A DNA stretch of 64,000 nt from Chitinophaga pinensis (GTDB lineage: Bacteria; Bacteroidota; Bacteroidia; Chitinophagales; CAMDFR01). The position numbers were made by a program, and so were the translations under genes. The stretch is taken from assembly GCA_945860705.1 (NCBI GenBank), contig CAMART010000013.1, positions 1 through 64,000 of the forward strand, read 5' to 3'. The notes under the pieces are model-generated. The model was not told the DNA's origin, ran no database searches, and was given only the letters and a program-made list of their open reading frames with translations. Of the stretch, positions 1 through 64,000 are shown in pieces; position 1 is the stretch's first letter; every line of letters begins with the position of its first letter.

Positions 1-482
1 GTCTACTTATACAATAATTTTAGACCTCATAATGCACTAAATTTTAACACCCCAATTTCTATACATTTACCTAAAACAAAAATCCCCACAAATATTTTAC
101 TTTTGCAGGGATAATTATTTAATCCGTCAACTTATTTCAGGACGTTACAGTGATATTAAATCTATAAGGATATTCAGTTTGTTATATTGATTTGATGTAT
201 ATATTAGGTTTATATTTCTATAAATTACTACAATTAGTCTTAAATCTGTTTGATTTTAAAAATATTAGCATTTAAAATAATAGCATTTGGGGGCATATAC
301 ATTTTACTTATTAGAATAATTATATGTCATAAAAATATTTCTAAACATATGTTATTTAGGAGAAATAAATTGGCTTAGTTAATATTTACTATTAGTATAA
401 ATTAATAAAATTTCATCATAATTTTTCAAATAAAAAAAACCTCAATTTCTTGAGGTTTCAATATAAATTAAATTATAAAAAA
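1..482. other. Intergenic region, no gene seen
   Basis: This 482-base stretch has no credible open reading frame on either strand; the longest candidates are about 25 codons. The only clear element is the terminator at 437-458. A TACTTTTG box at 98-105 resembles a Bacteroidota minus-7 element on the plus strand, but it has no TTG about 20 bases upstream and no gene follows it, so it may be chance or belong to an unrecognised small RNA. The rest is featureless AT-rich sequence. Confidence 0.6.
437..458 (-). terminator. Intrinsic terminator after the T9SS cargo gene
   Basis: A perfect 9-bp inverted repeat (AAACCTCAA / TTGAGGTTT) with a 4-base loop is followed, on the minus strand, by a run of T (A run at 432-439). 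It lies 25 bases beyond the stop codon of the minus-strand gene that ends at 483. Confidence 0.8.
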
Positions 483-1358
483 TTAGTTTGAACTAGATTT
501 GATAAGTTGTTTTGAAGTCACTACTCCATCTATATTCATTTTAATAACATAAACACCTGATGATAATCTTGAACCATCAAACTGTAACGATTGATCTCCT
601 GAAGTTTGAGTACTATTATTTAGGGTGTTTAGTAACTTTCCATTTATATCAAATAATTCGATAATTACTTTAGAATCTTTTGAAATAGTGTAGTTCATAT
701 TAATCGTATTTACAAATGGGTTTGGAAACACGACCATTTCTACACTTGAATTATCTACAATAGTAGAAAGTTGATTACTCTCCTTAGAGGCAATATTCGT
801 ATTTCGAGTCATACCTTCTTTTTCTAATACGGTATATCCTCCTGTACACGGAAAATAATAAATAGAAGTATAACTATTGGTAGGTCCGTACACAATTGTA
901 TTTCCTTTATTAGTACCAAGTTGCAACTCTCCTACTTTAAAACACCAAACCATTTCGTCTGATTTTTTTTGATCTTGTATTTCATATTCTTCAAAATACA
1001 TTTTATTGTTAATCACTAAACCTCTTAGTTTAATAACAGCATAATCTCCATTATCTGATGTAATATTGGTTGTTCCAGATATTTGTGTACCTGACTGAAT
1101 CACATTCATCGTATAGGTAAATATTTTGAGAATTTGCTTGTGATCACTAGTATATTGATATCTTTTACCAGAATACGTTCCAGTAAAATCTAAAGAAGAA
1201 ATATCTTTTATAGAAATCTCTTTTGTGCTTTTTATCAATGATATAGCGTCTTTAGGAACTAATTGAGTTTTTGAAATTTCTTTGTTGCCCGCTACTGCCA
1301 ATAAAGGTAAAGCTAATACTGAAAAGCCTAAACTGATTTTTTGTATTAATTTTTGCAT
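483..1358 (-). CDS. Secreted protein with type IX secretion C-terminal sorting domain
   Basis: This 291-residue protein starts with a signal peptide (about residues 1-23, ending L-A-V-A-G) and finishes with a roughly 80-residue domain of the Por secretion system type A sorting family. The sorting domain shows V-V-F-P-N-P-F near residue 210, then the I-E-L-F-D-I-N-G-K and L-S-S-G-V-Y-V-I-K-M signatures. Family knowledge says such proteins cross the outer membrane through the type IX system and are attached or released. The central region (about 30-200) contains a predicted beta-rich module I do not recognise. It has its own terminator downstream and 154 bases of intergenic space upstream, so it is probably monocistronic. 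Confidence 0.85.
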   Translation of the reverse strand: MQKLIQKISLGFSVLALPLLAVAGNKEISKTQLVPKDAISLIKSTKEISIKDISSLDFTGTYSGKRYQYTSDHKQILKIFTYTMNVIQSGTQISGTTNITSDNGDYAVIKLRGLVINNKMYFEEYEIQDQKKSDEMVWCFKVGELQLGTNKGNTIVYGPTNSYTSIYYFPCTGGYTVLEKEGMTRNTNIASKESNQLSTIVDNSSVEMVVFPNPFVNTINMNYTISKDSKVIIELFDINGKLLNTLNNSTQTSGDQSLQFDGSRLSSGVYVIKMNIDGVVTSKQLIKSSSN

Positions 1359-1459
1359 GATAAATTTTGTTTTTTAATGTGATACTAAGATAATATAACT
1401 TATAGATGAAAACAAAATATTTTTCCATAAATATTTTGTTAATATTTATTGTAAATAAA

Positions 1460-1487
1460 AAATCCCCGTTTATATAAACGAGGATTT
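1460..1487 (-). terminator. Intrinsic terminator after the TPR gene
   Basis: A 13-bp stem (1460-1472 with 1475-1487, one G-U pair on the minus-strand RNA) with a 2-base centre is followed on the minus strand by a T run. It sits 25 bases past the stop of the TPR gene ending at 1513. Confidence 0.75.
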
Positions 1488-1512
1488 AATATATTTTATT
1501 GTTTTGATATTA

Positions 1513-3117
1513 CTATTTACCATCTGGGCTAGCAAAGAATGCTTTTTGTGCAGCATTTTCAGCATCTAGTTCCTTTAGTTTTGTATAGTACTCTTTTGCT
1601 TTTACAATATCTTTAGTATTTTTCCATGCCTCAGAACCTAAATATTCTAGTGCCATTTTAATATTATTTACATTTTTAGCATCTGCAAAATCAACTTTTG
1701 ATAAATAAGCTTCAAAATGTGGTTTTGCTAAGTATAGAGTATTACCTGGATCCATAGAAGCATTAACTACTGCTCTATTAAGATAAGCATTTGCAAAACT
1801 TGGACTTTTCTCCGCTACTTTTGCATAGGCACCATCAGCATTTTGAAAATCTTTTAAGTTTTTATAGCTATTTCCTAAGTTATTATACTCTGTAGCAGAC
1901 AAATCTTTACCCATTGCTATTTTTTTAAGATATGCTTGAATTGCATCTGTATATTTTTTTTGCTTATACAATGAATTTGCAATATCAGTTTGAATATCTA
2001 CATTGTTTGTATCAATTTTCATAGCTTCGTTCAAGTATGTTACTCCTATGCTATCATTTCCAGTTTTGCTATATCCCATACCCATATACTTATAGTCTAG
2101 TGCTATCGTTTTTATATCACCTTTATTAGACATAAAGTTATTTAAGTTAGATAATCCGTTGGTAAAGTCTCCTGTTTCCATTTGAGAATATCCTAATAGT
2201 CTATCAGCATATTTCCATGTACTACCACTAGATTTGATTTTATTCAATTGAACGATTGCTTCATTGTATTGTTTATTGTCATACAAGAAGTAAGCATATC
2301 TTTGTTGAGCTAACGCACTATTATTCAATTCTAAATATTTTTCATAGTTCTGTATTGCTTGATCTTTTTTTCCAGCTAAGAAATATAATTCAGCTTTCTC
2401 TCTATATGCAGGTACGAATGTAGCATCGATAGCTTCTGCTTCTTTATATAAAGTAAGTGCTTCATTTGGGCTACCAGCTCTTTTATATATTTTACCTTTT
2501 CTGATAATAGCTTTTGTCAATTTAGGATTAAGTACTAATGCTTTATTGTACTCTGCTAATGCACCAGATGCATTTGTTGGGTCTTTTTCCAATACTAAAT
2601 CACCTTTTAATAAAAACACATCTGTATTTGTAGGATCTAGTCTTTCTGCATCTACAAGTATCAATTCAGCAGCTGCTAAATCTTTTTTAGTAGAATAGAT
2701 ATACGTTTCTGCTATTTCGCAAAGTACTTTAGTTCTTTCAGCTTTTTTAACTGATTTATCATTGATTAAAGTTTTAGCTTTTGTGAAATACTCTGTAGCT
2801 TTATTGATATCACCATTTTCATAGGCCAGTTTTCCAAGTCCTACATTATTCAATGCAGAGTTTGAATTGATGCTCAATCCTTTTTCAAAAGCTGCTTTTG
2901 CTTCAGCTTGTTTTTCCAATTTCAGTAGATTCTGACCTTGATAATAATAGATATCTGCATTAGTAGCATCTGCACTTATTAAAGTATTAAATGCTTTTTC
3001 AGAGCTTTCATAAGCTTCGTTTTCAGAGAGTCTTATTGCATCTGCTAATGTTTGTCCAAAAGTACTACTAGCTATTATTGCACTAGTAAAGAGTGTTAAA
3101 AAAAATTTCTTATTCAT
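1513..3117 (-). CDS. TPR-repeat protein, exported
   Basis: A 534-residue protein with an N-terminal signal peptide (about residues 1-21, ending A-S-S-T-F-G-Q) followed by tetratricopeptide repeats across almost the whole length, for example A-D-I-Y-Y-Y-Q-G-Q-N-L-L near residue 55 and repeated A-x-x-x-x-x-K-A-L units. It is likely a periplasmic scaffold. It is last in a minus-strand run with a small membrane protein and a PstS-like lipoprotein (30 bases from the latter). The order TonB, PstS-like, TPR recurs in Bacteroidota near ExbB/ExbD/TonB genes, which suggests an envelope role linked to proton-motive-force machinery. The partner and the exact job cannot be read from sequence. Confidence 0.8.
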   Translation of the reverse strand: MNKKFFLTLFTSAIIASSTFGQTLADAIRLSENEAYESSEKAFNTLISADATNADIYYYQGQNLLKLEKQAEAKAAFEKGLSINSNSALNNVGLGKLAYENGDINKATEYFTKAKTLINDKSVKKAERTKVLCEIAETYIYSTKKDLAAAELILVDAERLDPTNTDVFLLKGDLVLEKDPTNASGALAEYNKALVLNPKLTKAIIRKGKIYKRAGSPNEALTLYKEAEAIDATFVPAYREKAELYFLAGKKDQAIQNYEKYLELNNSALAQQRYAYFLYDNKQYNEAIVQLNKIKSSGSTWKYADRLLGYSQMETGDFTNGLSNLNNFMSNKGDIKTIALDYKYMGMGYSKTGNDSIGVTYLNEAMKIDTNNVDIQTDIANSLYKQKKYTDAIQAYLKKIAMGKDLSATEYNNLGNSYKNLKDFQNADGAYAKVAEKSPSFANAYLNRAVVNASMDPGNTLYLAKPHFEAYLSKVDFADAKNVNNIKMALEYLGSEAWKNTKDIVKAKEYYTKLKELDAENAAQKAFFASPDGK

Positions 3118-3147
3118 AAGTCAAAGATAGTTTCTTTTTTATTTTAA

Positions 3148-4086
3148 TTAATGTTCAATATTTATTTTCACAGTTCTAGTAGGAACTATTGCAGGAACTA
3201 TGCCATTTTTTAAAATGATGAGTTGTCCCTTCTCTCCAGCCACATAAGAGGTAAATCCAGATACCAATCCATTGCCTCCTTCGGTATTGATCATATAGAG
3301 TTTTCTGGTATATGGATACTCATCACTACTGATATATCCTTGTAGTGGCAAAAATGCTTCACTAGTTTCATCTTTTTTCACAGCTACTAGACTAATTTTA
3401 TTGAGTAAGGCATTGCAAGAGCTATCATCTCTGTCGCTTATCCATCCATTGCTTATTATTCCTATAGCTCCTGGATATTTTGCTACATAATCAAAAACCG
3501 CCATATTATTTCCTGCCACTGTGATGTTTGAGGGAAAAGTATTTGAATGGATAAAACTATCTTTCAAATAACGTGCATTCGAGCTTCTTTGATTGTCCAG
3601 TACCACAACTAAACTTGAATTTAAAGAGCCATTATTATTCAAGTCTTTCCAATTTTTTGCTTTTCCAGATAGTATTTGGTCTATTTGCTTCTTTGTAAAT
3701 ACAGAATCTGGATTATTTTTATTTACAATAAATGACACGGCATCTTTAGCTATCTCCACCATTCTAGGTTGAATATTTCTTGCTTTAAAAATAGCTATTT
3801 CATTTGGATTTAATTCTCTACTAATCACTGCCAAATCTACACTATCATCTATCAACGCTTTTATTGCCTCTTCTTCTGGAATATATCTCTCATTAATAGT
3901 AGCATCTGCATATTTACTCATAAAAGTAAATACTTGTGTACTCATCAAAACATAGTAACTCTCATCTACGCAAATATTCTCTTTGCCTTGTGTAGGGGTA
4001 TCACGCTCGTTGGCTGGTGTATAGTTGCATGAACTTGCAAAAACAATTATTCCTAATAAAAAACAGCTATTAAAGTAACTCTTCAT
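3148..4086 (-). CDS. PstS-like substrate-binding lipoprotein
   Basis: A 312-residue protein with a lipoprotein signal (lipobox F-A-S-S-C, Cys20), so probably anchored in a membrane facing the periplasm. The body resembles the PBP-like phosphate-binding fold: V-D-L-A-V-I-S-R-E-L near residue 83, a K-D-A-V-S-F-I-V-N segment, and G-A-I-G-I-I-S-N-G-W later. No pstCAB transporter genes lie nearby, so binding to an ABC transporter is not supported by context. It overlaps the upstream small membrane gene by 17 bases, which indicates translational coupling. It could bind phosphate or another oxyanion, or serve an ExbB/ExbD/TonB-associated role. Confidence 0.75.
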   Translation of the reverse strand: MKSYFNSCFLLGIIVFASSCNYTPANERDTPTQGKENICVDESYYVLMSTQVFTFMSKYADATINERYIPEEEAIKALIDDSVDLAVISRELNPNEIAIFKARNIQPRMVEIAKDAVSFIVNKNNPDSVFTKKQIDQILSGKAKNWKDLNNNGSLNSSLVVVLDNQRSSNARYLKDSFIHSNTFPSNITVAGNNMAVFDYVAKYPGAIGIISNGWISDRDDSSCNALLNKISLVAVKKDETSEAFLPLQGYISSDEYPYTRKLYMINTEGGNGLVSGFTSYVAGEKGQLIILKNGIVPAIVPTRTVKINIEH

Positions 4087-4291
4087 GATCTTTTGCTTTT
4101 ATGATTTGATAAAAACGAATCCCTCTAACTGCAGCATATAATAAAAAAATACATCCTAGAATAGTTCTATTGCTTCCACTAATTAATTCTAAATTAATAT
4201 TTGTTGTAAGCATACCGATACCAATCACCAATATGATTATAATCATCACTAGGCTAAATATATTCATTGGGTGCATCCACTTCGTATTCAT
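4070..4291 (-). CDS. Small two-helix membrane protein
   Basis: A 73-residue protein with two hydrophobic segments (about residues 11-31 and 40-57) and a charged C-terminus. It overlaps the PstS-like gene by 17 bases and has its own upstream space after the TonB terminator, so the two are likely co-translated. The ATG at 4291 is followed by a second in-frame ATG eight codons later (M-H-P-M-N); either could be used. I do not recognise a family. Confidence 0.65.
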   Translation of the reverse strand: MNTKWMHPMNIFSLVMIIIILVIGIGMLTTNINLELISGSNRTILGCIFLLYAAVRGIRFYQIIKAKDHEELL

Positions 4292-4340
4292 TATATATAT
4301 ATATTTTGGTTTGCAATATTATACTTATTGTGTGAATTAA

Positions 4341-4381
4341 AAAAAGCCTATGTCTTAAATTCTTTAATTCATAGGCTTTTT
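4341..4381 (-). terminator. Terminator after tonB
   Basis: A perfect 12-bp stem (4341-4352 with 4370-4381, core AGCCTATG / CATAGGCT) flanked by A and T runs, so it could work in either direction. It lies directly beyond the stop of the TonB gene at 4387. Confidence 0.8.
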
Positions 4382-4386
4382 TAAGA

Positions 4387-5235
4387 TTAATTATCTTTCA
4401 ATACAAAATTGATGGGCAGATAAAAGTAAACTCGTGCTGGTTGACCGCCACTCATACCTGGTTTCCATTTTTTCATACTTTTTACTACTCGTAATGCCTC
4501 TTTATTTAGTTGTGTAAAACCTCCGCCTTTCACTACTTCTGCATTTCCTACACTTCCATCTTTTTCAATTACAAATTTCACCACTACTTTAGATTGTTCA
4601 CCAAGTTCTCTAGACATAGTAGGATAATTTACTGTACTACTTATATATTTAAATAAAGCTGATTCACCTCCTTCGTATTCTGGCAAGACATCTGGAAAAG
4701 AATAAATAGTATTATCTTCTTCTATAACATTAGGTTTTACTCCGCCTGTGACATTAGTTGTAGGTATTATTGGATCTGGGTCTACATCTGTAACTGGATC
4801 TTTAGCATTGATATCAGCATGTGGGTTATTGATAATAGGGACATCACTAGTAACTACTTCATTGTCTACTAAATCAACTCTTGATAAGTCCAAACCTCTT
4901 ACTTTCTGTATTTCAGGTTTAATATCCACTTTTGGAGGATCTAATTTTAAAATTGGTTTTATTGGTGGTGGTATATCATACACAATGTTTTTTACAATAA
5001 TGCCTCCATCGTCAAATTTTGGAAGATGTACTATATCATGTTTTACCAAAAACTGAGTGCATAATAGTGCAACTAGCAATCCTGTAGCACCTATCACAGA
5101 ATAAATAAGTACCATATCATAATCTCTACGAAGTTGATAAGCTCCATACATTTTGTTTCTGTTTTCAAAAACAAGGTCGTTTCTTCCATTATCCAATGGG
5201 CTAGACCAGTCTAATAATATTTTTTGTAATAACAT
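4387..5235 (-). CDS. tonB: Energy transducer TonB
   Basis: A 282-residue protein with the Bacteroidota-type TonB N-terminus (F-E-N-R-N-K-M-Y-G-A-Y-Q-L-R, about residues 23-36), one membrane helix at about 42-64, a proline- and aspartate-rich periplasmic spacer (about 85-180) and the C-terminal TonB domain from about 187 (Y-E-G-G-E-S-A-L, then V-K-F-V-I-E-K-D-G-S-V and the terminal Y-F-Y-L-P-I-N-F). It would transfer inner-membrane proton-motive energy to outer-membrane receptors. ExbB/ExbD are not in the window. The gene is followed by a strong terminator. Confidence 0.9.
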   Translation of the reverse strand: MLLQKILLDWSSPLDNGRNDLVFENRNKMYGAYQLRRDYDMVLIYSVIGATGLLVALLCTQFLVKHDIVHLPKFDDGGIIVKNIVYDIPPPIKPILKLDPPKVDIKPEIQKVRGLDLSRVDLVDNEVVTSDVPIINNPHADINAKDPVTDVDPDPIIPTTNVTGGVKPNVIEEDNTIYSFPDVLPEYEGGESALFKYISSTVNYPTMSRELGEQSKVVVKFVIEKDGSVGNAEVVKGGGFTQLNKEALRVVKSMKKWKPGMSGGQPARVYFYLPINFVLKDN

Positions 5236-5313
5236 GATATTCTATTTTTATAAGTTAATAATGTGATTCTTTAAATACTAGAATCAATATATACTAATAA
5301 TCCATAAATAGAA

Positions 5314-5331
5314 TTGTCATATTATTGTCAT
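5314..5331 (+). promoter_or_regulatory. Candidate Pho box (PhoB operator)
   Basis: Two identical TTGTCAT repeats (5314-5320 and 5325-5331) are separated by the 4-base AT spacer ATTA, an 11-bp period. The established PhoB operator of Proteobacteria is two CTGTCAT repeats with a 4-bp AT-rich spacer. The site is upstream of a phosphate-type porin and a Pit transporter. It is about 55 bases upstream of the candidate minus-33 element, farther than in classical Pho promoters. Confidence 0.6.
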
Positions 5332-5384
5332 AAGAAAATGTTAATTAAATATGCATATGTTAAAAAATCTTAATAAACTTAATA

Positions 5385-5412
5385 TTGAGTTAACATTAGA
5401 ATTTAATCTTTG
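5385..5412 (+). promoter_or_regulatory. Candidate promoter for the phosphate-type porin
   Basis: A TTG at 5385-5387 and AATCTTTG at 5405-5412 have the spacing of Bacteroidota minus-33/minus-7 elements. The minus-7 box deviates in its first base from TAnnTTTG. Confidence 0.4.
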
Positions 5413-5467
5413 CATAACATAATCTTAATATAAGGATTAGAAGCATAACATTAAATTAATATAACAA

Positions 5468-6718
5468 ATGAATATTAAGAGAGAATTAAAAATAAAAACC
5501 TTAATCTTTTTAAGTTTGATATTTTTCAATATTACAGCTTTGAAATCTCAATCAAGCGATAGCATATCTGATTTCAATAATAAACTTGAAAAACAAGAGT
5601 CAGAAAAAAAATGGTATGACAATATATCTATTAGAGGTTATACCCAAATAAGATATAATCGTTTACTTGAATCTAATGAAGATTTAGGTTGCGAACAATG
5701 CGATAAATCTTGGGGAAAAGGTGGAGGTTTTTTTATCAGGCGATTACGTGTTATTTTATCTGGGCAATTAGGAAAACATATTTATTTTTATATTCAACCG
5801 GACTTTGCAAGTGCTCCAGTTTCAGATAAACTAAATTTTACTCAAATACGAGATGCTTACGTAGATGTTAACTTTGATAAAAAAGCAGAATTTAGATTTA
5901 GAATAGGACAAAGTAAAGTTCCTTACGGTTTTGAAAACTTGCAATCTAGTCAAAACAGACTAGCTTTAGATCGTAATGATGCCCTTAATAGTGCTGTAAC
6001 AAATGAACGAGATATTGGAGTATTTTTTTATTGGGCACCTGAAAAAAAGAGAAAATTATTCTCTGAACTTGTCAGATCAGGTCTTAAAGGAAGCGGGGAT
6101 TATGGCGTTATTGGATTTGGCGTATTCAATGGTCAAACAGCAAATGCCTTAGAATTAAATAAACAACCTCATGTAATAATAAGAGCTACATATCCATTTG
6201 AAATTAAAAAACAAATAATAGAAGTAGGTATACAAGGATACATGGGTAAATATGTTTTACCTGTATCAAATCTTAGTAAAGGTGTAAAAGTTAGAGAAGA
6301 TTTAACATATAAAGATCAACGAGTAGCAGCATCATTTATGTTATATCCTAAGCCATTTGGTATACAAGCTGAATATAATTTTGGTCGTGGACCAGAATTT
6401 AATAAAAATACTGATTCTATCGAATTACAAAATCTACATGGTGGATATATACAAATGATGTATAATCTTAAAATTAAAAAGCATATCCTAATTCCTTTTG
6501 TAAAATATCAATATTATAATGGTGGCAAAAAACATGAAAAGGATGCAAGAAGCTACGAAGTGAGTGATTTTGAAATTGGATTTGAGTGGCAACCATTAAA
6601 ATATTTTGAATTTGTTGCAAATTATACTTTCTCAAATAGAAGATATGAGGATTTTTCAAAACCTAATAATTTCCAATCTGGAAGATTATTACGACTACAA
6701 GCACAGTTAAATTTTTAA
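5468..6718 (+). CDS. Phosphate-selective porin O/P family outer-membrane protein
   Basis: A 416-residue protein with a signal peptide (about residues 1-27) and a beta-barrel body of alternating aromatic strands ending in a C-terminal F. It shows the family features R-G-Y-T-Q-I-R-Y-N near residue 57, F-F-I-R-R-L-R-V-I-L-S-G, and the K-V-P-Y-G-F-E motif near 155. OprO/OprP-family porins form trimeric channels for phosphate or polyphosphate. It is directly followed, 81 bases on, by a Pit-type transporter on the same strand, and preceded by a candidate Pho box, so the pair looks like an outer plus inner membrane phosphate route. Substrate is inferred from family and context only. Confidence 0.85.
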   Translation: MNIKRELKIKTLIFLSLIFFNITALKSQSSDSISDFNNKLEKQESEKKWYDNISIRGYTQIRYNRLLESNEDLGCEQCDKSWGKGGGFFIRRLRVILSGQLGKHIYFYIQPDFASAPVSDKLNFTQIRDAYVDVNFDKKAEFRFRIGQSKVPYGFENLQSSQNRLALDRNDALNSAVTNERDIGVFFYWAPEKKRKLFSELVRSGLKGSGDYGVIGFGVFNGQTANALELNKQPHVIIRATYPFEIKKQIIEVGIQGYMGKYVLPVSNLSKGVKVREDLTYKDQRVAASFMLYPKPFGIQAEYNFGRGPEFNKNTDSIELQNLHGGYIQMMYNLKIKKHILIPFVKYQYYNGGKKHEKDARSYEVSDFEIGFEWQPLKYFEFVANYTFSNRRYEDFSKPNNFQSGRLLRLQAQLNF

Positions 6719-6799
6719 AGTTTTTAACATTTACTTAATATTCTAATAATTATAAATTCAATAAATAGTAATAATCTTACACAATAAATTAATTAAAAA

Positions 6800-8194
6800 A
6801 TGGAAATATTTCAATCCTTTTCTGCAATCACAATAGTTCTTTTGGCACTCTGTCTCTTATGTGTATGTGCTTTTGAATTTATCAATGGATTTCATGATAC
6901 AGCCAATGCAGTAGCTACAGTTATATATACAAAATCATTAAAACCATTTACAGCAGTTGTTTACTCAGGTATTCTTAATTTCTTAGGTATGGCTACTAGC
7001 TTATATTTAATAGGCCCAAAAGTAGCTATGGGTATAGTGAAACTGATGCCGATAAATGACATGATGGCTCAGTCTACTGGTGTCGGCATTGCACTAATAT
7101 TTGCTATTCTATTAGCAGCTATTGCATGGAATTTTATCACATGGTATTTAGGGATTCCATGCTCTAGTTCACACACTCTTATTGGTTCGCTTATAGGTGG
7201 TGGTATTGCATTTCAATATTTCTATAAGGGAGCTGGTCCAAACTGGGAAAAAGCTATGGATATAGGTAAGTCTTTGTTATTATCTCCGTTATTTGGTTTT
7301 GCTGTGGTAATTTTACTAATGATTGTACTTCGTTTAATCATAAAAAACAAAGTTTTATTTTCTGAACCTACAGAAGAATCAAAACCACCTATGTGGATTA
7401 GAGCTATTCTATTTGTTACCTGTGGTTTGGTAAGCTTTTTTCATGGTCAAAATGATGGTCAAAAAGGGTTGGGATTATTATTAGTAATATTAATGACTTT
7501 TATTCCATTGCACTTTGCAATTAATAAAAATATGGACATAACTAAAACAACTGCTGAAGTAGATAAATTGATTGGAGATTATACATTGATTTCTTCAAAA
7601 ACTAATAATATAGAAATAGCAAAATCACTAGAAACGGCTGTTGATTTAAAACAAAAATTAGCTTCTCTAAATAAAAATGATAAAAATCAATTATTTGCAG
7701 TAAGAAAAGCCATTGCTTCATTAGTAAAAAATGCAGAATCACTTGAAAAAGACAGTGAATCCAACGTAGATAAAGTATCAATAAAACTAATCAGTACTGA
7801 TTTAAAACCACTAAAGAAACATATAGAGTTCACTCCATTATGGACCGTACTTCTTATTTCATTTTGTCTAGGTTTAGGCACCATGATAGGCTGGAAAAGA
7901 ATAGTAGTAACTATAGGTGAAAAGATTGGTAAAACTCATCTTACCTATGCACAAGGAGCATCAGCAGAATTAGTTGCAGCAACTACAATAGGTTTGAGTT
8001 CTTATTATGGATTACCTGTATCTACCACACATGTACTTTCGAGTGGTATCGCAGGTAGTATGGTGGCAGCAAAAGGGGTGAAAAATCTTCAAAAAAGCAC
8101 TTTAATAAACATAGGATTAGCATGGTTGCTTACTTTACCAGTTACTATTTTATTGGCTGCGTTATTATTTTTTATATTTCACTTATTTATTTAA
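6800..8194 (+). CDS. Inorganic phosphate transporter, Pit family
   Basis: A 464-residue multi-pass inner-membrane protein of the Pit (PiT/PNaS) family. The first signature, G-F-H-D-T-A-N-A-V-A-T, is near residue 30; H-G-Q-N-D-G-Q-K-G-L-G lies near 215; and the C-terminal half carries G-L-P-V-S-T-T-H-V. Pit carriers use proton or sodium symport with metal-phosphate. Between the two membrane halves (about 245-345) sits a roughly 100-residue hydrophilic, Lys/Glu-rich insertion likely to be cytoplasmic and helical. The gene follows the porin and ends at a bidirectional terminator. Confidence 0.9.
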   Translation: MEIFQSFSAITIVLLALCLLCVCAFEFINGFHDTANAVATVIYTKSLKPFTAVVYSGILNFLGMATSLYLIGPKVAMGIVKLMPINDMMAQSTGVGIALIFAILLAAIAWNFITWYLGIPCSSSHTLIGSLIGGGIAFQYFYKGAGPNWEKAMDIGKSLLLSPLFGFAVVILLMIVLRLIIKNKVLFSEPTEESKPPMWIRAILFVTCGLVSFFHGQNDGQKGLGLLLVILMTFIPLHFAINKNMDITKTTAEVDKLIGDYTLISSKTNNIEIAKSLETAVDLKQKLASLNKNDKNQLFAVRKAIASLVKNAESLEKDSESNVDKVSIKLISTDLKPLKKHIEFTPLWTVLLISFCLGLGTMIGWKRIVVTIGEKIGKTHLTYAQGASAELVAATTIGLSSYYGLPVSTTHVLSSGIAGSMVAAKGVKNLQKSTLINIGLAWLLTLPVTILLAALLFFIFHLFI

Positions 8195-8215
8195 ATCAGT
8201 TCAATTATAGATATT

Positions 8216-8244
8216 AAAATCCTAAGCTTTAAGCTTAGGATTTT
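8216..8244. terminator. Bidirectional terminator between pit and flippase genes
   Basis: A perfect 14-bp inverted repeat (8216-8229 with 8231-8244, core TCCTAAGCTT) with A run on the left and T run on the right. It separates two convergent genes and overlaps the stop codon of the minus-strand one. Confidence 0.85.
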
Positions 8245-9514
8245 TTTTATGCCTTTTTATTACATAAAAAATCAGTATCAGATAAATGGTATAAGCAAAC
8301 ATATCTATAGCTGTATATAACCATAGAAACTGGTGAAATTCTAGATGTTTAAAAAAGTATAGAGATGCAATAGATAAAAAATAAAATACTTGCCAAGCAC
8401 TCAGCATTTTTACTTCTTCATATACTGTAAATACACAACTCAGTGGAGATACTGCAAATCTAAATGCAAAACCACAGGCAAGAATAGCCGTAACCTCACC
8501 AGTACTTCGCCAAGATTCGCTATAAATAAAAGCAAAAACTGATGGTGCAAAAAATTGTAAGACCAACCATATAAGAATGGAAATAGCTAATAATGATATA
8601 AATACTTTCTTAACTTCAGGATAAATAACTTGATGATTATTCTTTTTGGCACTGAGTCTTTGAAGTAACAATTGTGATAGATTTACAGAGATTATGGATA
8701 AAGGAACAGCGAGTATAGTTCGCGAATTTCCAAAATCTGCAGTATCATTTACATTTAAATAAAATGCACTGATAAAAAACAAACTCAAATTGCTCGATAA
8801 TGCATTGAGAACTGCAGGTATAGAACCTATCACTGCAAATTGATAGTATCTTTTTGCCAATGATTTTACTAATGAAAAATCAATATCTTTGAATGAAAAC
8901 CCAGCATTGGCAGATTGTGAAGAAGACATAATAGAAACTGCCACTCGACCTGAAAAATCTCCCCAGAGTTGACCTGCTGGCACTCTTAAGAAACCGAATA
9001 CTATATTCACTATCGATTCTACTATACGTTGACTGATTCTATTGATAGAAGATGCAGTAAATCTTTTTTCTCGAGTAAGGTAATAGTTGAATCCCTGATA
9101 AATACCTATGAAAGTTAATGTTGGAGGTAATAAAAAAATCCATTTTTCAAACGCATGATTACCTAGTAAAATACTTACAGGTGATGCAATAAAATAACAT
9201 AGTATCGTAGAAATAACTCCAACAAAAAGACTTATCAAAAATGTTAAGACAACTAAATGTTGTGCTTCTCTCCTGTCTTTTGGAAGCACGATGGCTTGTT
9301 CGTATCTCAGCGTAAAAAATATAAAGAATATAGCAATAGCACCAAAAAATAGATTATATAACGCAAAATCTGACTTGGTGTATATTCTAGACATCAATGG
9401 TGATAGTAGAATAGGGATAGCTTGTGCAATGATGGTACCACCCATCAATACGGAGATATTTTTAAAAAAATCTGTTTTTAAATATTTATTTATCATAGCT
9501 TTTTTGCTATCCAT
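8222..9514 (-). CDS. Polysaccharide flippase-like membrane protein (Wzx/MATE-like)
   Basis: About 430 residues with around 12 hydrophobic helices and the beginning typical of polysaccharide biosynthesis/Wzx proteins (M-G-G-T-I-I-A-Q-A-I-P-I-L-L-S-P-L-M-S-R, then Y-T-K-S-D-F-A-L-Y). I chose the ATG at 9514 because the longer frame begins with TTG at 9592 inside the divergent gene. Wzx proteins flip undecaprenyl-linked sugar units across the inner membrane. No glycosyltransferase cluster is next to it, so the substrate is unknown. Confidence 0.75.
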   Translation of the reverse strand: MDSKKAMINKYLKTDFFKNISVLMGGTIIAQAIPILLSPLMSRIYTKSDFALYNLFFGAIAIFFIFFTLRYEQAIVLPKDRREAQHLVVLTFLISLFVGVISTILCYFIASPVSILLGNHAFEKWIFLLPPTLTFIGIYQGFNYYLTREKRFTASSINRISQRIVESIVNIVFGFLRVPAGQLWGDFSGRVAVSIMSSSQSANAGFSFKDIDFSLVKSLAKRYYQFAVIGSIPAVLNALSSNLSLFFISAFYLNVNDTADFGNSRTILAVPLSIISVNLSQLLLQRLSAKKNNHQVIYPEVKKVFISLLAISILIWLVLQFFAPSVFAFIYSESWRSTGEVTAILACGFAFRFAVSPLSCVFTVYEEVKMLSAWQVFYFLSIASLYFFKHLEFHQFLWLYTAIDMFAYTIYLILIFYVIKRHKKNPKLKA

Positions 9515-9528
9515 AATCAAAAATACGA

Positions 9529-9536
9529 TAGTTTTG
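9529..9536 (+). promoter_or_regulatory. Candidate minus-7 box, short leader
   Basis: TAGTTTTG matches the Bacteroidota TAnnTTTG element, with a TTG at 9504-9506 (spacer 22). The ATG at 9544 is only 7 bases downstream, so the transcript would be almost leaderless. Confidence 0.45.
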
Positions 9537-9543
9537 TCTTTGT

Positions 9544-10434
9544 ATGAAGAAAAGAATATCACTTTACATTTTCTTATTTTTTTTATTGACAAGCTTCGAC
9601 ATATTTGGAGCTAAAGAATTAAAACTTGTTTCTAAAAATTCTATAATAAAAACTACGAATATCAATTTATCTGTAGCAAAAAAAGATGCAAAAAAACTAA
9701 ATCTAATTCAACAAAAAATAGATAGTATACTCACTCAAATAAATAATGATTTTAGTTTGAGCAATAAAAATAGTTTTACCAATCAATTAAATAAAAATCA
9801 TGAAGTGGTAGCTTCTTCAGAGTTTATAAAATTATTTCAAACTTCTTATGAAATATATGCCAACACAAGAAGTACATACAATCCAACAGATTTCGTTTAT
9901 GAAGAATATTGGAGTAAAAAAATCATTAATAATATAACAAAAGCAGATAGTAATGCGCTTGATACTTTATACAAATACAATATATTTAGTGGATTTATGA
10001 ATGGCGATAGTATCAATAATAAAGATACTTTTCACCTGCTTTTTATGGATGACTTTATGTTTAAAGTTTCTTTTGAAACTATTTTGCCAGGTTATAAACT
10101 AGATAAAATAAAAGCACTACTTCAATCGTACAATTTAAAGTTTTATAAAATAGAATTGAGTGAACAAGTTTTTTACGCCAATTCATTTTATAATGGAAGC
10201 TATAAGCTGTCTTGCAACTCAGAGAAAAATGATGAAATAGGACTAGATTATACTCAGAATTTCAAATTTAATAAAACATACTACAAACTACTGAAACAAA
10301 GCAATACAGTTCGTATTTGGTCTACTGATGCAACAAAAGCCTGTGCTTATGCCAATGTATTTTGTAATACTCAACTTGAAAATAATCATCAATATTGGAA
10401 AGACTTGATACATTTTGAGTCGGAATTTAAGTAG
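9544..10434 (+). CDS. Exported protein of unknown function
   Basis: A 296-residue protein with an N-terminal signal peptide (M-K-K-R, a hydrophobic stretch to about residue 20, then F-G-A-K). The remainder is Lys/Asn/Tyr-rich with no motif I recognise. It is likely periplasmic or secreted. It is divergent from the flippase (29 bases between start codons) and lies 44 bases upstream of the acyl-CoA carboxylase gene, which has its own minus-7 box. Confidence 0.6.
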   Translation: MKKRISLYIFLFFLLTSFDIFGAKELKLVSKNSIIKTTNINLSVAKKDAKKLNLIQQKIDSILTQINNDFSLSNKNSFTNQLNKNHEVVASSEFIKLFQTSYEIYANTRSTYNPTDFVYEEYWSKKIINNITKADSNALDTLYKYNIFSGFMNGDSINNKDTFHLLFMDDFMFKVSFETILPGYKLDKIKALLQSYNLKFYKIELSEQVFYANSFYNGSYKLSCNSEKNDEIGLDYTQNFKFNKTYYKLLKQSNTVRIWSTDATKACAYANVFCNTQLENNHQYWKDLIHFESEFK

Positions 10435-10442
10435 ATAAAATA

Positions 10443-10450
10443 TACATTTG
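10443..10450 (+). promoter_or_regulatory. Candidate minus-7 box for the carboxylase gene
   Basis: TACATTTG matches TAnnTTTG and lies 28 bases upstream of the ATG at 10479. The nearest upstream TTG is 25 bases away, which is longer than usual, so only the minus-7 half is supported. Confidence 0.4.
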
Positions 10451-10478
10451 CATAATAGAATACCTATAAAAATATCAT

Positions 10479-12017
10479 ATGAACAAATTTGAACAATTAG
10501 CATCAAAGACAAATGAAGCCCTATTGGGTGGTGGCGAAAAAAGAATAGCAGACCAACACAAAAAAGGAAAACTTACTGCTCGTGAACGAATTCATTTTTT
10601 TATGGATGAAGGTAGTTTTGAGGAAATAGGCATGTTTGTTCAACATCGTTGTAAAGATTTTGATATGGAATCTCAGCAATATCTAGGCGATGGAGTTGTG
10701 ACTGGATATGGCACTGTCAATGGACGTTTAGTCTATGTTTTCTCACAAGATTTTACCGTATTTGGAGGTTCATTGAGCGAAACTCATGCTGAGAAGATAT
10801 GTAAAATAATGGATTTAGCCATGAAAAACGGAGCACCAGTAATCGGACTCAATGATAGTGGTGGTGCAAGAATTCAAGAGGGTGTAGTTTCTCTAGGTGG
10901 ATATGCTGATATTTTTTATAAAAATACACAAGCAAGTGGAGTGATACCTCAACTAAGTGCCATCATGGGACCATGTGCAGGTGGAGCAGTGTATTCTCCA
11001 GCTATTACAGATTTTATATTGATGGTAGAAAATACCTCTTATATGTTTGTGACTGGACCAAACGTAGTAAAAACAGTGACTCATGAAGATGTGACTAGTG
11101 AAGACTTGGGTGGGGCTCATACACATGCAAGCAAAAGTGGAGTAACTCATTTTGCTTGTGCCAATGAACTAGAATGTATAGATCATATAAAAAGATTGCT
11201 CAGTTATATGCCACAAAATTGTGAAGAGAATACTCCTGCACAACCATATACATCTGGTAATGAAAAAAGAGAAGCATTAAATAATATAGTGCCTGACAAT
11301 GCGAATCAACCATACGATATGCGTGAGGTTATTGAATTGATAGCCGATGAAAATTCTTTCCTTGAAGTACATAAAGAATGGGCAGATAATATAGTGGTAG
11401 GTTTTGCTAGAATAGCGGGCAGAAGTATTGGTATTATTGCAAATCAGCCTGCAGTGCTTGCTGGAGTTTTAGATATCAATTCATCTAGAAAAGGTGCAAG
11501 ATTTGTACGTTTTTGTGATTGTTTTAATATTCCATTGCTTACTTTAGTAGATGTACCAGGATTTTTGCCAGGTACCGATCAAGAATGGCATGGCATCATC
11601 ACCAATGGTGCAAAACTACTCTATGCACTCAGTGAAGCAACTGTGCCTAAAATAACTGTAATCACTCGTAAAGCATATGGTGGAGCTTATGATGTAATGA
11701 ATAGCAAACATATAGGTGCAGATATGAATTATGCTTGGCCACAAGCAGAGATAGCTGTGATGGGCGCAAAAGGTGCGGCAGAAATTATCTTCAAAAAAGA
11801 AATCACCGAAGCTACTGATAAAGAAGCTAAACTGAAAGAAAAAACAGATGAGTATACAGATAAATTTGCAAATCCATACTTGGCAGCTGCTAGAGGATTT
11901 GTAGATGAGGTAATACTACCTGAGCAAACTAGAGAAAAACTCATCAAAGCATATAAAATGCTTGAAAACAAAGTAGCTAATATGCCTAAGAAAAAACATG
12001 GAAATATTCCGTTGTAG
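10479..12017 (+). CDS. Acyl-CoA carboxylase beta subunit (propionyl/methylmalonyl-CoA type)
   Basis: A 512-residue carboxyltransferase of the PccB/MmdA family. Both crotonase-like halves are present: [13 protein letters not shown] in the N-terminal half and [14 protein letters not shown] plus A-Y-G-G-A-Y-D-V-M in the C-terminal half. The enzyme transfers carboxyl from biotin to or from an acyl-CoA, linking propionyl-CoA and methylmalonyl-CoA. No biotin-carboxylase or biotin-carrier gene is adjacent, so whether it acts as an ATP-dependent carboxylase or a decarboxylase cannot be decided. Length is normal for the family. Confidence 0.9.
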
Positions 12018-12127
12018 TTTCTTTTTAATTATTAAATATTAAACTCTTTTCTAATTTCATATTGATTATCTTTATAGTTATATATAGAATATATTTTTTA
12101 TATAAATTATAAATTAGATTAATTATT

Positions 12128-12919
12128 ATGAAAAAAAGTATATTATTAGTGTTCGTGATATTACAATTTTATGGTTGTAATCATAAAAAAGAAAGTAAAA
12201 TTATTGATAATAAAATAAAAGACAATAATACTTTAAATTCTACACAGTCTCAATATGCTATTGAATCCAATACTATGATTTTTTATGATAATAGTATTGC
12301 TGACGCTATCAAAGCAAGAAAATTTTATAAATGCTCTGATGTATTTAATGACAATGTATATGCAAAAGTATACGACAATAATACTAGTTTTAAAAAAATA
12401 AGAGTTGTAAGTTTTATTTATAATGAAAGTCAATTATTAGAAATTGATTTGAGACAAAATAATAACGTAGCTGTTGTAGAATGCTATATATTAGGCTATA
12501 TCATTAGTAATGGTAGTGGAGGTAGTATTTTAGAAGTAATCAATCCTAGAAATGAATGGAAAGTCGAATTATTTATAGATGATATAAAAAGTGATTTTGG
12601 TACTATCAGTAATAAATTAAATGATAATAGAACAACTGGGGCAGATCCAATTGTAAATAAAAATGATAATAATCGAACACTACCTTTTAGAAGAATTAAT
12701 GTATTTAATTCAGAAGTTTACCTTAAAAGTTTTGAAGAAAACATACAGTATAAAGTAGTAGATATATATAGACCAGCAGAGCTATACAGAAGTTTCACAA
12801 ATCCACCTACTGGTTCGCAATCTAGTTGGTTTGTTACAGCAATACCAGTTGATAATAATCGAAAAATATCTAGTGGAAATTTAAAATATTTTAAAAACCC
12901 AAGGATTATAGAAGACTAG
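12128..12919 (+). CDS. Lipoprotein of unknown function
   Basis: A 263-residue protein with a lipoprotein signal peptide ending F-Y-G-C (Cys17), followed by a Lys/Asn-rich linker and a beta-rich, Asn-rich body with no recognised domain. Probably anchored in a membrane. It stands alone, 110 bases after the carboxylase gene and converging on a phosphoesterase gene 39 bases away. Confidence 0.6.
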   Translation: MKKSILLVFVILQFYGCNHKKESKIIDNKIKDNNTLNSTQSQYAIESNTMIFYDNSIADAIKARKFYKCSDVFNDNVYAKVYDNNTSFKKIRVVSFIYNESQLLEIDLRQNNNVAVVECYILGYIISNGSGGSILEVINPRNEWKVELFIDDIKSDFGTISNKLNDNRTTGADPIVNKNDNNRTLPFRRINVFNSEVYLKSFEENIQYKVVDIYRPAELYRSFTNPPTGSQSSWFVTAIPVDNNRKISSGNLKYFKNPRIIED

Positions 12920-12958
12920 TATATTAAATACTAAATTTGATAAATTCATAATTTGAAC

Positions 12959-13471
12959 TTATAAATTTATTTTTGCTCTTGCTCCTAGTTCTACTACTTC
13001 AAAATCTTTTATTTTACCAGCATCTAGTGTGAAACGAACACAGGTTTTTACTTTATGAAATCCGTGAACTCCACATGCTCCTGGATTGACAAAAAGCATA
13101 TTATTTCTGGTAGTGTCTCTTAGAACTCTCAGTATATGTGAGTGACCACATATAAAAATATCTGGTTGGTAATCATTTAGTTTTTCCAACGCTCTAAAAT
13201 CATACTTTTTGGGTGTGCCTCCATAGTGATTTATATAGATTTTCAAACCTTCCATTTCAAAAAACAAATCAAATGAGGTGCATAATCGTATAGTAGCATC
13301 ATCAATATTTCCATAAATTGCCTTGGTCGGTTTGAATGCTTTTAGCTGATCAAGAAGCTCTATAGAGCCTATATCGCCTGCATGCCATATTTCATCTACC
13401 TCTTTAAAAACTTCAAAAATCTTCTCATCAAGATGGCTATGTGTATCGCTCATCAAACCTATTTTCTTCAT
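12959..13471 (-). CDS. Metallophosphoesterase, YfcE/MJ0936-like
   Basis: About 170 residues with the calcineurin-like metal motifs in order: S-D-T-H (Asp9, His11), H-A-G-D-I-G, Y-G-N-I-D-D, C-G-H-S-H. YfcE-type enzymes hydrolyse phosphodiesters with two metals in the cytoplasm. I start it at 13471 (M-K-K-I-G-L-M-S-D-T-H), because the 44-residue extension in the longer frame runs into the divergent gene and has no family support. Confidence 0.85.
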   Translation of the reverse strand: MKKIGLMSDTHSHLDEKIFEVFKEVDEIWHAGDIGSIELLDQLKAFKPTKAIYGNIDDATIRLCTSFDLFFEMEGLKIYINHYGGTPKKYDFRALEKLNDYQPDIFICGHSHILRVLRDTTRNNMLFVNPGACGVHGFHKVKTCVRFTLDAGKIKDFEVVELGARAKINL

Positions 13472-13511
13472 ATTGTAAAGAAATGAATATTTTTGCATAA
13501 AATAAATAAGA

Positions 13512-14042
13512 ATGCATAAATATCTATTCATCGTAATCAGCTTATCAATCGTATTATTTTCATGCAATGATGATAAAGCAAAAGCAAAATTGAAAGCAGA
13601 CATAAAAACTGAAGAACAAAAACTATTTTCAAAAGAAGGAATCTATAAATGGGATAGCAAAAAAGCAGATAAATTAATCGATTTATATACCAGTTATTCT
13701 ACTAAGTTCCCTAAAGATTCTACAGCACCTGAGTTTCTTTTTAGAAGTGCAGAGCTTTGTGTTGGCTCACAAAGATATAAAGATGCTATAGCAAAATATG
13801 ATTTGATAATAGCAACATATCCCGATTATAAAAAAACACCTGTTTGTATGTTTTTAGCTGGGTTTAACTATGAAAACAATATGTATGACCTTAAAAATGC
13901 AAAGAAATATTACGAAACTTTTATTGCAAAATATCCAAATGATCCATTAGTAAATGATGTGAAAATCTCTCTTCAAAACCTTGGTAAATCACCTGAAGAA
14001 ATCATCAAGGAATTTGAAAAAAAGAATGCTGTTACGCAGTAG
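13512..14042 (+). CDS. TPR lipoprotein (BamD/YbgF-like)
   Basis: A 176-residue protein with a lipoprotein signal (lipobox V-L-F-S-C, Cys18), then two or three tetratricopeptide-type repeats typical of outer-membrane lipoproteins such as BamD or of YbgF (F-L-F-R-S-A-E-L-C near 75; P-V-C-M-F-L-A-G-F-N-Y near 115; Y-Y-E-T-F-I-A-K-Y-P-N-D-P). A TATTTTTG box is at 13488-13495. It is divergent from the phosphoesterase and overlaps the convergent hydrolase by 11 bases. It is shorter than BamD, so I call only the fold. Confidence 0.7.
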   Translation: MHKYLFIVISLSIVLFSCNDDKAKAKLKADIKTEEQKLFSKEGIYKWDSKKADKLIDLYTSYSTKFPKDSTAPEFLFRSAELCVGSQRYKDAIAKYDLIIATYPDYKKTPVCMFLAGFNYENNMYDLKNAKKYYETFIAKYPNDPLVNDVKISLQNLGKSPEEIIKEFEKKNAVTQ

Positions 14043-14700
14043 TATTTAATAACTTATTTATAGAACGAATCACTTCTTCTGGGTGAGTTATCAGATTGAA
14101 ATGATCGCCATTTACCTCATCACATTTCTGTTTTGGAAAACGTATTAATCTATCTGCTTTAGAATGAATACGCAAGTCAGGTTCTGGCATATTTTCTATG
14201 ATGCAACCATTCAAGATAAGCTTCATTTGATTATAAATATTTTTATTATTGCCTTTTATCAATCTTTCATAGTTTTCTATAAATATTGATTCAGATGGCA
14301 GACCTTTGTATTGTTTTTTGATAAAATATTTTTTTGATATCGTATTGAATGTCAAACCATATTTCACACAAAAAGCGATGATATTATAATTATTAATTGG
14401 AAATCTAACTCGATCCATATCTGTCCATGATGCTATTTGTATAGACTTACAATTCGTCACATATTTCAAATGATAGCTTATCCATCCACCTAATGAATGC
14501 CCTATCACTATATCTGAATTTTTTATTTGATATTTTTGAGCCAAATCTTTTGCATAATCTATGGCTTTATAGTTTGGTTTTATATTATCTCCAAGCTCCT
14601 CCCAATTATCAATAAATAGTTTTTCTTGATTAAATGCAGGATGAATCTTGTCAAAAATACTAGGCTTTTCTCCAAATCCATGTATGAATATCATTCTCAT
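14032..14700 (-). CDS. Alpha/beta hydrolase
   Basis: A 222-residue cytoplasmic alpha/beta hydrolase. The oxyanion segment is I-F-I-H-G-F-G, the nucleophile elbow G-H-S-L-G-G carries Ser69, and the Asp (H-S-K-A-D-R) and His (N-G-D-H-F-N-L) of the triad follow in the usual order. Substrate is not predictable. The small size fits the family of short carboxylesterase-like hydrolases. Confidence 0.75.
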   Translation of the reverse strand: MRMIFIHGFGEKPSIFDKIHPAFNQEKLFIDNWEELGDNIKPNYKAIDYAKDLAQKYQIKNSDIVIGHSLGGWISYHLKYVTNCKSIQIASWTDMDRVRFPINNYNIIAFCVKYGLTFNTISKKYFIKKQYKGLPSESIFIENYERLIKGNNKNIYNQMKLILNGCIIENMPEPDLRIHSKADRLIRFPKQKCDEVNGDHFNLITHPEEVIRSINKLLNTTA

Positions 14701-14760
14701 ATAAGTAGTTTTATATATTTCAAATCTACATTAAATTAATGTAATTTGAATATTTTCTTA

Positions 14761-14791
14761 TTGTTTTAGACGAATTAAAGTCTTATCTTTG
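14761..14791 (+). promoter_or_regulatory. Promoter of prs
   Basis: TTG at 14761-14763 and a perfect TATCTTTG minus-7 box at 14784-14791, with a 20-base spacer, match the Bacteroidota housekeeping promoter. It lies 22 bases before the prs ATG. Confidence 0.75.
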
Positions 14792-14813
14792 CAAACCAAA
14801 AAATTACACCATT

Positions 14814-15758
14814 ATGCTATCAACATTCAACGAAGTAAAGATTTTCAGTGGTCAAAAAAGTCAATATTTAGCTGAACAAATAGCAGAGTTTTATGGTCAA
14901 CCTTTAGGAGAAATAATAGTTCAAAGATTTAAAGACGGAGAGTTTCAATTAGTTATCAATGAATCTGTACGTGGAAGTTATGTGTTTTATATACAAAGTA
15001 CTTTCCCTCCAACAGATAATTTGATGGAGCTTTTGATGTTTGTAGATGCTGCAAAAAGAGCGAGTGCTGGATATATTTGTGTAGTGATACCATATTTTGG
15101 ATTTGCTAGACAAGATAGAAAAGACAGACCAAGAGTATCTATCACAAGCAAGTTAGTAGCTAATCTATTGACTGCAGCAGGTGCAGATAGAGTGATGACA
15201 ATGGATTTGCATGCAGACCAAATACAAGGATTTTTTGATATCCCTGTAGATCACCTAAGCAGTACAGCTATCTTTAAGCCATATATTCAAAAATTAGAAT
15301 TAGACAATCTTACCTTTGCTACTCCTGATGTAGGTGGCACAAAGAGAGCTCGTTCTTATTCGCAGTATTTTGAAAATTGCGGTTTAGTTATCTGCGATAA
15401 GTTTAGAAAAAAAGCAAATGAAGTAGCGGAAATGACTTTGATAGGTAATGTAGAAGGTAAAAATGTAATCTTAGTAGATGACATTATAGATACTGGTAAT
15501 ACCTTATGCAAAGCTGCTAAAATCATCATGGATGGTGGAGCTAAAAGTGTACGAGCAATCTGTACACATGCAGTACTTTCTGGTGATGCTATAGAAGGAA
15601 TAGAAAAATCAGTATTGACAGAACTTATCGTATCTAATACTATTCCTCTAAAAAGAGAAAGCGATAAAATAAAAGTATTGAGTGTAGCTCAGTTATTCAG
15701 CAAGTCTATCAGACATGCACACGAAAACAAATCTATCAACTCATTATTTATAAAATAA
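14814..15758 (+). CDS. prs: Ribose-phosphate pyrophosphokinase
   Basis: A 314-residue cytoplasmic enzyme making PRPP from ribose 5-phosphate and ATP for nucleotide, histidine and tryptophan synthesis. The D-L-H-A-D-Q-I-Q-G-F-F family motif and the PRPP-binding loop V-D-D-I-I-D-T-G-N-T (about 222-231) are intact, and length is typical. It heads an evident operon with rplY (36 bases on) and pth (22 bases further), driven by the promoter at 14761-14791. Confidence 0.95.
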   Translation: MLSTFNEVKIFSGQKSQYLAEQIAEFYGQPLGEIIVQRFKDGEFQLVINESVRGSYVFYIQSTFPPTDNLMELLMFVDAAKRASAGYICVVIPYFGFARQDRKDRPRVSITSKLVANLLTAAGADRVMTMDLHADQIQGFFDIPVDHLSSTAIFKPYIQKLELDNLTFATPDVGGTKRARSYSQYFENCGLVICDKFRKKANEVAEMTLIGNVEGKNVILVDDIIDTGNTLCKAAKIIMDGGAKSVRAICTHAVLSGDAIEGIEKSVLTELIVSNTIPLKRESDKIKVLSVAQLFSKSIRHAHENKSINSLFIK

Positions 15759-15794
15759 ACAGTATTATATTTTTTAATTTTTTAAACAAAAACA

Positions 15795-16373
15795 ATGGAA
15801 TCAGTAAAATTAGTTGGCGAGACTAGAAAAGAGATGGGCAAAAAAGCCTCTACTCTATTAAGAAGAGAGAATAGCGTGCCATGCGTGATTTATGGAGGAA
15901 GTGAAAACATAAATTTTCATGCCCCACAGAGCGCATTCAAAAAAGCTATCTACACAGATCAATTCGTAAAAATAGTTATCACTATTGATGGCAAAACGGT
16001 TGATGCAATTGTAAAAGACGTTCAATTTCATCCACTAAGTGATGCAATCACACACGTAGATTTTTTACAATTAGTACCTGGTAAAAAAGTAGTAGTAGAA
16101 ATACCAGTAAGAGTATCTGGTTTTTCTAAAGGGGTACAAGCAGGGGGTAAATTGATGATCTCTACAAAGAAAATCAAAATCAAAGCTGTAGTAGAAAACT
16201 TAGTAGACCATATCGATATCAATGTAACTGAACTTGAAATGGGTAAATCTATCAAAGTAAAAGAAGTACAAATACCAAACGTAGAGATTTTGACTCCAGG
16301 AAATATTCCTTTAGTTACTATCACTGTACCAAGAGCTGCTAAGCAAGAAGCTAATGCTGCTAACAAAAAATAA
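15795..16373 (+). CDS. rplY: 50S ribosomal protein L25 (CTC/TL5 type)
   Basis: A 192-residue protein with the N-terminal L25 5S-rRNA-binding domain (about 1-95, G-E-T-R-K-E-M-G-K-K-A, R-R-E-N-S-V-P-C-V-I-Y-G-G) and the C-terminal TL5 domain (about 96-185). It has the long CTC form usual in Bacteroidota, ending with a Lys/Ala-rich tail. Second gene of prs-rplY-pth; the linkage of rplY and pth is conserved in many bacteria. Confidence 0.92.
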   Translation: MESVKLVGETRKEMGKKASTLLRRENSVPCVIYGGSENINFHAPQSAFKKAIYTDQFVKIVITIDGKTVDAIVKDVQFHPLSDAITHVDFLQLVPGKKVVVEIPVRVSGFSKGVQAGGKLMISTKKIKIKAVVENLVDHIDINVTELEMGKSIKVKEVQIPNVEILTPGNIPLVTITVPRAAKQEANAANKK

Positions 16374-16395
16374 TTTTAGATAAATAAATTATTTT

Positions 16396-16953
16396 ATGAA
16401 GTATTTGATAGTAGGACTTGGCAATATAGGTAACGAATACGCAAATACTAGACACAATATCGGTTTTGATATTGCAGATCATATAGCAAATAAACAAGGC
16501 GTTTCATTCAAGATGGAACGCCTTGCTTTTTATACAGAATACCGCTTGAAAAACAAAATGGTATACCTGATAAAACCTACCACATATATGAACTTGAGTG
16601 GAAAAGCACTCCACTACTGGATGCAAGAGCTCAAAATACCTAAAGAACAAATCCTGATTTTGGTAGATGAGATAGCATTACCATTTGCTAAAATAAAAAT
16701 AAAACCTAGTGGCTCTGATGGTGGACACAATGGACTAAAAAGCATTCAGTTTATACTCAACTCAACTATCTATCCACGACTTAGATTTGGTGTAGGCAAT
16801 AACTATGCAAAAGGACAACAAGTAGAATACGTATTGGGCAAATTTGCACCAAATGAGCAAAAAGAAATACCTGCACTACTCGAAAAGTGCAATAATGCTA
16901 TAGAATCTTTTGTACTTGAAGGACTTGAAAATTGTATGACTAAATTTAATTAG
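16396..16953 (+). CDS. pth: Peptidyl-tRNA hydrolase
   Basis: A 185-residue enzyme releasing peptides from peptidyl-tRNA to recycle tRNA. The signature G-L-G-N-I-G-N-E-Y-x-x-T-R-H-N-I-G-F includes Asn10 and catalytic His20, and the later G-S-D-G-G-H-N-G-L-K-S-I motif is present. Third gene of the prs-rplY-pth run. Its 3' end overlaps the convergent PAP2 gene by 8 bases. Confidence 0.93.
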   Translation: MKYLIVGLGNIGNEYANTRHNIGFDIADHIANKQGVSFKMERLAFYTEYRLKNKMVYLIKPTTYMNLSGKALHYWMQELKIPKEQILILVDEIALPFAKIKIKPSGSDGGHNGLKSIQFILNSTIYPRLRFGVGNNYAKGQQVEYVLGKFAPNEQKEIPALLEKCNNAIESFVLEGLENCMTKFN

Positions 16954-17515
16954 TCACTATTTTCTTTTGATAAAATAATGCTCCAATAATACCAATACTA
17001 GCTCCAAATAATAAGCCCGCAATCACATCTGAAGGGAAATGTACACCTACATATACTTGAGCATAGGCAATAGATAATGACCAAAATCCAAAGAATATAC
17101 AAGCACCTAAGCTTTTGTAATATCTATAAAAAAACAAGGAAAATAATACGGTTAAGCATGCATGATTGCTGGCATGTGCAGATGGCATACTATAGCCACC
17201 ACTACATTTGATGAGGAGACGAATGTGATTCATATTTTCTGCTAGTTCGCAGGGACGCAGTCTATCAAAGTAATTTTTAAGGACTTGACTGCATATAAAA
17301 TCTGATAAGGAAACACAAACAATCACCAATACGATATATTTCCAAGCTTTATGTTTTTCTTTAGAAATCACAAGAACAAACAAAAATAAATAAAGTGGTA
17401 TCCAAGTAAGTTTGTTGCGTATGGCTGGCATCATCATATCAAACATAGGATTGGTCCAATCACTATTGATAAGATAAAATAATTGAAGATCTAGATTGAG
17501 TAAACCTGATAACAT
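16946..17515 (-). CDS. PAP2-family phosphatase
   Basis: A 189-residue membrane protein with several hydrophobic helices and the three PAP2 motifs: K-N-Y-F-D-R-L-R-P, S-M-P-S-A-H, and Y-V-G-V-H-F-P-S-D-V. In motif three, the position normally held by Arg in S-R is Gln (A-Q-V-Y-V-G-V-H). PAP2 enzymes dephosphorylate lipid phosphates such as undecaprenyl pyrophosphate or lipid A. It is the last ordinary gene before the cassette-like cluster. Confidence 0.8.
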   Translation of the reverse strand: MLSGLLNLDLQLFYLINSDWTNPMFDMMMPAIRNKLTWIPLYLFLFVLVISKEKHKAWKYIVLVIVCVSLSDFICSQVLKNYFDRLRPCELAENMNHIRLLIKCSGGYSMPSAHASNHACLTVLFSLFFYRYYKSLGACIFFGFWSLSIAYAQVYVGVHFPSDVIAGLLFGASIGIIGALFYQKKIVTN

Positions 17516-17645
17516 TGTAACACAAACATACTAATGTTTGATATATTTTATTAAAAAAAGGAAGTTTTCCTGCTTAATATAAATCAAATACTTAAAGTAA
17601 ACTTGATGATTTATGAGAAAAAATTGATATATTTGATAAAGTATT

Positions 17646-17735
17646 TGCGAAACAAGATATCACTAAAACCTTCGCCAATCTACCTAAATTTGGTGTGATT
17701 GGCGAAACTGAGTTTCGCATATATATAAGTTATGC
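17646..17735 (+). repeat. Imperfect hairpin at the left end of the cassette cluster
   Basis: Nested inverted repeats: TGCGAAAC (17646-17653) with GTTTCGCA (17712-17719), and TTCGCCAATC (17671-17680) with GATTGGCGAA (17697-17706), followed by a GTTATGC box at 17729-17735. The right end resembles an attC core site, but the left lacks the ATAAC box. It could be a decayed attC, an attI-like site, or a plain hairpin. The 262-base gap 17516-17781 has nothing else I recognise. Confidence 0.45.
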
Positions 17736-17781
17736 CTCACCCTATGACAACCGTAAACAAACTGACAGACAGAAATAAAAT

Positions 17782-19851
17782 ATGAAAGCAAACGAAACCA
17801 AAGTAGATAAATTCTTAGCGACAAATGAAACAACATTTGCTATTCCTGTTTATCAGAGAAATTACGACTGGACACTTTTTCAATGTAAACAGCTACTTCA
17901 CGACATTATCGAAACGGGTAAAAACGACAAGACAAATGCTCACTTTATTGGGAGTATAGTGTATGTTCACGATGATGTTTACACAGCATCAGGCTTAACG
18001 GAATTAACCATAATTGACGGACAGCAACGTCTTACGACCATTACATTAATTTATATCGCACTTTACAGACTTGCAAAGGAACTTGACAACCAAATGCTAG
18101 TTAACCGAATTCAGAAAACGTATTTAATAAATGAATTTGCACCCGAAGAAGAAAAGCTGAAATTAAAACCAACCGAAAATAATAAAGAAGCACTTCGACA
18201 CATTCTAAATTCAACAGACGGAGAAGAATTTAAGGGCTACTCAAAAATTATAGAAAATTTCGATTATTTCAGGTCAGCAATTAATGCAGAGAACTTTGAA
18301 GTTATTCAGCGTGGACTTTCTAAACTCATTTTCGTTGATATTGCACTTGACAGACAAAAAGATAATCCGCAAAGAATTTTTGAAAGTCTGAATTCAACAG
18401 GACTTGAATTATCACAAGCCGACCTTATTAGAAACTATATTCTAATGGGACTTTCAAGAACAAATCAAGACAGAATTTACAAAAGCTATTGGGAAGTAAT
18501 AGAGAAAAATGCAAAGGATGAAACATTGAATAAAACTCGTGTTTCTGAATTCATTCGTGATTACTTAACTCTTAAAAACAAAGAAATACCAAACAAAGGT
18601 GACGTTTACGCAAAATTCAAAGAGAAATATCCTACTTCAACCATTGACGAATTGGAGCTTGTTCTCACAGAATTAAAATCATTAGTTAAGTATTACAATA
18701 AACTAACTAATCCGAAAAACGAACCTGACAAACTAATACGAATTCAACTTGAATACATCAACAGATTAGAAATAAATGTTGCATTTCCCTTCTTAATGAA
18801 GGCATATGAAGATTTTTCAAATGACATAATTGATAAAGCAACTTTTATTTCAGTTTTATCGACAGTTCAATCATTCACATTCAGACGTTTCATTTTAGGC
18901 TTGCCGACCAATGCACTTAATAAAATATTTATGGGCTTATACGACAAAGTTGAGCCTAACAATTATTTGTTTTCAATTCAAAAATCTTTACTGCAAAGGT
19001 CAGGTGTTCAGCGGTTCCCAAGAAACACAGAAACGATAAACGCACTAAAAGAAAAAGATGTTTACAACATTAAACCTAAAAACCGAACCTATTTATTAGA
19101 ACGACTTGAGAACTTTCAAAACAACGAACCAGTAGCAATTGAAGGAAATTCCGACATAACAATTGAACATATTTTTCCGCAAAACCCTGACCCAAAATGG
19201 AAAATTGAATTAGGTGCAGACGAATACAATTTGATAAAAGAAAACTATCTAAACACAATCGGAAATCTTACTCTATCAGGCAACAACGGCAAATTAAGTA
19301 ACAAGCCATTTCTTGACAAGAAAATAATGAACGTTGACGGCAAAGAGCAAGGTTATACTTTCAGCAGACTTTGGCTAAACAGAGATTTGAAAGAAAAATC
19401 AAAATGGGATAAAACAGAGATTGAAGAACGAGCAAATACTATTTCCGAACGATTTATTAAAATTTGGGAAATCCCTGAAATTGACATTGAACTCGAAGCA
19501 ACTAATGACGATATAAACATTTTTGATGCAGAAGACCCAAAACACAAGAAGTTAGAGTATGCTATTTTCTTCAATCAAAAACTTGAAGTTACACAAGTAG
19601 CAAAACTTTATATTGAAGTGTTCAAACAATTATTCGACTTACAACCAGAAACCTTTTTTACATCAGAAATTGGCGACCGACTTAGTTTGACAAAAACACC
19701 TGAAGCGATCGGATTAAGACAAGCAGTTCCGATAAGTGAAACATATTTTATAGAAGCAAACATTGACAATGTGGGCAAGTTCGACAGAATAAAACAAGCC
19801 TTGACAATTTTTGGATTTGAAGACGAATTATCAATCAAATATGCTGACTAG
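17782..19851 (+). CDS. DUF262 and DUF1524 protein, GmrSD-like nuclease
   Basis: A 689-residue cytoplasmic protein. The N-terminal DUF262 (ParB-like NTPase) domain shows I-P-V-Y-Q-R-N-Y-D-W (21-30) and I-D-G-Q-Q-R-L-T-T (78-86). The DUF1524 HNH-like nuclease motif I-E-H-I-F-P-Q (His463) is followed by G-N-L-T-L-S-G-N-N (about 495). The C-terminal 130 residues are unassigned. This order matches GmrSD-type modification-dependent restriction proteins and related anti-phage proteins, known for cutting modified DNA. It is the first cassette; its stop lies 16 bases before the first attC-like repeat. By eye, codon use (frequent GAC, AAC, TTC) differs from flanking genes, which fits transfer. Confidence 0.85.
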   Translation: MKANETKVDKFLATNETTFAIPVYQRNYDWTLFQCKQLLHDIIETGKNDKTNAHFIGSIVYVHDDVYTASGLTELTIIDGQQRLTTITLIYIALYRLAKELDNQMLVNRIQKTYLINEFAPEEEKLKLKPTENNKEALRHILNSTDGEEFKGYSKIIENFDYFRSAINAENFEVIQRGLSKLIFVDIALDRQKDNPQRIFESLNSTGLELSQADLIRNYILMGLSRTNQDRIYKSYWEVIEKNAKDETLNKTRVSEFIRDYLTLKNKEIPNKGDVYAKFKEKYPTSTIDELELVLTELKSLVKYYNKLTNPKNEPDKLIRIQLEYINRLEINVAFPFLMKAYEDFSNDIIDKATFISVLSTVQSFTFRRFILGLPTNALNKIFMGLYDKVEPNNYLFSIQKSLLQRSGVQRFPRNTETINALKEKDVYNIKPKNRTYLLERLENFQNNEPVAIEGNSDITIEHIFPQNPDPKWKIELGADEYNLIKENYLNTIGNLTLSGNNGKLSNKPFLDKKIMNVDGKEQGYTFSRLWLNRDLKEKSKWDKTEIEERANTISERFIKIWEIPEIDIELEATNDDINIFDAEDPKHKKLEYAIFFNQKLEVTQVAKLYIEVFKQLFDLQPETFFTSEIGDRLSLTKTPEAIGLRQAVPISETYFIEANIDNVGKFDRIKQALTIFGFEDELSIKYAD

Positions 19852-19866
19852 AAAAGAAGGGCGAAG

Positions 19867-19998
19867 GCATAACACGGGTTTGGCAAAAGTGGCGGTTCGG
19901 TGCTCCACAGACACATTTGTGGTTAATCAAAGTTTGGTTCTCCGCATCAACATTTGTGGTGAAAATCGCCACCTTCGCCAAGCCCGAAACCGTTATAA
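19867..19998 (+). repeat. attC-like site 1
   Basis: A 132-bp imperfect inverted repeat. Left box GCATAAC (19867-19873), right core box GTTATAA (19992-19998). Inside them, CGGGTTTGGC pairs with GCCAAGCCCG with one mismatch, followed by a 4x4 internal loop and a 6-bp stem (GTGGCG / CGCCAC). The left spacer is 1 base and the right spacer 5. The centre shares GCTCC, ACACATTTGTGGTTAATC and TTCTCCGCAT with site 2. Confidence 0.65.
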
Positions 19999-20032
19999 GT
20001 AATTTTAAGACAGACCACAATATTCAATAAAT

Positions 20033-21256
20033 ATGACTGAAAGAAAAGATATATATGATTCTTTGAAGCTGAAATTGGAAGCTGTGGGATTTCAATTTGA
20101 AAAAGAGCAAAAACCACACCTTCAAAATAGAAAAGAGAATGAACTGAAATTTATTCATCCTCAATTAATCAAAAAATTAGAGGAAGACGGATATAAAGTA
20201 AATGCTAAGAAATATTATATAAAACCACTTTCTGACGAGCTTGATTCTGAAATCGGTTTTGTTACAGGCAAATCATCCCCATTTTATACAACATCAATTT
20301 TTAGCAAACCGAATTCTACTGATTCTTTCGATAAAACTTTAGCATGGACAAACAGAGATGGTGATTCAGCTTTGGATACATTAATAATCTCGATTAAAGA
20401 TTACTTGAATACACCAACCAATTTTAGTGGAAAAAATACCAATTCTTTTCTTTTCGCATGGAATCCAAATAAATGGGAATGGACTGATTTAAATGAAAGT
20501 ATTGACCATCTTGAGAATGTAGGATATGTTGAGAGAAGATGGAGTTGTGGAAACTCTAAAAGCATAAAAAAAGGTGATAGAGTTTTTCTAATTAAACTTA
20601 GCGAAGAACCAAGAGGAATTATGGGTAGCGGTTTTGCAAAGTCTTCGTATTATGTTGCTCCACATTGGGACGGGACAAAAGGAAAAACTTCTAATTATAT
20701 TGATATCGAATTTGATATCTTAATCAATCCTATTAAAAATGTTCTATTTGATAAATCACTTTTGGATAACGTAGATCCTCAAAATTTACAACAATGGTTT
20801 CCTCAACAAAGTGGAATTTCTATTAAAGCAGAAGTTATTGATGCACTCGAATCAAATTGGTTTGACTTCATTACAGAAAATAAGTATATCAGAAACAGCT
20901 TTGTATCAAATGATGTTCTAACTGATATTAAAGAAACATTTAGAGAAGGCAAATCGAAAGACATTATTCAAACTCGATACGAAAGAAATCCGGAAGCACG
21001 GAAAAGATGTTTGACACATTACGGATATTCTTGCAAAGTTTGTTCTTTTAATTTTGAAAATCATTTTGGAGAAGTTGGGAAAGGATTCATTCATGTTCAC
21101 CACATAAACCAAATTTCAGAAATAGGAAGAGAATATGAAATTGACCCAATTAAAGATTTAATTCCCGTTTGCCCTAATTGCCACTCAATGATTCACTCAA
21201 AGAGACCAGCATTTACAATTGACGAAATAAATGAGATTAGAAAAAACTACTTATAA
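20033..21256 (+). CDS. EVE-like domain plus HNH endonuclease
   Basis: A 407-residue protein in three parts: an N-terminal part of about 135 residues I cannot assign, an EVE/PUA-like segment from about 140 to 265 (F-A-W-N-P-N-K-W-E-W, then G-D-R-V-F-L-I-K and G-I-M-G-S-G), and a C-terminal HNH nuclease with zinc ligands Cys334/Cys337 and Cys380/Cys383 and the H-V-H-H-I motif (His356, His357). EVE-HNH proteins are known modification-dependent restriction enzymes cutting near 5-methyl or 5-hydroxymethylcytosine. Second cassette gene; its stop codon TAA (21254-21256) overlaps the left box of the next attC-like site. Confidence 0.75.
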   Translation: MTERKDIYDSLKLKLEAVGFQFEKEQKPHLQNRKENELKFIHPQLIKKLEEDGYKVNAKKYYIKPLSDELDSEIGFVTGKSSPFYTTSIFSKPNSTDSFDKTLAWTNRDGDSALDTLIISIKDYLNTPTNFSGKNTNSFLFAWNPNKWEWTDLNESIDHLENVGYVERRWSCGNSKSIKKGDRVFLIKLSEEPRGIMGSGFAKSSYYVAPHWDGTKGKTSNYIDIEFDILINPIKNVLFDKSLLDNVDPQNLQQWFPQQSGISIKAEVIDALESNWFDFITENKYIRNSFVSNDVLTDIKETFREGKSKDIIQTRYERNPEARKRCLTHYGYSCKVCSFNFENHFGEVGKGFIHVHHINQISEIGREYEIDPIKDLIPVCPNCHSMIHSKRPAFTIDEINEIRKNYL

Positions 21257-21381
21257 CAGCACCTACAAGAAATTGGCGGTTCTGTGCTCCGCAGACACAT
21301 TTGTGGTTAATCAAACACTGGTTCTCCGCATAAACATTCGTGGTAAAATCGCCAACTTCTTGTAGCTGCAAAACGTTATGG
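21251..21381 (+). repeat. attC-like site 2
   Basis: A 131-bp imperfect inverted repeat. Left box TTATAAC (21251-21257), right core box GTTATGG (21375-21381). The arm GCACCTACAAGAA pairs with TTCTTGTAGCTGC with one mismatch, and continues through TTGGCG / CGCCAA. The arms share no sequence with those of site 1, yet the fold is the same, and the central portion is nearly identical to site 1. Confidence 0.65.
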
Positions 21382-21388
21382 GCAAGCA

Positions 21389-22174
21389 TTAAGCAGACCG
21401 TAATGACATTGGCAACATCAAAAGAAATGGCACACACCTTTCCATTTTTAATGCGTAATAATTAAATCCAATATGAATTTTTTGATAGTATTCTGACCTG
21501 TGTTTTGCATAATAACGTTCACTTTGAATTGACCAAGCATTTTCCCCCAACTTTTCTGATAAAAACCATTTTTCTAATAAACGACCAGCACGACCATTTC
21601 CATCCATAAAAGGATGTATTTTTTCAAATATTAAATGTATCATAGAAGCAAAATAAAATATTTCCTTATGCGACAAATCTCTACTTATTAGTTCTTTTAT
21701 ATCAAAAAACAACTTTGTAAATTCTTCCTTGACAAACTCAGGTTCAACAGCCATATATTCAACTTTGCCACTACTAAAAATACCGACTTGTTGATTTCTC
21801 AACTTGCCCTTTTGACTTTTCAGCGTTAAAACTGTATTACTTAAAATCTTGTGAACTTCTAAAAATGTTGTTTGACTTAATTTATTTTTCATTGCAAAAT
21901 TATATGCAAGAATCAAATCGTCAATTTCTGTCATTTCTTTTGGCTTAGACTTTACTTTAAATTTTTTATTTTTTAAGTATGTATCTATGTCAATACTATT
22001 TCCTTCAATATTTGATGAATATGTTGCAGAAGATTGAACGTAGTATTCAAAATCATCTTTAGAATAAAAGTTTTTTGTTCTAAATTGATTAAACACATCG
22101 AACCAATCAATATTAAGTTTAGTTGAATACTCGTTTAAATATTCAGCAGTAAGTATTTTTAAATGTTTTCCCAT
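21389..22174 (-). CDS. Fic-family protein, class II
   Basis: A 261-residue protein. The catalytic Fic motif H-P-F-M-D-G-N-G-R-A-G-R (187-198) is complete, and the inhibitory helix motif S-S-N-I-E-G-N (53-59) sits at the N-terminal side, so this is a class II (self-inhibited) Fic. Such enzymes transfer AMP or similar groups to proteins. The gene faces against the attC-like orientation and its stop lies just past the site 2 core box. A 54-base gap separates it from a small ORF on the same strand. Target is unknown. Confidence 0.85.
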   Translation of the reverse strand: MGKHLKILTAEYLNEYSTKLNIDWFDVFNQFRTKNFYSKDDFEYYVQSSATYSSNIEGNSIDIDTYLKNKKFKVKSKPKEMTEIDDLILAYNFAMKNKLSQTTFLEVHKILSNTVLTLKSQKGKLRNQQVGIFSSGKVEYMAVEPEFVKEEFTKLFFDIKELISRDLSHKEIFYFASMIHLIFEKIHPFMDGNGRAGRLLEKWFLSEKLGENAWSIQSERYYAKHRSEYYQKIHIGFNYYALKMERCVPFLLMLPMSLRSA

Positions 22175-22228
22175 TCGATGATTTGATTTTAAAAGTGGTA
22201 CAATAAATACATTGCACCACTTTTTGAT

Positions 22229-22444
22229 TTAAAACTTTGTAATCGCACCAGCTTTTAGTAACGCCATTTTAGCAACTTTTTCAGCTTCGGTTTTAGTTGT
22301 AAATGTACCGATAATTTCGCTTCCAGACAAGCCTCCTTTAAACTGTAATTCCATTCGTTTCATATCTGCACTAAACAGAATGTCAATCAGCGTGGAACGT
22401 TTTGTTGGTTTTATTACAACCCAAAAATTTTGAACTTTACTCAT
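22229..22444 (-). CDS. Small protein upstream of Fic, unknown
   Basis: A 71-residue, Lys-rich protein with a mixed hydrophobic pattern (start M-S-K-V-Q-N-F-W-V-V, then G-G-L-S-G-S-E and T-K-T-E-A-E-K-V-A-K). I recognise no family. It is the first gene in the reversed cassette and probably co-transcribed with the Fic gene; class II Fic proteins carry their own inhibitory helix, so it need not be an antitoxin. Confidence 0.55.
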   Translation of the reverse strand: MSKVQNFWVVIKPTKRSTLIDILFSADMKRMELQFKGGLSGSEIIGTFTTKTEAEKVAKMALLKAGAITKF

Positions 22445-22521
22445 ATTATTCTAGTCGTTTTCCTATACCACAACAAAAGATTTTAGTTAATAATTAAAAC
22501 CACATTTGGAAATATGCCAGC

Positions 22522-22652
22522 CCATAACATTGGGTTTGCAAAAGCGGTGGCTTATCGCTTCGTTTGACATTTTTTGCTATCTTTAACATTGGTTCTTCGT
22601 TGGTAGTTTGTTGGTAAAATCACCGCCTTCGCAAACCCAAAAACCGTTATAA
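22522..22652 (+). repeat. attC-like site 3 (right end)
   Basis: A 131-bp imperfect inverted repeat. Left box CCATAAC (22522-22528), right core box GTTATAA (22646-22652). Arm GGGTTTGC pairs with GCAAACCC, then a 4x4 internal loop and GCGGTG / CACCGC. Its centre is divergent from sites 1 and 2, with only a TTGGTTCTxCG and GGTAAAATC match. The core box runs directly into the gdhA terminator. Confidence 0.6.
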
Positions 22653-22682
22653 AAAAACGCCACAAAATTGTGGCGTTTTTTT
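22651..22682 (-). terminator. Strong terminator after gdhA, at the cluster boundary
   Basis: A 15-bp inverted repeat (22651-22665 with 22668-22682, core ACGCCACAA / TTGTGGCGT) with A and T runs on the flanks. It ends the gdhA transcript and abuts the core box of attC-like site 3. Confidence 0.85.
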
Positions 22683-22703
22683 ATAAGGTATGCAGTATAT
22701 CCA

Positions 22704-24137
22704 CTATGGAAATATACCCATAGAGTAGTAAGAATTACCGATTTTGCTGATAGCAACGGCAAATGCCGCTTCTCTCATACTTTCGCATTTCTTCGTGTTT
22801 TTCCAGAAGTTACGGATTTCTTTGTATGCTTCTATCATCGTTTGTTCTAGACCACTATTTACGATATCTATCTCGTCTCCACCGTGTATTACTCTTGATT
22901 TTTCTTTATCGGAAAGTTTTTTACCAGTCATCTCTTCTACTAGAGTAACTAGAGCTTCTTGGTTTTTCTCTTCAAATCTTTTGTTCATTCTACCAAATCT
23001 TACATGGCTTAGGTTTTTCAACCACTCAAAGTAAGAAACCGTAACACCACCTGCATTAATATAAATATCTGGTACTACGATAGCGCCTTTTTTCAATAAG
23101 ATTTTTTCTGCTCCTGGAGTTGTAGGCCCATTAGCCGCTTCAGCTATGATTTTTGCTTTTATTCTTGGAGCATTGTCTTCAGTGATTTGGTTTTCAAGCG
23201 CAGCTGGTATCAATATATCGCATTCAAGTTCCAATGCATCTAGGTTTTTCTTAAGGTTTTTAGCACCTGGGAAATCTTTAATAGAACCTGTAGCTTTTCT
23301 ATGTTTAAATACTGCTTCTGCATCTAGACCTTTTGGATCATGTATTGCACCTTCTTGCTCAGCTATAGCGATAACGATAGCACCGTATTCTTTGATGATA
23401 TTTGCTGCATGATATCCTACGTTTCCAAGACCTTGTACTACTACTTTTTTACCTTTAAGACCTGTAGTCAATCCTAGTTTTTTCATATCATCTGCATAAC
23501 TACAAATTTCGTTTAGTGCATAAACTACTCCTCTACCTGTAGCTTCAGTTCTACCTCTGATACCATTTTGGCTTACCGGTTTACCAGTGATACATCCGTA
23601 TCCGTCTATTTCACCTGGTTTGAAAGTCATATAGGTATCTAGTATCCAAGCCATTTCACGCTCACCTGTTCCATAATCTGGAGCTGGTACATCTATACCA
23701 GGACCTATAAAGTTTTTCTTGATAAGCTCTGAAGTATATCTACGAGTGATATTTTCAAGTACTTGTTCTGATGTATTTCTAGGAGAAATTTTGATACCTC
23801 CTTTAGCACCTCCAAAAGGCACATCTACTATAGCGCATTTGTAAGTCATCAATGCTGCAAGAGCCATTACTTCATTTTGGTCTACTGCTAGGCTATATCT
23901 GATACCACCTTTGGTAGGCATTCTATGATGCGAATGTTGCACTCTATATGCTTCTACCACTTGATACTCATCTCCTACTTTCACAGGAAATCTCATTTGA
24001 TATACACTATTACATGCTTTGATTTGGTCTAATAGTCCTCTATGGAAACTTAGATGTCTTGCTGCTTTTTCAAAATTGTCTTCTACAGCTTTGAAGAAGT
24101 CGAAATGTTCTTGTTTATCGATTTTTTTAGTAGCCAT
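22704..24137 (-). CDS. gdhA: Glutamate dehydrogenase (Glu/Leu/Phe/Val family)
   Basis: A 477-residue enzyme of the Glu/Leu/Phe/Val dehydrogenase family, oxidising glutamate to 2-oxoglutarate and ammonia. The substrate residues are present in P-T-K-G-G-I-R (Lys76), T-Y-K-C-A (Lys100) and G-G-A-K-G-G-I (Lys112), with the Asp of A-P-D-Y-G-T-G, and a Rossmann G-L-G-N-V-G motif. Cofactor preference is not decided. It is the last gene of a long minus-strand run and ends in a strong terminator. Confidence 0.92.
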
Positions 24138-24176
24138 TTGTTTGATTTGGTTAATGAAAAAAAATATGTTTAATGA

Positions 24177-24401
24177 TTAATGAATTTTATTTTGTTTGTC
24201 TTCTACTTTTTTGATTCTACGCTCGAGTATGGTCAAGTATATAACTATACCTATGAATATGACTAATACCACCGCAGTGACTACAATATATTTTTGACTG
24301 GTAAAAACTAAATCATCTATAGGATTGGATGCTAGACATGGATATGTGCTGGTCAATAGCAATAAAACAATGGAGATAAATTTATATATATTTAGTTTCA
24401 A
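24177..24401 (-). CDS. CcmD-like small membrane protein
   Basis: A 74-residue protein with a signal-peptide-like start, one strong membrane helix (about 40-59) and a charged Lys-rich tail. Size and position right after the CcmC-like gene (1 base apart) match CcmD, the small partner of the CcmABC heme exporter. The family is weakly conserved, so the call rests on context. Confidence 0.65.
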   Translation of the reverse strand: MKLNIYKFISIVLLLLTSTYPCLASNPIDDLVFTSQKYIVVTAVVLVIFIGIVIYLTILERRIKKVEDKQNKIH

Positions 24402-24402
24402 A

Positions 24403-25458
24403 TTATTGTTGTTTAAGAAGTGTAAATTTATATCTAATTTTTAAGGAAACAAGCCAAAATCCTAAAATAGTCCAACCAATGACTGCAGGATAAAAAAGCA
24501 TGCGCATTCTATTATCTAAATCGGTATTGCTAAATGCAGGATTTCCACCATTGCCTGGGTGAAGCGAATCTTTCAAACGTGGGTAAACGAAGATAAATGC
24601 TAAGTAAATAAAAAATGCAAATACATTGTATACGGCACTTACTTTTGCTTTACGAATAGGGTCTTCGATACTTTTGCGAAGTATAGCATAGGCAATGTAT
24701 ATAAGCATAGCAATAGCAGCACCATCTAGTTTTGCATCACTAGGCCATGGAGAGCCCCATGTATAATTGGCCCAAAGCATACCAGTACAGATTCCTAATA
24801 TTCCATACAATAATCCACCTTCTGCACCTGATGCAGCGTAAGTGTCATATTTAAGATTGTTTTTAGATAAATACAATATGGAAGTAATAAAAGAAAACAA
24901 CAACATAAATACCATACCAAACCACATCGGTACATGAAAGAATAAATTTCTTATAGACTCCTGAAGTATTTCTCTATTTGGAAAACCGAAATTTTTAGAG
25001 CTAAGAACTATAGGTTTTACTGCGCTTTTGGCATTAGCCATATCGAGTGCTTCTATATTGTTATTTTGTACCTGAATAGAGTTCCTTTGAGTAAGTGTAC
25101 CATTGTATGGGTCTATTACTATCAAGTCCATAGATTGGTTGGAAAGAGAGTTACCATCAAGTTCATAAGGAATAGTATACATCGCTCCTATGGAATATTC
25201 ATTCATCACATAAACTGAATCAGCTTTGATAAAAGAAGATTTACTCTTAAGATATGAGGTGATTTGATTATTACTTTTTGTAAAATCTGAGTTATATGCA
25301 TTGATTTGCAGTGATACTTGTTCTCCAATATTTAAAGCCTGTGGCTGTACATCTGTAATACCTGGATTGAGAGGTATGCCCAAACCAGCTATTATCACTA
25401 CTAAAAGTATGATAACACCTACTATTTTCCACCACCATTGTTTAAATATATTATTCAT
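24403..25458 (-). CDS. ccmC: CcmC/CcsA-family cytochrome c biogenesis protein
   Basis: About 351 residues. The C-terminal half is the CcmC/CcsA core with the tryptophan-rich G-M-L-W-A-N-Y-T-W-G-S-P-W signature for heme binding. The first membrane helix (about 7-28) is followed by a roughly 140-residue predicted extracytoplasmic segment before the next helices. I start at the ATG at 25458; the longer frame begins with TTG at 25488 and overlaps ccmB. Second gene of ccmB-ccmC-ccmD; it works in heme delivery for cytochrome c maturation. Confidence 0.85.
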   Translation of the reverse strand: MNNIFKQWWWKIVGVIILLVVIIAGLGIPLNPGITDVQPQALNIGEQVSLQINAYNSDFTKSNNQITSYLKSKSSFIKADSVYVMNEYSIGAMYTIPYELDGNSLSNQSMDLIVIDPYNGTLTQRNSIQVQNNNIEALDMANAKSAVKPIVLSSKNFGFPNREILQESIRNLFFHVPMWFGMVFMLLFSFITSILYLSKNNLKYDTYAASGAEGGLLYGILGICTGMLWANYTWGSPWPSDAKLDGAAIAMLIYIAYAILRKSIEDPIRKAKVSAVYNVFAFFIYLAFIFVYPRLKDSLHPGNGGNPAFSNTDLDNRMRMLFYPAVIGWTILGFWLVSLKIRYKFTLLKQQ

Positions 25459-25475
25459 ATACAAGTCTATTTGTA

Positions 25476-26150
25476 TTAGTCGCGCCAAAGATAAGGAAAT
25501 AAGATAAGTGAGAGTATAAATAACATAAAATCAAATAATACTAAAATACCTAAAGTCTTGAAAAAGTTTTCGCTAGTCTCTACAAAAAATGCTTCTCTAG
25601 AAAGTTTCATTAGATAAATAAGTAAAATAACTATGAGCGGAAGGCCTAAAACTGCTGTGAGTGCTATATTTTGAGCTTTGGATGCAATAGATGAAACAAG
25701 GGTAAATAGAAATGAAAAACTAGTAGCACCTAATAAAATGACTATAAAATAAACTAAGGAATTTTTGACAGGACTACCCAATACTAACTTGAATAACAGA
25801 CTACTCACTATAGAAATCAATAGCATCAGCAATAAATTATAAATCATTTTTGATAGAATGACTGCCTGAGGTGAAACTAAAGAATAATAATACAAGTATC
25901 TACTACTATTTTCTTGAATGAATGATTTTGACATAGTATTGATGCCTGCAAAAAGCATAATAATCCAAAAAAGTACATTCCAATATTTTACTTCTATGTT
26001 TTTACTCGCTCCTTGAGAGGCTAATGATAGGTACAAAACAACAATCGTAGCTACTACATACAATACAATACTTGCCAATCCATAAGCATTTTTTATTTCA
26101 AGCTTTGATTCTTTTTTGATGAGCGACCAAGTATTTTGAATAAGATTCAC
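25476..26150 (-). CDS. ccmB: Heme exporter membrane protein CcmB
   Basis: A 224-residue membrane protein with about six helices and typical CcmB segments (K-K-E-x-x-L-E near the start, F-I-Q-E-N-S-S-R-Y-L-Y). The start is GTG at 26150. CcmB is the permease of the CcmABC complex needed for cytochrome c maturation in the periplasm. No CcmA ATPase gene is adjacent. Confidence 0.88.
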   Translation of the reverse strand: MNLIQNTWSLIKKESKLEIKNAYGLASIVLYVVATIVVLYLSLASQGASKNIEVKYWNVLFWIIMLFAGINTMSKSFIQENSSRYLYYYSLVSPQAVILSKMIYNLLLMLLISIVSSLLFKLVLGSPVKNSLVYFIVILLGATSFSFLFTLVSSIASKAQNIALTAVLGLPLIVILLIYLMKLSREAFFVETSENFFKTLGILVLFDFMLFILSLILFPYLWRD

Positions 26151-26184
26151 GTTGTAAAACTAGATATAAATGAATGATAAGACA

Positions 26185-27366
26185 CTATATTTCTACACAA
26201 TTTTCTGATGATATTTTGTGATATAGGTCTACGCTTTTGGTATGGATTCGTTCCATAGTATTAAAATCAGTTCTGTATAGTCCAAATCTATAAGTGCAAC
26301 CCAGATTCCATTCAAAATTATCAAAAGTGCTCCACCAAAAATATCCTTTTATATCTACTCCTTCTTCAATAGCTTTATGTATATAGGAAAGATAATCTTT
26401 CATAGCTTGTTGTCTAAACTCGTCATCTTCTGTGCACACTCCACTTTCAGTAATGATTATCGGCTTTTTATACAGATTCCAATATCTTTTTATGTTGTCA
26501 TACATTCCTTTAGGGTAATATTGCCACATACCATCGTGAGGTCTTCCCTCCTGCTCAAATCGATCTTTGTGTTCAATATATGTAAGTGGATAAGGAACAA
26601 AAGGCATCTTTGCATAATAACTCATGCCTAGAAAATCTACTTTTTCAAACTGCTTTGCGCAGTGATCCATAAACCACCAATCAAATATTTTTGCAAGTGG
26701 TTTACCAAGAAAATGTTCCCCCACAAAACAGACTGTATTGTGTGAAATGCCAATAGGTGCAGTGCTTTTTGCTTTAATAATGTCATAAGCACGGTTGTGA
26801 GCTATGCCTAAGTTTTTTATTACTTTAAATGCTTTGAATAAATTTTTCTTAAATGGAGGGAACTCTCCCATCACCCAACCATTAGATACAAATACATTTG
26901 GTTCATTGAAAGTATTCCAGGTGTCCGCATATTTGCCAAATACATCTACAAACTTTGTTACATAATCTAAGAACATATCTATATGTTTTTCAGTATCCCA
27001 TTTGCCTTCTTTTACAAACCAGAGTGGGTCTGTAAAATGATGTAAAACGAGCATAACGTGACAACCTTTACTTTTTAGTTGTTCTATAAACTGAATATAT
27101 TCATCTACTGTTTCTTGATGAAATGGAGCATATGGTGCCCTTTGTAGCTTGCTCCATTGCATACTCATTCTGTATCCATTACTACAGTTGAGAATTAAAT
27201 CAGCATCTTCTTTGAATCTTTTTTCATGATCGGCAGTTCTATCAAAGATAAATCCATCTTTTGCTACTACGCCTTTCCAGTCATGTTCAAAAGCCGTTTC
27301 TATTTGGTAGGAAGCTGTAGAGGTACCCCAAATAAAGTTTTTTGGAAATGATAATCGATTTGGCAT
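26185..27366 (-). CDS. Glycoside hydrolase family 1, beta-glucosidase-like
   Basis: A 393-residue enzyme with both family 1 glutamates: acid/base in T-F-N-E-P (Glu155) and nucleophile in I-I-T-E-S-G (Glu307), and a W-G-T-S-T-A-S-Y-Q-I-E start. It is shorter than the usual 440-480 residues, with few inserted loops. There is no signal peptide, so it is likely cytoplasmic. It is directly adjacent to the M16-like gene (the stop of one is followed by the start of the next). Confidence 0.88.
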   Translation of the reverse strand: MPNRLSFPKNFIWGTSTASYQIETAFEHDWKGVVAKDGFIFDRTADHEKRFKEDADLILNCSNGYRMSMQWSKLQRAPYAPFHQETVDEYIQFIEQLKSKGCHVMLVLHHFTDPLWFVKEGKWDTEKHIDMFLDYVTKFVDVFGKYADTWNTFNEPNVFVSNGWVMGEFPPFKKNLFKAFKVIKNLGIAHNRAYDIIKAKSTAPIGISHNTVCFVGEHFLGKPLAKIFDWWFMDHCAKQFEKVDFLGMSYYAKMPFVPYPLTYIEHKDRFEQEGRPHDGMWQYYPKGMYDNIKRYWNLYKKPIIITESGVCTEDDEFRQQAMKDYLSYIHKAIEEGVDIKGYFWWSTFDNFEWNLGCTYRFGLYRTDFNTMERIHTKSVDLYHKISSENCVEI

Positions 27367-29088
27367 TTATCTAGTAATATACAGTGTAAAAGTGACTTTT
27401 TGATTATTTTGCATCTCTTCTCGTTCTTTGCTAGGGAGTAGCACGCTACTACCATTGATTCTTTCTGAATTAACTCCACTTTCGATAAGGTATTTACATA
27501 TTTTAAGCGCTCTAAATAAGTCTAGTCTTTTCCAGGTATTTTTATATTTAAAAGAACTTAATAATTTGAATTTTGGATATTTTGAAAGAAACGAATCTAC
27601 TTCTGTAGAAGTAACTTTAGTATATTCATTTTTGTCTGCATATCCATTTACTTGCAAAAATGCATCTGGATTTATAAGCATCCATTGCTTTATTGCTTCT
27701 ACTTGTTTGATATACATTTCTTTTGTCAAATCAGATAGATTGTAGTCAAAATACAATACAGTATTTTTAATAATAGATACATTTATATCATAAATCGGAT
27801 TAGTAATATTCGTATTCTGTGTGTACATTTCAAATACGAAATTTTTATTTTTTATAAAACTATTATAAAAAGATGATACATCCTCAATATTGATATTTTT
27901 TACTCTTTTATCATAATTGAAAAAATCATCTACTTTATTTAATGACCAGCTTTCGAGTAAATTTGATTCTATATTTTGAGTATTTTTATTTTCTATACTA
28001 TATTTATTTAGCTCACTTTTTAATATTTCTATTAGTTTATTTTTAACGAGCAATTTTGTAAAGTCTATGTTATTAATGGCATTTTTAACTAAACAGAATT
28101 CTGCGTAGTCACCTTTATTTGGAGTATATGAGATATTGAATGTAGTTGCGTTTTTATATAGTTTTGTTTCTGCTTTAAAATTGCTAATACCAATAGAATC
28201 AAATATTTGATGAGAAAAATAATTAAGTATTTGCTCTACTATGGTAGATTTAATATAACCATTATTATCTTGATAATTACTTACAATTTGATAATGAAAC
28301 GTGGCTGATTCATCATATTTTTTTGCAGAGTCAATATATACAAATTGATTGGAAGTTATTAGATTATTATATATATTGACCGTACTGATAGGTATATAAG
28401 AACTATTTAGTGATTCATCATATAGTGTATTTTTATCTATACTTAAAAACTTTTCATAAGCATTAAATTTACCTTTGACAACAAACAGAGTATAATATGA
28501 TTTGAAATATCTATCGTAGTGTTTTTTTAATTCTTTATAAGATATAGTATCTATGGGAGTATTAGTTTCATCTTGTGCTTTTTTATAAGAGTATGCTCCC
28601 CAAATAGCACTATTTACTTTGTCATCAAACTCTAAATTCATTTTACTTGTATTCAAGTCTGTTTTATAACTATCTATAGCCAATTGTTTTGCCTGTTTAA
28701 AACAACTACTATCTATGAGTATATTTCGATATATATTACTTAAAATCCGTTCTATTTCTATTTCTTTGTTTGGTAAGACAAACTGAAAATGAGTATATTC
28801 ATCGTGGAAATTGAGTTTTGTATTGGAATATACGGAGTCTAATTTTATTAAATTTAATAATACCAGATTGCACATTATTCTTCCAACTCCTGCATTATAA
28901 GCATTTTCTAGAGCAGGTGAAACTTTGATATACATGTTTAAGATTACATCAACTTGATTTGTATCATTAAGAACCACTAACGTAGATTTATTTCTCAATT
29001 CACTAGAAAAAAAATTACCATTATCAATTGCATACAACTCACCATGCGTAATCAAAATAAGAAGACAAAAAGTATATATTAGTTTCAT
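27367..29088 (-). CDS. M16 peptidase-like protein fused to OmpA-like domain
   Basis: About 573 residues with a signal peptide from the ATG at 29088 (the longer frame begins with TTG at 29106). Roughly residues 35-430 resemble M16 (insulinase-type) domains, for example S-Y-K-E-L-K-K-H-Y-D-R-Y-F-K-S-Y-Y-T-L-F-V-V-K-G. The HxxEH zinc motif that should lie in the N-terminal region is absent. The last about 120 residues look like an OmpA C-terminal domain (L-Q-V-N-G-Y-A-D-K and S-E-R-I-N-G). It may be a non-catalytic peptidoglycan-linked envelope protein. Divergent from known members, so moderate confidence. Confidence 0.55.
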   Translation of the reverse strand: MKLIYTFCLLILITHGELYAIDNGNFFSSELRNKSTLVVLNDTNQVDVILNMYIKVSPALENAYNAGVGRIMCNLVLLNLIKLDSVYSNTKLNFHDEYTHFQFVLPNKEIEIERILSNIYRNILIDSSCFKQAKQLAIDSYKTDLNTSKMNLEFDDKVNSAIWGAYSYKKAQDETNTPIDTISYKELKKHYDRYFKSYYTLFVVKGKFNAYEKFLSIDKNTLYDESLNSSYIPISTVNIYNNLITSNQFVYIDSAKKYDESATFHYQIVSNYQDNNGYIKSTIVEQILNYFSHQIFDSIGISNFKAETKLYKNATTFNISYTPNKGDYAEFCLVKNAINNIDFTKLLVKNKLIEILKSELNKYSIENKNTQNIESNLLESWSLNKVDDFFNYDKRVKNINIEDVSSFYNSFIKNKNFVFEMYTQNTNITNPIYDINVSIIKNTVLYFDYNLSDLTKEMYIKQVEAIKQWMLINPDAFLQVNGYADKNEYTKVTSTEVDSFLSKYPKFKLLSSFKYKNTWKRLDLFRALKICKYLIESGVNSERINGSSVLLPSKEREEMQNNQKVTFTLYITR

Positions 29089-29108
29089 AGTTTTTTCAGT
29101 ATGCAAAT

Positions 29109-29885
29109 CTAATCATTTACCCACACTTTAAAATGTTCTTTTTCAAGTCTATTATGTTGAAAAAAAAGAAACCCACATCTGTAAAAATCTAGTGAAAGGG
29201 AAACTTTGGGATGATTTCTTAGTTCATTCCAAGCTTTGGTCATATCCTCACTCCAATATATATCATCTATCACCACAAGACTATTTTCGTGTAAAGCAGG
29301 TAAAAATGTATTGAAATAATTGATAGTTGCTTCATAAGTATGATTGGCATCCATTACGAGCATGTCTATTTTAGCTTGTTTTGAAACAAATTCTATAGAT
29401 GTATTATCAATATTGCCCGAAATGATTTCAATATTAGATTTATTAAATCTTTTGAATAATGTGTTTGATTCTTCTATACATGCTTGATTTGCTTCAAATG
29501 TATATAGTTTATTTTCAAGTACGTTGCTCAAATACAAGGATCCTAAACCAATACAGGTGCCGAGTTCTACTATATTCTGATACTTGTATTTCTCAATTAT
29601 TTTGGCATACCAAAGTCCTTTTTTGTGAGGTAGCGATATATGTTTTTCTATATGTGATAATGTATGTTTTTTCTGCTCTTTATCAGCACCAAATCCATCA
29701 AATAGAATTTCTCGATTAGATGTAGAAAGCTCAGTTCTATACTTAAAAATATCTAAAAGTCCTTTCGAAATTTCTTTAGACTCTAGTACATGAGCTACCA
29801 AGTCATATACAAAAGGAGAATGTATTCTGTAAATAGATTTAGAATAGTATACATACTTCAAAAACTGTTTAATTCTATACCACAT
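29109..29885 (-). CDS. Class I SAM-dependent methyltransferase
   Basis: A 258-residue protein with the SAM motif V-E-L-G-T-C-I-G-L-G-S-L and the downstream acidic D-M-L-V-M-D-A-N-H and V-I-D-D-I-Y-W segments, as in O-methyltransferase-type class I enzymes. The first about 90 residues are a helical, Lys/Tyr-rich region. Only 3 bases separate it from cdd and about 20 from the M16-like gene. Substrate unknown. Confidence 0.75.
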   Translation of the reverse strand: MWYRIKQFLKYVYYSKSIYRIHSPFVYDLVAHVLESKEISKGLLDIFKYRTELSTSNREILFDGFGADKEQKKHTLSHIEKHISLPHKKGLWYAKIIEKYKYQNIVELGTCIGLGSLYLSNVLENKLYTFEANQACIEESNTLFKRFNKSNIEIISGNIDNTSIEFVSKQAKIDMLVMDANHTYEATINYFNTFLPALHENSLVVIDDIYWSEDMTKAWNELRNHPKVSLSLDFYRCGFLFFQHNRLEKEHFKVWVND

Positions 29886-29888
29886 AGG

Positions 29889-30377
29889 CTATTTTGCTAT
29901 TAAATCTGATGCTCCAAAACCTAATGGTAGTATTTCTTTAATAGAATTTAATATATAAATATCTCCAGTTTCACCTTGTAGTATCAATCGAATGTTGTTA
30001 TTATATCTATTTTCATATTCTGATATACTCTGTCTGCAAACTCCACAGGGTGCAACTGGAGAATTGGATGAATTTGTGGGCGTTTTGATAGTAATAGCCA
30101 TTGTATCTATTGCTGTGTTTGGATATTGCATACTTGCATTTGATAAAGCGACTCCTTCTGCACAAATACATACAGGATATGAAGCATTTTCTTGATTTGC
30201 ACCAATTACAGATTGACCATTTTGCAATCTGATAGCACAGCCAACTTTGAAGTGCGAATAAGGCGAATGAGACAAATCACAGGCTTTTCTAGCTTCTTTT
30301 AATAGTTTTTTATCAATCTCAGAAAGTTCATCATAGCTATAAACATCTATCTTACTTGTTATTTCTATTTGTTTCAT
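29889..30377 (-). CDS. cdd: Cytidine deaminase
   Basis: A 162-residue enzyme that deaminates cytidine and deoxycytidine. The zinc site is intact: C-A-E (72-74) and P-C-G-V-C-R-Q (Cys111, Cys114), with the S-P-Y-S-H-F-K-V-G start motif. Length matches the homotetrameric form. First gene of the long minus-strand run toward gdhA. Confidence 0.93.
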   Translation of the reverse strand: MKQIEITSKIDVYSYDELSEIDKKLLKEARKACDLSHSPYSHFKVGCAIRLQNGQSVIGANQENASYPVCICAEGVALSNASMQYPNTAIDTMAITIKTPTNSSNSPVAPCGVCRQSISEYENRYNNNIRLILQGETGDIYILNSIKEILPLGFGASDLIAK

Positions 30378-30390
30378 TATTATTTCTATT

Positions 30391-30419
30391 AACTATAAAA
30401 TGTTTTATAAATTATAGTT
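30391..30419. repeat. Inverted repeat between cdd and the dehydrogenase gene
   Basis: AACTATAA (30391-30398) pairs with TTATAGTT (30412-30419), with a further inner ATAAAA / TTTTAT. It sits in the divergent intergenic region and could be an operator or a hairpin. I cannot assign it. Confidence 0.35.
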
Positions 30420-30439
30420 ATGTAAAGTTATGAAAAAAA

Positions 30440-30469
30440 TTGAATTACATGGAATAGCTCTTAATTTTG
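30440..30469 (+). promoter_or_regulatory. Promoter with very short leader
   Basis: TTG at 30440-30442 and TAATTTTG at 30462-30469 with a 19-base spacer match the Bacteroidota promoter. The ATG at 30474 is 5 bases later, so the transcript would be essentially leaderless. Confidence 0.6.
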
Positions 30470-30473
30470 CAAC

Positions 30474-31802
30474 ATGCAAAAAACAGTTTTAGTACTTGGT
30501 GCTGGTAAAAGTGCCATTTATCTTTTAGAATACCTTAGAGACAATGCTAACTATGAAAATTGGAAATTAATCATTGCCGATATCAATACTTCATCATTAA
30601 AACAATCATTTAAAGATGCTACTTTAATTGATTTTAATTTAAATGAAAATCCTACAAAACTTGAAGAACTCATCAATCAATCTAGTATAGTTATTTCAAT
30701 GGTTCCTGCATTTATGCATCCAATCGTAGCCAAAGCATGTTTGAAATATTCAAAAAATCTGATTACTCCTTCTTATGTTTCTGACGAGCTAAAAGCTATG
30801 CATCAAGAAGTAAGTCAAAAAGGATTGTTATTCCTTAATGAATTGGGTGTAGATCCTGGCATAGATCATATGAGTGCTATGCAAATCATACATCATTTGA
30901 AAGATAAAGGGGCAGTAATTACATCTTTCGAATCCTACTGTGGTGGACTCATAGCACCTGAAAGCGACAATAATCCTTGGCACTATAAGTTCACATGGAA
31001 TCCAAGAAACGTAGTATTGGCTGGTCAAGGAACAGCTAAATACCTTTTAGATAGTCAATATAAATATATACCGTATCATACATTATTTGAGCGTACCGAT
31101 CTTTTTGAAATTGAGGGTTATGGACATTTTGAAGGATATGCAAACAGAGATTCTCTTAAATATATAACATCATACGAACTGGATAATATACAAACAATGT
31201 ATAGAGGCACATTCAGACGTCCTCCATTTTGTAGTGCATGGCAAATATTCGTAAAACTAGGCATGTGTGATGATACTTATAAACTAGATATAAATAAACC
31301 GCTTACAAATGCTGGATTTTTATCTTCATTTTTAGGTGGTGATAATTCGGTGAATTTGCGAGATAGATTTATTGCTGAGTTTGAATTGCAAGAAAAAACA
31401 GAACTCATCAATATGTTTGATTATTTAGATTTATTTGATATACAAAAGCAAATTCCTCTAAGTGATTGCACACCTGCACAAGCCCTTCAATACATACTTG
31501 AACAAAAATTGGTACTCAGCGAACAGGATAAAGATATGTTGGTGATGTTGCATAAATTTGAGTATACATTGAATGGAAATCATCAATCACTAATATCGTC
31601 GCTTGTCGTATTGGGCGAAGACAAGATTCATACTGCTATGGCAAAAACCGTAGGTCTACCTATAGCTATAGCTTGCAAAATGATATTGAATGGTTCGATA
31701 AACGAAGTGGGTGTGCATATACCTGTAAAACCTAGTATATACGAACCAATAATGAACGAGTTAAAGTCTTTCGGAATAAATTTTAAAGAAAAAGTAAACT
31801 AA
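30474..31802 (+). CDS. Saccharopine dehydrogenase-family protein
   Basis: A 442-residue cytoplasmic oxidoreductase starting with a Rossmann loop (V-L-V-L-G-A-G-K-S-A) and containing G-V-D-P-G-I-D-H-M-S-A and the saccharopine dehydrogenase C-terminal domain. These enzymes act on the lysine-saccharopine pathway or related amino acid steps. No lysine pathway partner is adjacent. Confidence 0.82.
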   Translation: MQKTVLVLGAGKSAIYLLEYLRDNANYENWKLIIADINTSSLKQSFKDATLIDFNLNENPTKLEELINQSSIVISMVPAFMHPIVAKACLKYSKNLITPSYVSDELKAMHQEVSQKGLLFLNELGVDPGIDHMSAMQIIHHLKDKGAVITSFESYCGGLIAPESDNNPWHYKFTWNPRNVVLAGQGTAKYLLDSQYKYIPYHTLFERTDLFEIEGYGHFEGYANRDSLKYITSYELDNIQTMYRGTFRRPPFCSAWQIFVKLGMCDDTYKLDINKPLTNAGFLSSFLGGDNSVNLRDRFIAEFELQEKTELINMFDYLDLFDIQKQIPLSDCTPAQALQYILEQKLVLSEQDKDMLVMLHKFEYTLNGNHQSLISSLVVLGEDKIHTAMAKTVGLPIAIACKMILNGSINEVGVHIPVKPSIYEPIMNELKSFGINFKEKVN

Positions 31803-32290
31803 GATTTTTTAAACCAATCTGGTGGCCAAAGCTTATCTGAATTGTACCAAATTTCTATGTGCAATCTTCTATTTCCTTGTTTGTCTAGAGGTGCGCTTCC
31901 GATGTATTGACCTTTAGTAATATTTTGCATTGAAGTAACAAATGCTTTCTCTACATGCGAATAGACGATAAAATAATCACCATGACAAACTATTACTGAA
32001 AAATATTTTTCTTCATCAGGAAAAACTGCAGTGACATATCCATTTGCAGGCGATACAAAATTGGATGAATCTTTTGAAATGATATCTACACCTCTAAGCG
32101 GTTTTCTATTTTCATCTAAGTACAATGTTTTGAAATCTACTTTTGAATTGATAAGAGGTAATTCAAGCTTTGTTTTATTTGCTTCAAAATCTGCTGTCAT
32201 CTTTTTTATTTCATTTTCATCTTTCTTTTGTGCAAATACTGAAATAACAGAGATAAATAATGCAAATAATAGGTAATATTTTTTGTTCAT
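31799..32290 (-). CDS. M23-like (EnvC-type) murein hydrolase domain protein, degenerate
   Basis: About 163 residues with a signal peptide (ending V-F-A-Q) and an LytM/M23-type fold (R-G-V-D-I, V-S-P-A-N-G-Y-V, I-V-Y-S-H-V, L-H-I-E-I-W). The first His of the HxGxD-type motif and the final HxH are not intact, so it is probably non-catalytic like EnvC activators. I start at the ATG at 32290; the longer frame begins with TTG. Confidence 0.65.
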   Translation of the reverse strand: MNKKYYLLFALFISVISVFAQKKDENEIKKMTADFEANKTKLELPLINSKVDFKTLYLDENRKPLRGVDIISKDSSNFVSPANGYVTAVFPDEEKYFSVIVCHGDYFIVYSHVEKAFVTSMQNITKGQYIGSAPLDKQGNRRLHIEIWYNSDKLWPPDWFKKS

Positions 32291-32333
32291 GTTTTTATAA
32301 GCTTTAAAATTATGCCAATTTTTCAATATAAAG

Positions 32334-33998
32334 TTACTTAATTATTTTTTCATAAAATACAAAACCATTTTTTTCGTATAATTTCTTTACAGTATATTTA
32401 TTTACAAAATAAGATGCTTTATTTTGCTTGCATACAAAATAAGTTTTCTTTTTTCCATTTTCGTACATAGCATTGTCAAATTTCAAACCCTTATCAGATA
32501 TATCTCTAGCTCCATAAAAATAATGCGCATAGCTTTTATATCCAAATACTTCTATAGATGCATTTTCTTTTGATTTTGACTGATAAAACTCTAGAGCAGC
32601 ATGTTGACTATAGCGCTCTATTTTGGGTATAAATAAAGTAATGCACATACTTATAGCTAAAGTATTGCAAAGTAATAATGAATAAAAAGAATATTCTTTT
32701 CTCTTTAGTGCACTAAAAACGATAAAACTTATAACTCCAAACAAAGCAATAATAAAAGGTAAATAATCTGTATACGACCAGTGAACTAGTGCATTTAAGT
32801 TGTTATATGCAAATACATCTTTGACTGTAAAAGGCTTGATAATATCTATATGCATACCTAAATATGGAACTATAAAAAGAATGACTAACCATACCAAAGC
32901 AGTCAATCCAAAAACTAGTTTATTGAGCCAATTGAATGCTATTTTTTCTTCGATATAGTAGTATATAGCCAATGCTGAAAGATACGTAAGTGGTAAATAA
33001 CAGAGGGATGAGTAATGAATAATTTTTGTTTTTACTAAGGTGAAAATCACTAAGACTGTAGAAAAGAGGGCAATCATCCACCATCGCCATGTCTTTTGAT
33101 TGCTGTTTTCTATCGTATTTTTTTTAAAGGAAGAAAAAATAAATGCAGATGCTGGAAAACAACCAAACAATACAACAACAAAATGATACAATAAAAAACC
33201 ACCATGTCCTGCATCTTTTGTTTTCATCAATCTTATTTGATAATCGTAAAATTCTTTGATAAACCAGGTGCCTCTAAGATATGTCTCGAATCCAAACCAT
33301 AAGCTAGAGACTAATAAAATCATTAAAATCCATATCAGAATTTCATAATAAGATATAATGCGCTTATATCTATTAATTACAAAAAATACCATAGCAGTAA
33401 CTACTGTCAATATCAATGCTACAGGTCCTTTTGTAAGTATAGCTAATCCTATAAAGACACCTGACAAAATAACATTTCTTAGTTTATATCTTCTTCTGTC
33501 TTTGCTCTCGTACATCTCTAAGTCGAGAGAAAGATTTGCAAAAAAATTGATACCTAAAAATATAAATAGATTGAAAAATGGATCGATTATACCTGACTTA
33601 AAATACATATGAGGGAGCATGCAAGCTATATATACCAATACCCATATTACTCCAAATCTTTTATCGAAATATCTCTTTCCTATTTTATATATCGTAAGTA
33701 GTGTTAGTATGCCACATAAAGCATTTGGGAATCGTGCAGCAAATTCATTGATTCCGTATTGACTCATAGACAAGGCTTGCATCCAAATAAATAATGGAGG
33801 TTTTTCCCAAAATGGTTCATAGTTAATAGTGACTTGAGTATAGTTTTTTGTCATTAACATTTCTCGAGCTGCTTCTGCAAAATTGATTTCATCCCAATCA
33901 AATAAATGTGTATTGCCCAGAAATGGTATGAATAAAATAGCACCAATTATGATGATAAAAAAACTAGTAGGTATTTTTTGTAAGAAATTTTTTATCAT
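32334..33998 (-). CDS. ArnT-like membrane glycosyltransferase
   Basis: A 554-residue protein with a long multi-helix core and the N-terminal loop typical of dolichyl-phosphate-mannose/ArnT-type (GT39/GT83) transferases, with D-W-D-E-I-N-F-A-E-A-A-R-E-M near residue 33 and W-E-K-P-P-L-F-I-W-M at about 62. Known members move a sugar from a lipid carrier to lipid A or proteins on the periplasmic side. It overlaps the PAP2 gene by 4 bases (ATGA-type coupling), and with the LptF-like gene suggests lipid A work. Confidence 0.78.
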   Translation of the reverse strand: MIKNFLQKIPTSFFIIIIGAILFIPFLGNTHLFDWDEINFAEAAREMLMTKNYTQVTINYEPFWEKPPLFIWMQALSMSQYGINEFAARFPNALCGILTLLTIYKIGKRYFDKRFGVIWVLVYIACMLPHMYFKSGIIDPFFNLFIFLGINFFANLSLDLEMYESKDRRRYKLRNVILSGVFIGLAILTKGPVALILTVVTAMVFFVINRYKRIISYYEILIWILMILLVSSLWFGFETYLRGTWFIKEFYDYQIRLMKTKDAGHGGFLLYHFVVVLFGCFPASAFIFSSFKKNTIENSNQKTWRWWMIALFSTVLVIFTLVKTKIIHYSSLCYLPLTYLSALAIYYYIEEKIAFNWLNKLVFGLTALVWLVILFIVPYLGMHIDIIKPFTVKDVFAYNNLNALVHWSYTDYLPFIIALFGVISFIVFSALKRKEYSFYSLLLCNTLAISMCITLFIPKIERYSQHAALEFYQSKSKENASIEVFGYKSYAHYFYGARDISDKGLKFDNAMYENGKKKTYFVCKQNKASYFVNKYTVKKLYEKNGFVFYEKIIK

Positions 33999-34669
33999 TT
34001 TTCTTCTCTATATTTTTTTAATGAAAATGATAAATAAGGATTGGTACTCTGCAATAATTTCTCATGTAAAATAAAATACAATAACAATGTGATGCAAATG
34101 CCTAAAATACTTCCCACATATACATCTACATAAAAATGCTGAAATAAATAAATTCTAGAAAGTCCACAAAGTAAGGCTAAAACAAAGAATACAATTTGAT
34201 AAAAATGGCTTTTTACTAATAATGATAAATAACACATGCCTGCAAAAATAAAGGTAGTATGCCCAGATGGGAAACTATAGTTTTGTAATAATGGAGCACC
34301 TGCTACAGCTTGTATCTCTAAATGGTCTTTTAAATACAATGAAGGACGTACATAACCAAATATATGATGTTTAAAAACATACACAAGTAAAGTGACTAAT
34401 ATAGTCAAGAGTATATAAAATAAAGCATAAGAATTTCTATAATAAAATAATACTATGATAATAATTGCAGTAGCATAGAACTCTGCAAGTTTTGTAGCAC
34501 TTAGAAAAAATATATTAAAAAATTCGCTTCGTTTACAATAAAAATACAAATTCATATCTATTCGATGATAACCTAAGATAAAATAGCTTGAACCAATAGC
34601 TAAGAATAATATACTAAGCAATAAAAACTTATTAGTATATATTTTCTCTAATTCATTTTTAGCTACCAT
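33995..34669 (-). CDS. PAP2-family phosphatase, likely lipid A related
   Basis: A 224-residue membrane protein with Y-S-F-P-S-G-H-T-T and S-R-I-Y-L-F-Q-H-F-Y-V-D-V motifs of the PAP2 family. The first motif reads K-H-H-I-F-G-Y-V-R-P, with seven residues between Lys and Arg-Pro rather than the usual six. It overlaps its neighbours by 4 and 11 bases. Lipid A 1-phosphatases have this fold, and the neighbours point to that role. Confidence 0.8.
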   Translation of the reverse strand: MVAKNELEKIYTNKFLLLSILFLAIGSSYFILGYHRIDMNLYFYCKRSEFFNIFFLSATKLAEFYATAIIIIVLFYYRNSYALFYILLTILVTLLVYVFKHHIFGYVRPSLYLKDHLEIQAVAGAPLLQNYSFPSGHTTFIFAGMCYLSLLVKSHFYQIVFFVLALLCGLSRIYLFQHFYVDVYVGSILGICITLLLYFILHEKLLQSTNPYLSFSLKKYREEK

Positions 34670-36110
34670 TTTTGCTAGATTTAATAAATGAAAAAATATT
34701 TTTAAAAAACTTTAGGTATCCTTCTTTATTAAAGATAGCTGAATCATTATTTGATTTTATAGTAAGGAATATAGCAATAGGTGCTAATATTATCAGAGCC
34801 ATCCAAGTACTTGTAAATACCTGCGATACAGCATTTTCTGCTAATCGCTCTCCTATTATATTAATTGCGTAATAAAATATAAAAATTAGAATAGAAAAGA
34901 ATATAGGCCATCCCAAACCCCCTTTTCTGATAATAGCTCCAAATGGTGCACCAATAAAGAAAAATAATAAACAAACAAATGATAATTTTATTTTTCTATG
35001 ATATTCTACTTTAAATTCATTTAAATCTTGACGAACATATTTCATTTCATTGGATGTATTGGTGGTATGACTTTTTATGGTTCTAGCTTTGGCTGTAGCA
35101 AGTTCTATTATATTGGATTTATCTTCTTTCTTCATTCCATCTAACATAGCAAGACCTTTTTTGGTATTTGGGAGTATTGATTTTTTGTTATTTGTAATGG
35201 TATCAAAGTAGTCATTAGTAAAACTATAGGAAGATTTTAGATTTTCTTTCATAGCATTTTTTCGGTTTTGTGCAGTCTGTCTTATAGTATCTATTCGTTC
35301 TTGAAGCTCAGATATATTGCACATTCTACTTACATCTTTAAAAAATACTTCGTCTGTTGCTTGAAGCGAAAATTGACTTAAATCAAAATGCTTTTCCCAT
35401 TGGTCAAATGATGTGGTGAAAAGTTGATTTTTTTTATCCTCACCTTCTAGAGAGATATCTTCTTTGTATTGTGTTCCGTTCTCCAGTTTAAAGATAAGTA
35501 CATTGCCATTTTTAGTTTGGAGCAGTTCTCCTTTTTTTGCTGTTATTACAAAAGTATTTCCAGTACTTTTTGTATGGTCATAGATGATCAAATCCCTTAG
35601 AGTTTTTCCATCTTCATCTTTACTACCTACTTTTATGCTTAGTCCTTCGATATCATCATTGAATATTCCTGGTTTTATATTCAGTGTTGGTTTTTGCTTA
35701 CGAATATCATATAGCAAAATACCCGATTTTTTATTTGCGATAGGTATTATATTATTTGATAAAAAGAAAGCTCCAATAGCTATGAAAATATTCATAATCA
35801 AAATAGGACGTATAAAACGAAGGAATGAAATACCTGAAGATTTTACCGCAGTAAGTTCATAGTTTTCGCCCAGACTTCCCAAAGTCATAATACTCGAAAG
35901 TAAAATAGCTAGTGGTAAAGACATCGGCAATAGTGAAACAGAAGTAAAAACGAGCAATTTAAAAATTATCCAAGTATCTAGCCCTTTCCCTACTAAATCA
36001 TCAATATATTTCCACAAAAACTGCATGATGAGCACAAACTGAGCTATGCCCAGCGTAAGTATAAACGGACCTATATAGCTTTTGAGTAATAATATATTGA
36101 GTTTCTTCAC
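34659..36110 (-). CDS. LptF/LptG-family permease
   Basis: A 483-residue permease with N- and C-terminal membrane helices and a long central periplasmic/coiled segment (about 130-380). It matches the YjgP/YjgQ family (N-terminal L-P-M-S-L-P-L-A-I-L-L-S-S-I-M and C-terminal helices). The start is GTG at 36110. These are the membrane parts of the LptBFG lipopolysaccharide exporter. It heads a three-gene operon with PAP2 and ArnT-like genes. Confidence 0.82.
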   Translation of the reverse strand: MKKLNILLLKSYIGPFILTLGIAQFVLIMQFLWKYIDDLVGKGLDTWIIFKLLVFTSVSLLPMSLPLAILLSSIMTLGSLGENYELTAVKSSGISFLRFIRPILIMNIFIAIGAFFLSNNIIPIANKKSGILLYDIRKQKPTLNIKPGIFNDDIEGLSIKVGSKDEDGKTLRDLIIYDHTKSTGNTFVITAKKGELLQTKNGNVLIFKLENGTQYKEDISLEGEDKKNQLFTTSFDQWEKHFDLSQFSLQATDEVFFKDVSRMCNISELQERIDTIRQTAQNRKNAMKENLKSSYSFTNDYFDTITNNKKSILPNTKKGLAMLDGMKKEDKSNIIELATAKARTIKSHTTNTSNEMKYVRQDLNEFKVEYHRKIKLSFVCLLFFFIGAPFGAIIRKGGLGWPIFFSILIFIFYYAINIIGERLAENAVSQVFTSTWMALIILAPIAIFLTIKSNNDSAIFNKEGYLKFFKNIFSFIKSSKNGS

Positions 36111-36148
36111 AGAATGTAAAAATACAGAGATTGATATAAATAAACCGA

Positions 36149-36982
36149 TTAAATCTTTACCTGTATACCAGCCGTGAGTATCATTTGTAAAGTTGCAAAT
36201 CTATGATCAGCACTTCCATTTTTTTTACCTTGTACCAGCGAATTGATATAGTATGCATAAGTGCCTCTGCCAGCTATATCTACAAATACGTATTTAAAAA
36301 ATGAAGCTCTAAGTCCTAGCTCTACTCCTACTATTACCCCAGCTATATGAAATTTATTATTGATTCTATTGCCAAATAATCTCACATCGGTACGGGGTAC
36401 AACTATACCTGTGCCATATTTACTCACCAAACTAAGATGAAACCTATCACGTTTGGTTTTAAATAATTCAAATTTTTTAATAAAATTGACCATAAGAAAA
36501 TTTGCACCATCTGTATGTTCAAAATGTAAAAAATAATTAGGGTCTATAAGAGTATCTTTATTGATAGGAACTCCGTAGATATGCCCCACAAGTCTTAGTG
36601 TTTGATAGTCTCCCATGACATATTTAGTGTGGTCAAAACTAATTTCTATACCTGTATTCATTTTGTTATTAAAATATATCCCAAATCGAATATTATACTG
36701 AGGTATAGTTAAGTTTTTGATGTCTTTTATAGCTTCAAAATTTGGTCTATCATGCGCTGTAGCCTTATATACAGTAAAATTATAATAGTCTGGTCTGCCG
36801 GTTTTAGGATTGACACTACCATTCAAATTTTGAAAATGAATATTACTCCTTGTATGCCAGCATTTATTATAGCCCCAAGAGAGATAATAGGTATACTTAT
36901 TTCTCTTAGGTTTCTCTACATTAGTTGATTGAGCATGCGTAGATGAATAAATAAATAGTAAGACTAGAGAAATATATTTCAT
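36149..36982 (-). CDS. Outer-membrane-like protein, unknown family
   Basis: About 277 residues with a signal peptide (ending S-S-T-H-A-Q) and a beta-strand-rich body with many aromatic residues, probably an outer-membrane barrel. I start at the ATG at 36982, since the longer frame begins with TTG. Not recognised beyond that. It lies 18 bases after the radical SAM gene on the same strand. Confidence 0.55.
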   Translation of the reverse strand: MKYISLVLLFIYSSTHAQSTNVEKPKRNKYTYYLSWGYNKCWHTRSNIHFQNLNGSVNPKTGRPDYYNFTVYKATAHDRPNFEAIKDIKNLTIPQYNIRFGIYFNNKMNTGIEISFDHTKYVMGDYQTLRLVGHIYGVPINKDTLIDPNYFLHFEHTDGANFLMVNFIKKFELFKTKRDRFHLSLVSKYGTGIVVPRTDVRLFGNRINNKFHIAGVIVGVELGLRASFFKYVFVDIAGRGTYAYYINSLVQGKKNGSADHRFATLQMILTAGIQVKI

Positions 36983-37000
36983 TACACAAATTTGCAAAAA

Positions 37001-38080
37001 CTAAAACAAACTCATCTGTTTATTTACCTTTTGATAGAATAGTGTTTTATTGAAAGCAGGCATACTTCTTCCACTCATGTATTTATTCATAGCTATTTGA
37101 TATTGTTTTTTTATCATCTCTGCAAAAATCCCCTCTCCGCTCATTCGCTTACCATATCTAGAATCGAAGAGGTTTCCTCCATGTAGATATTTTGTTTTCT
37201 TGAGCACATTTTCTGCACGGTCTGGAAAATTTTTTCTTATCCAATCTTCAAATATTGTAGCCACTTCATGATTGAGCCTCACAACTATATAGCTCACTCT
37301 ACTTGCTCCGTAGCCAGCTACCGTTTTTATTATTTTTGGTAACTCATGATCATTCAATGCGGGTATCATAGGAGCAGCATTTATGTTTACTGGTATTCCA
37401 TTTTTTGCAAAAGTCTCCAAGGTTCGCAGTATGTTTCTTACAGATGCTGTACGAGGCTCCATGATTCTTTTTAGGTCTTCATTGAGGGTAGTGAGGCTCA
37501 GTGTCACATGTACCAAATTATCTTTTGAAAGCTCTTGAAGAATATCCATATCGCGTTCTATCATGGTATTTTTTGTGATGATAGAAACCGGATGCGAAAA
37601 CTCTGCACATACTTCTAGTATTTTACGAGTGATTTGCATTTTGCGTTCTATGGGTTGATAGCAATCCGTATTGCCCGAAAGCATAATGGTAGTTGGTTCC
37701 CAGCCTTTCTTCATAAACGCGTCACGTAGCAATGAATGTGCATTTTTTTTGACCATGATATTTTGCTCAAAATCTAAACCAGGACTGAAATCCCAGTATT
37801 CATGAGAGTTGCGTGCATAGCAATAGATACACCCATGCTCACAACCTTGGTACGGATTCATGCTATACCCAAACCCTAAATCTGGACTCGTTACTTTATT
37901 TAAAATAGTTTTTGGATGTACATCTATAAACTTTGTCTTGGCATTGTTTATCGCCAAATCTTCGCGTTCTTCATGCGTAGGTAGGTCATCATAATATTTC
38001 TCGGTATGTTTTTTAATGAAACGATTTTCGGTATTTATCTGCGCGCCTCTACCTTTTATATATTCATTTTTCTCTTCCAT
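37001..38080 (-). CDS. PA0069-family radical SAM protein
   Basis: A 359-residue protein with the iron-sulfur motif C-E-H-G-C-I-Y-C (Cys80, Cys84, Cys87), preceded by M-N-P-Y-Q-G. The family is related to spore photoproduct lyase-like radical SAM proteins and its chemistry is not established. It faces a divergent EamA transporter across an intergenic region holding repeated palindromic half-sites. Confidence 0.85.
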   Translation of the reverse strand: MEEKNEYIKGRGAQINTENRFIKKHTEKYYDDLPTHEEREDLAINNAKTKFIDVHPKTILNKVTSPDLGFGYSMNPYQGCEHGCIYCYARNSHEYWDFSPGLDFEQNIMVKKNAHSLLRDAFMKKGWEPTTIMLSGNTDCYQPIERKMQITRKILEVCAEFSHPVSIITKNTMIERDMDILQELSKDNLVHVTLSLTTLNEDLKRIMEPRTASVRNILRTLETFAKNGIPVNINAAPMIPALNDHELPKIIKTVAGYGASRVSYIVVRLNHEVATIFEDWIRKNFPDRAENVLKKTKYLHGGNLFDSRYGKRMSGEGIFAEMIKKQYQIAMNKYMSGRSMPAFNKTLFYQKVNKQMSLF

Positions 38081-38109
38081 TTTTATTTGTTTTAGGAATT
38101 AAAAATACT

Positions 38110-38143
38110 ACTAAATATTTTAGTAATTACTAAATATTTTAGT
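38110..38143. promoter_or_regulatory. Four phased half-sites, probable operator
   Basis: ACTAAA (38110), TTTAGT (38119), ACTAAA (38129), TTTAGT (38138) alternate every 9-10 bases. The middle pair forms a perfect 16-bp palindrome TTTAGTAATTACTAAA (38119-38134). The array ends 3 bases before a TATTTTTG minus-7 box (38147-38154) for the plus-strand gene, so it could control the divergent pair. Confidence 0.6.
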
Positions 38144-38146
38144 TTT

Positions 38147-38154
38147 TATTTTTG
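38147..38154 (+). promoter_or_regulatory. Candidate minus-7 box for the EamA transporter
   Basis: TATTTTTG matches TAnnTTTG and lies 48 bases before the ATG at 38203, just after the repeated half-sites. Confidence 0.45.
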
Positions 38155-38202
38155 CACATTTTTTATGAATTGAATACTATACCTTTATAAAAAATATCAG
38201 AG

Positions 38203-38628
38203 ATGGAAAAGTGGATGCTGTATGCAATATTGTCTATGTTTTTTGCTGGAGGTACGTCAGTGCTTGCAAAATTTGGACTAAAAGAAGTAGACGCCAACAC
38301 AGGTCTACTTATAAGAACAGCGGTAGTGATGGGATTTATTATTATCAACTTTTTTTTATTTAAAGAAACTGTGCAGATAGATACCCTTTCTAGAAAACAC
38401 GTGATTTTTCTTATACTGAGTGGCATGACCACAGGATTCTCATGGATATTTTATTATAAAGCACTAAAGCTAGGCAATGTATCTTACGTAGCTACTATAG
38501 ATAAAGGAAGTATAGTAGTAGCTATCGTACTCTCATATTTTCTACTCAAAGAACCTATCACACCAAAACTGCTTGTTGGTGGAGGTTTGGTATTGGCAGG
38601 CTTATTAGTCATGGTATTTTGGGATTAA
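38203..38628 (+). CDS. EamA/DMT-type transporter, single-domain
   Basis: A 141-residue membrane protein with about five helices covering one EamA repeat (F-A-G-G-T-S-V-L-A-K-F-G, then G-F-S-W-I-F-Y-Y-K-A-L). Full-length DMT permeases have two such repeats, so this small form would act as a homodimer. Substrate unknown. The gene is divergent from the radical SAM gene. Confidence 0.8.
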   Translation: MEKWMLYAILSMFFAGGTSVLAKFGLKEVDANTGLLIRTAVVMGFIIINFFLFKETVQIDTLSRKHVIFLILSGMTTGFSWIFYYKALKLGNVSYVATIDKGSIVVAIVLSYFLLKEPITPKLLVGGGLVLAGLLVMVFWD

Positions 38629-38669
38629 AGAAGTGTACTTTTTTATAAAAGTTTTTATATTTTTATGTT

Positions 38670-39446
38670 ATGAAAAAATATATCCTACTAATTTTTATAT
38701 CGACATTCTTAGTATTTCAATCAATAGCTCAAAGCATTACTAAAGAAGAAATAGAATGTATAGATGCATTGATATTGGCAAAGACTGCAGAGTCAAAGTG
38801 TAAAGCAGAAATTGATAATTACACATTATATAACTGCTTCAATGACTCAAGTGTTTTTAAGAATAAAAAAGCAATACTAAATCAGCTAGAATTATTAAAA
38901 ACTAATGACATTTTAAGAAACCAATTTTATGGGAAGCTTAATTATTACTACTCAGGTCAAAAAAGAATTCTAAATGAAAAACTAGCGGTTTATAGAGATG
39001 ATAGTACGGGTTATACACAAATAGTTTTAGAGCAAAGTTTAAATTCATTTATAGAAAAAATAACTTCATCGATTTATAACCATGATGAAGAAATATTTAA
39101 AATTTGTGATACAACAACAGATAAGAGTATAAGCAATGATACAACAATAGAACAAAATGCTATGTATCCAGGTGGCGATGAATCATTAATTAATTTTATT
39201 AAAAACAGATTAAATTATCCTCAATATGAAAAAGAAGCTGATATAAGTGGCAAAGTTTTGGTACAATTTGTTGTAGAAAAAAATGGGATGGTATCATGTG
39301 TTAAATGCCTTAAAAAAGTAAGCCCTGGATTGGATTGTGAAGCTATGCGTGTCATAAAGCTATTACCTCGATGGACACCTGCTAAAAATAATGGCAAACC
39401 TGTTAGATTATATTTTAACTTTCCAATTAACTTCACATTACAATAA
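38670..39446 (+). CDS. Exported protein with TonB C-terminal domain
   Basis: A 258-residue protein with a signal peptide (about 1-20, ending S-I-A-Q), a helical Lys/Asp-rich region, and a TonB-type C-terminal domain from about 165 (Y-P-G-G-D-E-S-L, then V-L-V-Q-F-V-V-E-K-N-G, Y-F-N-F-P-I-N-F). It has no other membrane anchor, unlike the tonB gene at 4387-5235. It may be periplasmic and not energised, or rely on another protein. Confidence 0.7.
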   Translation: MKKYILLIFISTFLVFQSIAQSITKEEIECIDALILAKTAESKCKAEIDNYTLYNCFNDSSVFKNKKAILNQLELLKTNDILRNQFYGKLNYYYSGQKRILNEKLAVYRDDSTGYTQIVLEQSLNSFIEKITSSIYNHDEEIFKICDTTTDKSISNDTTIEQNAMYPGGDESLINFIKNRLNYPQYEKEADISGKVLVQFVVEKNGMVSCVKCLKKVSPGLDCEAMRVIKLLPRWTPAKNNGKPVRLYFNFPINFTLQ

Positions 39447-39454
39447 TTTCTACA

Positions 39455-40450
39455 ATGCAAAAACTCCTCATCATCGGTGGACCAAATTTTATTGGTAGAA
39501 ATCTTTTAGAAGCTCTAGAAGGAAATATCAATTTTGAGATTACATTATTTAATAGAGGAAAAACGAATACCGATTTATTCCCTCAATATAAACAAATCAT
39601 AGGCGATAGAAATACCGATGATATACAACAAATAGCCAATCAGAAATGGGATTATGTAGTAGACCTAGCTTGCTACTATCCTAGTTCACTCGAGCAAGTG
39701 ATGAAGTATATAAATAAAGACATAAAAAAATATATTTTCATATCTACAGTTTCGGCATATGAGCCAATAGAAAATTCCACTTATGAAGAAACAGCTCCAC
39801 TCCTAGCTTGTAGCATAGAGCAAGCTATAGAGAAAGATATCATGCCTACATATGGTCAGAAAAAAGCCGAATGCGAACGTATATTGATGAAGTCTGGAAT
39901 CAATTATACTATACTTCGACCAGGATTGATTTATGGAGCATACGATATTACTGATCGTTTTTATTATTGGATGTATCAAACCTATAAAAGAGATACCTTA
40001 TTGATACCAGAACAGGGAGATAAACTGGTTTCCTTCACATATGTAAAAGACTTAGCAAAAGCGATAATATATGCTCTAGATAGTAAAAATGAATTGGAGC
40101 AAATTTATAATACTATTACTCATGAATTGTGTATTATGGATGCTGTTAATCACACAAAAAAAGCATTGAATAAAGAAATCAAACTGTATCATGCACCATT
40201 AGATTTTTTAGAAAAAGAACAAATAAGCTACTGGAGTGATTTACCAATGTGGCTCGATGCTGATTCTACTTGGTCAGGCAAATTATTTGCTAAAGATTTC
40301 GGACATTTGTTTACAGATATTCAACAAAGTTTTGAAGAAACCATAGCACATTATGCATCAAAGAATTGGCCAGAGATAAAACTATCAGGACTAAAAGATG
40401 ATGCATATACTACATTATTGAATAAATATCTTAGCACAGAAAACTTATAG
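39455..40450 (+). CDS. NAD-dependent epimerase/dehydratase
   Basis: A 331-residue short-chain-type oxidoreductase of the extended SDR class: Rossmann loop I-G-G-P-N-F-I-G (about 6-13) and the catalytic Y-G-Q-K-K (Tyr-x-x-x-Lys near 135). Likely acts on a nucleotide sugar or related substrate, which is not predictable. It overlaps the convergent glycosyltransferase by 6 bases and follows the exported TonB-like gene by 8 bases. Confidence 0.78.
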   Translation: MQKLLIIGGPNFIGRNLLEALEGNINFEITLFNRGKTNTDLFPQYKQIIGDRNTDDIQQIANQKWDYVVDLACYYPSSLEQVMKYINKDIKKYIFISTVSAYEPIENSTYEETAPLLACSIEQAIEKDIMPTYGQKKAECERILMKSGINYTILRPGLIYGAYDITDRFYYWMYQTYKRDTLLIPEQGDKLVSFTYVKDLAKAIIYALDSKNELEQIYNTITHELCIMDAVNHTKKALNKEIKLYHAPLDFLEKEQISYWSDLPMWLDADSTWSGKLFAKDFGHLFTDIQQSFEETIAHYASKNWPEIKLSGLKDDAYTTLLNKYLSTENL

Positions 40451-41509
40451 TTTTAAGCCATTTTTATTACCTTTTACTATTACTTCCCAAGCATTGGCTA
40501 AGAATCCAAAACCATATCCTGCCATCTGAGTGATACAAGTGAAAAAGCTATATATCCCTACTTTTAAACTCTTATTCAGCATACTAGAATGAATAATTAA
40601 TATCAAAAAATAGATGCAATAAATATATAAAGGAATAGCACAAAGCAATGATAGAAATGAATATCTAGATGCATACATCTCTGTAGTCATATCATTTGAA
40701 AGTGCTGTAAAATATTGCATTTTAAAAAATAACGAAATAATAAATAGCACTAAACTTTTGATAAACCCTATAATAAAAATAGTAGGAAATAAATGTGTTA
40801 GTTTCAATTCTTCTTTATGTCTGCTCCATATATTGATACGTGCTGCACCAAATCGATATACTTGATTGAAGAACTGTTTGAGTGTACTTCTACGCTTGTG
40901 ATATACAAAAGCTTCTGGTATCAAATCTACTTTAAATCCAGCTTTGATAATACGAATACTGAGTTCTATATCTTCTCCACATTTAAAGGTGCTGTAGCCA
41001 CCAACTTTTTCAAAAGCTTCTCTGCTCACACCCATATTAAATCCTCTTGGGTGAAATTGACCCATGTGTTTTTTTTGACCACGAATTCCTCCTGTAGTAA
41101 GTATTGAAGTCATGGTATACGAAATTGCTTTTTGCAATACTGTGAAACTGTCATGAGCCGCATCAGGTCCACCAAACTCATCTAGATGATTTTTTGTGAG
41201 GGATTCATTTACTTTTTCTAAATAGTTTTCTGGGAATATACAATCACTATCGAGAAATATAAAGTAATCTCCTTTCGCAACTGTTGCACCAAGATTTCGA
41301 GCTTCGCTCACGCCCAAATATTCTTCATATAGGAAAGTAAGTTGCAATTTGTTTTTGTAGGGTAATGTGTGTTTTTCGAGACTCTCGCCTGGTGTGCCAT
41401 CTGCAAGAATTATTTCAAATTCTTTATAGGTCTGTTTTGTAAGACTTTCTAGGCATTCTATTACTTCATCAGCTCTTTTGAAAGTAGGAATAATAATTGA
41501 GAAAAACAT
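40445..41509 (-). CDS. Glycosyltransferase family 2 with C-terminal membrane helices
   Basis: A 354-residue GT2 protein. The nucleotide-binding start S-I-I-I-P-T-F-K-R-A and a D-S-D motif (F-L-D-S-D-C-I-F) support a GT-A fold, followed by C-terminal hydrophobic helices (about 250-340). Likely transfers sugars in the envelope. It lies 6 bases after the SPOR-like gene on the same strand. Confidence 0.82.
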   Translation of the reverse strand: MFFSIIIPTFKRADEVIECLESLTKQTYKEFEIILADGTPGESLEKHTLPYKNKLQLTFLYEEYLGVSEARNLGATVAKGDYFIFLDSDCIFPENYLEKVNESLTKNHLDEFGGPDAAHDSFTVLQKAISYTMTSILTTGGIRGQKKHMGQFHPRGFNMGVSREAFEKVGGYSTFKCGEDIELSIRIIKAGFKVDLIPEAFVYHKRRSTLKQFFNQVYRFGAARINIWSRHKEELKLTHLFPTIFIIGFIKSLVLFIISLFFKMQYFTALSNDMTTEMYASRYSFLSLLCAIPLYIYCIYFLILIIHSSMLNKSLKVGIYSFFTCITQMAGYGFGFLANAWEVIVKGNKNGLKL

Positions 41510-41515
41510 AAAGAA

Positions 41516-42145
41516 TTATTGCGGTCTTTTGTATACTAAAGGAACACGTTTTCCATCTGTATATTGAGTTACAAAAGCATCTTTTATTCCTAGTTTTCTG
41601 ATGTCTTTTTTGCAGGCATCTGCATCTTCAAAATTTGAAAAATAAGATATTACATACTGATGAGCTTCATTATCAAAAAAAGCAATCATATACTTATCTG
41701 CTCCATAGTATTTTGTAAGATCAAAAAACTTGTAACTACCCATCTGTACACCATATACAGTGCCGGCAGGAAGCTTTTGCCCACAACCATTCGTAGAAGA
41801 AACTACAGAATTTGAAGTGGAATTTTGTATTGAATTTGTATCGTTTTTCAATCGTTCTCTTAAAACAAATAAAGAATCGTTACATTCTTTCATATCAAGT
41901 CTATATTTAGTTTTCCATCTGATTATTTCTAGCTCCATCTCTTCCATCTTCGTATCTCTATCTTTTATAGAGTTATCATAGTTTGTCACCATGCTTTTAT
42001 ATGTTTCTGGATGCTTTTTAAAATCTTTTAATTTTTTCTTTATTTCTTTTTTTTCGGTACTACTCAGGTTTTTGTTTTGTGCTTCTATGTTAGAAACTAT
42101 ACACATAATGAGTATGGTAAAAAATAATGTTAAGTTAGTTTTCAT
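41516..42145 (-). CDS. Exported protein, coiled coil plus SPOR-like end
   Basis: A 209-residue protein with a signal peptide (about 1-22), a Lys/Glu-rich predicted coiled coil (about 30-105), a Ser/Asn linker, and a C-terminal region resembling a SPOR-type domain (Y-G-V-Q-M-G-S-Y-K-F-F near 132). SPOR domains bind denuded peptidoglycan at division sites. The resemblance is weak. A TATATTTG box reads on the minus strand at 42169-42176. Confidence 0.55.
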   Translation of the reverse strand: MKTNLTLFFTILIMCIVSNIEAQNKNLSSTEKKEIKKKLKDFKKHPETYKSMVTNYDNSIKDRDTKMEEMELEIIRWKTKYRLDMKECNDSLFVLRERLKNDTNSIQNSTSNSVVSSTNGCGQKLPAGTVYGVQMGSYKFFDLTKYYGADKYMIAFFDNEAHQYVISYFSNFEDADACKKDIRKLGIKDAFVTQYTDGKRVPLVYKRPQ

Positions 42146-42160
42146 TTAAGTACAATAGTT

Positions 42161-42176
42161 TAGATTTGCAAATATA
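42161..42176. promoter_or_regulatory. Overlapping minus-7 boxes on both strands
   Basis: TAGATTTG on the plus strand (42161-42168) and TATATTTG on the minus strand (42169-42176) lie side by side around a small palindrome, between the two divergent genes. No clear minus-33 elements support either. Confidence 0.3.
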
Positions 42177-42217
42177 ATAATACATTCTAGGTATTTTTTT
42201 CATTAAATATTACACAA

Positions 42218-43090
42218 ATGTTCACAATTGAAAACGACAAATTAAGGGTATCAGTAAAAAAACAAGGAGCCGAACTTTGCTCTTTAATAGATAAAAGAGA
42301 CAATATAGAGCATATATGGCAGGCAGATCCTACTGTTTGGCCTTGGCATGCTCCGATGCTCTTTCCAATAATAGGCGTTAGCGAAAATGATGAACTGAGA
42401 ATCAATGGCAAAAAATATACTATGCAAAAGCATGGATTTGCAAGAAAATCTGAATTTAAATTATATGAACAAACATCAAATAGTTTAACATTTTTATTAA
42501 AATCAATTAATCTAAGCATTGAAGTTTTTCCATTTCACTTTGAACTTTTTGTATTTTACATATTAGATAATGATAAACTAATAATAAAATACGAAGTAAA
42601 AAATACAGATACTCAAACTATATATTTTAGCATTGGAGCTCATCCAGCATTTGCATTAGCATATCATGAAGGAGAATCTATAGAAGATTATTATCTAGAA
42701 TTTGAAGAAAAGGAGCAAATTTCTAGACATCACATAAATAAAGCTGATGGTATGATTAATGGAGAGAAATCACAGATATTAGACAACGCTAAAATCATTC
42801 CTATTACAAAAACAATGTTTGAGAAAGATGCTTATATATTTAAAGACCATATTAGCAGAAGTATAGCTATCAAATCAAATAAACATCCTAAAACTGTAAA
42901 AGTAAGTTTTGAAGACTTTAATTATTTGGGGCTTTGGGCCATAGCTGGAGCAAAATATGTATGCATAGAACCATGGCTAGGTTGTGCAGATACCAGCGGA
43001 GAATTGGTAGATTTTAGTAAAAAAGAGGGAATTATTTCATTAGAAAACGAAAAATCTTTCAGTTGCGTGCATAGTATTCAGATTTTTTGA
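42218..43090 (+). CDS. Aldose 1-epimerase family protein
   Basis: A 290-residue cytoplasmic enzyme of the aldose 1-epimerase/LacX-like family (G-A-E-L-C-S-L near 19, H-G-F-A-R near 73, G-A-H-P-A-F near 144). It likely interconverts sugar anomers; the substrate is not predictable. Divergent from the SPOR-like gene. Confidence 0.8.
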   Translation: MFTIENDKLRVSVKKQGAELCSLIDKRDNIEHIWQADPTVWPWHAPMLFPIIGVSENDELRINGKKYTMQKHGFARKSEFKLYEQTSNSLTFLLKSINLSIEVFPFHFELFVFYILDNDKLIIKYEVKNTDTQTIYFSIGAHPAFALAYHEGESIEDYYLEFEEKEQISRHHINKADGMINGEKSQILDNAKIIPITKTMFEKDAYIFKDHISRSIAIKSNKHPKTVKVSFEDFNYLGLWAIAGAKYVCIEPWLGCADTSGELVDFSKKEGIISLENEKSFSCVHSIQIF

Positions 43091-43092
43091 TT

Positions 43093-43100
43093 TAATTTTG
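43093..43100 (+). promoter_or_regulatory. Candidate minus-7 box for clpS-aat
   Basis: TAATTTTG matches TAnnTTTG, 19 bases before the clpS ATG. No clear TTG is at the expected distance. Confidence 0.4.
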
Positions 43101-43119
43101 TAAGATAATTAATAATAAC

Positions 43120-43407
43120 ATGAGCTTTATTAATAATACCGATACTTTAGTAGAAGAAAAAACACTCACCCTCGAAGAGGTGATGGCTGTGAATAGCCTA
43201 ATAGTGCACAATGATGAGGTAAATACCTTTGATGATGTAATAGAAGCACTTATGGATATATGCAAACATACTGCTGAACAGGCTGAGCAGTGCACCTATC
43301 TAATACACCATAAAGGCAAAGCACAAGTAAGACATGGTGCTTTGGAAGATTTGCGTCCACTAAAGGATGCTATCTGTGATAGAGGTATTCAGGCTACTAT
43401 AGAATAA
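43120..43407 (+). CDS. clpS: ClpS, ATP-dependent Clp protease adaptor
   Basis: A 95-residue adaptor that delivers N-degron substrates to the Clp protease. The characteristic V-H-N-D-E-V-N-T-F-D-D-V-I motif (about 29-41) and the following helices are present. Its stop codon overlaps the start of aat by one base (TAATG), so the two N-end-rule functions are translated together. Confidence 0.9.
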   Translation: MSFINNTDTLVEEKTLTLEEVMAVNSLIVHNDEVNTFDDVIEALMDICKHTAEQAEQCTYLIHHKGKAQVRHGALEDLRPLKDAICDRGIQATIE

Positions 43408-44054
43408 TGCCAGTATTTTACCTAAGTAAAGATATCATTTTCCCACCTACCCACTTAGCCGAAAAAGACGGATTACTTGCTATAGGCGGTGATTTGTCCA
43501 CTGAAAGGTTATTATTGGCTTATCAGCAAGGCATTTTCCCTTGGTATAGTAGTGATGAACCTATATTGTGGTATTGCCCCAGAAAAAGATTTGTCATTTT
43601 CCCATCTGAATATAAAGTAAGTTCAAGTTTATTGAAGCTCTATAAAAAAGGAGTTTATACGTATAGTATCAATGGAGATTTTGAATCTGTGATACAGATG
43701 TGTAGTGGTATAAAACGAAAAAATCAAGATGGTACATGGATTACAGACGAAATGATACAAGCCTATATTCAAATTCATGAGGCAGGTTATGCTCTATCTG
43801 TAGAAGTATGGAATGCTGAAAATGAGCTTGTTGGTGGACTTTATGGTGTGAAAATAGATGATTTTTTTGCTGGTGAAAGTATGTTTTCTTCAGAAAGTAA
43901 TACTTCTAAGCTGGCACTTTATCATCTTATACAATCTACAGAAATAAAAATGATTGATTGCCAAATGCACACAACTCACTTGGAAAGCCTTGGTGCTAGG
44001 CATATTTTATATAAAAATTATGTAAATCAATTGAAAAAGTTAATCAAAAAATAA
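43407..44054 (+). CDS. aat: Leucyl/phenylalanyl-tRNA-protein transferase
   Basis: A 215-residue enzyme that adds Leu or Phe to the N-terminus of proteins bearing basic N-termini. It carries the G-G-D-L-S, Q-G-I-F-P-W-Y and W-Y-C-P-R-K-R motifs of the family. With clpS it forms the N-degron pathway as an overlapping two-gene operon. Confidence 0.92.
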   Translation: MPVFYLSKDIIFPPTHLAEKDGLLAIGGDLSTERLLLAYQQGIFPWYSSDEPILWYCPRKRFVIFPSEYKVSSSLLKLYKKGVYTYSINGDFESVIQMCSGIKRKNQDGTWITDEMIQAYIQIHEAGYALSVEVWNAENELVGGLYGVKIDDFFAGESMFSSESNTSKLALYHLIQSTEIKMIDCQMHTTHLESLGARHILYKNYVNQLKKLIKK

Positions 44055-44122
44055 GTTTGGCATTATTTTTCGATTAAATATTTATATTTTTGAATGAACA
44101 TTTTAAAAACACACTTTAAATT

Positions 44123-44563
44123 ATGAAAAAGATTGCATTTTTATTTATTACTACAATATTATTTACTGCTAAAGTTTTTGCAGGAGGTGATGACATATTG
44201 GGCATATGGTTCAATGAAGAGAAAACAGGCAAAGTAGAAATCTATAAAGTAGATGGAAAATATTATGGCAAAATAATATGGCTTAAAGAACCAAAAGACG
44301 CTAATGGGAATGAAAAGACTGATATTCATAATTCAGATGTAAACAAAAGAAAAAATAAAGTTATGGGCTTGATTATGCTTAGAGGTTTTAACTATGATGC
44401 AGAAGACAATAACTATGTAGATGGAAATATCTATGATCCTAAAAACGGTAAAGACTATAGTTGTAAAATGAAATTGATTGATAAAAACAATCTAGACGTA
44501 AGAGGTTATGTAGGGATTTCATTACTAGGTAGAACTACTAAGTGGACAAGAACTACAAAATAA
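44123..44563 (+). CDS. DUF2147 exported protein
   Basis: A 146-residue protein with a signal peptide (about 1-20, ending V-F-A-G) and the DUF2147 pattern (G-I-W-F-N-E-E-K-T-G-K-V-E-I-Y, then I-Y-D-P-K-N-G-K-D-Y). Function in the family is not established; likely periplasmic. Confidence 0.8.
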   Translation: MKKIAFLFITTILFTAKVFAGGDDILGIWFNEEKTGKVEIYKVDGKYYGKIIWLKEPKDANGNEKTDIHNSDVNKRKNKVMGLIMLRGFNYDAEDNNYVDGNIYDPKNGKDYSCKMKLIDKNNLDVRGYVGISLLGRTTKWTRTTK

Positions 44564-44583
44564 TTTCATTATAAATAATAATT

Positions 44584-44610
44584 AAATCCTCTACTCATGG
44601 TAGGGGATTT
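44584..44610. terminator. Terminator between convergent DUF2147 and ftsX genes
   Basis: AAATCCTCTA (44584-44593) pairs with TAGGGGATTT (44601-44610) with one G-U pair and a T run downstream on the plus strand. It may serve both convergent genes. Confidence 0.6.
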
Positions 44611-44615
44611 ATTTT

Positions 44616-45467
44616 TTAGTACAAATCATCAAGTTTCATTCTTAAGTATTTTCTTAGCGAAAAGAAAGTACTAATAAATGTAAATAATATACCAATCAGA
44701 ATAATTGTAACAGCGATAATACTTAGTTGAATAATATCTTTCAGTAGATTAAGAGTGGGGTAATAATATTCTATACTTGCATAAATAAGTGCTATAAAAA
44801 AAACAGCTATTAGTCCACTAATAAATCCATTGAGTAGTGCTCGGAGTAAGTAAGGTTTGCGTATAAAACCATTGGTAGCTCCTATTAATTGCATACTACG
44901 TATACTAAGTCTTCTAGAAAATATAGCTAAACGAACAGTACTATCTATAATAAAAACTGAGATAACTAATAAAACTGATATTAAAATTAATAATACCCAA
45001 GTTGATTTAGTAATAAAACTATCTAAAAGTTTAGAGTCACTTTTTTTATAATCGATGCCAGCTATACCTTCAATAAGATTCATATCATATACTTCTTTTT
45101 CTATATCGAGAGGAGTAGCCGTAGGTTGTAGATATGCATTCATTATATTGGGTAGCGGATTTTCATCCAACATAGCCGTAGGGTCAGTATTTGTAATACT
45201 TTTAAGCAATTCTAAACCTTTATCTTTACTGATAAATTCTACTTTTTTAATGATTTTATTCTTGCTCAAATTAGTCGTAATTTCTGCAATATTTGCATCA
45301 TTCTTAAGCTCAATACGTAAATACTGCATTGATTTCAGTGTATTACTCAGTACATAGGAATGATAAATAATATTAGCAAAAAGACCTAATACAAATAACA
45401 TCAATGCTATCACTAGTATTTGTGACAAATAATTAGTTTTACTTTTTCTACCTTTTAAATTACTCAT
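44616..45467 (-). CDS. ftsX: Cell division protein FtsX
   Basis: About 283 residues: an N-terminal helix (about 15-33), a periplasmic domain, and three further C-terminal helices, as in FtsX. I start at the ATG at 45467 (M-S-N-L-K-G); the longer frame runs through a non-homologous stretch into the divergent aspartate kinase gene. FtsX with FtsE controls cell-wall hydrolases at division. FtsE is not adjacent. Confidence 0.82.
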   Translation of the reverse strand: MSNLKGRKSKTNYLSQILVIALMLFVLGLFANIIYHSYVLSNTLKSMQYLRIELKNDANIAEITTNLSKNKIIKKVEFISKDKGLELLKSITNTDPTAMLDENPLPNIMNAYLQPTATPLDIEKEVYDMNLIEGIAGIDYKKSDSKLLDSFITKSTWVLLILISVLLVISVFIIDSTVRLAIFSRRLSIRSMQLIGATNGFIRKPYLLRALLNGFISGLIAVFFIALIYASIEYYYPTLNLLKDIIQLSIIAVTIILIGILFTFISTFFSLRKYLRMKLDDLY

Positions 45468-45588
45468 TCTATACACAATGGATTTATAGAGTAAAAGTAT
45501 CTTATAATCTGTATTGCAAATTTTGAAGTAATAAACATATAAATGTGAGTTGATAAAAATGATGTAGTTTTGAGTAAAATTTATACTT

Positions 45589-46857
45589 ATGCAGGTTTTT
45601 AAGTTTGGTGGAGCCTCCCTCAAAGATGCTGAAAACATAAAGAATGTAGCTGATATTATTGATAAATATAAGTCTGATATTGGATTTGTAGTGATATCTG
45701 CGCTTGGCAAAACTACTAATGCACTAGAAATGGTCATCAATCTTTATGTAAATAAAAATGATTTTTATATAGGAGCAGTAAAAACACTTATCGAATCTCA
45801 CTTAGATATTTGTAAAGATTTATTTAAAAATGAAGATTTCACTAATGTAGAGCAAAAACTAAATTCATTTCAAGATGCTATTTTAGACTTTTTAGGTACA
45901 AATACCAATAACACTTATACCTTCATATATGACCAAATAGTACCCTATGGAGAATTATTATCTTCTACTATCGTAGGTGAGTATTTAACAAGCAAATCAA
46001 TAAAAAATGAATGGATTGATGCGCGAACAATAATCTGTACAGATAGTAATTATACTGAAGCAAAAGTAGATTTTGAGGCAAGTATCCCCAAAATAAAAGC
46101 TTTATTAAAAACAAATGAAATAAAAGTAACACAAGGATTTATTGCAAAAAATAATGATGGGTATACAACTACGCTTGGTAGAGAAGGAAGTGACTATACT
46201 GCAGCAGTGATTTCTTATTGTATAGATGCAAGTAAAATGGTGATATGGAAAGATGTGCCTGCGGTATTAAATGCAGATCCAAGAATATTTAAAGATACCA
46301 TCACATTGCCAAAACTAAGCTATAGAGAAGCCATAGAAATGACATACTATGGAGCTCAGGTGATACATCCAAAAACCATAAAACCACTGCAGAATAAACA
46401 GATTCCATTACATGTAAAATCTTTTATAGATAAGGATTCTATAGGCACTATTATTGGTGGTAATGACGAAGAAAATTACATCAGCTATCCTCCAATTATA
46501 GTATATAAAACCAATCAAGTTTTAGTGTCTATTTCTGTAAAAGATTTTTCATTTATAGCTGAAGAAAACCTAAGTACTATTTTCAAATGTTTCAGCAATC
46601 ATGGATTACGTATGAATATGACGCATAGCGGTGCTATAAGCTTTTCGGCATGTATTGAAAATAAAATGGAACGTATCAAATCGCTTGTACTAGCACTTTC
46701 AAATGACTTTGAAGTGAAATATAATGAGTCGCTAGAACTGCTCACTATCAGACATTATACTCAAGAAAAAATAGATGAACTTACCAAAAATAAGAATATA
46801 CTACTCACTCATAAAACTAGAACTACCATTCAGATTTTGATGAGAAATGAGGAATAA
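45589..46857 (+). CDS. Aspartate kinase
   Basis: A 422-residue enzyme (K-F-G-G-A-S-L-K near residue 4) catalysing the first step from aspartate to lysine, threonine and methionine. The catalytic domain contains G-R-E-G-S-D-Y-T-A. The C-terminal about 120 residues resemble a regulatory ACT-like pair. A TAGTTTTG box lies at 45565-45572. Confidence 0.9.
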   Translation: MQVFKFGGASLKDAENIKNVADIIDKYKSDIGFVVISALGKTTNALEMVINLYVNKNDFYIGAVKTLIESHLDICKDLFKNEDFTNVEQKLNSFQDAILDFLGTNTNNTYTFIYDQIVPYGELLSSTIVGEYLTSKSIKNEWIDARTIICTDSNYTEAKVDFEASIPKIKALLKTNEIKVTQGFIAKNNDGYTTTLGREGSDYTAAVISYCIDASKMVIWKDVPAVLNADPRIFKDTITLPKLSYREAIEMTYYGAQVIHPKTIKPLQNKQIPLHVKSFIDKDSIGTIIGGNDEENYISYPPIIVYKTNQVLVSISVKDFSFIAEENLSTIFKCFSNHGLRMNMTHSGAISFSACIENKMERIKSLVLALSNDFEVKYNESLELLTIRHYTQEKIDELTKNKNILLTHKTRTTIQILMRNEE

Positions 46858-46870
46858 TATCCACAAAAAA

Positions 46871-46899
46871 ATCCTCGATTATCAAAGACAATCGAGGAT
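46871..46899 (-). terminator. Terminator between aspartate kinase and lipoprotein genes
   Basis: ATCCTCGATT (46871-46880) pairs perfectly with AATCGAGGAT (46890-46899), with a T run after it on the minus strand. It lies just beyond the lipoprotein gene stop and between two convergent genes. Confidence 0.7.
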
Positions 46900-46920
46900 A
46901 TATAAATTATATTAAAACTA

Positions 46921-47460
46921 TTATTGTTTCACAGAGAAATTTACAACACCATTTGTAAGTTTGATACAAATTGGATCATTACCACCTGTACTATTTAAAA
47001 CTTTTATGGTAATTGTTTTATCACTTGTAGTTAAACTTTTCAAATCAATACCATTTGAAACCATAGTTACTTCTGTTGCATTATTAGAAATAGGTGAAGA
47101 ATAAGCAATTTGTGTACCATCGCCACTCGTACCTTTATCTTTCATATATAATTCAATATTTGCTATTTGATTTAGAGTAGTGCCAGAAGATGAAACTTCT
47201 ATTTTTAAACCCTCTTTTAAAGCTGCACTTGACACATTCTCTATTGTTGCTCCATCAAAAGCATCAATAATAGCAATCACATCACTCTTATTAATATCAA
47301 ATGAATTTGAATAATAAGCTTGAAAAGGATTTGAAGGCAAACAAACTTCTTTATCATCTATTGTATATGGTACAGAAAGTGCCTCCTTAGTACAAGATGT
47401 AAAAGTTAAAGTTGTCAATAAAATAAGAACCGATAGGCTAGAATAAATAATTTTTTTCAT
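46921..47460 (-). CDS. Lipoprotein of unknown function
   Basis: A 179-residue protein with a lipoprotein signal (lipobox T-F-T-S-C, Cys23). The body is Ser/Thr/Lys-rich with predicted beta strands, with nothing recognised. Possibly surface or periplasmic. Confidence 0.6.
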   Translation of the reverse strand: MKKIIYSSLSVLILLTTLTFTSCTKEALSVPYTIDDKEVCLPSNPFQAYYSNSFDINKSDVIAIIDAFDGATIENVSSAALKEGLKIEVSSSGTTLNQIANIELYMKDKGTSGDGTQIAYSSPISNNATEVTMVSNGIDLKSLTTSDKTITIKVLNSTGGNDPICIKLTNGVVNFSVKQ

Positions 47461-47534
47461 TTTGAATATTTTTTGGCTACATAAAGATATTAATTTTTTA
47501 TTAAATATGTACTATACTATTTATTAGTTATATT

Positions 47535-47954
47535 TTAACTAATAATACTATCAATAGCCAACACATAACTGTCTAAGCCAAATCCTGCGATGATTCCTTT
47601 ACAAACCCCCGTCATCAATGAAGTATGCCTAAATTCTTCTCTACTCATAGGATTGGAAATATGAACTTCTATGACAGGAGTAGAAATGGCAGCAACAGCA
47701 TCGCGTATAGCTACCGAAGTATGAGTATAGCCACCTGCATTGAGTATGATACCTTTATATTTTTTTTTGTCAGCATCTTGTAGTTTATTTATCAACTCCC
47801 CTTCTACATTGCTTTGATAGTAATGAATTTCACAATCAAAATAAGCATCTTTTATTTCTTCTAAAAAATCTTTAAAGGTAGTATCTCCATATATTTCCGG
47901 CTCTCTACTTCCTAGCAAATTTAGATTTGGACCATTAACGATAAGTACTTTCAT
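47535..47954 (-). CDS. aroQ: 3-dehydroquinate dehydratase, type II
   Basis: A 139-residue enzyme of the shikimate pathway (dehydroquinate to dehydroshikimate). The N-G-P-N-L-N-L-L-G-S-R-E-P-E-I-Y-G start, Y-Q-S-N-V-E-G and I-L-N-A-G-G-Y-T-H-T-S motifs are intact and length is typical for the dodecameric type II enzyme. Confidence 0.95.
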   Translation of the reverse strand: MKVLIVNGPNLNLLGSREPEIYGDTTFKDFLEEIKDAYFDCEIHYYQSNVEGELINKLQDADKKKYKGIILNAGGYTHTSVAIRDAVAAISTPVIEVHISNPMSREEFRHTSLMTGVCKGIIAGFGLDSYVLAIDSIIS

Positions 47955-47998
47955 GATATATATTGATGTTTTAATAAATTACTAAAAATATGGTTGTT

Positions 47999-49399
47999 TT
48001 ATAAATTCTTTATATTACTCAAAATAAATTGAGCTAACTTTTGAGCTTGTAATCTTAATTCACTAACAGCAGTACTTTCCCATAATTCTCCTTTTAAATT
48101 TGAACCCATAGTAAATAAATTCATGTGTCTATTATTATATCTATCTAAAACTTGAAAAGTAACCGTGTCAGTTACTATTCCTAAATTTAATGAATCTTGT
48201 TTTAAAATTCCTTTTAATAAACAATTCTTTAAAAAGCTATTTTCTAATAATGAAAGATTAGATTCTGGTCCTGTGCAATTTATAATTCTTGAAACCTCAA
48301 ATTCTTTTTTCTCTTTTTCTTTTTTATCAAAATATTCTACCAATATTTTATTTGGTTTAATTTCAGTAAAATTAGAAATTATACCTGATTTTATTAATAA
48401 GATATCATTTATACGAAGTTGTTGAATTTTATCATGTGAATGTATAGGAATTCTGTGTCTAGCTACACCCCAAAGATGTCTGTATCTAGACATAAATATT
48501 TTTTTTTCAGTATCGCTTAATCTTTTCCAAATTTTTTGGGTATAAGGTCTTATTGAATCAATAACTGGTTCTGCTGAAACACCATATTCTCTGACTATTT
48601 TTATATGTTTATGGATTAATTTTACAATATCATACAAACTCATATTCTCTTGTATTTCTTCTTCTAACTTTAAATATTTTAATCCATGATGACGATGAGT
48701 CAATATATTAAATCCGTTTGGAGAAATGGAGTATATTTTATTTTTAAATCCATTTTCTAATAAGCCAAATACTGTATCTACCATGCTTAAACCATTTCCA
48801 ATAATTAAAACTGGCAATGAGTTATCAATATTTAAAACAGATTCTTTAGACCAAGGATTTTGAAAATAGTTTTTACTATTATAAAAATCCATATTGGCAA
48901 TTGTAGGATTGCGTGGGACTTGGTTGCCTGTAGTGATAACACAATGGTCAAAAATTATTTTAATATCATTTTTAAGAGTTACTTCAACATTGTTTTTATT
49001 TACATCTAAATCCACGGCACTATCATCTATAACTACTATATCAACACCTTTTTCTCGAGCTACTATTTTTGCATTTTCCCAAATCGATACTAAATATTCA
49101 CCATATAAAGAACGAGGTAAAAATGAATTAGCAATAAATGTTCTATCTAATGTTGAAAAATCATTTCGATGCATTACCCAATCTAAAAAATCATGAGGTT
49201 TATCTGGGAAAGCACTCATTTTTTCTGTTATTACATTGAGTATATGTTTTTTAGAATAAGGACTGTATGCGAAACCTTTATTTAAAGTTTCTTTTTCATT
49301 TATAATAGTTATAGAAAGTGGAATATCTGTCTTACTAATTAACTGGACTGCAGTCATCGTACCAGAAAAACCACCACCAATAATGCCTATCTTTAACAT
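47999..49399 (-). CDS. FAD/NAD(P)-binding oxidoreductase (COG4529-like)
   Basis: A 466-residue flavoprotein-like protein with an N-terminal FAD loop (I-G-I-I-G-G-G-F-S-G-T) and a second nucleotide motif (V-L-I-I-G-N-G-L-S near 197). Similar proteins are of unclear function. It stands alone, 44 bases before the aroQ start. Confidence 0.75.
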   Translation of the reverse strand: MLKIGIIGGGFSGTMTAVQLISKTDIPLSITIINEKETLNKGFAYSPYSKKHILNVITEKMSAFPDKPHDFLDWVMHRNDFSTLDRTFIANSFLPRSLYGEYLVSIWENAKIVAREKGVDIVVIDDSAVDLDVNKNNVEVTLKNDIKIIFDHCVITTGNQVPRNPTIANMDFYNSKNYFQNPWSKESVLNIDNSLPVLIIGNGLSMVDTVFGLLENGFKNKIYSISPNGFNILTHRHHGLKYLKLEEEIQENMSLYDIVKLIHKHIKIVREYGVSAEPVIDSIRPYTQKIWKRLSDTEKKIFMSRYRHLWGVARHRIPIHSHDKIQQLRINDILLIKSGIISNFTEIKPNKILVEYFDKKEKEKKEFEVSRIINCTGPESNLSLLENSFLKNCLLKGILKQDSLNLGIVTDTVTFQVLDRYNNRHMNLFTMGSNLKGELWESTAVSELRLQAQKLAQFILSNIKNL

Positions 49400-49440
49400 A
49401 TGCTAAATTATTAAAATATTAATCCATTTTAAATTATAAT

Positions 49441-49485
49441 AAAAAAGAGGATTTATTCTATATATAAGATTAAATCCTCTTTTTT
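49441..49485 (-). terminator. Terminator after trxA
   Basis: A 15-bp inverted repeat (49441-49455 with 49471-49485, core AAGAGGATTTA / TAAATCCTCTT) with A and T runs. It is just downstream of the trxA stop at 49503. Confidence 0.8.
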
Positions 49486-49502
49486 ATTTTTATAAAAAAA
49501 TA

Positions 49503-49820
49503 TTACATATGTTTATTTAGTTTCTCTTCAAATGCACCTTTTGGAGCATTTCCCATTACTTTGTCTACTACTTCACCATTTTTAATAAATAATACAGTAG
49601 GGATATTTCTGATACCATATTTTACACTAATATCTGGATTTGCATCTACGTCTACTTTTCCTATTACTACTTTTCCATCATATTCTTTAGATAAAGCATC
49701 GATAGTAGGTGCTAAAGCTACACATGGTCCGCACCATGTAGCCCAAAAGTCTATCATAACTAATTTATCTGATTTTAAAACATCTTGTTCAAAACTTGCG
49801 TCTGTGATTGTATGTGCCAT
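49503..49820 (-). CDS. trxA: Thioredoxin
   Basis: A 105-residue cytoplasmic thioredoxin with W-C-G-P-C (29-33), the disulfide-reducing active site, and the cis-Pro motif I-P-T-V. Length is typical. Monocistronic with its own terminator. Confidence 0.94.
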   Translation of the reverse strand: MAHTITDASFEQDVLKSDKLVMIDFWATWCGPCVALAPTIDALSKEYDGKVVIGKVDVDANPDISVKYGIRNIPTVLFIKNGEVVDKVMGNAPKGAFEEKLNKHM

Positions 49821-49894
49821 TTTTGTTAAAATTTTTATTTTATGTAATTATAATATTCAAAACTAAATATAATCCAAAAAAGTTCATAATTATC

Positions 49895-52800
49895 TTATTC
49901 ACTTTCTTCTTCTATAATATCAAAAGTCATTTCTGCTTCTGTATCCTCTTCATCTATTGAGTTTGATAGAATCTCATCTAATTTATCATCTATTAATAAA
50001 TTCAAGTCTGTTCTGATAAATGATACGCTAACTCCATTTATAGATTCTAATTCGTTAATAAATTCGTTGGATGGGTTTACTCTAGCAGATTTACAATTAG
50101 TGCTCACTACCAATTGTTGATTTGTATCCAACAAATTCATTTTTATAAATTTTTCGCCTGTGTACTTTTTCATTATGTAATCAATCAACTCAACATCCTG
50201 AGGAGTGATCGAAGTAACCTGAGCTGTAATATATAGTTCTTTAGTAAGTTTATTTCTGATTTCAGTAAGTAGTTCCATGCTGGTAATTTCTACTTCATAT
50301 TCACCATCTTTCCACTTATTAGCTTGATAATTGCAGGTAATAAACAATAAATTTCCAGGGGTGTCAATAAAATTTTTAAATTCAATATATTTCTTTTTAA
50401 ACAACATGAACTCTCTAGAACCGGTAAAATCTTCGATTACAAATCTTCCATATGGCGCTCCCGTTTTATCAAACTTAGATACGCTAGAGGTAACTATACC
50501 AGCAATTTTGAAACTTCTATTTTTCATATTTTCAATATCAGAAATACTACAGGTTGTAAAACTTCTAATATCTCTCTGATAATCATCTAATGGATGTCCG
50601 CTTATATATATGCCTGTTACCTCTTTTTCTTTATTGAGTTTTTCTATCAAGTGCCATGGTTCACATTTTGGAATAGCTGGTTCAGAAATATTGGTATCAC
50701 TACTTTCACCAAAAAGTGAATTTTGCATACTATTGACACTCTGTTGTGCTTGGTTTCCAAATTTCACCACTTTTTCTATAAAAGTTTCACCATTCGTTTC
50801 TAAAAAATACTGAGCTCTATGTGTATTTTCAAAGCAATCAAAGCCACCACCAAAAGCTAATCCTTCAAATGCACGTTTATTTACTGTTCTAAGATTGACT
50901 CTACGAGCCATATCAAAAATACTTTTATAAAGACCATTTGCTTCTCTCTCTCTGATGATTTCTTCTACAGCCAGCTCTCCCATTCCTTTTAATGCAGTCA
51001 TTGCAAAACGAATAGCCCCATTTTTATTCACTACAAATTTATCTGCACTTTCATTCACATCTGGCCCAAGAACGGTTATTTTCATTCTTTTACATTCTTG
51101 CAAAAAGAACTTAACACTATCTATATTGCCCATATTATGAGTAAGAACTGATGCCATAAACTCAGCTGGAAAATGTGCTTTGAGATAAGCAGTATGAAAT
51201 GCTAAATAAGCATAACAAGTAGAATGCGATTTATTAAATGCATATGATGCAAAAGCTTCCCAATCCGTCCATATTTTTTCAAGTATTTTTTCATCGTGAC
51301 CATTAGCTTTTGCTCCAGTCAAAAACTTTTCTTTCATTTTATCAAGTACATCTTTCTGCTTTTTACCCATTGCTTTTCGGATAGTATCTGCATCACCCTT
51401 AGTAAAATTGGCAAGTTTTTGAGAAAGCAACATCACTTGTTCTTGATAAACAGTAATTCCATAAGTACTTTTTAAATTGCCTTCCATTTCTGGCAAATCA
51501 TAATGTATAGCTTCTCTACCGTGTTTTCTATTTACAAAATTTGGGATATATTTTATAGGCCCTGGTCTATAAAGTGCATTCATAGCTATCAAGTCTTCAA
51601 AAATATCCGGTTTGAGATCTCTTAAATATTTCTGCATACCAGGACTTTCATACTGGAATATACCCACCGTTTCACCTTTTTGAAATAACTCATATGTTTT
51701 TGGATCATCTAGTGGTATGTCATCTGCCACTATGGTAATTTCGTGCCCTTTTCGTACTAGTTCTATAGCATCTTTTATAATCGTGAGCGTTTTTAGACCC
51801 AAAAAGTCCATTTTGAGTAATCCTGATTTTTCTACCACACTATTATCAAATTGAGTGACAAGCAGGTCACTATCTTTTGCTGTAGTCACAGGTACATATT
51901 TAGTAATATCATCAGGTGTGATGATCACCCCACAGGCATGTATACCTGTATTACGCACAGATCCTTCCAGTTTTTTGGCTGTACGTATCATATCTCCAAT
52001 GCTATCATCTGCCGCTGCTATTTTTCTAAATTCATTAGCTGCTTGAAGTTGTTCAGCATTCATTTCGCCTTTTAACTTTTCATCTATGCCTTCTGTTTTT
52101 AGTACTTTATTGAGTGTAGCAGATAAGTGATTAGGAAAAGCTTTGGTTACTTTAGTCACATCTGGCAATGGAATATTTAATACTCTACCAACATCTTTTA
52201 TGGAAGATTTAGCAGCCATACTTCCATAGGTAATTATCTGTGCTACACGTGCTTTTGAGTATTTATCTATTACATATTTTATTACTTTATCTCTACCTAC
52301 ATCATCAAAATCTATATCAATATCGGGCATACTTACCCTTTCTGGGTTTAGAAAACGCTCAAATAGTAGGTCATATTTTATTGGGTCTACATTGGTAATT
52401 CCTAGTGCGTATGCAACTACACTCCCCGCAGCACTTCCTCTACCTGGTCCCACCCATACATCCATATTTCTAGCAGCAGTAGTAAAATCTTGAACTATCA
52501 AAAAATAACCTGGATAACCAGAATTTATAATAGTTTGTAATTCAAAATTGATGCGTTCTTCGATTTCAGCAGTAATAATACCGTATTTTTTTTGAGCTCC
52601 TTGATAGGTGAGAAAAGTAAGATATTCTCCCTGTGTTGTAAATCCAGTAGGCAAGGTAAAGTTTGGCAATAATATATCTCGAGTCAATACGGGAGGTGTG
52701 ATCGCATCGACTATCATATTCGTATTGTCTAGTGCAAAAGGAATATCTGAAAATATTTTTTCCATTTCTGCAGTAGTTTTAAAGAAATACTGATCATTTG

Positions 52801-53581
52801 GAAATTTGAATCTTCTATCCTTTGACATTGCATCATCATTAATAAAATCGTCAAATCCAGGTGTACTTTGTTTTTCTCCCGTATTGATACAAAGTAGTAT
52901 ATCGTGTGCGTTATAATCTTCTATATCTATATAGTGCGAATCATTGGTAGCTATTACAGGAACTCCAAACTCTACTGAAAATTTCAGTAATATTTGATTG
53001 ATGTCTTCTTGTGAAATTCCCGAACCATCTAAATTTTTTAGATTGTGACGTTGTAGTTCTATAAAATAGTTTTCTTTACCAAAAATATTCATCCATTCTA
53101 TGAATACTTTTCTAGCTTCCTCCTCCCCTTTTTTAAGTATGGTTTGCGGAACTATGGCACCAAGACAGCAGGTTGTAGCTATGAGTCCTTCACTATATTG
53201 TTTGATAAGTTCTTTATCAACTCGGGGATATTTGCCATACAATCCATCAATAAATCCAAGCGAACAGAGTTTTGATAAATTTTCATATCCAGTTTGATTT
53301 CTAGCTAAAAGTAATTGATGATATCGAATATCTTTATCACCTTTTGTAAATGATTTTCTAAATCTATCATCTACTACATAAAATTCACAGCCAACAATAG
53401 GTTTCACCCCTTGTTTTTCAGCCTCAGCTACAAAATGAAATGCCCCAAACATATTGCCATGGTCAGTCAAGGCTACTGCAGGCATACCATCAGCTTTTGC
53501 TTTTGATATCATTCCTTTGATGCTAGAAGCACCATCTAATAAAGAAAACTGTGAATGACAATGTAAATGTGAATATTGCAT
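49895..53581 (-). CDS. dnaE: DNA polymerase III alpha subunit
   Basis: A 1228-residue replicative polymerase. The N-terminal PHP domain begins H-L-H-C-H-S-Q-F-S-L-L-D-G, the polymerase catalytic P-D-I-D-I-D-F motif is present, and the C-terminal OB-type region follows, ending in an acidic tail. Length is typical for DnaE1. Confidence 0.95.
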   Translation of the reverse strand: MQYSHLHCHSQFSLLDGASSIKGMISKAKADGMPAVALTDHGNMFGAFHFVAEAEKQGVKPIVGCEFYVVDDRFRKSFTKGDKDIRYHQLLLARNQTGYENLSKLCSLGFIDGLYGKYPRVDKELIKQYSEGLIATTCCLGAIVPQTILKKGEEEARKVFIEWMNIFGKENYFIELQRHNLKNLDGSGISQEDINQILLKFSVEFGVPVIATNDSHYIDIEDYNAHDILLCINTGEKQSTPGFDDFINDDAMSKDRRFKFPNDQYFFKTTAEMEKIFSDIPFALDNTNMIVDAITPPVLTRDILLPNFTLPTGFTTQGEYLTFLTYQGAQKKYGIITAEIEERINFELQTIINSGYPGYFLIVQDFTTAARNMDVWVGPGRGSAAGSVVAYALGITNVDPIKYDLLFERFLNPERVSMPDIDIDFDDVGRDKVIKYVIDKYSKARVAQIITYGSMAAKSSIKDVGRVLNIPLPDVTKVTKAFPNHLSATLNKVLKTEGIDEKLKGEMNAEQLQAANEFRKIAAADDSIGDMIRTAKKLEGSVRNTGIHACGVIITPDDITKYVPVTTAKDSDLLVTQFDNSVVEKSGLLKMDFLGLKTLTIIKDAIELVRKGHEITIVADDIPLDDPKTYELFQKGETVGIFQYESPGMQKYLRDLKPDIFEDLIAMNALYRPGPIKYIPNFVNRKHGREAIHYDLPEMEGNLKSTYGITVYQEQVMLLSQKLANFTKGDADTIRKAMGKKQKDVLDKMKEKFLTGAKANGHDEKILEKIWTDWEAFASYAFNKSHSTCYAYLAFHTAYLKAHFPAEFMASVLTHNMGNIDSVKFFLQECKRMKITVLGPDVNESADKFVVNKNGAIRFAMTALKGMGELAVEEIIREREANGLYKSIFDMARRVNLRTVNKRAFEGLAFGGGFDCFENTHRAQYFLETNGETFIEKVVKFGNQAQQSVNSMQNSLFGESSDTNISEPAIPKCEPWHLIEKLNKEKEVTGIYISGHPLDDYQRDIRSFTTCSISDIENMKNRSFKIAGIVTSSVSKFDKTGAPYGRFVIEDFTGSREFMLFKKKYIEFKNFIDTPGNLLFITCNYQANKWKDGEYEVEITSMELLTEIRNKLTKELYITAQVTSITPQDVELIDYIMKKYTGEKFIKMNLLDTNQQLVVSTNCKSARVNPSNEFINELESINGVSVSFIRTDLNLLIDDKLDEILSNSIDEEDTEAEMTFDIIEEESE

Positions 53582-53714
53582 ATTGGCTATTTAAAACTTA
53601 TTACAAAGAGAAGAAAAAACTAGTATATTTTCTGGAATAGTTATTAGTATTTTTTCAACAGAAATCTAAAGAAATAGATAAAAATATGTATACTTTTATA
53701 CTTATATAATTAAT

Positions 53715-54377
53715 ATGTTACAAAAAAATAGCTTAAAGAAAATTATTGAAATTATTGGTACAATACTTTGCTTCTACTCTGTATTTTGCCAATATATTAT
53801 AAGACTAAACATTTCAGATTTATCAGCTGGTATGGTTACTCTTAATCATTTTAGTTTTTTCACAATTCTAACCAATCTATTAGTTGGAGTATTTTTTATA
53901 TCACAACTATTACCTAAAGAAAATAAATTGCATCTTTTTTTTGCTTCACATAAAACAGCTTTAGCAACTACTATATATATTTTTATGGTAGGCTTATTAT
54001 TCAATATTTTACTGAGAAAAATATATCATCCTAGTGGAATAGAAGGAATCAATAATAATTTATTGCATGTATTTATCCCGCTACTTGTTCAAATTTATTG
54101 GATTTTATTTATACAAAAGAAGCATATCCAATATTTCGATATTGCATATTGGTTGGTCTATCCTATTTTATATTTTACATACCTACTTTTCAAGGGACAT
54201 TTTACTCATTTTTATCAATATCCTTTTTTCAATGTTGATGAACTTGGATATAGTCGAGTGCTACTACATTCTTTGTTTTTAATAATAAGTTTTATAATAA
54301 TTTCTTCTACCTATATATTTTTAAATAATAAGTTGGCGAAAAAATTATCTTTTCAAGAAAGTATAGAGCATAAATAG
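53715..54377 (+). CDS. Pr6Pr-family membrane protein
   Basis: A 220-residue protein with six hydrophobic helices in the Pr6Pr pattern (F-S-F-F-T-I-L-T-N and L-L-H-V-F-I-P-L-L-V). Family function is unknown. It ends by overlapping the convergent cinA gene by 33 bases. Confidence 0.7.
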   Translation: MLQKNSLKKIIEIIGTILCFYSVFCQYIIRLNISDLSAGMVTLNHFSFFTILTNLLVGVFFISQLLPKENKLHLFFASHKTALATTIYIFMVGLLFNILLRKIYHPSGIEGINNNLLHVFIPLLVQIYWILFIQKKHIQYFDIAYWLVYPILYFTYLLFKGHFTHFYQYPFFNVDELGYSRVLLHSLFLIISFIIISSTYIFLNNKLAKKLSFQESIEHK

Positions 54378-55589
54378 TGCAAAATTGGATGAATAGATAA
54401 TATTATCTTCTCTATTATTTGTAAACTGATAACGCTTAGTTATTTTGTTATTCTTATCTCCAACAGAAATATATACAGTTCCTACAGGTTTTTCTTCTGT
54501 GCCTCCGCTAGGACCTGCGATACCAGATACAGCTATTCCATATGTACTTTTAGTTCTTGATATTAATCCATCGAGCATTTCTTCCACACATTGTTCGCTT
54601 ACAGCACCATATTTGTTGAGGGTTTCTTGTTTTACCGCTAATTCTTGCATTTTCATTTCATATGAATATGTAATATAAGATCCTAAATAATAAGCAGAAC
54701 ATCCTGGGATACTAGACAAAATAGAAGCGATAGTGCCTCCAGTGCAACTTTCTGCGGTTGTTATCGTTTCATTATTTTTTAAAAGTAATTGACCAATTAC
54801 TTCTTCGATTTTTTGCTCATCAAATCCATAAACATTCTCAGTTATTCTATTCACTATTTGTTCTGAAAAATTATTTACTAAATTAATTGTATTAATTTTC
54901 TCGACTTTTGTAGTATAGGCGCTTAACCTTAGTCTAACTTTTCCTAGATTTGGCAAATAAGCCAATTTTATATTTTTAGGTAAATTAGATTCTATATCAA
55001 CTATTTTTTCAGCAATTATTGATTCACCCATTCCAATCGTCATAATATTTTTATGAATGATTTCAGGTAGCTCAAATTTTGATTTAATAAGAGGAATAGC
55101 CTCCGATTCCATAATGTTTTTCATTTCATGTGGCACTCCAGGCATAGATAATACCACCTTATTATCTTTTTCGAACCACATAGCTTGAGCAGTACCACGA
55201 GCATTTGGAATGATTGTGCAGTTTTCTGGAAGATATGCTTGACCTATATTCGCTTCATTGATTACTCTTCCCCTTTTTTCAAAATAAGCTTTTAGTTTTA
55301 CTAGTAAATCTTCGTGCAATACAAGCTTTGTATCAAAAAACTTACAAAGTGTATGTTTGGTGATATCGTCTTTAGTTGGCCCCAAACCTCCTGTAATAAA
55401 TACAAAATCGCTTTCTTTTAAGGTATTTTCAAGAGTAGATAAAATCTGGGCTTCATCATCTGAAATAGATATTATTTGATGAACTTTTATACCTAATTCA
55501 TTGAGTTTTTGACCCAACCATGCAGAATTTGTATCCACTATTTGTCCAATTAATATCTCATCTCCTACAGTTATTATACTTGCTAACAT
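54345..55589 (-). CDS. cinA: CinA-like nicotinamide-nucleotide protein
   Basis: A 414-residue two-domain protein: an N-terminal molybdenum-cofactor-like fold (G-D-E-I-L-I-G-Q, G-G-L-G-P-T) and a C-terminal deamidase (A-E-S-C-T-G-G, G-I-A-G-P-S-G-G). CinA proteins act in NAD recycling, with ADP-ribose pyrophosphatase and NMN deamidase activity. Length is normal. Confidence 0.9.
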   Translation of the reverse strand: MLASIITVGDEILIGQIVDTNSAWLGQKLNELGIKVHQIISISDDEAQILSTLENTLKESDFVFITGGLGPTKDDITKHTLCKFFDTKLVLHEDLLVKLKAYFEKRGRVINEANIGQAYLPENCTIIPNARGTAQAMWFEKDNKVVLSMPGVPHEMKNIMESEAIPLIKSKFELPEIIHKNIMTIGMGESIIAEKIVDIESNLPKNIKLAYLPNLGKVRLRLSAYTTKVEKINTINLVNNFSEQIVNRITENVYGFDEQKIEEVIGQLLLKNNETITTAESCTGGTIASILSSIPGCSAYYLGSYITYSYEMKMQELAVKQETLNKYGAVSEQCVEEMLDGLISRTKSTYGIAVSGIAGPSGGTEEKPVGTVYISVGDKNNKITKRYQFTNNREDNIIYSSNFALFMLYTFLKR

Positions 55590-55681
55590 TTATTTTATTT
55601 ATTTTTGGCAAACTATTTGGTATTCCTTAAAGTAGAAAACAAATAGAATCTTGTTTATTAAATTGATTTAAAATACATATT

Positions 55682-56464
55682 ATGAAAAAATACATTTTTG
55701 CAATTTTAGTTTTTGCAACTTTATTTACGCAAAGCTACGCACAAACATCGACTACAAAGAAAAATATCAATATAGGCTCTGTAGCTAATGATATATTGAC
55801 TGGCGCAACTGGAACTGGCACTGGTACTGGAGGATTGAACCCTACCAATCTACAAATGGAAAATGGCATGAGAGATGCACTTACTCAATGTCTAACAAAT
55901 AGCGCTAATCAAGTATCGCTTAAAGATGGTTTTTTTAGAAATCTTGCTATAAAAATACTTTTTCCTCAAGAAGCACGTCAAGTAGAAGCTGGATTGAGAA
56001 ATTTAGGATTAGGAAGTATTTGCGACCAAGCTATAGTAAAACTAAATAGAGCAGCCGAAGATGCAAGTACTAAAGCAAAACCTATATTTATTGATGCATT
56101 GAAAAAAATCACTATTACAGATGTAACTAATATTCTTTTAGGATCAAACAATGCAGCAACAACTTTTTTTAAAAATAGTACTACAACTCCACTTACTAGT
56201 GCATTTTCACCAGTAGTATCGAGCAGTCTAAGCAAAGTAGGCGCTACTCAAGCATGGAGTGCAGTTACAACTAGATACAATCGAATACCACTTGTAAGAC
56301 CAGTAAATACAGATCTTGGTAAATATGTAACGGGTAAAGCTATTGATGGATTATTTTTTGTAATAGCAAAAGAAGAAGAAAAAATACGTGCTAATATAAA
56401 TAATAGAACTACACCAATTATGAGAGACATATTTGGATGGGTAGACAAACAAAGAGGAAGATAA
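55682..56464 (+). CDS. DUF4197-family exported protein
   Basis: A 260-residue protein with a signal peptide (ending S-Y-A-Q) and the DUF4197 pattern (M-R-D-A-L-T-Q-C-L near 65, I-L-F-P-Q-E-A-R near 98). Function of the family is unknown. There is a short G-T-G-T-G repeat at about 41-46. It ends in a strong terminator. Confidence 0.78.
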   Translation: MKKYIFAILVFATLFTQSYAQTSTTKKNINIGSVANDILTGATGTGTGTGGLNPTNLQMENGMRDALTQCLTNSANQVSLKDGFFRNLAIKILFPQEARQVEAGLRNLGLGSICDQAIVKLNRAAEDASTKAKPIFIDALKKITITDVTNILLGSNNAATTFFKNSTTTPLTSAFSPVVSSSLSKVGATQAWSAVTTRYNRIPLVRPVNTDLGKYVTGKAIDGLFFVIAKEEEKIRANINNRTTPIMRDIFGWVDKQRGR

Positions 56465-56482
56465 TTATTATTTTCAATCTAT

Positions 56483-56516
56483 AAAAAACAGTTACTATTT
56501 TAAGTAACTGTTTTTT
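56483..56516 (+). terminator. Terminator after the DUF4197 gene
   Basis: A 13-bp inverted repeat (56483-56495 with 56504-56516, core CAGTTAC / GTAACTG) with A run on the left and T run on the right. It lies 19 bases after the stop at 56464. Confidence 0.85.
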
Positions 56517-56666
56517 TTATCCTAAATTCAGCCTTTAGAAATGTTGAATCATCAAAGTATTTGTATTTCAATAAATTTATATTTATTTAAACAAACACTA
56601 GTTCGGGATAAACCCAACTAACACACTAGAATTTTTGTCCCTCAAATCCTATTGAGTAATTTGGGT

Positions 56667-58169
56667 TTATAAAAATTTTGCTAAAGATGGAATCTTTATG
56701 GAAACAGTAGATTGTATTTCATCATATACAAGTTTAGAAATCTTCATCTTAATAATAAGTAGATAGGATACAATAAATATAAGCAAGCTTTTATAGATAA
56801 TAGTTACAACAGGTTGAGTATTTGGCAAAAAATACACTATAAAAATAAGTAAAGAAAAGCTTAAAAACACTTTAAAAGTGTCTATAGAAAAGGGATGTTT
56901 TTTAAATTTCGTATAAACAAAAGTAGTTTGTAAAATTTGAAAACAAGCCATCGATAATGCAGTAGCAAATGCCGCACCTTCAAGTCCAAAATTTGGAATT
57001 AAAATATATGCAGTAATAATTGTTAAAGCACCTAAGATAAGAGATAAGACTAGTGAGTATTTATAATATTTTGAATAACTGAGAATGTGAACATTTATAG
57101 ATGTAGAAGCATCCATAATCTTACTTATGCCTAATATAAGTAATACATACTTAGCTATTACGAATTGATTGCCTTTTGGCATTATTAAAAACAAAGAATC
57201 TATATTGCACCATAACAAGGCAAAAATAATGAATGCAATGACAGTAAGATATATAGAAGATTTTTTATACAGTGTTTCTATCTTATCCATATCATTATTT
57301 TTGATAGCTTCATTTACTACGGGTATAGATATACTCAAAAAAGTTCTTATGGGTAGGTCAATCATCATAACCATAAATACGATAGTAGTATAAACACCAT
57401 TTTTACCTAATCCATGCTCTGTACTACTTAGGATAAACGAATCTAATCTATTTGACAAAACAGTACCTACTATACCTAAAGTAACAAATAAAGAGTACTT
57501 TACTATTTCAATTTTATTATTAACAACAGAAAAATCAAAGGACAATTTAAATCTATAAGGAGATAAGGTAATAAGATATATTAAAACAGAAATGGTAATA
57601 ATAAACAATGCTCCGATATATGTCCATATTATTTGCTCAAAACTTAATATTTTAAAATAAAATAAAAACAACAAAACAATAATTACAATTCGTAATACAA
57701 CTTCTCGAGCAAACTTATGCACTACTATCCTATATAGATTTTGGGCATGAGATTCTATTAAAGAAAAAATATTATTTAAGAAAATAATCGGTATAAGAAT
57801 ATAAATATATTTGATTAATGCTGGAGAATTTTTCTCATACATTTTTATAATTAATGGTTTACCAAAAATGAATGTTGCTATGGTAATTAATAATCCTGAA
57901 AATGAAATGAGTAATATAAAACTAATAAACTGATTATATCTTTTTTCGTCATTTTGATAATACGGGTAAAAATAAGCAATACCAAACCCAGAACCCAATA
58001 GAGACAATAAACCAAAGAAAATTGCAGAATCTAAAATTAGCCTAAATAGCCCTATCTCTTCAGTATTCATACAATATGGATACACAAATAAAATTGTGAT
58101 AGCCCCCAGAATAGCTCCAATGTAAGAGACTATAGTTCCTTTTATTCCTTGTCTTTGTACTATACCCAT
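56667..58169 (-). CDS. Flippase/O-antigen transporter-like membrane protein
   Basis: A 500-residue protein with about 12-14 helices and the Wzx/MATE-like start (Q-R-Q-G-I-K-G-T-I-V-S-Y-I-G). It is the first gene of a polysaccharide region with sugar-modifying and glycosyltransferase genes. It likely flips lipid-linked oligosaccharides; substrate unknown. Confidence 0.8.
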   Translation of the reverse strand: MGIVQRQGIKGTIVSYIGAILGAITILFVYPYCMNTEEIGLFRLILDSAIFFGLLSLLGSGFGIAYFYPYYQNDEKRYNQFISFILLISFSGLLITIATFIFGKPLIIKMYEKNSPALIKYIYILIPIIFLNNIFSLIESHAQNLYRIVVHKFAREVVLRIVIIVLLFLFYFKILSFEQIIWTYIGALFIITISVLIYLITLSPYRFKLSFDFSVVNNKIEIVKYSLFVTLGIVGTVLSNRLDSFILSSTEHGLGKNGVYTTIVFMVMMIDLPIRTFLSISIPVVNEAIKNNDMDKIETLYKKSSIYLTVIAFIIFALLWCNIDSLFLIMPKGNQFVIAKYVLLILGISKIMDASTSINVHILSYSKYYKYSLVLSLILGALTIITAYILIPNFGLEGAAFATALSMACFQILQTTFVYTKFKKHPFSIDTFKVFLSFSLLIFIVYFLPNTQPVVTIIYKSLLIFIVSYLLIIKMKISKLVYDEIQSTVSIKIPSLAKFL

Positions 58170-58301
58170 ATTTATAATACAAATGTATGAATATAATGGT
58201 TAAATAATAATTTCTGTTCGATACGCAATATCTTTATATAGATAAAATAGACAAAAAATGTACTTTTGTATAGAGATAAAAAAAGTTACACATATAAAAA
58301 T

Positions 58302-59219
58302 ATGATAAAAGATATTATTAAAAAGCTGGCTTATAAGATAGGAAGTAGTATAAATACTTTAAATTTCGGTAAAGAAGAAACAGAATTACTTGCACTCGGT
58401 AAATTACTTTGCAATCAACAGCAATCAATTATATCTAATAATATTACTGACTATGAGTTTAAGATATTTAGTCAGTTTGGAGAGGATGGTATTATTCAGT
58501 TCCTAATAAATAATATTAAAATAGAAAATGAAACATTTATTGAATTTGGGGTAGAAAATTATTTAGAATCAAATACTCGTTTTTTATTGATGAATAATAA
58601 TTGGTCAGGATTTGTAATGGACGGCTCTACCAAACATATGAATTTTTTGAGCAATCAAAAATGGTATTGGAAATATGATATTAAAAATAAAGCTGTATTT
58701 ATAGATAAAGAAAATATTAATGAGCTTTTAAAATCATCAGGTTTTAAAAACTTAGGAATCTTATCTATAGATATAGATGGAAATGACTATCATATTTTTG
58801 AAAATATAGATTTAAGCGAACTTAACCCATCTATAATTATATTTGAATACAATAGTGTATTTGGAAAGGAAAGAGCGATAAGTGTACCATACAATCCAGT
58901 TTTCGATAGAACAAAGGCTCATTATAGCAATATGTTTTGGGGAGCTTCTTTACCTGCTTTTGATCATATAGCTAATAAACGTGGTTATTCACTAGTGGGC
59001 TGCAATACCACTGGTATGAATGCATTTTATGTAAGAAATGATTTATTAAATGAAACGGTTTGTAAAAAAAGTATTAATGAATGCTTTATTGAAAGTAAAT
59101 TCAAGCAAGGTTTAAATAAAGATGGTTCATTATCATATTTAGACAACGAATCTTCAAGAAAACTTATGAAAGGATTAAAAGTTATAAATGTAAAAGATGG
59201 TAATTTAGAAGATTTGTAA
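58302..59219 (+). CDS. FkbM-like methyltransferase
   Basis: About 305 residues. The segment F-I-E-F-G-V-E-N-Y-L and the later I-D-I-D-G-N-D-Y-H-I-F (I-L-S-I-D-I-D-G) resemble FkbM-type SAM methyltransferases. I start at the ATG at 58302; the longer frame begins with TTG at 58266. It sits in the polysaccharide region, so a sugar is a likely substrate by context only. Confidence 0.6.
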   Translation: MIKDIIKKLAYKIGSSINTLNFGKEETELLALGKLLCNQQQSIISNNITDYEFKIFSQFGEDGIIQFLINNIKIENETFIEFGVENYLESNTRFLLMNNNWSGFVMDGSTKHMNFLSNQKWYWKYDIKNKAVFIDKENINELLKSSGFKNLGILSIDIDGNDYHIFENIDLSELNPSIIIFEYNSVFGKERAISVPYNPVFDRTKAHYSNMFWGASLPAFDHIANKRGYSLVGCNTTGMNAFYVRNDLLNETVCKKSINECFIESKFKQGLNKDGSLSYLDNESSRKLMKGLKVINVKDGNLEDL

Positions 59220-59242
59220 CTTTTATATTTATTATAAATTTA

Positions 59243-60061
59243 CTATCCAAAAAACTTTTTATTCAATTTTGTTAAATCTGTATTTATCAACGACTTTTTA
59301 TTATTAAAATGTCTTGAAAACAATACATCTATGAATGTCTGAATCCAATAAGAAAAATTGATTGGATTGATAATGAATTTTTTTGGCGTCAATAAATGTA
59401 GATTTTTATTGTTGCTATATAAATTTAAGTTGTATTTTTTTGCTAGGTATTCAAGTGTTTTATAGCTATACAGAGATATATGTTGTCCAAACTCAGGTAC
59501 AAAATACCTCCAATCTTTTGTACTATTAAATTTTATTTTAGGCTGAAGTTCCGTACTAAATAAAATACTTGTTGAATATTTTAACATCTTTTCTATTTCC
59601 TCAATAGGATTTACTAAATGTTCAAATACTTCAAATGTAGTTAGTAATTCAAAATTTGATTTAGTCTGTATATCTGATATATCAAATTCTTTTGCAAAAA
59701 TATTATCACAATAAATATCTTGTCTATAAAAATCAAATCCATTATCACGCATTTTCCTTACAAAAAGTCCATATCCTCCACCGTAATCAATATATGATGC
59801 TTTAGAATTGAAATCAAAAAATGATAACATTCTATTTACTATTTCAGCAAGTTGAATATTACGAGATACATATCCAATATCAAATCCTGTAATAGTGCTC
59901 TCATAAGCTTCGCTTATCCAATATGGTTCTTCTGTTTGTATAAATTCGCAAACAGAACACTGATAATAGTATACATTATATTTATTTAAAATTTTAGCTT
60001 CAAAAATAAATTCACTTTTATTATTACATATTTTACAATTACATTCTTTGATTTTGCTCAT
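59243..60061 (-). CDS. Class I methyltransferase with N-terminal zinc-like motifs
   Basis: A 272-residue protein. The N-terminal part has C-N-C-K-I-C and C-S-V-C pairs, as in sugar C-methyltransferase-like proteins with a zinc ribbon, followed by a SAM domain (Y-I-D-Y-G-G-G-Y-G-L, T-T-F-E-V-F-E-H-L). Likely modifies a sugar in the same region. Confidence 0.75.
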   Translation of the reverse strand: MSKIKECNCKICNNKSEFIFEAKILNKYNVYYYQCSVCEFIQTEEPYWISEAYESTITGFDIGYVSRNIQLAEIVNRMLSFFDFNSKASYIDYGGGYGLFVRKMRDNGFDFYRQDIYCDNIFAKEFDISDIQTKSNFELLTTFEVFEHLVNPIEEIEKMLKYSTSILFSTELQPKIKFNSTKDWRYFVPEFGQHISLYSYKTLEYLAKKYNLNLYSNNKNLHLLTPKKFIINPINFSYWIQTFIDVLFSRHFNNKKSLINTDLTKLNKKFFG

Positions 60062-60152
60062 AATTCAAATACTAATTATTTTCTATCTGTAAAAGTATTT
60101 ATAAATCTATAATTTAATACCAAATATTATATAGAGTACTAATTTTAGTGCA

Positions 60153-60160
60153 TATATTTG
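60153..60160 (+). promoter_or_regulatory. Candidate minus-7 box for the gmd-like gene
   Basis: TATATTTG matches TAnnTTTG, 19 bases before the ATG at 60180. No good TTG at the expected distance. Confidence 0.35.
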
Positions 60161-60179
60161 TAAAAAGTGTCTAAATCTA

Positions 60180-61148
60180 ATGAACAAGAAAAAAACTGCA
60201 CTTATCACTGGTATATCTGGGCAAGATGGAGCTTATTTGAGTAAATACTTACTAGAAAAAAACTATGATATAATTGGTATCACCCGCTCCTACTCTTCTA
60301 ATACTACTCTAAAACTTAGAAAATTAGGTATAGAAAATCAAATCAAAATTGAAGAATGTGATTTGTTAGATTATGCTTCTCTTTTGAATTTATTATTGAA
60401 TAAAAAACCTGATGAAATATATAATTTGGCAGCGCAGAGTTCTGTAGGTTTATCATTTAATCAACCAATAGGCACTATACAATTCAATACCATTTCTGTT
60501 TTAAATTTACTAGAAATCATCCGACAATTTTTACCAAACACAAAATTTTATCAAGCCTCATCTAGTGAAATGTTTGGCAATGTAGCACATTTACCTATAA
60601 ATGAAAACACCGTACTGAATCCATCTAGCCCGTATGCTATCTCTAAAGCTTCATCACATATGATGGTAAAGCTTTATAGAGAAAGTTATCATGTATTTTC
60701 TTGTAGTGGTATCTTATTCAATCACGAATCTGTATTGAGAGATGAAAACTTTTTTGTAAAAAAATTAATCAATGGAGCAGTAAGAATTAAAAAAGGATTA
60801 CAAGAAAATTTGGTGCTTGGAAATTTAGATATCAAAAGAGATTTTGGCAATTCAATCGAATATGTAAAAGCTATGCATATGATGTTGCAAGCAGATAAAC
60901 CCGATGATTTTATTATCTGCTCTGGCAAATCTATATTTCTAAGAGATATCGTTGATTTTGTATTTGACTTTCTGCAAATAGACAAAAATAAAATCATTAT
61001 TGATAAATCTTTTTTTAGACCAGCTGAGATAATAGATATTTATGGCTCAAATCAAAAAGCAAAAAATCTATTAAATTGGGACTATGACAACGATTTCAAT
61101 AGTGTTTTAAAATTGATGATAGAAGATTGCATGAATGAAATCAACTAA
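60180..61148 (+). CDS. GDP-mannose 4,6-dehydratase-like SDR enzyme
   Basis: A 322-residue extended SDR enzyme: T-G-I-S-G-Q-D-G-A-Y-L (about 9-19), catalytic Y-A-I-S-K, and N-L-A-A-Q-S-S-V as in Gmd. Length (Gmd is usually about 345-370) is somewhat short. Gmd makes GDP-4-keto-6-deoxymannose for fucose, rhamnose or colitose. No downstream epimerase/reductase is adjacent. Confidence 0.8.
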   Translation: MNKKKTALITGISGQDGAYLSKYLLEKNYDIIGITRSYSSNTTLKLRKLGIENQIKIEECDLLDYASLLNLLLNKKPDEIYNLAAQSSVGLSFNQPIGTIQFNTISVLNLLEIIRQFLPNTKFYQASSSEMFGNVAHLPINENTVLNPSSPYAISKASSHMMVKLYRESYHVFSCSGILFNHESVLRDENFFVKKLINGAVRIKKGLQENLVLGNLDIKRDFGNSIEYVKAMHMMLQADKPDDFIICSGKSIFLRDIVDFVFDFLQIDKNKIIIDKSFFRPAEIIDIYGSNQKAKNLLNWDYDNDFNSVLKLMIEDCMNEIN

Positions 61149-61149
61149 A

Positions 61150-62253
61150 CTATAATTGCGATAATACTATAGCTGTATTATCTATTGATTTTTGCCAAGA
61201 AAATTTTTCTACTTGAGCTAAACCTTCTTCAATTTTTTTTAATCTAAAATCATCATTTGTCAATACCATATCTATAGTTTTTGCTAGTTCTTTTGAATCT
61301 GTCACATCACAATATATTCCAGCTTCTTCAGCTATTTCTGGAAAAGAACTATACTTACCTAATATAACAGGACAAGAAGAATACATAGCTTCTAGAACTG
61401 GAATCCCAAAACCTTCATACAAAGAAGGAAATATAAAAACACTAGCATTTTTATATATTGTATACAAATCTATATCAAATAAATTCATTTGAATAATTCT
61501 ATCCACTACTTCAAATTTTCTCATCTTTTCAATTTCATCTTGAGAAAAAGAACCTCCACCAACACAAATCAAACTATATTTTTTACTATTCAGAATCGCA
61601 AAGGCATCTAATAAAGTATCAAAATTTTTATACTTATTTCTACTCCCTACAAATAAAATATATTCTTTGGGCAAGGTGTTTTTTATTTTAAGGTTTTCTT
61701 CTTTTATGATTGAATGAGAAAGATGAACAACTTCAAATTTCTTATTTGCTAAATGGGGATACAATCGAATAATATCCTTTTGGGTATTGTGTGAAATAGG
61801 CAAAATAATGTCTGCCATTTCCATCATACTAAGTTTATTTGCACTTGTTGTATCTCCTACTTTGAACATTTCTGGGTACAATTCGTGTATCATATCATAT
61901 ACAAATAACACTTTTTTTGCAGAAGTTATTTTGTCTATTAAATATGGATTATAGTAAGTTGGAAAATAAACATTTTGTTTTTTATTACTAAAAAAAATAG
62001 TATAAAGATTATTTATTATTGGTAGTAACTTTTGTAAAACCTTAGACTTTTGTGGAAAATGAATTTTGTCTATCCATGTGTTTTTGAGTTTGGTAGGGAA
62101 TAGCGTTCTATAATATTCATTTTCTGTATAAAAAAATGGAGTATTTATTTCCAATTTTTTATCCTCAAATCCTTTAATCAACTCAGCAAATATTCTTGAA
62201 ATCCCTCCATATTTCTGCATCGAAAATGCTTGATGATCAATTAAAATTTTCAT
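61150..62253 (-). CDS. Glycosyltransferase family 4
   Basis: A 367-residue GT-B enzyme with the C-terminal domain features G-S-R-N-K-Y-K-N, F-I-F-P-S-L-Y-E-G-F-G-I-P-V-L-E-A-M. The E-G-F-G-I-P motif is the GT4 nucleotide-sugar signature. Stop is 1 base beyond the convergent gmd-like gene. Probably adds a sugar in surface polysaccharide. Confidence 0.88.
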   Translation of the reverse strand: MKILIDHQAFSMQKYGGISRIFAELIKGFEDKKLEINTPFFYTENEYYRTLFPTKLKNTWIDKIHFPQKSKVLQKLLPIINNLYTIFFSNKKQNVYFPTYYNPYLIDKITSAKKVLFVYDMIHELYPEMFKVGDTTSANKLSMMEMADIILPISHNTQKDIIRLYPHLANKKFEVVHLSHSIIKEENLKIKNTLPKEYILFVGSRNKYKNFDTLLDAFAILNSKKYSLICVGGGSFSQDEIEKMRKFEVVDRIIQMNLFDIDLYTIYKNASVFIFPSLYEGFGIPVLEAMYSSCPVILGKYSSFPEIAEEAGIYCDVTDSKELAKTIDMVLTNDDFRLKKIEEGLAQVEKFSWQKSIDNTAIVLSQL

Positions 62254-62496
62254 ATAAAGTACTTACTTATTTTATCCAAAAGTATGCAAATTGAACATAT
62301 TTATCTAACGAATAAAAAACAATGCAACTCATTTAAGATTTCTATAGTCTAATAAAGTAATATGATTTTTGTACAATCTTAAAGTTGACAATAAAATGAC
62401 AATAGTAATACAATAAAAATCATATAGGATAGTTATACAATTATTAAAAAAGCGAAAAAAATCAAAATATGTAAGCCTACTTCTACTTTTCTTTCA

Positions 62497-62504
62497 TAAA
62501 TTTG
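62497..62504 (+). promoter_or_regulatory. Candidate minus-7 box for rocD
   Basis: TAAATTTG matches TAnnTTTG; the predicted start of transcription would lie near 62511, so the TTG at 62516 would be almost at the 5' end. This favours the ATG at 62543 as the gene start. No TTG minus-33 is seen. Confidence 0.4.
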
Positions 62505-62542
62505 CAAGAAAGCCATTGTTAAACAAACTAAAAAAACTTTTT

Positions 62543-63781
62543 ATGGCAATATTAGAAGATGTAAGACCTTCGAAAGCAGGCAAATACATAGCTCTTGAAG
62601 ATAAATATGGAGCTCACAACTATCACCCACTTCCAGTAGTACTCAAAAAAGGCCGAGGTGTATATGTTTGGGATGTTGATGATAAATGTTATTTTGATTT
62701 TCTGAGTGCGTACAGTGCTGTAAACCAAGGTCATTGTCATCCAAAAATCATCCAAGCTCTTACTGATCAAGCACAAAATCTTACCCTAACTTCTCGTGCA
62801 TTTTACAATTCTGAGTTAGGACCATACGAAAAATTTATATGCGAATTTTTTGGATACGACAAAGTTCTTCCAGTAAATAGTGGAGTAGAAGCAGTGGAAA
62901 CAGCACTTAAATTAGCCAGAAAATGGGGATATCAAGTAAAAGGAATAGCTGAAAACAAGGCAAAAATCATATTTGTAGAGCAAAATTTTCATGGAAGAAC
63001 ATTAGGAGTAATATCTGGTTCTACTGACCCTGAAAGCAGAAAAGAATTTGGTCCATTCTTACCAAATATAGTAGTGATACCATATAACGATACTAAAGCA
63101 TTAGCTATAGCCGTAGAAGATCCCGATGTTTGTGCTTTTATCGTAGAACCGATTCAAGGTGAAGCAGGTGTATTCGTTCCAGATGAAGGATATTTGAGTA
63201 AAGCTTTTTCTTTATGCAAAGATGCCAATGTACTTTTTATAGCAGATGAAGTACAGACTGGTATAGCACGTACAGGCAAAATGTTGGCTTGTGACCATGA
63301 AAATGTACGTCCTGATATGGTTATTTTAGGTAAGGCACTAAGTGGTGGAGTACTTCCAGTAAGCGCTGTTCTAGCAGATAATGAAGTGATGATGTGTATT
63401 AAACCGGGTGAACATGGTTCTACATTTGGTGGAAATCCGCTAGCATGTGCTGTTGCTACTCGAGCACTACAAGTTATCAAAGAAGAAAATCTAGAATATA
63501 ATGCTCAATATCTTGGAAATTATTTTAGACAAGAATTAAATAAAATAAATACTTCACTGATCAAACAAATAAGAGGAAAAGGATTGTTAAATGCAATAGT
63601 TTTAGATACAAAAGACCCAAATAAAGGATGGGATATTTGTATGAAACTTGCAGATAGAGGATTACTTGCAAAACCTACACATTCTTATATCATTCGTTTG
63701 GCACCTCCATTAGTGATAACAAAAGAGCAGATAGATGAATGTATCACAATCATCAAAACTGTTTTTGAAAAAGATTTTTAA
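62543..63781 (+). CDS. rocD: Ornithine aminotransferase
   Basis: About 412 residues of the class III PLP aminotransferase family (H-G-R-T-L-G near 155; [22 protein letters not shown] with the PLP lysine). Ornithine and 2-oxoglutarate are converted to glutamate semialdehyde and glutamate. I start at the ATG at 62543 rather than the TTG at 62516. Ends at a terminator. Confidence 0.9.
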
Positions 63782-63804
63782 TATAAAATAGAACATTTAT
63801 TTAC

Positions 63805-63832
63805 AAAGCCATCCAAAATATTGGGTGGCTTT
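63805..63832 (+). terminator. Terminator after rocD
   Basis: AAAGCCATCC (63805-63814) pairs with GGGTGGCTTT (63823-63832) with one G-U pair, followed by a T run. It lies 23 bases after the rocD stop. Confidence 0.75.
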
Positions 63833-63838
63833 TTTTCT

Positions 63839-64000
63839 GCTATTTTCGTTTACTCAAATATTCATCCACTCTTTCTTTTACATTTTTTCTAATACTAGAC
63901 CAATATAAATTGTAATCTAATAAATGCATCACTTTAAAGAAAGGCATAAATGGAACTTTAGTTTTTACCCATAGATAGTTATTGTGTATTTGTGCGGTAG
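63839..64000 (-). CDS. C-terminal end of a truncated gene, unknown
   Basis: The last 53 codons of a minus-strand frame are open to the window end; the stop is TAG (63839-63841 read on the minus strand). The peptide is Lys/Tyr/Phe-rich with W-V-K-T-K-V-P-F-M-P-F-F-K-V. It is cut by the window edge and I do not recognise it. Confidence 0.5.

Follow-up and report, generated by a model that had tools for sequence, protein, structure and literature searches.

The analysed window, a stretch of 64,000 nucleotides from Chitinophaga pinensis (contig CAMART010000013.1, positions 1 to 64,000, forward strand), carries on its plus strand the gene of an OprO/OprP-type phosphate-selective porin (5468-6718; Porin_O_P, PF07396, 115 bits, E = 5e-33), followed by that of a Pit (PHO4) phosphate transporter (6800-8194; PF01384, 277 bits, E = 3e-82). 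These Pfam assignments bear out the first-pass annotation, which had placed phosphate genes downstream of a repeat at 5314. A gap of 232 bp separates the porin ATG (5468) from the ATG (5235) of a divergent gene encoding a TonB-family protein (4387-5235, minus strand; PF03544). This is the first gene of a tonB/PstS-like/TPR cluster (1513-5235) that adjoins the porin and includes, on the same strand, a PstS-like periplasmic binding protein (3148-4086; PF12849, with TIGR02136 scoring below its cut-off). Congeners possess tonB/PstS-like neighbours resembling this cluster. No match to the porin was found in three congeners, whose genomes are 84-93% complete. Among the best 80 of 176 porin orthologues, a crude sequence pattern detected a Pit-like motif near 37.

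The repeat at 5314-5331 (TTGTCATATTATTGTCAT, plus strand), read at first pass as a Pho box, lies exactly where it had been reported and consists of two perfect 7-mers with a 4-base AT spacer and an 11-bp period (TTGTCAT-ATTA-TTGTCAT); it ends 136 bases before the porin ATG and is probably no Pho box. Only one perfect copy of the pair exists genome-wide. With up to one mismatch it occurs at 6 places in the genome versus 6.1 expected, with up to two at 76 versus 68 expected, and with up to three at 16 places in the window versus 18.3 expected, the genome-wide expectations being window shuffles scaled to 2.94 Mb. A reversed-pattern control (29) gave an apparent enrichment, yet the shuffles provide the more reliable reference, because the reversed 7-mer is itself rarer than TTGTCAT in the window (8 versus 16 copies). 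That the counts equal the shuffle expectation, together with the lack of conservation upstream of porin orthologues, argues that the pair arose by chance in AT-rich intergenic DNA, and this is the origin that we favour, with some reserve: a perfect pair never appeared when the 232-bp gap was dinucleotide-shuffled 2000 times, although many motifs could have been picked.

That the TTGTCAT pair is itself the PhoB site of the porin promoter appears highly improbable. The pair is a perfect repeat with PhoB-like spacing in the right gene context, and six of its seven letters are those of the Escherichia coli CTGTCAT unit as given in the available text of PMC4415409. Against this stands the scan of the genome for the motif at other phosphate loci, which the first-pass annotation had suggested and whose negative outcome it had named as counting against its reading: no pair with up to two mismatches, of the 76 places genome-wide, falls at the PhoB-PhoR locus (C2:163000-173000). 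Nor is the pair conserved, since a match of at least 12/14 is present in at most 1 of 80 porin promoters (best 80 of 176 orthologues) and in 0 of 28 orthologous TonB-receptor promoters, and none of the six porin orthologues of the same order has it. Absent from the genome's own PhoB locus, found at chance frequency, lacking conservation at porins and receptors and misfitting the box common to phosphate promoters, the repeat at 5314-5331 was rejected as a Pho box.

A further reading, which we entertain only tentatively, is that the TTGTCAT pair serves a different regulator recognizing 11-bp direct repeats (e.g. RprY or an OmpR-type orphan on contig 9), which would also act on rocD and on genes for secreted proteins. 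All six copies of the genome with up to one mismatch are intergenic, two further OmpR-type regulators are encoded in the genome, and a TTGTCAT-like triple upstream of an ornithine aminotransferase gene is kept in two congeners. The chance-level totals in the own genome stand against this, as does the presence of 5 of 15 congeneric matches inside genes. So does the spacing test of TTGTNAT pairs, based on totals for four genomes and on the individual rows of the own genome (66 pairs there, versus 80 for the reversed control), which gave no convincing 11-bp excess. The genes beside the five best copies other than that at 5314 encode T9SS-secreted proteins, an M1 peptidase, a DNA methyltransferase and what its sequence suggests is an ornithine aminotransferase; none has an evident phosphate role. 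The triple itself, with an 11-bp period, lies at 62385-62413 of the window, about 110 bp ahead of the ornithine-aminotransferase-like gene; its congeneric counterparts (L160:310-338 and L161:1490-1518) stand in diverged surrounding DNA. A tandem TTGTAAT run of about 7 copies was also noted at C26:25341-25389. Overall, the TTGTCAT pair is probably not part of the phosphate switch, being either a product of chance or a target of some other regulator.

A second direct repeat, of the form (C/G)TTAACA-N4-(C/G)TTAACA and again with an 11-bp period, lies some 50 bases closer to the porin. This main candidate Pho box, CTTAATA-TTGA-GTTAACA (CTTAATATTGAGTTAACA; 5378-5395, plus strand), agrees with the pattern at 13 of 14 positions and starts 90 bp upstream of the porin ATG. 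Two weaker arrays follow on the same strand: a run of half-sites with an 11-bp period at 5402-5430 (TTTAATC at 5402, CATAACA at 5413 and CTTAATA at 5424), within which CATAACATAATCTTAATA (5413-5430) differs from the TTAACA pattern by 2 mismatches, and a third, weak pair, CATAACA-TTAA-ATTAATA (5444-5461), beside the porin start codon. In the gap between the porin and pit, a further candidate Pho box with 2 mismatches, TTTAACA-TTTA-CTTAATA (6723-6740, plus strand), is located 77 bp upstream of the pit ATG. The unusual distance upstream remarked on at first pass holds for the 5314 repeat, which starts 154 bp before the porin ATG, and not for the better box at 5378-5395, which begins only 90 bp before it; this accounts for the odd placement.

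A scoring matrix built from 69 sites of other genomes, with 0 from this genome, was used to scan both strands of the 64 kb. The five best matches in the window (6723, 5378, 5413, 5444 and 5402, scoring 19.6, 19.4, 17.3, 14.8 and 12.8, respectively) are all on the plus strand within the porin-pit locus, the next match in the window scoring 8.7; the TTGTCAT pair scored -10.6 or lower. A score of 19.4 was reached in none of 100 window shuffles, and four matches of at least 12.5 in none of 2000 shuffles of the intergenic gap. When the matrix was derived from 19 receptor promoters alone, i.e. from a different gene family, 5378 ranked first and 6723 second in the window. The sequence TAnnTTTG is a -7 element; no clear one is correctly placed behind 5378 for the porin, the nearest candidate (5405-5412) having one mismatch and being off the usual spacing.

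Within the whole genome, STTAACAN4STTAACA with up to 2 mismatches occurs at 40 places, which is fewer than the 153 expected from window shuffles or the 144 of the reversed pattern; the motif is not over-represented in number, and the signal resides in where the places fall. The sole perfect match of the genome is situated on contig 2 upstream of an operon comprising a TonB-dependent receptor (TBDT), phoB and phoR, in a promoter with three units at an 11-bp period (CTTAACA-ATAA-GTTAACA-TTGG-CTTAAGT) and a TAnnTTTG element at +49 from the box start. Including this one, only three places have up to one mismatch, the other two being 5378 in the window and C6:89463 (L150:7464-7481), which lies very near the start of a gene for a secreted lamin-tail-domain protein. 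The places with two mismatches include 5413-5430 and 6723-6740 of the window. Thirty of the 40 places were inspected, of which 6 belong to the PhoB locus or to porin-pit and precede a gene by 55-90 bp. High-scoring boxes were found neither in the genome's own glycosyltransferase/phosphoesterase region nor in the loci of three phosphodiesterase-family genes.

The boxes of the window recur at the genome's own phoB locus and are conserved at porins, receptors and pst of other Bacteroidota. For the receptors, 28 promoters were available (30 loci minus the own one and L121, which lies at a contig edge), and 22 of them carry the TTAACA box at 12/14 with period 11, compared with 0-3 at other periods, except 13 at 22 bp, and a shuffle mean of 0.47. 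For the porins, the best 80 of 176 orthologues were taken, from Flavobacteriales, Chitinophagales, Sphingobacteriales, Saprospiraceae, Hymenobacter and others; the box is present at the same threshold and period in 63 of these 80 promoters, versus 3-13 at other periods, except 33 at 22 bp, and in 4 of the 6 orthologues of the same order. Control stretches of equal length from the same 80 porin loci reached 12/14 in 37 of 1603 cases, or in 30 of 741 when only AT-rich ones were counted. Of 20 regions that precede pst operons in the order, 10 have an intergenic TTAACA box. This figure comes from longer stretches, which replaced an earlier set in which the promoter was often lost: there, 19 of 30 loci were usable and 6 reached 12/14, with 5 also at period 9 and 5 at period 20, the off-period matches owing in part to a sequence that recurs in four loci of one genus. 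Taken together, a 12/14 box is missing from 17 of the 80 porins (best 80 of 176), 6 of the 28 receptors and 10 of the 20 pst regions.

Alignment of the sites gives (C/G)TTAACATTnn(C/G)TTAACA plus a weaker third unit. Fifteen of the 20 pst loci (9 aligned) entered this profile, L211, L212, L214, L218 and L222 being dropped for a start or promoter that was cut or unclear. The TAnnTTTG element of the other genomes clusters at +38 (n = 9) and +49 (n = 4) from the box start, positions one helical turn apart, with 4 more at +74. Outside the own genus, phoB was not found in a scan of 1.5 kb downstream of the receptor, so that the phosphate role of the receptors there rests on orthology.

Three OmpR/PhoB-type regulators are encoded in the genome. 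For the one on contig 2 (L086:5596-6273), PhoB is the NCBIfam family that fits best (TIGR02154; a score of 219.7 bits, which falls short of the cut-off of 296.2), its kinase best matches PnpS and PhoR, and the pair sits downstream of the TonB-dependent receptor; the second regulator is RprY-like (335 bits versus a cut-off of 370), and the third is an orphan of no clear type on contig 9. No match to PhoU (PF01895), PstC (TIGR02138) or classical alkaline phosphatase (PF00245) was obtained in the whole genome, and the three congeners likewise gave no PstC match.

From sequence evidence, we consider it very probable that the porin and pit are controlled by the PhoB-PhoR system of the genome through TTAACA-type direct repeats, and that the TTGTCAT pair has no part in this control. 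By analogy with the established action of PhoB/OmpR-family activators, the target of PhoB would be the two (C/G)TTAACA 7-mers at 5378-5395, one helical turn (11 bp) apart, with the weaker half-sites extending this box to 5461 and pit having a separate box at 6723-6740; at low phosphate, phosphorylated PhoB would occupy the TTAACA units in head-to-tail fashion and bring in RNA polymerase, and the bound protein would presumably activate both the porin and pit. We infer that PhoB is the box-binding protein, and with it the activation and the response to phosphate, because the box occurs in the promoter of phoB's own operon and likewise in those of porin, pit and pst.

TTAACA by itself does not single out PhoB, and TTAACA/GTTAA repeats are typical of ArcA-like sites too. 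In favour of a real TTAACA array that some other regulator recognizes is the Riemerella motif, which was found to be ArcA-like, as the available text of PMC9603813 has it. This reading is nonetheless unlikely: the box marks the phoB operon and the porin, pit and pst promoters, for which phosphate is the common factor. The TTAACA repeat, and not the TTGTCAT pair, is the likely phosphate switch of porin-pit. The first-pass annotation had the right kind of control and the right genes with the wrong sequence; its 11-bp direct-repeat Pho box at porin-pit stands in the form of the TTAACA units at 5378-5395, which recur at phosphate genes, and falls for TTGTCAT at 5314-5331.

A TTAACA-type Pho box that many Bacteroidota would use is the corrected and more useful finding, reached by computation. 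We found no published report of such a box in Bacteroidota, in a search outside which lay most subscription-journal papers and all preprints. On balance, we think that Bacteroidota share a phylum-wide Pho box, (C/G)TTAACATT every 11 bp, through which PhoB would control porin, pit, TonB receptors and pst; in this genus the box would work with no Pst and, apparently, no PhoU, so that phosphate would have to be sensed another way. Once defined, a Pho box would make the low-phosphate regulon predictable and testable for any Bacteroidota genome, and, as neither PstC nor PhoU families were detected in this genome, one may ask how its PhoR senses phosphate. The finding is also a warning against transferring the E. 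coli motif, as the best E. coli look-alike in the genome is probably not the switch.

Like the boxes described here, the B. subtilis PhoP box consists of TTAACA-like repeats, of nearly the same unit and period; those of Bacteroidota differ in lying before porin-pit, TonB receptors and phoB, with a -7 element TAnnTTTG. The Pho box of E. coli, according to the available text of PMC4415409, consists of two 7-mers of the CTGTCAT unit in direct repeat with a 4-base spacer. The present boxes share with it the two direct-repeat 7-mers, the 4-base spacer, the 11-bp unit and the position upstream of phosphate genes, but their unit is (C/G)TTAACA(TT), not CTGTCAT; the TTGTCAT pair resembles the E. coli unit more, yet fails the conservation tests. 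Within the phylum, a DAP-seq motif for the Riemerella anatipestifer 'PhoP' has TTTAACA as its most conserved bases, and its authors describe this PhoP as raised in phosphate starvation (PMC9603813). A PhoB that reads TTAACA agrees with this TTTAACA core of a possibly orthologous regulator; the Riemerella case differs in that the available text presents the sequence as an ArcA-like motif of a global virulence regulator with 583 peaks, and not as a Pho box of phosphate genes (PMC9603813). For Bacteroides fragilis, pstC expression at low phosphate needs PhoB, no motif being given in the available text (PMC3547664), and putative Pho boxes are mentioned for plcP clusters of marine bacteria, likewise with no motif in the text available (PMC4796936). 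In Flavobacterium johnsoniae, the OprP gene of the phoBR operon shows no low-phosphate induction in the published table, which counts against a simple general rule, and the available text of that study gives no binding motif and contains the words 'Pho box' 0 times (PMC8115612). Its low-phosphate regulon includes phoBR beside a TonB receptor, in an arrangement reported as low-phosphate-induced and like that on contig 2 here, and the glycosyltransferase and calcineurin-like phosphoesterase near the contig 2 PhoB-PhoR locus recall, by domain only, the lipid-remodelling genes of F. johnsoniae (PMC8115612).
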